Positions 1 through 22,808 of a stretch of DNA of 22,808 bases are shown piece after piece. A program made the position numbers and the translations under genes. Position 1 is the stretch's first letter. Every line of letters begins with the position of its first letter. The notes beneath the pieces were generated by a model. The model searched no databases, had not been told where the DNA came from, and saw nothing but the letters and a program-made list of their open reading frames with translations. The DNA lies in the IMG/VR virus record IMGVR_UViG_3300047560_002099, positions 1-22,808 of that record. One strand, written 5' to 3'. Source of the stretch: a virus.

Positions 1-39
1 CATTTATACCACCCCCACTATCAATATAATAGGAAACAA

Positions 40-1032
40 ATGAACGCAAAGAAGAAACTAATATTAACAGACGAACGCAGCTCATTCAAGCCATTCAACT
101 ATCCATGGGCATATGATGCCTGGTTGAAGCACGAACAAAGCCATTGGCTCCATACTGAAGTGCCAATGTTAGAAGATGTTAAAGATTGGAAGAAAAAATT
201 AAATGATAGCGAAAAACAATTCCTTACTAACATATTTCGTTTCTTCACTCAAGGAGATATTGATGTCGCAGGTGGCTATGTTAATAATTATCTACCTCAT
301 TTCCCGCAGCCAGAAGTACGAATGATGCTTTTAGGGTTTGCAGCTCGTGAAGCACTTCATATTGCCGCATACTCTCATTTGATTGAGACGTTGGGTCTAC
401 CAGAAACGATGTACAACGAATTCATGGCATATCAACAAATGAAAGATAAGCATGACTATGTCCTTGATATATCACTGAATAACGGAACAAAGCAATCGAC
501 TGCAAAACATATCGCTACATTCTCAGCATTTACTGAAGGGATGCAGCTATTCAGCTCATTCATTATGTTGTTGAATTTTCCACGTAATGGAAAAATGAAG
601 GGGATGGGTCAGATTGTTACTTGGTCGATTGTAGATGAGACAATGCATACAGAGAACATGATTAAACTATTCAGAGAGTATGTTAAAGAAAATCCCGAGA
701 TATGGAATGATGAATTGAAAGGTCAGATATATACTGTCGCTGAAAAGATGGTAGAGCTTGAAGATAAATTCATCGACCTATCTTTCCAAATGGGTCCTAT
801 GGAGGGACTAAGTAGTGATGATGTCAAACATTATATTCGTTATATTGCCGATCGTCGTTTGATTGGCCTTGGAATGAAAGGCATCTTTAAGGTGAAGAGA
901 AATCCTCTACCTTGGGTAGAAGAAATGATCAATGCGCCTACACATACAAACTTCTTTGAGAATCGAGCAACCGATTATGCAAAGGGTGCTACGTCAGGCA
1001 CATGGGATGATATATGGGGTAAGGCTGCTTAA
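40..1032 (+). CDS. nrdB: Ribonucleoside-diphosphate reductase, class I small (beta) subunit
   Basis: A 330-residue ferritin-like diiron protein that would hold the tyrosyl radical used by the large subunit to reduce ribonucleotides to deoxyribonucleotides for phage DNA synthesis in the cytoplasm. The metal-ligand pattern is intact: Asp73 (or Asp75) in FTQGDIDV, Glu104 and His107 in EALH, Glu166, and Glu200 and His203 in DETMH. Tyr111 sits four residues after His107, where the radical tyrosine of the family lies. The length is that of compact phage and bacterial NrdB. The ATG follows AGGAAA by 5 nt. The large subunit is not in the window and is expected upstream. A TATAAT lies at 25-30 but has no good -35 box. 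No intron or inserted endonuclease interrupts the gene. The family assignment is secure; the exact radical chemistry is inferred from conserved residues. Confidence 0.95.
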   Translation: MNAKKKLILTDERSSFKPFNYPWAYDAWLKHEQSHWLHTEVPMLEDVKDWKKKLNDSEKQFLTNIFRFFTQGDIDVAGGYVNNYLPHFPQPEVRMMLLGFAAREALHIAAYSHLIETLGLPETMYNEFMAYQQMKDKHDYVLDISLNNGTKQSTAKHIATFSAFTEGMQLFSSFIMLLNFPRNGKMKGMGQIVTWSIVDETMHTENMIKLFREYVKENPEIWNDELKGQIYTVAEKMVELEDKFIDLSFQMGPMEGLSSDDVKHYIRYIADRRLIGLGMKGIFKVKRNPLPWVEEMINAPTHTNFFENRATDYAKGATSGTWDDIWGKAA

Positions 1033-1041
1033 GGAGAATAT

Positions 1042-1215
1042 ATGAAGGTCGTGGATGATAATGATATTGTTATATGTACTGAATGCGACGCAGAATTCAC
1101 TGTACACAAGCTAGATGATGAAGACGGTGATGTTGAATTCTGCCCATATTGTGGCCACCACTTATGGGAAGATCAGCGAGAGGATGAGGACGACGATGGG
1201 TACTTTGATGATTGA
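1042..1215 (+). CDS. Zinc-ribbon miniprotein, acidic C-terminus
   Basis: A 57-residue protein starting 9 nt after the nrdB stop, with AGGAGA as its ribosome binding site. Two CxxC knuckles, Cys12/Cys15 and Cys34/Cys37 (the second in CPYCG), are 18 residues apart, which is a classic zinc-ribbon layout. The tail from about residue 43 is almost entirely Asp and Glu. The tight spacing says it is co-transcribed with nrdB. It could bind metal and a protein or nucleic-acid partner, but the acidic tail argues against simple DNA binding. Glutaredoxin-like CxxC function is less likely because there are two separate pairs and no thioredoxin-fold length. The role is unknown. Confidence 0.75.
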   Translation: MKVVDDNDIVICTECDAEFTVHKLDDEDGDVEFCPYCGHHLWEDQREDEDDDGYFDD

Positions 1216-1379
1216 GTGTTAGCGATCCTCCTAAATACTAGAGCTGTCATATAATGATTTCGGTGATTATTATACCATCTTAATAGGAGTTTACGCATAC
1301 GATACTGCGTGGCATCTCGCGGTGTTTGTTATGTTTTTTGTGATCTTTGTTACATGCTAAGGTATTGATGTAATGTATC

Positions 1380-2162
1380 ATGGATCCGATTACCCTCTTC
1401 GCTATGGCCAATGCCGCTGTCTCAGCGGTAAAAAAAGGGTGCCAGTTATATAAAGACATCAAGGGTGCCGCTGGTGAGGTGAAGGACGTCCTGAAAGACA
1501 TGGATGATCAATTTCACAAATTGCATCCTCCAGAAAAGCCTGCCACAGCAGATCAACGAAACAACTTCATTAAACAACGAAATGAAGTAGTTGAACTAAA
1601 CAAAAAAGCCAACGCAGGCGAACATACCGGAATATATTCTGAAATCGGCGATCATCTTGGCGCCTACTATGATAACTATTACAAATGTATGGGTATCTTT
1701 GAGGAAGAAGAACGCCGTTCTAAAACAGAAGTATACAGTGGTGATGCAAGTTTAGGTAAGCGTGCTCTGCAAAGAGTTCTAATGAGAAAACAATTAGAAC
1801 AAATGGGAATAGAGTTACGGGAGATAATGGTATATCAAAGCCCTCCAGAACTAGGTGCATTATATACCGAAGTTGAAGAAATGATGAAGGACATGGGCGC
1901 ACAGCAACAAGCACTCATGTCTAGACAGCTGCAAATGCAACACGCAGCTAAACTCAAAGCAAAAAAAAGAATAGACAAACTGTGGTTACAAGCAGCTTGG
2001 GGTATGGGTGCCGTAATTGTGGCCGCATGCGTGGGCATCATGTTTGCTTTTGTAGTTGAAGATAGAATCAAAAAATATCCACAATTAGGAAATGATTGGA
2101 CACCTAAAACAGAAGAGCAAAGACGAATAGAAGCTTTGCCTAAAAAATACATAGGAAGATAG
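1380..2162 (+). CDS. Phage protein with C-terminal membrane anchor, unknown function
   Basis: A 260-residue protein rich in charged helix-forming residues. It opens with MDPITLFAMANAAVSAVKKG, runs through Lys/Glu/Gln-rich segments that look coiled (about residues 20-200), and has one clear membrane span at about 209-230 followed by a short polar tail. The N-terminus and the ELREIMVYQSPPELG stretch near residue 146 resemble, from memory, a T4-like marine phage family of unknown function; I cannot confirm this by search. The ATG has no Shine-Dalgarno close by: AAGG at 1359-1362 lies 17 nt upstream and instead serves an AUG that is followed immediately by UAA (1368-1373). A weak TTGTTA/TGTAAT promoter pair ends 5 nt before the ATG. 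The next gene starts 1 nt after the stop. Confidence 0.8.
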   Translation: MDPITLFAMANAAVSAVKKGCQLYKDIKGAAGEVKDVLKDMDDQFHKLHPPEKPATADQRNNFIKQRNEVVELNKKANAGEHTGIYSEIGDHLGAYYDNYYKCMGIFEEEERRSKTEVYSGDASLGKRALQRVLMRKQLEQMGIELREIMVYQSPPELGALYTEVEEMMKDMGAQQQALMSRQLQMQHAAKLKAKKRIDKLWLQAAWGMGAVIVAACVGIMFAFVVEDRIKKYPQLGNDWTPKTEEQRRIEALPKKYIGR

Positions 2163-2163
2163 G

Positions 2164-2334
2164 ATGAAGAAATACTTCAAAGAACTAGGTGAGCAATATA
2201 ATTATGTATGGTGGTGGCTTCTAGATCAAGGAATACTAATTGCTACTTTTTTGGTCAACGTGTTCTTGTTTGGTATGTTTGCAATTACCATGGTAATTTT
2301 ATTAATTGCCTTGAAGTATTTTGGAAAACATTAA
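2164..2334 (+). CDS. Micro membrane protein, 56 residues
   Basis: Starts one base after the preceding stop, with the TAGGATG junction suggesting translational coupling. The protein has a short charged N-terminus, an aromatic WWW belt at residues 16-18, then a long hydrophobic stretch from about 23 to 52 ending in KYFGKH, so one or a tight pair of membrane spans is expected. It follows another membrane-anchored protein and may work with it. No family is recognised. A holin is possible from the size but there is no lysis gene nearby. Confidence 0.6.
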   Translation: MKKYFKELGEQYNYVWWWLLDQGILIATFLVNVFLFGMFAITMVILLIALKYFGKH

Positions 2335-2376
2335 ATTGGTGAGCCAAGCGATTTGGTTATGGATACCGTTTGTGGT

Positions 2377-2544
2377 TTAGAGTCGGTATTTGTTGCCATC
2401 AGCCTTTGCATCGAAGTAGTGGCTGTCGTGTCTTTTGTAGAGCTGCGGGCTCCATTGATTGTCAGGTTCTAATTGTTGATGGGTGAAAGCGGCTCTTATT
2501 TTTTTTATAATTCGCTTGACGGAGTTAAAGATAATCTTGGTCAT
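2377..2544 (-). CDS. Small basic protein, minus strand, unknown
   Basis: A 55-residue minus-strand frame starting at an ATG that overlaps the last 20 nt of the upstream minus-strand gene. The N-terminal half is basic (NSVKRIIKKIRAAF) and the second half is polar with several His and Tyr residues, ending in KYRL. No Shine-Dalgarno is evident, so translation may depend on coupling with the gene before it. The gene converges with the plus-strand micro membrane protein that ends at 2334; the 42-nt gap holds no convincing terminator. The frame is short and unlike anything I recognise, so it may not be expressed. Confidence 0.45.
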   Translation of the reverse strand: MTKIIFNSVKRIIKKIRAAFTHQQLEPDNQWSPQLYKRHDSHYFDAKADGNKYRL

Positions 2545-2620
2545 TATCGACCCATTCTTTAGCTTTTATGAGACCATACACAACACCAACAGCTATCAAT
2601 ATAGATACTATATACCCCAT
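2525..2620 (-). CDS. 31-residue membrane microprotein, minus strand
   Basis: A tiny minus-strand gene, MGYIVSILIAVGVVYGLIK followed by an acidic tail, that is one membrane span plus about 12 polar residues. The start is well supported despite the size: AAAGGGAGATAAAC places a strong Shine-Dalgarno 6-7 nt before the ATG, and a TATAAT on the minus strand at 2637-2642 gives a short leader. It is the first gene of a two-gene minus-strand unit set in a plus-strand region, back to back with the GIY-YIG gene at 2649. The function is unknown. Confidence 0.55.
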   Translation of the reverse strand: MGYIVSILIAVGVVYGLIKAKEWVDNDQDYL

Positions 2621-2636
2621 GTTTATCTCCCTTTGA

Positions 2637-2642
2637 ATTATA
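2637..2642 (-). promoter_or_regulatory. Candidate -10 box for the minus-strand mini-operon
   Basis: TATAAT on the minus strand, 16 nt before the ATG at 2620 with the AAGGGAG ribosome binding site between them. No good -35 box is seen at 16-18 bp, so this is a weak call. It lies just upstream of the ATG of the plus-strand endonuclease gene. Confidence 0.35.
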
Positions 2643-2648
2643 TAGTTG

Positions 2649-3095
2649 ATGAGTGATCCTAATTGGACGTTTAATAATACAACATTTGAAGCGCCTAGTC
2701 CACAGCACTACGGTTTTGTTTATATCATAACAAACACAACCACAAATAAAAAGTATATCGGTAAGAAGTTGTTTTGGTTTAAAAAAACTAAACAAGTTAA
2801 AGGTAAGAAGAAGCGCTATCTAGCCGAGAGCGATTGGCGAACATATTACGGATCGTCTCCATCTTTAGCAAAAGACATTGAGTTGTATGGAAGCAATTCG
2901 TTTAAACGCGAAATATTACATCTCTGTGTAAATAAAGGCCAGTGTTCTTATTATGAAGCACTAGAACAATTCCAACGACAAGTTCTCTTTTTTCCTGAAC
3001 AGTATTATAATGACTGGATCATTGTACGTGTACATAGAAAGCATATCATAAATGAAAGCACAAATCGGTCTTCCGTACAAACAGCCAACGAATAA
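2649..3095 (+). CDS. Free-standing GIY-YIG endonuclease, SegE-like
   Basis: A 148-residue protein with the GIY-YIG nuclease signature: FVYIITN at 23-29, Tyr36-Ile37-Gly38 within NKKYIGKK, a conserved-looking SDWRTYYGSS block at 61-70 that supplies the arginine, and a downstream acidic residue near Glu103 in YYEALEQ. This matches, from memory, the phage family named after T4 SegE, which cut DNA and spread by homing rather than by an intron. There is no separate DNA-binding domain; the C-terminal 40 residues are unassigned. The ATG is preceded by an in-frame TTG but neither has a Shine-Dalgarno. It overlaps the next gene by 44 nt. The nearby nrdB (1.6 kb) is a common type of homing target, but that link is speculation. 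Confidence 0.75.
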   Translation: MSDPNWTFNNTTFEAPSPQHYGFVYIITNTTTNKKYIGKKLFWFKKTKQVKGKKKRYLAESDWRTYYGSSPSLAKDIELYGSNSFKREILHLCVNKGQCSYYEALEQFQRQVLFFPEQYYNDWIIVRVHRKHIINESTNRSSVQTANE

Positions 3096-3270
3096 ACCCC
3101 TACAGCGATTGTGTAAGGGTAACATAATAATAGACGTGCATGCTCGCGAGAATGGCGTTGATATCTACCAAAAAACAGGGGATGATGTCCCACAACGGCT
3201 ATCTCTAACAAGAGAGCAGGCACATAACTTCTATCAGCTTATGAGAAATAATGGATTTGTAGATGCTTGA
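3052..3270 (+). CDS. Small protein of unknown function, 72 residues
   Basis: Begins inside the end of the endonuclease gene (44-nt overlap, different frame) and ends with an 8-nt overlap onto the next gene, so it belongs to a translationally linked chain. The protein alternates short beta-like segments (GNIIIDVHA, GVDIYQKTG) with a C-terminal helix (REQAHNFYQLMRNNGF). There is only a weak AGAAAG upstream of the ATG. No domain is recognised. Confidence 0.6.
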   Translation: MKAQIGLPYKQPTNKPLQRLCKGNIIIDVHARENGVDIYQKTGDDVPQRLSLTREQAHNFYQLMRNNGFVDA

Positions 3271-3589
3271 AACTATTGTTTTTGCAGTAATAGGTTGGTT
3301 GCTGGGCGGATGGATTGTCCGCTCGTTCATCGGCTCTTCCAGCGAAGAACAACCGCGGTTTTCTAAGAGGAAATTGATAACCCTACAAATAGATGTTGAG
3401 CAAATAGGAAATTTATGGTATGGTTGGTTTAAGGATGTAGATGATTGTCAAACTTTTATTGCTCAAGGCGATAGTTGTAATGATGCTATTAGTAAGTGCA
3501 CAGAGAAGATACAATCACGCAATCCAGGATACATTATATTATTCAAATACAAGGTGAAGTATGACAACGCAACTGCAGTACAAAATTAA
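3263..3589 (+). CDS. Membrane-anchored small protein, unknown
   Basis: A 108-residue protein whose first 25 residues (ETIVFAVIGWLLGGWIVRSFIG) form one membrane span, probably an uncleaved anchor, followed by a soluble domain of about 75 residues with mixed strands and helices. The ATG overlaps the previous stop by 8 nt and the stop overlaps the next gene by 29 nt. Nothing identifies its role; the topology would leave the soluble domain on one face of the inner membrane. Confidence 0.6.
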   Translation: MLETIVFAVIGWLLGGWIVRSFIGSSSEEQPRFSKRKLITLQIDVEQIGNLWYGWFKDVDDCQTFIAQGDSCNDAISKCTEKIQSRNPGYIILFKYKVKYDNATAVQN

Positions 3590-3761
3590 AGAGAATGTTG
3601 CTATTGTTAGTAAGTTGACAAAGGAAGTAATACGTGGCAACATTATTAATGAAAAAGATATAGATGGAAAATCATTTTGGGTAATGGTTACGTATAACAG
3701 ACCAGGTACCCAATTAATATTTTCAAAAGATGCATGGTTCTTACAATTTAAAGGAAAATGA
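3561..3761 (+). CDS. Small beta-rich protein, 66 residues, unknown
   Basis: Starts within the end of the upstream gene with a usable AAGGTGA ribosome binding site 4 nt before the ATG. The sequence reads as a small beta barrel (YKIKENVAIV, VIRGNII, SFWVMVTYN, QLIFSKDAWFLQF), reminiscent of SH3-like folds, and it is followed 1 nt later by another predicted SH3-like protein. No family is recognised. Confidence 0.55.
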   Translation: MTTQLQYKIKENVAIVSKLTKEVIRGNIINEKDIDGKSFWVMVTYNRPGTQLIFSKDAWFLQFKGK

Positions 3762-3762
3762 A

Positions 3763-4110
3763 ATGAGTGATATTAATGAGCTAGAAAGGTTGGCACGTCA
3801 GTGGTTAGTAGACCGTTTACGTGAAGGTGAAGTCAAGGTTTCTTTCACGAAGAAAGATGGATCACAACGCGAAATGACATGCACGCTCAAAGAAGGGGTT
3901 GTTGTTCCTCACATCAGTAAAACTGGTGTGTCAAAGAAGCATAGCGATGATGTGCTCCCAGTATGGGATATTGAACTTGGTGAATGGCGTTCATTCAAAT
4001 ACGACACAATAACATCAATTGTTGTAAATGAGCGTGTTGACAGTTACCCTAACATTTGGGAAAATAAAGTTACTAGCGCAGCGTGGCCTTTTCCTGTAGG
4101 AAGGCCATAA
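3763..4110 (+). CDS. WYL_2 (DUF2693)-like Sm/SH3-fold protein
   Basis: A 115-residue protein with the pattern I associate with the phage family PF10902: a helical start (ELERLARQWLVDRLREG), the block VSFTKKDGSQREMTCTLKEG near residues 26-45, and LPVWDIELGEWRSFKYDTIT near 67-86. Such proteins are thought to adopt a small beta barrel and to bind nucleic acid or ligands; the true role in phages is not known. The ATG at 3763 is preferred over an in-frame ATG at 3730 because AAGGA lies 7 nt before it and the region between lacks family-like sequence. The stop overlaps the next ATG by 1 nt (TAATG). Confidence 0.75.
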   Translation: MSDINELERLARQWLVDRLREGEVKVSFTKKDGSQREMTCTLKEGVVVPHISKTGVSKKHSDDVLPVWDIELGEWRSFKYDTITSIVVNERVDSYPNIWENKVTSAAWPFPVGRP

Positions 4111-4565
4111 TGGATTACACGCATTTGACATACGATAACGAATACATACATGATATTGGAATAACCTTTGGTGCTTTCGATTTGTGTCATGCCGGCCACG
4201 TATTAATGTTTGCTGAGGCAAAAGAAGTTTGTAAAACATTAATTGTTGGATTGCAAACGGACCCCAGCATAGAACGTCCATCTAAGAATCGTCCAGTGCA
4301 ATCGTTATATGAAAGATATATTCAACTTCAAGCAGTCAAGTATATCGATAAAATTATTCCATATACATATGAAGATGAGATAATGCAGATACTGTATACT
4401 CAAGATATAAATGTTCGTATTATAGGAGCTGATTATATTGATAAAGATTTCACAGGCAAGCAATTATGCATTGACGAGGGGATACATATATATTATAATA
4501 GCCGAGGTCATTCATTCAGTACTACTGAATTGAGGGGACGCATAGGAAACAACACAACCAAATAA
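4110..4565 (+). CDS. Cytidylyltransferase-like nucleotidyltransferase (TagD/HldE-C type)
   Basis: A 151-residue enzyme of the HxGH nucleotidyltransferase superfamily. GAFDLCHAGH (residues 21-30) carries the His27-x-Gly-His30 motif; YERYIQLQAVKYID (67-80) is the family's RxxxL helix; GHSFSTTELR (133-142) is the C-terminal ISTT element. The length fits single-domain glycerol-3-phosphate or related cytidylyltransferases, which join CTP to a phospho-substrate and release pyrophosphate. It directly precedes a glycosyltransferase, so it probably makes a nucleotide-activated precursor for a glycan or polyol, but the substrate cannot be read from the sequence; ADP-heptose-type activation is an alternative. 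The start at 4110 has AGGAAGG 6 nt upstream. Confidence 0.85.
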   Translation: MDYTHLTYDNEYIHDIGITFGAFDLCHAGHVLMFAEAKEVCKTLIVGLQTDPSIERPSKNRPVQSLYERYIQLQAVKYIDKIIPYTYEDEIMQILYTQDINVRIIGADYIDKDFTGKQLCIDEGIHIYYNSRGHSFSTTELRGRIGNNTTK

Positions 4566-4570
4566 TTATT

Positions 4571-5527
4571 ATGGCTTTTGCAAATGACGAGTTGAGTGCC
4601 AATGCGAATGGTGGCACAGAATTAATGAAACGTGGATTAGAGCAACACTTAGATCCAAACCTACTTGAACATTTTCATATCACGGCTAGTAGGTTTCGTG
4701 GAACTGATCCAAATAAAATAAACATATACTGGTTGCATGATCTTCCGGAAGATCCAGAGTCTGCACATATTGCTAGTGGGGGATGGAATCAATTTGAAAA
4801 GTTGATCTTCGTATCTAATTGGCAATTCCAACAATACCAAAAGCATTTTGGTATTCCGTGGTATAAGTGTGCCGTATTGCAGAATGCTATTGATCCAATT
4901 GCTCCAGTACCTAAGTCTAAAGACAAAATTAAACTAATATACAATACGACTCCACATCGTGGATTAGAGATCCTTGTTCCTGTATTCAAGGCATTGTGTG
5001 AGAGGTTCGATAATATTGAGTTAGATGTATTCTCTTCATTCAAAGCATATGGATGGGAAGATCGTGATCAACCTTATGAGCCTTTGTTCGATGCATGTCG
5101 TGAAGATCCTAAAATCAACTATCATGGATTTCAGCCTAATGATGTTGTTCGTCAGGCTCTATCAGAGGCACATATCCACGCATACCCTTCTATTTGGCTA
5201 GAAACATCGTGCATTGCACTGATGGAAGCAATGAGCGCCGGTTGCTTGTGTATACACCCTAATTATGGGGCTCTATATGAAACAGGTTCGAACTGGACTT
5301 GGATGTATCAATGGAACCAAACTAAAAAAGATCACGCCACTTTGTTGTACGGATTTTTGGTAAACGCAATTGAAAATTACTGGACGGATAGTGTGCAATC
5401 GCGGATTGCTGGCCAGAAAACTTACGCTGATGTATTCTATGGATGGCAATTGAGAACACATCAGTGGTCTTCTTTGCTGTCTGGTATCTTACACGAAAAG
5501 AGAATTGATTACAATCCTTCACCATAA
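4571..5527 (+). CDS. GT-B glycosyltransferase, family 4-like
   Basis: A 318-residue GT-B enzyme that would transfer a sugar from a nucleotide donor. The C-terminal half carries the family 4 donor-site signature: YPSIWLETSCIALMEAMSAG at about 205-224, with the Glu211-x7-Glu219 pair. NTTPHRGLEIL (125-135) and DVFSSFKAYGW (152-162) are blocks I recall from a glycosyltransferase group common in marine myoviruses. The N-terminal GGTELMKRG is the usual glycine-rich loop. It starts 5 nt after the cytidylyltransferase stop with no Shine-Dalgarno, suggesting coupling. Targets could be host surface glycan, virion protein or DNA base modification; nothing here decides. Confidence 0.88.
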   Translation: MAFANDELSANANGGTELMKRGLEQHLDPNLLEHFHITASRFRGTDPNKINIYWLHDLPEDPESAHIASGGWNQFEKLIFVSNWQFQQYQKHFGIPWYKCAVLQNAIDPIAPVPKSKDKIKLIYNTTPHRGLEILVPVFKALCERFDNIELDVFSSFKAYGWEDRDQPYEPLFDACREDPKINYHGFQPNDVVRQALSEAHIHAYPSIWLETSCIALMEAMSAGCLCIHPNYGALYETGSNWTWMYQWNQTKKDHATLLYGFLVNAIENYWTDSVQSRIAGQKTYADVFYGWQLRTHQWSSLLSGILHEKRIDYNPSP

Positions 5528-5531
5528 AGTG

Positions 5532-5560
5532 TTGACTTTTTTAGGTGTTGGTTGTATCAT
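5532..5560 (+). promoter_or_regulatory. Sigma70 promoter giving a leaderless transcript
   Basis: TTGACT (5532-5537), a 17-bp spacer and TATCAT (5555-5560). The -10 box ends 6 nt before the ATG at 5567, so the expected start of transcription is the A of the ATG. There is no Shine-Dalgarno in the 15 nt before the ATG. It separates the glycosyltransferase unit from the replication genes. Confidence 0.75.
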
Positions 5561-5566
5561 CATACA

Positions 5567-6427
5567 ATGATTATTATTGACCTAAACCAAACAATGATTG
5601 CTAATTTAATGGCTCAACTTGGCAATCATACGAATGTAGAGTTGCAAGAAGACCTAATTAGACATATGGTCCTCAACGCTTTGCGTAGTTATAGACAGCT
5701 GTATCCGGAAGATGGGGATATAGTGATTGCGTGTGACGATAAAAGGTATTGGAGGAGACAAGTATTCCCTGCATACAAAGCGAATCGCAAGAAAGCAAGA
5801 GAACAGTCGGAGCTCGATTGGAATCAAATATTTACTATACTAAATAAGATCAGAGACGAATTAAAACAATATTCGCCATACAAAGTATTATTAGTAAATG
5901 GGGCTGAAGCGGACGACGTTATAGCGACACTATGTGCTAAGCGTGGTACGATAATTAAATCCTCTGAAAACATTCATATTCTGTCTGGTGATAAAGACTT
6001 TGTTCAACTACAAATATATACTAATGTTCATCAATTTGATCCTGTTCGCAAGAAACAGATCAAGAGTACGAATCCGTACAAATATCTTCGCGAGCATATT
6101 CTCAAAGGTGATAGGGGAGATGGTATCCCGAACATCATGTCGCCTGACAACTGCCTCGCCGAAGGTGAAAGACAAAAGTCGCTTCCAGCAAAGCGAATCG
6201 AATACCTTGCAGGGTTCGTCGATCTTTCCAAAGTCCTCCCTCCCGATCAATACAATAACTTTATGCGCAATGAGCGTCTAATTGATTTGCATATGATTCC
6301 AGAATACATCACTTCCGCTATCTTAGAAGAATACGACCTCCAACAACCAAAGAGTACTGAGGTGTTTAGGGGTTATCTACGAGAGCACAATTTGAAAACA
6401 TTAGAAGAAAGAATTGAAGAGTTTTAA
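5567..6427 (+). CDS. rnh: 5'-3' exonuclease, T4 RNase H-like (FEN family)
   Basis: A 286-residue flap/5' nuclease that would remove RNA primers and 5' flaps on the lagging strand. Visible family features: Asp5 in IIIDLNQT, Asp57-Asp58 in ACDDKRYWRR, the FPAYKANRK arch segment (67-75), AEADDV with Glu114/Asp116/Asp117, SGDKDF with Asp142/Asp144, and the helix-three-turn-helix entry GDRGDGIPN (181-189). These acidic residues bind two magnesium ions. The ATG at 5567 is preferred over an in-frame TTG at 5552 because the family begins with a hydrophobic strand and because the TTG lies upstream of the predicted transcript start. The gene has its own promoter and no Shine-Dalgarno. Confidence 0.9.
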   Translation: MIIIDLNQTMIANLMAQLGNHTNVELQEDLIRHMVLNALRSYRQLYPEDGDIVIACDDKRYWRRQVFPAYKANRKKAREQSELDWNQIFTILNKIRDELKQYSPYKVLLVNGAEADDVIATLCAKRGTIIKSSENIHILSGDKDFVQLQIYTNVHQFDPVRKKQIKSTNPYKYLREHILKGDRGDGIPNIMSPDNCLAEGERQKSLPAKRIEYLAGFVDLSKVLPPDQYNNFMRNERLIDLHMIPEYITSAILEEYDLQQPKSTEVFRGYLREHNLKTLEERIEEF

Positions 6428-6428
6428 T

Positions 6429-6878
6429 ATGGCTATGAGACTTGGTATATTTCAAATATTAGAGAAAGCAGCAGAACAAAAAGCTACTGCTGATAAGATT
6501 GCAGTTCTACGGGAACACCAAAACGGAGCTTTGTATCAAATATTGAAATATGCATATGATCCGAATATTATTTGGGACCTTCCAGAAGGAGCCCCCCCAT
6601 ACAAACCATGCCCATACCCAGCTCAAGAGATGAGATTGGTTTCGGAAATGAGGCGGCTGTATCTGTTTATTAAAGGTGGCAATCCCAATCTTACTAAACT
6701 ACGAAGAGAGTCGTTGTTTATAGAAATGCTAGAATCGATTCATCCTAAAGATGCTATTATTTTAGTTAATGCAAAAGATAAGAAGTTGCCATATAAAGGA
6801 ATTAATGCTAAGTTGGTTAAGGAGGCGTTTCCTGGCCTCATCGAGGAGTTACCTGTAAATGAAAAAGTTAAACCATAA
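6429..6878 (+). CDS. Conserved T4-like phage protein (DUF6433-like)
   Basis: A 149-residue protein starting 1 nt after the exonuclease stop. It contains stretches I recall from a widespread family in cyanophages and relatives: ALYQILKYAYDPNIIW near residue 35, PPYKPCPYP near 56, RRLYLFIKGGNPNLTKLRRE near 75-94, and KDKKLPYKGINAKLVKEAFPG near 117-137. The conserved helical C-terminus suggests a compact soluble fold. Its function is unknown, but in these phages it usually lies among replication genes, as here. The ATG at 6429 is chosen over an upstream TTG; GAAGAG lies 7 nt before it. Confidence 0.75.
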   Translation: MAMRLGIFQILEKAAEQKATADKIAVLREHQNGALYQILKYAYDPNIIWDLPEGAPPYKPCPYPAQEMRLVSEMRRLYLFIKGGNPNLTKLRRESLFIEMLESIHPKDAIILVNAKDKKLPYKGINAKLVKEAFPGLIEELPVNEKVKP

Positions 6879-7041
6879 AGATAAATTTAAAACTGATATC
6901 TACGATAGGCCAGAAGGTAATCACTATTTCAAACGTCTGAAGACGACAAGGCAACAAAAGGCACATGAAGCATTGGACAGGGCGTTAAAACAAAAAGATT
7001 TTAAACGACTGAGAGTGGTAGACGAATACGATTTTTATTGA
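6859..7041 (+). CDS. Small basic protein, 60 residues, unknown
   Basis: Overlaps the previous gene by 20 nt and has GAGGAG about 10 nt before the ATG. The protein is highly basic (many Lys and Arg, including HKDKFK, FKRLKTTRQQK and KDFKRLR) and ends in DEYDFY. A helical nucleic-acid or protein-binding role is plausible from the charge, but no motif is recognised. It sits between a conserved replication-region protein and the Lys-rich protein at 7054. Confidence 0.6.
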   Translation: MKKLNHKDKFKTDIYDRPEGNHYFKRLKTTRQQKAHEALDRALKQKDFKRLRVVDEYDFY

Positions 7042-7053
7042 TAGGAGTGTATT

Positions 7054-7356
7054 GTGTGGAATTCTAAATTAATGAACTGGGTAGAGCAGAAGATGATTAG
7101 TCTTACGAGCTCGTTGTATATGAAACGCAGGGAGAATGGACCGGTCGATGTTCCTGTAGCGGAACCTCAGGCCACTCCAGCGGCTAAGCCAAAAGTAACT
7201 AGGAAGCCTAGAGCGACGGCTACGAAGACTACGAAACCCGTAGTTAAGAAACCTGCGATTAAAGCGACTAAACCGGTTGCTAAGCCAGTCGCTAAACCCA
7301 AACAAACAAAGCCTGCGGCCATTAAACCAAAAGCACGTAACACAAAGGCAAAGTAA
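7054..7356 (+). CDS. Lys/Pro/Ala-rich low-complexity basic protein, histone H1-like tail
   Basis: A 100-residue protein with two parts: an amphipathic N-terminus (MNWVEQKMISLTSSLYMKRR) and, from about residue 45 on, degenerate repeats built from KP, KPVA, KATKP and KPKA. The tail contains almost only Lys, Pro, Ala, Thr, Val and Arg and resembles the disordered basic tails of H1-like or AlgP-like DNA-binding proteins. The start is a GTG with TAGGAG 6 nt upstream; an in-frame ATG at 7072 is the alternative. It probably binds DNA or RNA without sequence specificity, perhaps compacting phage DNA; this is inferred from composition only. Confidence 0.7.
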   Translation: MWNSKLMNWVEQKMISLTSSLYMKRRENGPVDVPVAEPQATPAAKPKVTRKPRATATKTTKPVVKKPAIKATKPVAKPVAKPKQTKPAAIKPKARNTKAK

Positions 7357-7358
7357 TA

Positions 7359-7673
7359 ATGCCTGTATATTGTTTCAAAGACACATCAACAGATGAAGTG
7401 TTTGAGGTGTCAATGAGTGTGAAAGATTTGGATCTTTACAAGGAGCAGCATCCGCATCACGAACGATACTTCGATAGTGCGAGTGCTCCGAGTTTGGTAT
7501 CGGGAGTCTCTGTTGTCGGTAAAGTTGACGATGGATTCAAGGAAGTGCTGTCGAAGATATCGGAAGCACATCCTGGATCTGAAGTTGCTGATCGTCACGG
7601 TAGAAAATCGATTAAGCAAGTACAGACTGATAGAGTTATACGTAAGTGGAGGAGCTCGTCGGCTGGCCCATAA
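7359..7673 (+). CDS. FmdB-like phage protein lacking the zinc cysteines
   Basis: A 104-residue protein. The opening MPVYCFKDTSTDEVFEVSMS follows the FmdB zinc-ribbon pattern (MPxYxFxC..CGxxFE), but the CxxC pair is replaced by Asp-Thr-Ser-Thr and only one Cys remains, so it should not bind zinc. The rest (LDLYKEQHPHHERYF, VDDGFKEVLSKISEAHPGS, KSIKQVQTDRVIRKW) matches a family I recall from T4-like cyanophages. The function is unknown. The ATG comes 2 nt after the previous stop, and the next gene, phoH, starts 17 nt after this one. Confidence 0.75.
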   Translation: MPVYCFKDTSTDEVFEVSMSVKDLDLYKEQHPHHERYFDSASAPSLVSGVSVVGKVDDGFKEVLSKISEAHPGSEVADRHGRKSIKQVQTDRVIRKWRSSSAGP

Positions 7674-7690
7674 TAATTATAAGGAGTCAC

Positions 7691-8491
7691 ATGGCTAAAA
7701 GTAGATCGAATAACTTGCATGTAGTTTCACCTGAAGATTATGAAGTACGTGAACAGCAACCAAGCTACAAACAACCGAATACGAATACAAATACGCTTAG
7801 GATAAAAATTGATCACTTAAAAACGTTCGATCCTTTAACGGAAAATCAGCGAATCTTTTACGAAGCATATAAGAGAGGGGACTATTTCGTAGCTCTTCAC
7901 GGAGTAGCTGGAACTGGTAAGACGTTTATTGCTTTATATAAAGCATTGGAAGAAGTATTAAATAAATCGAATCCATTTAAAAAAGTCATTATAGTCAGGT
8001 CAGCAGTCCAATCACGAGAGATGGGACATCTGCCTGGTGATGTTGATGAGAAGATGGAAATATATCAACAACCATACGTACAAATCTGCGAAACATTATT
8101 CGAACGAAAGGATGCCTACAAAAGACTCGTTGAGCAAGGTTACATTGAATTCATTTCAACATCATTCATTAGAGGGATGTCGTTTGACGATGCAATCATT
8201 ATTGTTGATGAAATCCAAAATTTAAATTTCGAAGAGATAGATACTGTAATGACTCGGGTTGGTTATCGATCTAAGATTATATGGTGTGGCGACTACAGAC
8301 AAACGGACCTTAAAAGGAAGAACGATATGTCTGGTTTGTTGAAGTTTTTCGAAGTGGCGCAACGTATGAATGCGTTCACTAGAATTGAATTTAAAGTTGA
8401 GGACATAGTCAGAAGCTCATTAGTACGAGACTACATCTTGGCAAAATTAGACTATGAAGACTCTACAGGACGATCCCTCCTTTGTTCGTGA
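7691..8491 (+). CDS. phoH: PhoH-like ATPase
   Basis: A 266-residue P-loop ATPase of the PhoH family, related to superfamily 1 helicases. Walker A is GVAGTGKT (71-78), Walker B IIIVDEIQN (169-177), and the conserved GDYRQTDL segment follows near residue 205. PhoH is a frequent accessory gene of marine myoviruses; its biochemical role (RNA or nucleic-acid dependent ATPase) and any link to phosphate stress are unsettled. The first 40 residues are a polar, low-complexity extension. The ATG has a strong AAGGAG 4 nt upstream and is preferred to in-frame starts further upstream that overlap the previous gene. Its end overlaps the next gene by 38 nt. Confidence 0.92.
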   Translation: MAKSRSNNLHVVSPEDYEVREQQPSYKQPNTNTNTLRIKIDHLKTFDPLTENQRIFYEAYKRGDYFVALHGVAGTGKTFIALYKALEEVLNKSNPFKKVIIVRSAVQSREMGHLPGDVDEKMEIYQQPYVQICETLFERKDAYKRLVEQGYIEFISTSFIRGMSFDDAIIIVDEIQNLNFEEIDTVMTRVGYRSKIIWCGDYRQTDLKRKNDMSGLLKFFEVAQRMNAFTRIEFKVEDIVRSSLVRDYILAKLDYEDSTGRSLLCS

Positions 8492-9206
8492 AGAACTAAA
8501 CGTCATTGACTTAGACTCATTATCATTAGATGGGAAACGATACTATAGGACACCGGACGGGAGAGTATATCCGTCCGTTACTACTGTCACCTCGTCCACT
8601 AAGAAAGAGTTTATTGAACAGTGGAGAGCGCGCGTAGGAGAGAAGGAAGCTGATAAAATATCACGCCGAGCCTCCTCTCGTGGTACCGATCTTCACACAA
8701 TGTGTGAGCAATATACACTAAACAACCCAAACTATCGAAAAGGGCTGATGCCAACAACACTAGAGTTGTTTGGTAAAATCAAGCCTTTTTTAGATCAGCA
8801 TGTGGAAGTGATATATGCAAACGAGATTGCGTTGTTTTCGCATGAATTAAAAACAGCTGGTCGTACAGATATGTTTTGTAGGTTCATGGGTATGAATACT
8901 ATTGTGGATTTCAAGACATCCACAAAACCAAAAGAAGAAAAATGGATTGAAGATTACTTTATCCAAGCAACTACATATGCCATGATGATAGAGGAAATGT
9001 ATGCTGGTGAAAAGAAGATCTTTATCCCACAACTTGCTATTGTAATAGCTGTAGAGGAGACGGGAGCTCCTGGTCAACTGTTTGTGAAACAAACCAACCC
9101 TTATCGCAATAAAGTACGCAAACTGTTTAAGGAATACCATGAAAACCATTACCCGCCTGTTAGCTATCTGTTTGATAACGACAAACATACAAGCAGCACC
9201 GTTTAG
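8454..9206 (+). CDS. PD-(D/E)XK exonuclease (RecB/MGME1-like)
   Basis: A 250-residue single-domain nuclease. The order of conserved residues fits the RecB-like PD-(D/E)XK fold: SRGTDLH (75-81), Glu124 in YANEIALFS, Asp139 in GRTDMF, Asp152-x-Lys154 in IVDFKTS, and the YFIQATTYA motif with Gln171. These bind metal and position DNA for end-processing, as in Cas4, AddB-type and mitochondrial MGME1 nucleases. In T4-like marine phages such a gene serves recombination or DNA degradation. The ATG lies inside the phoH end with no clear Shine-Dalgarno, and its own end overlaps the secreted-protein gene by 68 nt. Confidence 0.85.
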   Translation: MKTLQDDPSFVREELNVIDLDSLSLDGKRYYRTPDGRVYPSVTTVTSSTKKEFIEQWRARVGEKEADKISRRASSRGTDLHTMCEQYTLNNPNYRKGLMPTTLELFGKIKPFLDQHVEVIYANEIALFSHELKTAGRTDMFCRFMGMNTIVDFKTSTKPKEEKWIEDYFIQATTYAMMIEEMYAGEKKIFIPQLAIVIAVEETGAPGQLFVKQTNPYRNKVRKLFKEYHENHYPPVSYLFDNDKHTSSTV

Positions 9207-9450
9207 TGTACCAAGCACACTAATATGCGATCATAAAGAAAAGATTACTAAGTTCCTCAATGAGAAATTCAATGAAACATTAGAATCGATTGCGGTTATC
9301 GATGGAGCTGATAACTTGGTCTTGTCTATTTGGACGTCAGACCAAGGAACGATAACTGTAGTGGTCGGGGACGGCGAACATGCGTGTGTTGCGTATTCTG
9401 GCAATAAACTAATAAAAGTACCTAAAACCAGTAAAAACAATGTGAGTTGA
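9139..9450 (+). CDS. Small exported (periplasmic) protein with two cysteines
   Basis: A 103-residue protein with a textbook signal peptide: basic MKTITR, a hydrophobic core LLAICLITTN and an IQA-A cleavage site near residue 19. The mature part of about 84 residues has two cysteines (Cys30, Cys83) that could form a disulfide, and mixed strands such as LVLSIWTS and TITVVVGDG. TTTAAGGAATACC supplies AAGGA before the ATG. The start is embedded 68 nt inside the exonuclease gene in another frame, an unusually long overlap. Possible roles are superinfection exclusion or modification of the host envelope; the family is not recognised. Confidence 0.75.
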   Translation: MKTITRLLAICLITTNIQAAPFSVPSTLICDHKEKITKFLNEKFNETLESIAVIDGADNLVLSIWTSDQGTITVVVGDGEHACVAYSGNKLIKVPKTSKNNVS

Positions 9451-9475
9451 CAATATGTTTTGGTTTGTATACAAT
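9447..9475 (+). promoter_or_regulatory. Strong sigma70 promoter
   Basis: TTGACA (9447-9452), a 17-bp spacer and TACAAT (9470-9475). It overlaps the end of the secreted-protein gene and gives a leader of about 50 nt before the ATG at 9532, with AAGGAAC as ribosome binding site. It is the best -35 match in the window. Confidence 0.8.
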
Positions 9476-9531
9476 GACTTTGTCTTTTGAAAAAAAGATA
9501 AACTTTAACTTTTTACTATGAAGGAACCGAA

Positions 9532-9720
9532 ATGGAAAATGTTGCAGCAACTAGTGCACCTAAAGCTCGTAAAAATAACGAGAAAAAAGCAAAAGCGTAT
9601 AACATCTTTGAAGCAAACAAAGATAAGAAGTCAAGCGACATCGCTCGTTTGATCCAAGCTGAGTTGAACATCACGTTTGCTAACGCTCAGTATTACGTTA
9701 CACGCGTATTCAAAAAGTGA
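9532..9720 (+). CDS. Small predicted helix-turn-helix protein (paralogue of the 15221 C-terminus)
   Basis: A 62-residue protein. The first 30 residues are Ala/Lys-rich and probably flexible; residues 34-60 look like a compact helical DNA-binding unit. Residues 37-60 match residues 144-167 of the protein at 15221 in 18 of 24 positions, including an unbroken 11-residue block (ANAQYYVTRVF). The gene is a self-contained transcription unit: a near-consensus promoter at 9447 and an intrinsic terminator at 9727. That arrangement is typical of an abundantly made regulator or DNA-binding protein. A helix-turn-helix is inferred from helix spacing, not from a recognised family. Confidence 0.75.
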   Translation: MENVAATSAPKARKNNEKKAKAYNIFEANKDKKSSDIARLIQAELNITFANAQYYVTRVFKK

Positions 9721-9726
9721 TCAATA

Positions 9727-9756
9727 GCCTGGTCGTGCACCAGGCATTTCTATTTG
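9727..9756 (+). terminator. Rho-independent terminator
   Basis: A perfect 7-bp GC-rich stem (GCCTGGT 9727-9733 with ACCAGGC 9739-9745), a 5-nt loop and ATTTCTATTT after it. It lies 7 nt after the stop of the small HTH gene, making that gene monocistronic. Confidence 0.85.
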
Positions 9757-9766
9757 AGAGATTGTT

Positions 9767-9982
9767 ATGAAAGTTGTGCTTGAATTTAATATCCCTGAAG
9801 AGCAATATCAACTATGGTGTGCTCATAACGGCCAACGCATCGTCCATGCGTTAGAAGATATCCGGGTTTGTTTGCGACAGCATTACAAATACGATGCCAG
9901 TGCTGATGATACAATCCGTGGTGTTGATGATATATTAAAAGATCTGTATAATATAACAGGTGATCCTTTGGAACAACAATGA
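9767..9982 (+). CDS. Conserved small phage protein, 71 residues
   Basis: The N-terminus VVLEFNIPEEQYQLWCAHNG followed by an ALEDIRVCLRQHYKY helix is a pattern I recall in many phage genomes, always without a known role. The gene begins 11 nt after the terminator with a weak GAGAG site and overlaps the next gene by 4 nt (ATGA). It probably has a ferredoxin-like or other small alpha/beta fold. Its expression may come from read-through or an unrecognised promoter. Confidence 0.7.
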   Translation: MKVVLEFNIPEEQYQLWCAHNGQRIVHALEDIRVCLRQHYKYDASADDTIRGVDDILKDLYNITGDPLEQQ

Positions 9983-10188
9983 CGAAACGCAAACAATCTC
10001 AAGTATTTGGTATTGGTACTGAAGTAATTACAGACGATTTACGTATTGCTGTTGTAGAAAGACAACGATACGATAAAAGTGTAATTATTCGGTACCATAC
10101 TCCTCCGTGGCCTTTTCCAGAGATGGATGTTAAAATGGCAAACCAGTTGACTAGAGTAAAATTTGATTTTGAAGAAGCTTTAATGTAA
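9979..10188 (+). CDS. Small SH3-like protein, 69 residues, unknown
   Basis: Coupled to the preceding gene through an ATGA overlap and followed 1 nt later by the AAA+ gene. After a basic start (MTKRKQSQ) the sequence forms short strands (GTEVITDD, RIAVVERQR, SVIIRYHTPPWPFP) typical of a small beta barrel, and ends with a helix. No family is recognised. The tight linkage suggests a partner or regulator of the ATPase encoded next. Confidence 0.6.
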   Translation: MTKRKQSQVFGIGTEVITDDLRIAVVERQRYDKSVIIRYHTPPWPFPEMDVKMANQLTRVKFDFEEALM

Positions 10189-10189
10189 T

Positions 10190-11359
10190 ATGGGCAGTAT
10201 TAATGTACCGTCACGTATCAGTAAGGAACTCGACGCACTCTTTGCAGGTTCAAAGTTTGCGAACAGGCTTGGGCTTATTCGCAGGCGCCGTAGACGTAAA
10301 GTCAATCGCGTACTCAAAGGCTGGACATGCGCATCATACGAAATGGATAAAAATAGAATGGAAAAAGCAAATAGCGATGTTTTTTTAGGTGCAACAGATG
10401 TTAGCGACTATATTATTAGTAACCTAATAATTGCACGTCATGACGACAAGAAAGGCACGCAACACGAAGAAATTACTGTACTGTCTACCCGCAGTCAATG
10501 GATTACCTTTTTAAAGTCGATGAATCATCAGCGCTTGATTCAGTTGACGAATAATGATGGTTTCCTGATTGATGATGAAACGAATTCTTATATACGATAT
10601 GATGTTAACTCATCGTCTGTTCTTGTACGATTATCCGGTGATCTTGATGTTGTCGATGCTTGGAGTAAGTCCATATCTGACGCATTCGAGGTCGTTAACA
10701 ATATAATCGAATGGATATACAGTGCTGATGGTCAAGGAATTGAGATTCCAATTCGGGGCGATCGGACCCCGATAGACGAAATGTATCCTTTCTTACAGGA
10801 TCGTACTCTAGTAGAATACTACGACAGCTTTTTATCATCATCAGCGTCGGTCTTATTGTTGATTGGTCCTCCAGGTACAGGAAAGACGACATTCATTCGT
10901 GGTCTGCTACAACACGCCAATACTAGTGCGATGGTGACTTATGATGCCTCAATCCTTGCTAAAGATTATATATTTGCTCAATTCATTGAGGGCGATAGGA
11001 ATATTCTTGTAATTGAGGATGCTGACAATTTTCTCGGGGCTCGATCTGATGGTAATGATATGATGCATAAATTCCTCAATGTCGGTGATGGTTTGGTTAC
11101 TACGCGCAATAAGAAGATGATCTTCTCGACCAACTTACCCTCTATCAAAGATGTTGACCCTGCATTGATTCGTCCTGGTCGTTGTTTTGATATTGTGCAC
11201 TTCAATACCTTAACAACTGAACAGGCTACTAATCTTGCCAAAAAACTGGAAATTGATTTCCAAGTCGCCAACACACAAGATCAGTATAGTCTTGCAGATA
11301 TGTTCTATAAACAAACGGAAGCGCCTAAGACTCCCAAGCGTAAGTTGGGGTTTGTGTGA
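10190..11359 (+). CDS. AAA+ ATPase (BCS1/FtsH-type core) with unknown N-terminal domain
   Basis: A 389-residue protein. The C-terminal AAA+ module is complete: Walker A GPPGTGKT (226-233), Walker B ILVIEDAD (272-279), sensor 1 asparagine in FSTN (312-315) and arginine-finger region DPALIRPGR (323-331). Such cores form hexamers that remodel proteins or DNA. The first 200 residues match nothing I know; they begin with an arginine run (RRRRRR, 31-36) and include beta-rich sequence with no membrane span, so it is not a BCS1 or FtsH protein in the strict sense. A clamp-loader role is unlikely from the RPGR type. The start has no strong Shine-Dalgarno. It is flanked by small coupled genes. Confidence 0.85.
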   Translation: MGSINVPSRISKELDALFAGSKFANRLGLIRRRRRRKVNRVLKGWTCASYEMDKNRMEKANSDVFLGATDVSDYIISNLIIARHDDKKGTQHEEITVLSTRSQWITFLKSMNHQRLIQLTNNDGFLIDDETNSYIRYDVNSSSVLVRLSGDLDVVDAWSKSISDAFEVVNNIIEWIYSADGQGIEIPIRGDRTPIDEMYPFLQDRTLVEYYDSFLSSSASVLLLIGPPGTGKTTFIRGLLQHANTSAMVTYDASILAKDYIFAQFIEGDRNILVIEDADNFLGARSDGNDMMHKFLNVGDGLVTTRNKKMIFSTNLPSIKDVDPALIRPGRCFDIVHFNTLTTEQATNLAKKLEIDFQVANTQDQYSLADMFYKQTEAPKTPKRKLGFV

Positions 11360-11562
11360 GTCATAACGTCAAATCAATGCTTAACGAGATAAAGAACTCG
11401 AAGTACTTTCTCGTTGAGGTTGAATTGGATGGTCCTATTGAGTTTAGCGGTAAGATACCATTCGATATAACGATTACCGATAACCTTGCAAAATTTACGG
11501 TATTAGCAAGCTCATATGAAGATGCTGAGCTGAAGGTTTTTAAATATTTGTGGAAAGAATAA
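11356..11562 (+). CDS. Small protein coupled to the AAA+ ATPase, 68 residues
   Basis: Begins with a GTG that overlaps the AAA+ stop by 4 nt (GTGA) and has AGTTGGGG before it; an internal ATG at 11378 is the alternative. After a short helix, the sequence has three strands (YFLVEVELDG, PFDITITDN, AKFTVLAS) and a C-terminal helix (YEDAELKVFKYLW), consistent with a small alpha/beta fold. The overlap implies equimolar production with the ATPase, so it may be a subunit or adaptor. No family is recognised. Confidence 0.6.
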   Translation: MSHNVKSMLNEIKNSKYFLVEVELDGPIEFSGKIPFDITITDNLAKFTVLASSYEDAELKVFKYLWKE

Positions 11563-11564
11563 TA

Positions 11565-12452
11565 ATGCCAATGTCCCCGATCATACACGAAACTCCATAT
11601 AACGTAACCGTGCGTACTAAAGAGGGAGTATTTACTTTTTTTAGAGATGACAATCCAATTGGTGCTTGTTTATATCATTATGGAGAATGGTCTGGTCAAG
11701 AGTTCGATGTTATCGATAAGTTGATTACTCCTACCAGTACTTGCTTGGATGTTGGTGCTAATATTGGAACACATACAGTTGCATTAGCAAAGAGGTGCAA
11801 TCAAGGCTTGGTGTTTGCTTTCGAACCGCAAGTGTATATTTTTCAAATACTGAACGCTAACATTTTTATGAACGACTGTTTCAATGTTGTTCCATATCAA
11901 GCAGGTGTTTCTAATACTTTGACGGAGATTAGAGGTCCGCTACACATTCCAAGCCCCAATCAGGGCAACTTTAACTATGGTGAATTCAAGAATACAGGAG
12001 ACGGCCCTCTAGGTATTCAATGTATACGATTGGACGACACTAACTACTTTGGAAGAACGATCGATTTCATAAAGATGGATGTTGAGGGACATGAGCCGTC
12101 CGCACTAGTGTCTGGTACAAAAATGATAACCAAAGACAAACCTCATATGTATATTGAATACAACGATCACGATGGTAATGATGAAGTACTTCGAGTGTTG
12201 AACGATCTTGGATATAACTCATATTGGCATTGCTATCCTAAGCATAATGCTAATAACTATAATAAATCTGATGTCAATATTTGGCTCAATACTGCAGACT
12301 TACCTAAGAATGAGAATACTGTTGATAAGTGGTATGAGGCTAGCTTAATCGCAATTCACAAAGACAGAGACACAGGACAGTATACAGAAACAATTCAATT
12401 AGGGGATAGTATCGTTAAGTACCTGCAACGAAAAGGAATGATTGAGGGGTAA
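11565..12452 (+). CDS. FkbM-family SAM-dependent methyltransferase
   Basis: A 295-residue class I methyltransferase. The SAM-binding glycine loop is CLDVGANIGTHT (60-71), the acidic ribose contact lies in FAFEPQ (84-89), and FIKMDVEGHE (168-177) is the FkbM family hallmark. FkbM enzymes O-methylate sugars or other small molecules. A likely job here is capping a glycan made with the phage glycosyltransferase at 4571, although the two genes are 6 kb apart. The C-terminal 80 residues (about 215-295) are an extension of uncertain role. The ATG at 11565 is preferred to an upstream GTG; GGAAAG lies just before it. Confidence 0.88.
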   Translation: MPMSPIIHETPYNVTVRTKEGVFTFFRDDNPIGACLYHYGEWSGQEFDVIDKLITPTSTCLDVGANIGTHTVALAKRCNQGLVFAFEPQVYIFQILNANIFMNDCFNVVPYQAGVSNTLTEIRGPLHIPSPNQGNFNYGEFKNTGDGPLGIQCIRLDDTNYFGRTIDFIKMDVEGHEPSALVSGTKMITKDKPHMYIEYNDHDGNDEVLRVLNDLGYNSYWHCYPKHNANNYNKSDVNIWLNTADLPKNENTVDKWYEASLIAIHKDRDTGQYTETIQLGDSIVKYLQRKGMIEG

Positions 12453-12453
12453 T

Positions 12454-12681
12454 ATGGTCAATATTAATGCACACCAAGAACGAATGCAAATGCGAACAAT
12501 TATTGACATTATTCGACAAGCACAATGTGCTGACGTAATTCGAACCAGTTTCGACTATGAAATGGCGATCGCTATTAAAAGATCAATAATCGAAGAAATT
12601 AGACAGCAATATCCAATGCAGACGATGGGACTCGATACATCGATCCCACCTATTACTTTTGGGTCTTCATCCAAGTTTTAA
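12454..12681 (+). CDS. Small helical protein, 75 residues, unknown
   Basis: Starts 1 nt after the methyltransferase stop, with GAGGGG 4 nt before the ATG. It reads as two amphipathic helices (ERMQMRTIIDIIRQAQCADVI and EMAIAIKRSIIEEIRQQYP) and a short polar tail. The last 29 nt overlap, on the opposite strand, the end of the NUMOD3 gene, so the two genes meet tail to tail with shared coding sequence. No motif is recognised. Confidence 0.6.
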   Translation: MVNINAHQERMQMRTIIDIIRQAQCADVIRTSFDYEMAIAIKRSIIEEIRQQYPMQTMGLDTSIPPITFGSSSKF

Positions 12682-13027
12682 ATAGCAGCGGTTTTGTTTG
12701 GCCTGGTGTATCTTTAATGTACGTGTCGGCTAAGCTGTTTGTTCCAACTAGACGCTGAGACGGATCGAGTGCCATTTCGTTTGTATTGTGGATCCATTTT
12801 TGGAATGCTGATGTACGTCCCCATCTATTGCCTTGTGGGAGTTTGTTCTTCGTACGGGTTTCTTTCCCAGTGTTCTTATTAATCGACCAACTAAGACCAG
12901 CAGCGTTGCGGTGGCCTTCTTGTGAAAATGCAATAGCAAGCTTCTCGGCGTGAGTGTGCTTATGACCTTGAAAGTTGGAATGCCCTTTCATTGTCTTAGA
13001 TATTTTCCGCCTAGTTTCTATGTCCAC
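12653..13027 (-). CDS. NUMOD3-motif DNA-binding protein, homing-endonuclease associated
   Basis: A 124-residue minus-strand protein. Near the N-terminus RRKISKTMKGHSNFQGHKHT (6-25) fits the NUMOD3 motif, a short DNA-binding module normally found beside GIY-YIG or HNH nuclease domains in homing endonucleases. A basic C-terminal part (NKNTGKETRTKNKLPQGNRW near 50-69) follows, but I see no nuclease signature. It may be the DNA-binding remnant of a homing endonuclease or a family that works without one. The GTG start has GAGGTGG a few bases upstream and a divergent promoter. Its end overlaps the plus-strand gene by 29 nt. Confidence 0.7.
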   Translation of the reverse strand: MDIETRRKISKTMKGHSNFQGHKHTHAEKLAIAFSQEGHRNAAGLSWSINKNTGKETRTKNKLPQGNRWGRTSAFQKWIHNTNEMALDPSQRLVGTNSLADTYIKDTPGQTKPLLFKTWMKTQK

Positions 13028-13039
13028 AATCCACCTCAG

Positions 13040-13068
13040 TTGTTGTTCTATTGTATTTATATTATAAT
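13040..13068 (+). promoter_or_regulatory. Promoter for the envelope module, leaderless
   Basis: TTGTTG (13040-13045), a 17-bp spacer and a perfect TATAAT (13063-13068). The -10 box ends exactly 6 nt before the ATG at 13075, so transcription should start on the ATG. There is no Shine-Dalgarno before that ATG. Confidence 0.7.
13061..13066 (-). promoter_or_regulatory. Divergent -10 box sharing the palindrome ATTATAAT
   Basis: ATTATAAT (13061-13068) is its own reverse complement, so it presents TATAAT on both strands. On the minus strand it would drive the NUMOD3 gene from about 13054, with a leader of about 27 nt carrying GAGGTGG. The -35 on this strand is weak. The two promoters cannot be occupied at once. 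Confidence 0.55.
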
Positions 13069-13074
13069 ACAGTC

Positions 13075-13827
13075 ATGGACTTAGCAACATCATTCGTTTA
13101 TAACGTACTCAAGGTCGCCGTAGCAACAACTCCGGTTCATGTCGACGCGACTGCGACATATCAATTCAACCCAAGCATGTCTCAGGAAGAAGCATGTAAA
13201 AGAGCTGAAGATAAAGCAAAAACACAGGCTTTACAAAAAGTTCTTGGCCAGGATTTTGGTTCAGATTCTACTATGAGTTGTCGAGAGAGTGACACTTACA
13301 AGTGCGAATCTGTCAAAAATATGTACGAGAATACTCGTGGGTACATTCGATCGATTACATCACGAAATGAAAAAGTAAATGGTTGGAATTGTACTGTAGA
13401 TATTAGTGTTAAAGTGCAGGAGTTTAAGAAGAGAACTCCAACGATACAGTCTCAAGCGACTCTTGATCGCGTAGTGTATACAGCTCAAGATACAATCAAT
13501 CTTAATGTGTCTACCACCGATAAGGGGTATGTGATTGTATACAAGTATGATCCGATCGATAATCAAGTGACCAAGATATTTCCAAACGAAAATACTAAAA
13601 CGTCCACATGGACTTATAGCAACAGACCATTGAAAGTTACGATCCCAGCAAATTCGTTTCCTGAGAGAGAAGTACCTTATTATATGTTTGTGACAGTTGC
13701 GGGTGGCATAACTCCGACACTGTCCAACTATAGGTTGCATGAGTTTTATGATATGTGGGATAATCAACCATATGATGATATTACTTTCATTCGCAAGTCG
13801 TTTTATGTTTCAAGGAGTAAATTATGA
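13075..13827 (+). CDS. DUF4384-like envelope protein, possibly FlgT-N-like N-terminus
   Basis: A 250-residue protein with two regions. Residues 30-118 include EEACKRAEDKAKTQALQKVLG and a closing strand TVDISVKVQEF, resembling the N-terminal repeat of FlgT- or LPP20-type proteins. Residues 133-212 (VVYTAQDTINLNVSTTDKG, then VIVYKYD, KIFPNENT and PYYMFVTVAGG) follow the DUF4384 pattern seen in bacterial surface and periplasmic proteins. Four cysteines (41, 69, 77, 106) suggest disulfides outside the cytoplasm. The first 25 residues are fairly hydrophobic but begin MDLATS, so the export signal is imperfect. It is coupled by an ATGA overlap to the lipoprotein gene. Assignments are from memory of family patterns and are moderate. 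Confidence 0.72.
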   Translation: MDLATSFVYNVLKVAVATTPVHVDATATYQFNPSMSQEEACKRAEDKAKTQALQKVLGQDFGSDSTMSCRESDTYKCESVKNMYENTRGYIRSITSRNEKVNGWNCTVDISVKVQEFKKRTPTIQSQATLDRVVYTAQDTINLNVSTTDKGYVIVYKYDPIDNQVTKIFPNENTKTSTWTYSNRPLKVTIPANSFPEREVPYYMFVTVAGGITPTLSNYRLHEFYDMWDNQPYDDITFIRKSFYVSRSKL

Positions 13828-14519
13828 AGAGGATTTTAATATGTACGGCTATCCTAGCTATGGTTGGGTGTTCTAGCAATCCAGTTAAGATTGCTGAAGG
13901 GACGAAAACGATAGAGACGACTAAGCCTATCACTGTCACAACGCCAGAATGGTATGTAACACTTCCTCGAGAGGATGGCGCACTGTATGCTGCTGCTACA
14001 GAAGCATCATCCGATCTACAATTCAGTATCGATCGAGCAGTGATGTCAGCACAACGAGAGTTAGCATTTCGTTTAAATAATGAAGTATCACAGAAGTATA
14101 GAGACTACACCGCCGAGACAGGTAGTGGTGAGAATGAAACTATTACGAAGGATACGGAGCGATTGACTATATCCAACTCTAAGTATATTAATATTGTTGG
14201 CATCGAACGTCTCCGTACAGAAGTTGTCCGTGAAGGCAATCGCTACCGTGCATATGTATTGGTTCGATATGGTTTAGATGCATCAAATAAGATCCATGCT
14301 AACTATATGGCCAAACAACGCAAACAAGATGCTCGTGAGCGTTTGGATGAATTTGATAAGGAGCTGAAGGGTCAGCAAGCACCTAAAATCGAATCTAATG
14401 TTAAGTTAGACAAGAGCGATCTGCTTGGTCCTAAAGTTTCGGATGCTAGTGTTCGTGAGCGTGTACAACGAGTATATGATGATCCGAATGCTGTAATAAT
14501 TAGAGAAACCGTACGATAG
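13824..14519 (+). CDS. LPP20-like lipoprotein
   Basis: A 231-residue lipoprotein. The N-terminus MKRILICTAILAMVGCSSNP is a lipoprotein signal with the modified cysteine at 16; Ser17-Ser18 favour delivery to the outer membrane. The domain from about residue 40 shows the LPP20 pattern: PEWYVTLP, then an ALYAAATEASSDLQ stretch, an AVMSAQRELAFRLNNEV helix and a closing YRAYVLVRYGL strand near 145-155. The C-terminal 70 residues are a charged, likely extended tail. In bacteria LPP20/FlgO/FlgP and DUF4384/FlgT-like proteins occur together at the outer membrane, as here. The phage copy may alter the envelope or block other phages; this is inference. Confidence 0.8.
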   Translation: MKRILICTAILAMVGCSSNPVKIAEGTKTIETTKPITVTTPEWYVTLPREDGALYAAATEASSDLQFSIDRAVMSAQRELAFRLNNEVSQKYRDYTAETGSGENETITKDTERLTISNSKYINIVGIERLRTEVVREGNRYRAYVLVRYGLDASNKIHANYMAKQRKQDARERLDEFDKELKGQQAPKIESNVKLDKSDLLGPKVSDASVRERVQRVYDDPNAVIIRETVR

Positions 14520-14528
14520 AGGTGTATT

Positions 14529-14717
14529 ATGCAAAATATTTCAAACGAAGAATATATTAACGTACTCGAGAAAGAAGTCGATACGTTACTGCGAGATTAT
14601 TACAAACCACACACAGAGGGCACTGGTCATTTTAATACAGCTGCTAGTGTATTACGTCTACGAATCAAAGAACTACGGGAGATGACACATGGCATTGTGG
14701 CGAGTCAAGACTGCTGA
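14529..14717 (+). CDS. Small helical phage protein, 62 residues
   Basis: Preceded by AGAGGTG 5 nt before the ATG. The sequence has two helices separated by a conserved-looking loop (YYKPHTEGTGHFNTA, residues 25-39) that I recall from other phage proteins of unknown function. It overlaps the next gene by 29 nt. Confidence 0.65.
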   Translation: MQNISNEEYINVLEKEVDTLLRDYYKPHTEGTGHFNTAASVLRLRIKELREMTHGIVASQDC

Positions 14718-15153
14718 AAAAAAGAATGTATTCATCAGGACGACATATCTGACTCCTGAAGAAGGCATCGCTGCCAAGAAAACATTCTTCATGGAAGAGT
14801 GGTATCGGTGGGGTAGTTGTCTAATCAGATCTGATGAAGCACCAACTGTTGCTGAAGATCCATATCAATCACCACTATCCCTTGATGATTATGAGATCGA
14901 AGACCAAGAGGCGGATGATGGATGTTCATTGGTGTTTTCCTTTCCAGAATATGATAACTGGACTGAAGCAGAAAAGCAGTACATTGAGGATTTGTGGGAG
15001 AGTGGTGAATTCTACGACCAAGAGTTTTGGGTCGAGGAACATGAAACACAATACTATGGTCCACTCGACGTAGAACAAGAGAGTGATGATGAGGAAGAGG
15101 ATGAAGAACCTCCAACATCACCACCAGCTCCAACTTGGCCGTTTTCATCGTAA
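14689..15153 (+). CDS. Acidic protein with Pro-rich tail, unknown
   Basis: A 154-residue protein with GGGAG 7 nt before its ATG. The first 50 residues (ALWRVKTAEKKNVFIRTTYL, then MEEWYRWGSCLIRSDEAP) look folded, and from residue 50 on the protein is strongly acidic, with SDDEEEDEEPPTSPPAP near the end. Tyr and Trp are frequent in the acidic part. The composition suggests a DNA mimic or an exposed flexible tail, but no family is recognised. Its gene ends 15 nt before the next promoter. Confidence 0.65.
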   Translation: MALWRVKTAEKKNVFIRTTYLTPEEGIAAKKTFFMEEWYRWGSCLIRSDEAPTVAEDPYQSPLSLDDYEIEDQEADDGCSLVFSFPEYDNWTEAEKQYIEDLWESGEFYDQEFWVEEHETQYYGPLDVEQESDDEEEDEEPPTSPPAPTWPFSS

Positions 15154-15167
15154 CACTTTCGGTGTAA

Positions 15168-15196
15168 TTGCCAGATTCGTTGTTCTATAGTATAAT
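15168..15196 (+). promoter_or_regulatory. Sigma70 promoter
   Basis: TTGCCA (15168-15173), a 17-bp spacer and TATAAT (15191-15196), then an 18-nt leader from about 15203 with AAGGAG before the ATG at 15221. It opens the run of small genes up to 17045. Confidence 0.8.
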
Positions 15197-15220
15197 TGCC
15201 ATACTAACTAAGGAGTTTGT

Positions 15221-15739
15221 ATGTTTGATCCAGTGTATGCTCTCTCAAAACTCGGTCTTAGACCAGGAATGTCGGTATCTCGTGCAATAACATCTGTTGG
15301 ACTAGATATTGATGAAGCATCAGATCCGCTGCTAGCAGCTAATAAAGTTATAGTATTGCTTGGCGCAAAACCAGTCAGTAATACTATAATGGCTAACATC
15401 TACGCTAAAGCGCTAGTTGAGCAAGCTGTTGTGTGGGGTGACGCTTATGTACCAGAAAATGCATTTGCAATTGCCCACGAAAAGTACAAAAAGATCCAGA
15501 TTACAATGCCTGAGATCTTTGTCAGTAGCGATGAGAATGGTAACTATACCAATCGTAGCAATAAAGCACCAAAGCCTGTTAACGACAAAAAGACTCAAGC
15601 GCTCGAAATATACAACCGTGAGACCAGCAATAAATTGACAAATACTGCAATCGCGAAGATAATTGCTCAGGAGTTGGACATTACGCTAGCTAATGCTCAA
15701 TATTACGTCACGAGGGTATTCGCGAAGTATTCAAAATGA
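15221..15739 (+). CDS. Two-part protein with C-terminal HTH-like module
   Basis: A 172-residue protein. Residues 1-90 form an uncharacterised, mostly helical domain; 100-125 is a polar linker (SSDENGNYTNRSNKAPKP); 126-170 repeats the module of the 62-residue protein at 9532, with 18 of 24 identical residues over 144-167. It therefore looks like the same putative DNA-binding unit fused to a sensor or multimerisation domain. The gene has its own promoter at 15168 and a clear AAGGAG ribosome binding site, and overlaps the SWIM gene by 4 nt. Confidence 0.72.
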   Translation: MFDPVYALSKLGLRPGMSVSRAITSVGLDIDEASDPLLAANKVIVLLGAKPVSNTIMANIYAKALVEQAVVWGDAYVPENAFAIAHEKYKKIQITMPEIFVSSDENGNYTNRSNKAPKPVNDKKTQALEIYNRETSNKLTNTAIAKIIAQELDITLANAQYYVTRVFAKYSK

Positions 15740-16083
15740 AATTCTACCAAGAACTAACTGAGTGGGCCGATGGTGGTGCAAATCACATCTACTTGTTATC
15801 ACAAGACAAGTCCAAGATGTATGCTTATATAAAAGCTGGCACCAAGAAGGTATTTGAGTTTAAGAATCCAATTGGAATTGATACTCGTGGCCGCAAGTTC
15901 AAAGAAGTACCAAATACTTTCAAATATAAGATCCCTCAAGTCCAATCGAATAATCCAACTTGGACTGTCGTTGGATCAAAGGGAGATGTGTATAATGTAG
16001 AGTATGTCGATAACCATTATCGGTGCACGTGCTCAGGATTCAAGTTTCGTGGTAGATGCTCACATATCGAAAGTGTAAAATGA
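15736..16083 (+). CDS. SWIM zinc-finger protein
   Basis: A 115-residue protein whose C-terminus has a SWIM-type zinc site, CxCx8CxH: Cys97, Cys99, Cys108 and His110 within YRCTCSGFKFRGRCSHIES. SWIM domains mediate DNA or protein binding. The N-terminal 80 residues have strands such as NHIYLLSQD and MYAYIKAGTKKVFEF that I recall from T4-like phage proteins of unknown function. It is coupled to its neighbours on both sides by ATGA overlaps, so it is made along with the HTH-module protein and a small helical protein. Confidence 0.8.
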   Translation: MKFYQELTEWADGGANHIYLLSQDKSKMYAYIKAGTKKVFEFKNPIGIDTRGRKFKEVPNTFKYKIPQVQSNNPTWTVVGSKGDVYNVEYVDNHYRCTCSGFKFRGRCSHIESVK

Positions 16084-16250
16084 TTAATCCAATCTTATAT
16101 TCTAGTTTATTTCCAACTCCCAAGTCCGAGCAGGAATTGGATGCCTATATTCAAAGTTTACCAGAATCGCAGCAGAGTATTGCATATAAAGTATCGATGA
16201 TGGCATTCAACTTAGCACACACACTGGTTGAGGAACAGGTATCTAAATGA
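16080..16250 (+). CDS. Small helical protein, 56 residues
   Basis: The ATG overlaps the SWIM stop by 4 nt, and the stop overlaps the next ATG by 4 nt. The sequence is two helices (SEQELDAYIQSLPESQQSIA and KVSMMAFNLAHTLVEEQ) after a short Pro-containing start. No family is recognised; its place in the coupled chain is the only guide to its role. Confidence 0.6.
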   Translation: MINPILYSSLFPTPKSEQELDAYIQSLPESQQSIAYKVSMMAFNLAHTLVEEQVSK

Positions 16251-16537
16251 GTTATAGTCGGTGGAGCAATTCTTGCTGGTATAGTTTTTGGTGCGATACC
16301 ACTAGTAAATTATTAGAGGAGCAAGTGTTTGCTCTTTGGTATAGTCCGGATGAAAAAGATACATTGGATTGGACATATAAACAACTACGAGAGTCGTTAG
16401 ACAATGGTAGTTTATTGAACGACATAATGATAAAATACAATTGTACGCCGAAAGAAGCTGAAGAGGCATTTGGGTACATAGAGCGGTGGATTGCCGATAT
16501 GAATGATCGGCTGAATATTGATTTGTTTAAGGAGTAA
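16247..16537 (+). CDS. Conserved phage protein, MSYSRW type, 96 residues
   Basis: The start MSYSRWSNSCWYSFW, rich in Ser and Trp, is one I recall at the start of many phage proteins of unknown function. It continues with a helical part (PDEKDTLDWTYKQLRESLDNG and CTPKEAEEAFGYIERWIADMN), which may be a small HTH-like bundle. It overlaps the previous gene by 4 nt and the next gene follows after 3 nt with an AGGAG site. Confidence 0.7.
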   Translation: MSYSRWSNSCWYSFWCDTTSKLLEEQVFALWYSPDEKDTLDWTYKQLRESLDNGSLLNDIMIKYNCTPKEAEEAFGYIERWIADMNDRLNIDLFKE

Positions 16538-16540
16538 TAT

Positions 16541-16675
16541 ATGGTATTTTTAGGAAAATGGGAACAATTGTTTATAGATTGCGTTGATTGCGTTTTATAT
16601 ATTATTATTAGTATTATGATTAGTACGTGGTTGAGTGTTGTGTTCCTTGCGTGTTTAAAATATTTAAATAGTTGA
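16541..16675 (+). CDS. 44-residue single-span membrane protein
   Basis: Preceded by AGGAG 6 nt before the ATG. The protein is a short amphipathic start (VFLGKWEQLFIDC) and one long hydrophobic span (VLYIIISIMISTWLSVVFLACL) ending in KYLNS, with three cysteines. The next gene begins 8 nt after its stop. Holin-like, antiholin or inner membrane modulator roles are possible but unsupported. Confidence 0.6.
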   Translation: MVFLGKWEQLFIDCVDCVLYIIISIMISTWLSVVFLACLKYLNS

Positions 16676-16683
16676 GGCGATGT

Positions 16684-16887
16684 ATGCCAAGTATGTCGTA
16701 TTGTAAATTCGAGAATACACTGAGTGAAATGATACAATGTGTCGAAGCAATGGGAGAAGCTGAAAACATTGATGAGCTCGACATGAATATGTATGAACAA
16801 CCATGCTTCGATCGGTTGGCGAAGATGTGTAAGTGGTATTTGGAAGAGTACGATCGGTTGAAATCGGTCGAAGAGGAGACCGAATGA
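16684..16887 (+). CDS. Conserved phage protein, MPSMSYC type, 67 residues
   Basis: The opening MPSMSYCKFENTLSEM is a recurrent N-terminus of phage proteins of unknown function as I recall them. The rest is helical and acidic, ending in EEYDRLKSVEEETE. The ATG at 16684 is chosen because GAGGCGA lies upstream and the family begins MPSMSYC; an in-frame TTG at 16672 is rejected. It overlaps the next gene by 4 nt. Confidence 0.72.
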   Translation: MPSMSYCKFENTLSEMIQCVEAMGEAENIDELDMNMYEQPCFDRLAKMCKWYLEEYDRLKSVEEETE

Positions 16888-17045
16888 GTAAAATGGCAGA
16901 CCTCCATATGGAGATCACACAATTACTGAAGGCCAAGTGGAGCTGGGGAGAGATAGCTGACCAGATCGTTAGTCAGTATAAGGTCCCAAGGGACTGGGCC
17001 GTACAACAAGTACGTGCTATTGAAGAAGCGACGATTACTAGCTAG
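16884..17045 (+). CDS. Small HTH-like helical protein, 53 residues
   Basis: Begins with an ATGA overlap and has AGAGGAG 4 nt upstream. The sequence LHMEITQLLKAKWSWGEIADQIVSQYKVPRDWAVQQVRAI has the helix pattern of a small DNA-binding bundle (WSWGEIADQIVSQY as a putative turn region), though it is too short for a firm call. It closes the coupled chain; its TAG lies directly before the next promoter. Confidence 0.6.
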   Translation: MSKMADLHMEITQLLKAKWSWGEIADQIVSQYKVPRDWAVQQVRAIEEATITS

Positions 17046-17074
17046 TTGTGGATTTCATTTTTCCATATTATAAT
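17046..17074 (+). promoter_or_regulatory. Sigma70 promoter
   Basis: TTGTGG (17046-17051), a 17-bp spacer and TATAAT (17069-17074), starting right after the preceding stop codon. AAAGGAG precedes the ATG at 17100. Confidence 0.75.
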
Positions 17075-17099
17075 ATGGTCACAACAAAGGAGTTCTGAT

Positions 17100-17408
17100 A
17101 TGGTCTGGTCTATTTACAAAGATTCTTCGATAAATGTTGATGATTGGGAGCTATGTTACACTGCATGGTTTACAGATTACGATATGGACACTAATCATGC
17201 ACCATTACGTGTTAAGTTTCTCCATGCAGGAAAACATGACGTGTGGTATGATGGTAATAAAACTACAATCGTAGTTGACAAAAACGGGTTGTGGGAAAGT
17301 AACGCTGAAAAGCTAATTCTCGAAATGACACATAAGACTTATCATGGAGATTTTGTAGAGGGATTCTATAAAAAAGATGGTAGGATCTGGGTGTCTATAG
17401 GAAGTTGA
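17100..17408 (+). CDS. Phage protein of unknown function, 102 residues
   Basis: The ATG at 17100 is set by the AAAGGAG site and the promoter just upstream; an upstream TTG at 17046 lies inside the -35 box and cannot be used on that transcript. The protein is rich in Trp, Tyr and Asp with alternating strands (DDWELCYTAWFTDYD, PLRVKFLHAG, NKTTIVVDKNG), ending in an aromatic strand GRIWVSIGS. It looks like a compact beta-rich fold. It is a single-gene unit, because another promoter follows. Confidence 0.65.
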   Translation: MVWSIYKDSSINVDDWELCYTAWFTDYDMDTNHAPLRVKFLHAGKHDVWYDGNKTTIVVDKNGLWESNAEKLILEMTHKTYHGDFVEGFYKKDGRIWVSIGS

Positions 17409-17422
17409 TACTTTCCCTCTAG

Positions 17423-17450
17423 TTGTACAAATCTGAAAATCGGGTATAAT
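17423..17450 (+). promoter_or_regulatory. Sigma70 promoter
   Basis: TTGTAC (17423-17428), a 16-bp spacer and TATAAT (17445-17450). An AGGAG site precedes the ATG at 17485. Confidence 0.7.
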
Positions 17451-17484
17451 TGGCTTTACTGACAAACACAAACAGGAGTTTGAA

Positions 17485-17832
17485 ATGGCTAAAATCTGGA
17501 TCACAACACAAATTCAAGAGAACTATGGTGCCCATGACTGGGACGGAGTTGGTGAGTGCCCTCAGTATTGGAAATTTAAGGGCGGTAACGATTACATGGT
17601 TCCGCTTGAAGGGTTTCGTTCAGACGGCGACTTTGCTGAGAAGAAGTTGCGCATGATTGTCGACTCTGTCCGTGAAAAAATCGATTGTGAAAACTACGGC
17701 TATAGAGAGTATGTTGTTGGGTGGGAAGTCGTTGATGATGATTTTCTCACCGTGTTTGAGAAGAGTCAATTGGAATATGAGGGTGAGATCACTTACCCGG
17801 CACGGGTGCTCGAGCTCGAGGAGCTTGGATAA
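17485..17832 (+). CDS. Conserved phage protein, MAKI..QENYGAHDWDG type
   Basis: A 115-residue protein. IQENYGAHDWDGVGECPQYW (residues 10-29) is a signature I recall from many phage proteins without known function. It continues with KFKGGNDYMVPL and a charged alpha/beta C-terminal half. The conserved Asn, His, Asp, Trp and Cys could form a metal or catalytic site, but that is a guess. It has its own promoter and an AGGAG site, and its stop overlaps the next ATG by 1 nt. Confidence 0.72.
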   Translation: MAKIWITTQIQENYGAHDWDGVGECPQYWKFKGGNDYMVPLEGFRSDGDFAEKKLRMIVDSVREKIDCENYGYREYVVGWEVVDDDFLTVFEKSQLEYEGEITYPARVLELEELG

Positions 17833-18023
17833 TGGATCGCACATTCTTTGTGCTGTGTGGGCGTTGCTGCGAACATGCTGCTTCGGATGTTCGGCACCTA
17901 ACATCGGAAATCAAAGTACTAAACGTCGAGGAAGATATCTCTGGTCGAGATGTCGTATCTTTTGAGTGTCCGATTACAAATCGAGTAGAACAATCTTTGG
18001 TATATGGAGGTGACTATGTTTAA
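17832..18023 (+). CDS. Small Cys-containing protein, 63 residues
   Basis: Starts at a TAATG junction with GAGGAG upstream. LCGRCCEHAASDVRHL near the N-terminus and ECPITNRV near residue 45 contain four cysteines and a His, a possible small zinc site although the spacing is not a standard one. The end overlaps the next gene by 8 nt. The function is unknown. Confidence 0.6.
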   Translation: MDRTFFVLCGRCCEHAASDVRHLTSEIKVLNVEEDISGRDVVSFECPITNRVEQSLVYGGDYV

Positions 18024-18144
18024 ATTCCTGGCTGGATTCATTTTTGGTCTTGTTGTATGTACAGTTGGTGTAACTGGACTTGCAAAAATGATGGACAACG
18101 GCGTATCTAAAGTACAGAGCGCAGCTAAAGAAGCATCACAATGA
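18016..18144 (+). CDS. 42-residue membrane protein, conserved phage type
   Basis: Begins MFKFLAGFIFGLVVCTVGVT, one membrane span with a glycine-rich face, followed by a helical polar tail (LAKMMDNGVSKVQSAAKEAS). This small pattern recurs in phage genomes as I recall it. It has GGAGG before its ATG and overlaps the preceding gene by 8 nt. Its role is unknown; a virion-associated or inner membrane peptide is possible. Confidence 0.65.
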   Translation: MFKFLAGFIFGLVVCTVGVTGLAKMMDNGVSKVQSAAKEASQ

Positions 18145-18155
18145 TTGGAGATAAT

Positions 18156-18548
18156 ATGAAGATTGAAACACATCAAGTAATTACAATGCCCGCCGGTAGT
18201 TATTATATTGGGGATTTGTGTTATGTGTTAGATGACGACTGGGACGAAGCCTGTAGTATGTTCTTTGCGGGACGTAGCGATCATGGTGTTAATCAAGGTG
18301 GATTCACTTTGAGAGATGGCCGCAACTTTGTATGCTTCAATACTGCGTGGGGCGATGGTGGTTATGAGGATAACTATGGTCGTATGTATGGGGTCGATGC
18401 TGGGTGTATTGGAGCAATACAGGTTCCTGCTGGTAGTAAAGCTCCGTGGGGTGGTAATATAGTTGAATTCAAAAATGCATTTGAGTGTCGTAAAGAAGGA
18501 CGTGGAACTTTAATTTTTGGTGATGTTATAATTGAGACAGATACGTGA
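18156..18548 (+). CDS. Conserved phage protein, PAGSYYIGDLCYV type
   Basis: A 130-residue protein. PAGSYYIGDLCYVLDDDW (residues 12-29) is a motif I recall in many phage and some bacterial proteins of unknown function; it continues into a Gly-rich beta domain (DGGYEDNYGRMYGVDAGCIG). The ATG at 18156 is chosen over one at 18141 because GGAG sits 6 nt before it. The protein probably folds as a single beta sandwich. No enzymatic motif is seen. Confidence 0.72.
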   Translation: MKIETHQVITMPAGSYYIGDLCYVLDDDWDEACSMFFAGRSDHGVNQGGFTLRDGRNFVCFNTAWGDGGYEDNYGRMYGVDAGCIGAIQVPAGSKAPWGGNIVEFKNAFECRKEGRGTLIFGDVIIETDT

Positions 18549-18549
18549 C

Positions 18550-18741
18550 ATGAGATACAAAATGGATGTATCTGTTGAACAGGTAGACGCAATTGTCATA
18601 GAAGAGTTGAAGTTCGCATACGATATTAATCGGATATACAACGACGAACCCAGCAAAGAGTTGCGTGAAGCACTTGACCGAGTGTTGAAATATTATATGG
18701 TGCCATCTGAATATGAAGAGTATATTCGAACGCTAGAATAG
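18550..18741 (+). CDS. Small acidic helical protein, 63 residues
   Basis: Starts 1 nt after the previous stop with only GAGAC as a possible site; an in-frame ATG at 18562 is an alternative start. The sequence is helical: SVEQVDAIVIEELKFAYDIN and SKELREALDRVLKYYM, ending in SEYEEYIRTLE. It is the last plus-strand gene before the convergent minus-strand fibre genes. Confidence 0.6.
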   Translation: MRYKMDVSVEQVDAIVIEELKFAYDINRIYNDEPSKELREALDRVLKYYMVPSEYEEYIRTLE

Positions 18742-18742
18742 T

Positions 18743-18793
18743 GTCCCACTTATGTCCTCGCAAATGGCGTTATGCGATGTAGTTGGCAGGGAC
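18743..18793. other. Nested inverted repeat in the convergent intergenic region
   Basis: Outer arms GTCCC (18743-18747) and GGGAC (18789-18793) enclose inner arms TCGCA (18758-18762) and TGCGA (18773-18777) with a 10-nt apical loop. The 51-nt unit lies directly after the stop at 18741 and before a second hairpin. It could be part of a small RNA or a 3'-end protective structure; arms of 5 bp may also arise by chance. Confidence 0.4.
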
Positions 18794-18801
18794 CTCCATT
18801 T

Positions 18802-18850
18802 ATACACACTTGTAAGATAACGGTCCTAAGGTGTGTATTTAATTGTTTTA
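18802..18850 (+). terminator. Hairpin terminator with rRNA-like loop
   Basis: A 10-bp stem (18802-18811 with 18829-18838, one T-G wobble), a 17-nt loop and then TTTAATTGTTTT. It closes the plus-strand run and faces the end of the minus-strand fibre gene at 18848. The loop and right arm contain ATAACGGTCCTAAGGT (18817-18832), which matches a conserved 23S rRNA stretch and the core of the I-CeuI site as I remember them. The long loop is unusual for an intrinsic terminator. Confidence 0.6.
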
Positions 18851-20083
18851 ATATATTTCACGCCATTGCATAGTAACACCCACTGTAGTAGAATCGGTGG
18901 CATGTATGTTGGTTGCAGCAACAACGTATATTTCCGAATCGGTGCTATCAAAATTCTGAACGATATAGTTTTTCTTAGCCGATGGTGGCATACTGGGAGT
19001 TGGCGCACCTCCTTGTGCTTGCACTGAGTTTTGACTACTGGCAGCGACGAATCCACTAAGAAGTTCATCGCCATCAGTAAACGCAGTTGCTCCGGCCATA
19101 TATTCAACACCACTATCATCATCAACAGATACCCAACTACCACCTACTGTCAATTGAGATATGTTTGGCAGCTTTATCATACGATATTTAATATTAGCAC
19201 CTGTAGATATAATATTAACCTGACCGGGTCTAACGATCATTCTGTTAAGATATGTTTTATATGATGTTTTTAAACGTATCGCCAACACAGGTAAAGTAGC
19301 ACCCGCGGCAAGTGTTCTCAGTGTGGGGGAAGCGACCGCCCAATCAGAACCAGCTTCAACATAACCGCCTTCCGATATTACCGTACTACAGATTTGATCG
19401 AAATATGCACCGGTTGTTGTTCCAGTATTAAGAAGCTCACAACGCACCGGTAAGTTAGGCGTACTCATGTACACAGTTGGTAGCTCGTTGCTATGGTCAA
19501 ACACATGAGCAACAATATACTCACCATCATGGACAAACCCCACTCTCACACGACCAACACCCAACCATTGGAAGTCAATGAATATTAGCTGTGTTTTTGT
19601 GATATCAATTGTGAAAGCATTTGGTCCAACGCCGTTGCATTTATTTCTATTCCAATTCGATTGAGATACTCTTGTCTCTACAGCACTTCCACTAACATAA
19701 CTGCGGACTACAAAACTCAATGTACCGTCGCCTGTCTGTTCAAAGAAAATACCATTGTTATCATCGAAGTAGCCTGTACGCTTTGTCACGTTTGCAACAG
19801 CAGCATAGAAGTTAAAACTAGACAGAATCAACTGACTCTTGCCGGGCATGTAATGATGATAAAATTTCGACTGATGCACCATACGGCTTGCAGAATTACT
19901 CGACGTCGTTAGACGTGCGCAAGCCTTATTTGCTTGATAAGCAACTGTTGCACCGTTTGTGGCATACTCGATAAAGTTGGAATCAATGCCGTATAGATGC
20001 TTGTAGTCACCAAGCGTATACGGAGTAGTAACTGTCTGTCTACCAAACGCATCAACGTTTGGTTCTTTGAAAAGATATGTCAT
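18848..20083 (-). CDS. Virion structural / tail-fibre protein
   Basis: A 411-residue minus-strand protein, Gly, Ser, Thr and Asn rich with beta strands throughout. Blocks such as FYHHYMPGKSQLILSSFNF, RTGYFDDNNGIFFEQTGDG, FIDFQWLGVGRVRVGFVHDG and CSTVISEGGYV match, from memory, a structural protein family of marine phages thought to form a fibre or head decoration. It would sit on the virion and could contact the host. The ATG at 20083 is supported by TTGGAG 7 nt upstream and an ATGA overlap with the preceding gene; an upstream TTG at 20095 is rejected. The stop lies beside the hairpin terminator. Confidence 0.8.
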   Translation of the reverse strand: MTYLFKEPNVDAFGRQTVTTPYTLGDYKHLYGIDSNFIEYATNGATVAYQANKACARLTTSSNSASRMVHQSKFYHHYMPGKSQLILSSFNFYAAVANVTKRTGYFDDNNGIFFEQTGDGTLSFVVRSYVSGSAVETRVSQSNWNRNKCNGVGPNAFTIDITKTQLIFIDFQWLGVGRVRVGFVHDGEYIVAHVFDHSNELPTVYMSTPNLPVRCELLNTGTTTGAYFDQICSTVISEGGYVEAGSDWAVASPTLRTLAAGATLPVLAIRLKTSYKTYLNRMIVRPGQVNIISTGANIKYRMIKLPNISQLTVGGSWVSVDDDSGVEYMAGATAFTDGDELLSGFVAASSQNSVQAQGGAPTPSMPPSAKKNYIVQNFDSTDSEIYVVAATNIHATDSTTVGVTMQWREIY

Positions 20084-20937
20084 ATTATTCTCCAACCATT
20101 GCTGTAAATTAACTGCACAGCGCCGTTATTAACTTTTATAATGAAACCATCAGGATCGTTGTCAACACGACCCACTACAGTGATCGGATAGTATGCGGCA
20201 CTACCAGACTCATCCTTAATTACAAGTACTCGACCGTTAGACACAGTAGTTGGCAGATATACCGCAACATTCCCAGGATAATCAACGCCAACATAATAAT
20301 CATGTCTGCTGATATTATAACTGTCACTGACAACTACATGCGTTCTATGATCAAGTTGATCAACACTACCAGCACCACCGCCTGGTCCAGTCATTGATAT
20401 CTTGCTTACCCACCCCTCCAACATCTTCAACTTATTTTGAATATCTCTAATGTCTCTACTTACAGGAGGAGGATCGGGCTGAACAAACATTGAAGGGGAC
20501 TTAGTAACTTTAATCCTATCAACAACATCCTTAACAGGATCCTTGATTGGGGATTCAATGATTGGCTCTTTGGGTGCGGAAATGGAAGTATTCTCTACTA
20601 TCTCTTCAATAAAATCTTCTGTTGTTTGGTCTTTATGTTCTACCGATTGAGCTTCGATTTCATCAACACGAGACAGTACATTAGCAAACCTATCAAGAAG
20701 AACTTGCTCTTCCTCAGTCTTCTTTTTATCATCTGATATCAACCTACTAATGTCTTTTGAAAGGTCAGCAAACATCGAACTGAATACTGCTTTTCGTTCT
20801 TCTTTTATTGCTTCTTGTTTTATTTGCTTGGCTTTTTCAACAGCAATTTGATCATAGACGGACTGTTCCGTAACGACTCCTAAACGGTCGTTCATTCTAA
20901 TTAATAGGTTGAGTTCTTTTATTTTATCCATAATCAT
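20080..20937 (-). CDS. Virion structural protein with coiled-coil N-terminus
   Basis: A 285-residue minus-strand protein. Residues 1-115 are charged and helical (a probable trimeric coiled coil); 120-160 is a Pro-rich linker; RDIQNKLKMLEGWVSKIS (164-181) is followed by GPGGGAG (184-190); and 200-285 is a beta domain with DYYVGVDYPGNVAVYLP, VLVIKDESG and a GAVQLIYSNGWRII end. The last domain is typical of phage fibre or whisker proteins as I recall them. The coil would connect the fibre to the particle. It is co-transcribed with the fibre gene downstream (ATGA overlap). No Shine-Dalgarno precedes the ATG at 20937 or the in-frame ATG at 20931. Confidence 0.78.
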   Translation of the reverse strand: MIMDKIKELNLLIRMNDRLGVVTEQSVYDQIAVEKAKQIKQEAIKEERKAVFSSMFADLSKDISRLISDDKKKTEEEQVLLDRFANVLSRVDEIEAQSVEHKDQTTEDFIEEIVENTSISAPKEPIIESPIKDPVKDVVDRIKVTKSPSMFVQPDPPPVSRDIRDIQNKLKMLEGWVSKISMTGPGGGAGSVDQLDHRTHVVVSDSYNISRHDYYVGVDYPGNVAVYLPTTVSNGRVLVIKDESGSAAYYPITVVGRVDNDPDGFIIKVNNGAVQLIYSNGWRII

Positions 20938-20946
20938 ATTTAGCTG

Positions 20947-20975
20947 TTGTTGTATATTATAACTCGTAGTAGAAT
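20947..20975 (+). promoter_or_regulatory. Sigma70 promoter for the nucleotidase gene
   Basis: TTGTTG (20947-20952), a 17-bp spacer and TAGAAT (20970-20975), giving a short leader with TAGGAG before the ATG at 21006. The -35 is the same TTGTTG as at 13040. Confidence 0.55.
20956..20961 (-). promoter_or_regulatory. -10 box for the minus-strand fibre operon
   Basis: TATAAT on the minus strand, 18 nt before the ATG at 20937. The -35 is weak (CTGCAA at 16 bp). It lies inside the spacer of the divergent plus-strand promoter, so the two would compete. Confidence 0.5.
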
Positions 20976-21005
20976 GATTGCAGTTGTATTAGTAGGAGTG
21001 GCTGT

Positions 21006-21518
21006 ATGAAAAAAGTAAAAAACTTATACGTCGATATGGATGGCGTTTTAAGTGATTTTAACAAAAGATACGTAGAAGTTTTCGGTATTTCGCCGAGAGA
21101 TACACGAGATTCAAAAGGAACAGGAAAATATGCTTCCTATTGGTGGGACTTTATTTCTGGTGATAACTTTGCTAAATTGGATATGCTTCCAAACACAAAT
21201 TTATTGTTGAAAGGAATCAGTACACTAAACGACGTACAAGTGTTGATTTTAACTTCTAGTGGAGGGTTCGATAGGCATAATGATGTTGCTGGTCAAAAGC
21301 TAAGATGGTTAACGACGCACAGCATTAAGTACCCAGCAATCGTTGTTCCTGGTCGTCGCTATAAAGCACGATTTGCCGATCCTAACGCATTTTTGATAGA
21401 CGACACATTGGATGTGATTGAGAGTTTTAGACAAAGTGGTGGTCAGGCATACCATTACAACGATAGTGTTGGTCCTCAACAAGTGCTGTTTGAAGTCCAA
21501 CAATGGTTGCTGAATTAA
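21006..21518 (+). CDS. 5'(3')-deoxyribonucleotidase-like HAD phosphatase
   Basis: A 170-residue HAD-fold enzyme. Motif I is YVDMDGVLSDF with nucleophile Asp10 and acid Asp12, motif II is LTSS with Thr83, Lys120 in RRYKARF supplies motif III, and motif IV is FLIDDT with Asp132-Asp133. The size and the DMDGVLSDF form match 5'(3')-deoxyribonucleotidases, which dephosphorylate deoxynucleoside monophosphates and so adjust nucleotide pools. With NrdB in the same window it fits phage nucleotide metabolism; other HAD substrates remain possible. The ATG has TAGGAG 9 nt upstream and a promoter before it. Confidence 0.85.
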   Translation: MKKVKNLYVDMDGVLSDFNKRYVEVFGISPRDTRDSKGTGKYASYWWDFISGDNFAKLDMLPNTNLLLKGISTLNDVQVLILTSSGGFDRHNDVAGQKLRWLTTHSIKYPAIVVPGRRYKARFADPNAFLIDDTLDVIESFRQSGGQAYHYNDSVGPQQVLFEVQQWLLN

Positions 21519-21535
21519 TACATATGTTATATAAT
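21507..21535 (+). promoter_or_regulatory. Sigma70 promoter
   Basis: TTGCTG (21507-21512), a 17-bp spacer and TATAAT (21530-21535), overlapping the end of the nucleotidase gene. An AAAGGAG site precedes the ATG at 21565. Confidence 0.75.
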
Positions 21536-21564
21536 CAACACATCTTGTTTTAAAGGAGTGTATT

Positions 21565-22128
21565 ATGCCAAATTGGTGTAGTAACCAAGTGACACTAACA
21601 AATAGTGATACAAATCAAATCAAGCGCGTAAAGAAGGCGATCAAAGAAGATCGTCTATTCGAAGAATTCATTCCATGCCCGAAAGAAATGATTGAAGATG
21701 GAAGCTGGTATACTCATAATATCAACGCATGGGGTACTAAGTGGGATGTTACTGGAGGGGATGTAGTAAAGAAAAGCAAACACAGTATCACGCTTGTGTT
21801 TGATACTGCGTGGAGTCCTCCATTAAACTTCTATGAGTTTCTATATGATAATGAGTGGGGAGTTGAGGCTCATTATTATGAAAGTGGTATGAACTTTGTT
21901 GGGCGTTGGTTTAATGGAGATGATGAATATTATGAAATACCGGCCAGCGGTGATGAGATTGTCGAGATGATTCCAGAAGATATAGATATGTTGTGGGGTC
22001 TTAGTGAACGTGCGTATGAAGAGGATGAGTTGGAAGAAGAAGACTCCGATTCGATTGAGGGAATTGCTGAAGATTTTGATAACTATCTGAAAGAGTTAGA
22101 TGACATTAATAGTAAGGATAAACCATGA
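21565..22128 (+). CDS. Api92-like / DUF1281-like ferredoxin-fold protein
   Basis: A 187-residue protein. The start MPNWCSNQVTLTNSD and the block WGTKWDVTGGDV (56-67), with LVFDTAWSPPL (77-87) and YYESGMNFVGRWFNGDDEYY (104-123), follow the Api92/YubB family found on phages, plasmids and islands. The fold is ferredoxin-like; the function is unknown. From about residue 130 the protein becomes strongly acidic (EEDELEEEDSDS), an extension beyond the family core. It has a strong promoter and AAAGGAG site and is coupled to the next gene by ATGA. Confidence 0.82.
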   Translation: MPNWCSNQVTLTNSDTNQIKRVKKAIKEDRLFEEFIPCPKEMIEDGSWYTHNINAWGTKWDVTGGDVVKKSKHSITLVFDTAWSPPLNFYEFLYDNEWGVEAHYYESGMNFVGRWFNGDDEYYEIPASGDEIVEMIPEDIDMLWGLSERAYEEDELEEEDSDSIEGIAEDFDNYLKELDDINSKDKP

Positions 22129-22583
22129 ATGAATATGACGATGAAGATGAAGACATAGATTTCACAAACTATGTGGTTGATTACAATAAACTATATGAAT
22201 CACCAGGTCTGTTGGCCGTAACTCGATTGCTTGTTACAGAACTTAGAAACAATCCATACAAGTCTGTTGGACATTTCTTCAAGAACTTGTCGGACGAGGA
22301 CTTGAAGTTACTTCTTAACATTGCAGATACTGAGTTGGATGATGATATAAACAATCAACCCAACAATGATTTCAGCGAGCTTGTGCTTATATCCCAAATG
22401 CTTGCTGATGCTGAAGGGTCTGGTGGTAATATGGATCTCTCTCAAGTAACGAGACGTACCAACCAGTTTGTAATGTTTCTCACCATGGAATCACTACACC
22501 GAAAGAAATTAGTGAAACTATATCACGACAATATGTCGTTTGGTGAAGATGCGGGTGATAAAATTGTTGTGGAGAAATTATGA
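22125..22583 (+). CDS. Acidic helical protein, 152 residues, unknown
   Basis: Starts within the stop of the Api92-like gene (ATGA). The first 12 residues are nearly all Asp and Glu, then helices follow: LLAVTRLLVTELRNNPYKSV, LSDEDLKLLLNIADTEL, DFSELVLISQMLADAEG and TNQFVMFLTMESLHRKKLVK. No family is recognised. The acidic N-terminus continues the acidic tail style of its neighbour, which may reflect a shared basic partner. It overlaps the next gene by 4 nt. Confidence 0.65.
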   Translation: MNEYDDEDEDIDFTNYVVDYNKLYESPGLLAVTRLLVTELRNNPYKSVGHFFKNLSDEDLKLLLNIADTELDDDINNQPNNDFSELVLISQMLADAEGSGGNMDLSQVTRRTNQFVMFLTMESLHRKKLVKLYHDNMSFGEDAGDKIVVEKL

Positions 22584-22750
22584 ACGACCAACACTGGAAT
22601 TATATGATTGAGCTCTTATCTGGAACGCTAGATAACATAAGCAATCAAGACGATCGTATGTTAACTGATATGTCTTGTGCTTATGTCGAGGCCTTCTTAA
22701 TCGAGAAGGACGCAGTTATTACCTATTATAACTATAAAATAGAAAAGTAG
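22580..22750 (+). CDS. Small protein, 56 residues, unknown
   Basis: ATG overlaps the previous stop by 4 nt, with GGAGAAATT providing the ribosome binding site. The sequence is acidic in its first half (ELLSGTLDNISNQDDRMLTDM) and Tyr-rich in its second (ITYYNYKIEK). A helical fold is likely; the family is not recognised. Confidence 0.6.
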   Translation: MNDQHWNYMIELLSGTLDNISNQDDRMLTDMSCAYVEAFLIEKDAVITYYNYKIEK

Positions 22751-22753
22751 CAA

Positions 22754-22808
22754 ATGGAAGACAAAATCTTGTCTTATGATGAATTTTGTGAACAATACTA
22801 TCCTAGAA
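22754..22808 (+). CDS. Start of a gene cut by the window end
   Basis: An ATG 3 nt after the previous stop, preceded by AGAAAAG, opens a frame (MEDKILSYDEFCEQYYPR) that runs to the end of the window. The 18 visible residues do not identify a family. Confidence 0.5.
   Translation, partial: MEDKILSYDEFCEQYYPR

Follow-up and report, generated by a model that had tools for sequence, protein, structure and literature searches.

Why does a 16-nucleotide stretch between 2 genes of a phage match 23S rRNA? The window, as we call the whole stretch of DNA analyzed here, is one IMG/VR virus record (IMGVR_UViG_3300047560_002099), linear and 22,808 bases long, with the gene content of a large phage, including a ribonucleotide reductase small subunit, PhoH, exonucleases, and a glycosyltransferase. 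An earlier, sequence-only reading had described a nested inverted repeat and a 10-bp hairpin between convergent genes, the hairpin holding a 16-nt match to 23S rRNA, and had offered a decoy RNA, a captured rRNA fragment, a homing scar, an oddly built terminator, or coincidence as explanations.

The 16-mer and the structured element in the window

We identified the match as exact, with ATAACGGTCCTAAGGT at 18817-18832 on the plus strand identical to positions 1916-1931 of the E. coli K-12 23S rRNA, and we consider it meaningful as part of a structured intergenic RNA. The 16-mer occurs once in the window, and 10 of 100 shuffles contained any site for it at ≤3 mismatches. The flanking ORFs are convergent as described, a putative 69-aa ORF (plus strand) facing a 415-aa ORF (minus strand). 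The hairpin at 18802-18838 is also present, but its perfect stem is 8 bp (18802-18809/18831-18838) whichever strand is read, and on the plus strand U.G and U-A pairs lengthen it to 10. The 16-mer, placed by the same reading in the loop and arm, lies mostly in the loop, its final 2 nt being the first two bases of the 3' stem. The inverted repeat at 18743-18793 folds as stated, but the fold is of ordinary stability when taken alone (z -0.45 on the plus strand, -1.83 on the minus strand). These 2 halves were joined into one element via alignment to relatives (Table 1).

Table 1. Positions of the element, its parts, and its flanking ORFs in the window
Feature	Position	Strand	Basis
Whole structured element, ~100 nt	18740..18841	- (strand of virion gene, proposed RNA)	Conservation as a unit; covariance model
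Hairpin P3, stem AUACACAC/GUGUGUAU around the 23S-complementary block	18802..18838	-	Folding
Block i, ACCUUAGGACCGUUAU, exact complement of E. coli 23S 1916-1931 (H69-H70)	18817..18832	-	Sequence match
P1/P2 region, pseudoknot-like pairing GGGA:UCCC	18743..18793	-	Folding; pseudoknot by eye
P1 apical-loop block ACGCCAUU, complement of 23S 1969-1976 (8 nt)	18763..18770	-	Sequence match
Gene A, virion structural protein, 415-aa ORF	18848..20095	-	phrog_1645 match, E 1.2e-114; stop codon directly before element
69-aa putative ORF, convergent, far side of element	18532..18741	+	ORF listing

The junction as such is not conserved, since no element occurs there in most distant homologues of the virion protein, and the 135-aa neighbor protein found no relatives when used as a search probe. 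Elsewhere in the window, the ORF at 13824-14519 (plus strand) is predicted to be lipoprotein-like (MKRILICTAILAMVGCSSNP..), which is uncommon for a phage. A short protein beginning MDIETRRKISR.. is encoded at 12653-13027 (minus strand), and proteins with this start are also gene B beside the element at loci L004, L193, and L234, where the start may be a NUMOD3-like repeat, considered here as a possible sign of an adjacent homing gene; the neighbors of other members are without it.

The exact 16-mer was found in 50 viral contigs with about 24 distinct contexts, mostly intergenic, and the reversed 16-mer, as a control, in 23 contigs with 9 of 9 distinct contexts within ORFs. Clear 23S sequence on both sides was seen in only 1 of the 50 contigs (L042), and the exact 19-mer had no occurrence among 84,980 species genomes. 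The match in L160/L185 was rejected as an element, being probably coding as judged by eye from conserved codons. At L165 (14421-14579), apparent 23S sequence starts abruptly at GGTCCTAAGG after unrelated sequence, as in a contig chimera or rDNA insertion, and several INPHARED records labeled as phage (among H1-H13) are host 23S rRNA sequence.

A family of structured elements in large phages

About 70 distinct elements were identified in large phages, one of which is the cultured jumbo phage PA5oct, and these elements constitute a family of phage RNA elements that is absent from Rfam 15 and was previously unrecognized. Like the phage structured RNAs of Rfam, they are intergenic and belong to tailed phages, but no Rfam 15 family matched any member scanned at gathering or permissive thresholds, with gathering scores for tRNA and tmRNA only, and we found no description of such an element in the open-licence literature. 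The evidence base consists of uncultivated contigs from one database plus cultured phage records. Comparison with phage genomes, as the sequence-only reading had advised, gave relatives of the window element among uncultivated contigs and no match to it in cultured phages.

A search with ACGGTCCTAAGGTGTG recovered 53 contigs, nearly all sharing one architecture. On the gene strand, the stop codon of gene A is followed after a few bases by ACAC-(ACCUUAGGACCG plus an optional hairpin)-GUGU, then by a GGGCGGCUGCUGCCC-type hairpin and a stem with the loop UUCGCUACC (or GUCGUGCC, or AACGCCAUU), and last by AAGUGAGC and the promoter of gene B. Just past the gene A stop codon and ahead of the gene B promoter is the usual site in most members; L051 is an exception, with the element beside the gene B start and no long gene A ahead, and we count it against the explanation favored below. 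Sigma70-like promoters were seen by eye after the element in the set selected by a DsbA-like protein (see below), and none is evident in the window.

Members carry 2 near-invariant blocks, CCUUAGGACC within the P3 stem and UUCGCUAC, or a substitute (GUCGUGCC, AACGCCAUU), in the P1 loop. The window has CCUUAGGACC within P3 and keeps this first block only, with ACGCCAUU in the P1 apical loop where other members have UUCGCUAC. Window-type members, with the loop AACGCCAUU, pair CCCC with GGGG (UCCC:GGGA in the window), whereas others pair UGCU with AGCA; the pseudoknot-like pairing is GGGG:CCCC, by eye, in the L051, L193, and L204 types.

Despite different flanks, L051, L004, and L193/L196 preserve the element as a whole, with L004 (on a 202-kb contig) and L051 carrying the same unit of ~105 nt at about 90% identity beside one or two unrelated flanks. 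Two selections addressed an outcome that had been named beforehand as refuting, namely loss of the 16-mer with retention of the stem. A pattern drawn from the other hairpin, and thus blind to the 16-mer, led to L193/L196, in which TAACGGTCCTAAGGTGTGT is kept and the 5' arm and loop differ. An unbiased set was chosen solely by a downstream DsbA-like 86-aa protein (80 loci fetched, 76 with enough upstream sequence); the element was present in about a third of the 76 upstream regions, nearly all of which retain CCUUAGGACC. In these relatives GGTCCTAAGG is constant and the P3 stem is altered by compensation, with variants such as ACUC/GAGU, UCAC/GUGA, CACC/GGUG, and AUACAC/GUGUAU seen by eye. The refuting outcome was seen in neither selection.

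Covariance analysis, likewise suggested earlier, confirmed that the stems covary. Among 34 aligned members, with the window excluded, 92.6% of pair cells were paired vs 71.5% after shuffling (0/500 shuffles), 89 cells were double-changed vs 29, and sliding the pair partners made the signal collapse. A covariance model (R1) built from these 34 members, window-type members excluded, had the element as its only significant match in the window (22 bits, E 4.6e-4; next 2.5), aligned mainly through the P3 half, and recovered all nine window-type relatives searched, plus L002.

One copy per record was the usual finding: CGGTCCTAAGG occurred exactly once in 10 of 12 phage records searched and was absent in 2, R1 had 1 match in 11 of 12 (including the 202-kb relative), and CCTTAGGACC occurred once in 8 of 10 (among them a 512-kb genome), many of these records having been found via the motif itself and many being fragments, as is the window with its 1 copy in 22.8 kb. 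The genome of PA5oct (286,783 bp; MK797984.1), a phage that grows, as do its relatives, on P. aeruginosa PAO1, was reached via the neighboring protein and has 1 R1 match at 115466-115561. This element lies between the stop codon of EST35_0189 and an intrinsic terminator, and therefore within the expected 3' UTR, and it contains 2 blocks complementary to 23S 1920-1930 and 1929-1937. The stretch recurs at 99-100% identity in ten other records, including Paride, Callisto, MIJ3, and one second PA5oct record. Seven other well-known large phages, among them T4, KVP40, P-SSM2, GAP32, RaK2, and HTVC008M, gave no convincing match.

Probable working strand and complementarity to rRNA

Plain fold stability did not discriminate between the strands; the wobble count did. 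Isolated non-Watson-Crick sites flanked by pairs were counted in 66 unique P1 stems; on the rRNA-like strand, 19 of them read A.C and 4 read G.U, as expected if they form wobble pairs on the gene strand (binomial p 0.003 for independent sites, the sites being not fully phylogenetically independent). At the outer position of P2 the gene strand has G-C, A-U, or G-U, and the downstream neighbor lies on that strand in 34 of 36 contexts. Evidence pointing to the plus strand comes from wobbles in the 5' arm of window-type P3 and from a P1 helix with wobbles that might form on that strand, and L200 and L214 show the reverse wobble signal. Because of the wobble pairs and the gene orientation, the working RNA is likely the gene strand (minus in the window), complementary to rRNA and no copy of it.

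On that strand, block i (CCUUAGGACC) complements 23S 1921-1930 and block ii (UUCGCUAC) the adjoining 1930-1937, for which the window has its substitute complementary to 1969-1976. Of the 24 contexts picked for the 16-mer alone, 7 have a UUCGCUA or ACGCCAUU block in the 130 nt that follow it, against a chance expectation of about 5% of contexts (all k-mers, both sides), and several further contexts run straight into TCGCT. With the selected motif removed, the rRNA-sense strand of 14 representative members shares 59 nine-mers and 25 10-mers with E. coli 16S/23S vs 13 and 3.3, respectively, with shuffled rRNA (0/300); the opposite strand showed no enrichment in this test, whose phage-DNA control includes related loci and is hence less clean. 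In single-sequence folds, block ii is unpaired at 0.71 and block i at 0.49 vs 0.41 for the rest, the value for block i being counted against the favored explanation. A complement of 16S CAGCAGCCG may be incidental because it is less strict, many members having CAGAAGCCG. The idea of a captured rRNA fragment is mostly wrong, since the flanking stems are not rRNA, covary, and differ among relatives, and no 23S similarity extends beyond the 16-mer. Single subfamilies (the L203, L204, and L202 elements) also match 16S 1221-1231 (GGCTACACACG), the anti-Shine-Dalgarno (CCTCCTTA), and 16S 810-818; these resemblances, and one to 16S 1394, are confined to subfamilies and were set aside as possible chance.

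Phages with tRNA arrays (L003, L037, L046, L049, L157, L161, L166, L171, and L178) carry an rRNA-like element on the tRNA strand that is likewise not in Rfam. The rRNA-like strand was the tRNA strand at 12 of 12 loci with tRNAs and an ncRNA-like motif. The element often consists of GGATTACA..TAACGGTCCTAAGGTAGCGA, a hairpin with the look, by eye, of a stable tetraloop, and then TAGCGA, often right after a tRNA gene, and it may be a different RNA with opposite logic. The L158/L170/L175 group has its motif in a protein-gene 3' UTR, with the rRNA-like strand opposite. Other, apparently unrelated 3' UTRs (L006, L011, L013, L029, L031, L155, and L173 besides this group) have 23S-complementary blocks between the stop codon and an intrinsic terminator. 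At 1499-1530 of L188 and L192 (Arcanobacterium phage TPWB06 and Staphylococcus phage PG-2021_4), a stretch of 40 nt that looks like the complement of 23S 1920-1960 lies three bases past the stop of an exonuclease gene and upstream of tRNA genes. Around 1501-1528 of L189, L190, and L191, GGAACTTACCCGACAA lies between genes of phages TS33, Arya, and AH01, in TS33 and AH01 behind endolysin/lysin genes, and could be a single accidental match to rRNA that was inherited.

A possible ribosome-directed RNA and its alternatives

The 23S segment around helices 69-71 is universally conserved. The explanation that we favor, and to which we give an even chance, is that the element is a structured 3'-UTR RNA of the virion gene transcript that pairs with this segment in the host ribosome, the pairing being deduced from complementarity. 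The RNA would arise by minus-strand transcription, as the 3' untranslated portion of the transcript, and, either released from the 3' UTR or acting within it, would pair with H69-H71 of the free or maturing 50S subunit, the segment being exposed while the subunits are apart; such pairing could influence subunit joining, recycling, or transcript fate. One copy per record searched, with changing neighbor genes, suggests action in trans, as a 3'-UTR-derived small RNA, rather than regulation of one gene. More tentatively, a single-copy RNA of this kind would pair via separate loops with adjacent 23S stretches of helices 69-71 and act in trans, and the tRNA-array phages would carry its rRNA-like counterpart, making the segment a common phage RNA target.

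Calicivirus TURBS offer an analogy: there, mRNA upstream of a stop codon pairs with 18S rRNA after termination and serves re-initiation on the downstream ORF. The two share a location close to a stop codon and complementarity to a conserved stretch of rRNA, but the phage element is downstream of the stop and its proposed target is the large subunit. H69 forms bridge B2a, is in contact with tRNAs and factors, and has a loop in which several changes are strongly inhibitory to translation (PMC1190176). As summarized in PMC7038079 (citing Kulik 2017), complementing H69 with an antisense PNA inhibits E. coli growth; the PNA, however, is a synthetic oligomer, whereas the element would give a natural RNA.

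The alternative that survives best, though we think it rather unlikely, is a cis-acting 3'-UTR or transcription-boundary cassette (insulator, stabilizer, or factor-dependent terminator) whose rRNA complementarity is incidental. Its model is the PeSL cassette of T4-type phages, described as a stem-loop with an early promoter, placed between genes and dispersed in many copies (Arbiol 2010, PMID 20333230; Comeau 2014, PMID 24951563; via PMC4503421). As far as that description goes, the likeness extends to gene polarity and mobility among genome positions, in line with the consistent orientation of our element between the gene A stop and the gene B promoter, its changing neighbors, and its place directly ahead of an intrinsic terminator in PA5oct. 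Against this, PeSLs as described there are many dispersed copies, whereas the element has one match per record, covarying stems, and constant blocks that are contiguous rRNA complements. No U-run follows the element in the window, and no terminator-like site with a G+C-rich stem and U-run was found in 18500-19000.

An rRNA-like decoy from the plus strand, binding a factor, toxin, or enzyme that recognizes 23S H69-H71, would fit the rRNA-like sequence of that strand, the H69-like hairpin of some members (CCGU..ACGG, by eye), and the strand agreement in tRNA-array phages. We consider it improbable, the wobble and orientation counts favoring the complementary strand, the H69 loop sequence not being conserved, and the hairpin missing in some members (L203, L217). 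More improbable still is a site acting as DNA, such as a homing target or scar, recombination hot spot, origin, or packaging signal; the single copy, the position at synteny breaks, and the presumed overlap of the 23S segment of the 16-mer with the I-CeuI target speak for it, but covariation and strand-specific wobble indicate RNA, and no intron was found in the element; the homing scar is unsupported. That an ordinary hairpin happened to match 23S is very improbable, for although a 16-mer rRNA match in a window of this size has a chance of a few percent, the independent second block, the rRNA words enriched outside the selected motif, and the protein-selected conservation disfavor coincidence.

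We know of no phage that controls the host ribosome by RNA-RNA pairing. If the 3'-UTR RNA does pair with helices 69-71, phages would address the host ribosome in this way, and at the site where it is most conserved. Should the rRNA link turn out to be incidental, large phages would still have a widespread structured RNA, seen once per record, that had been missed.
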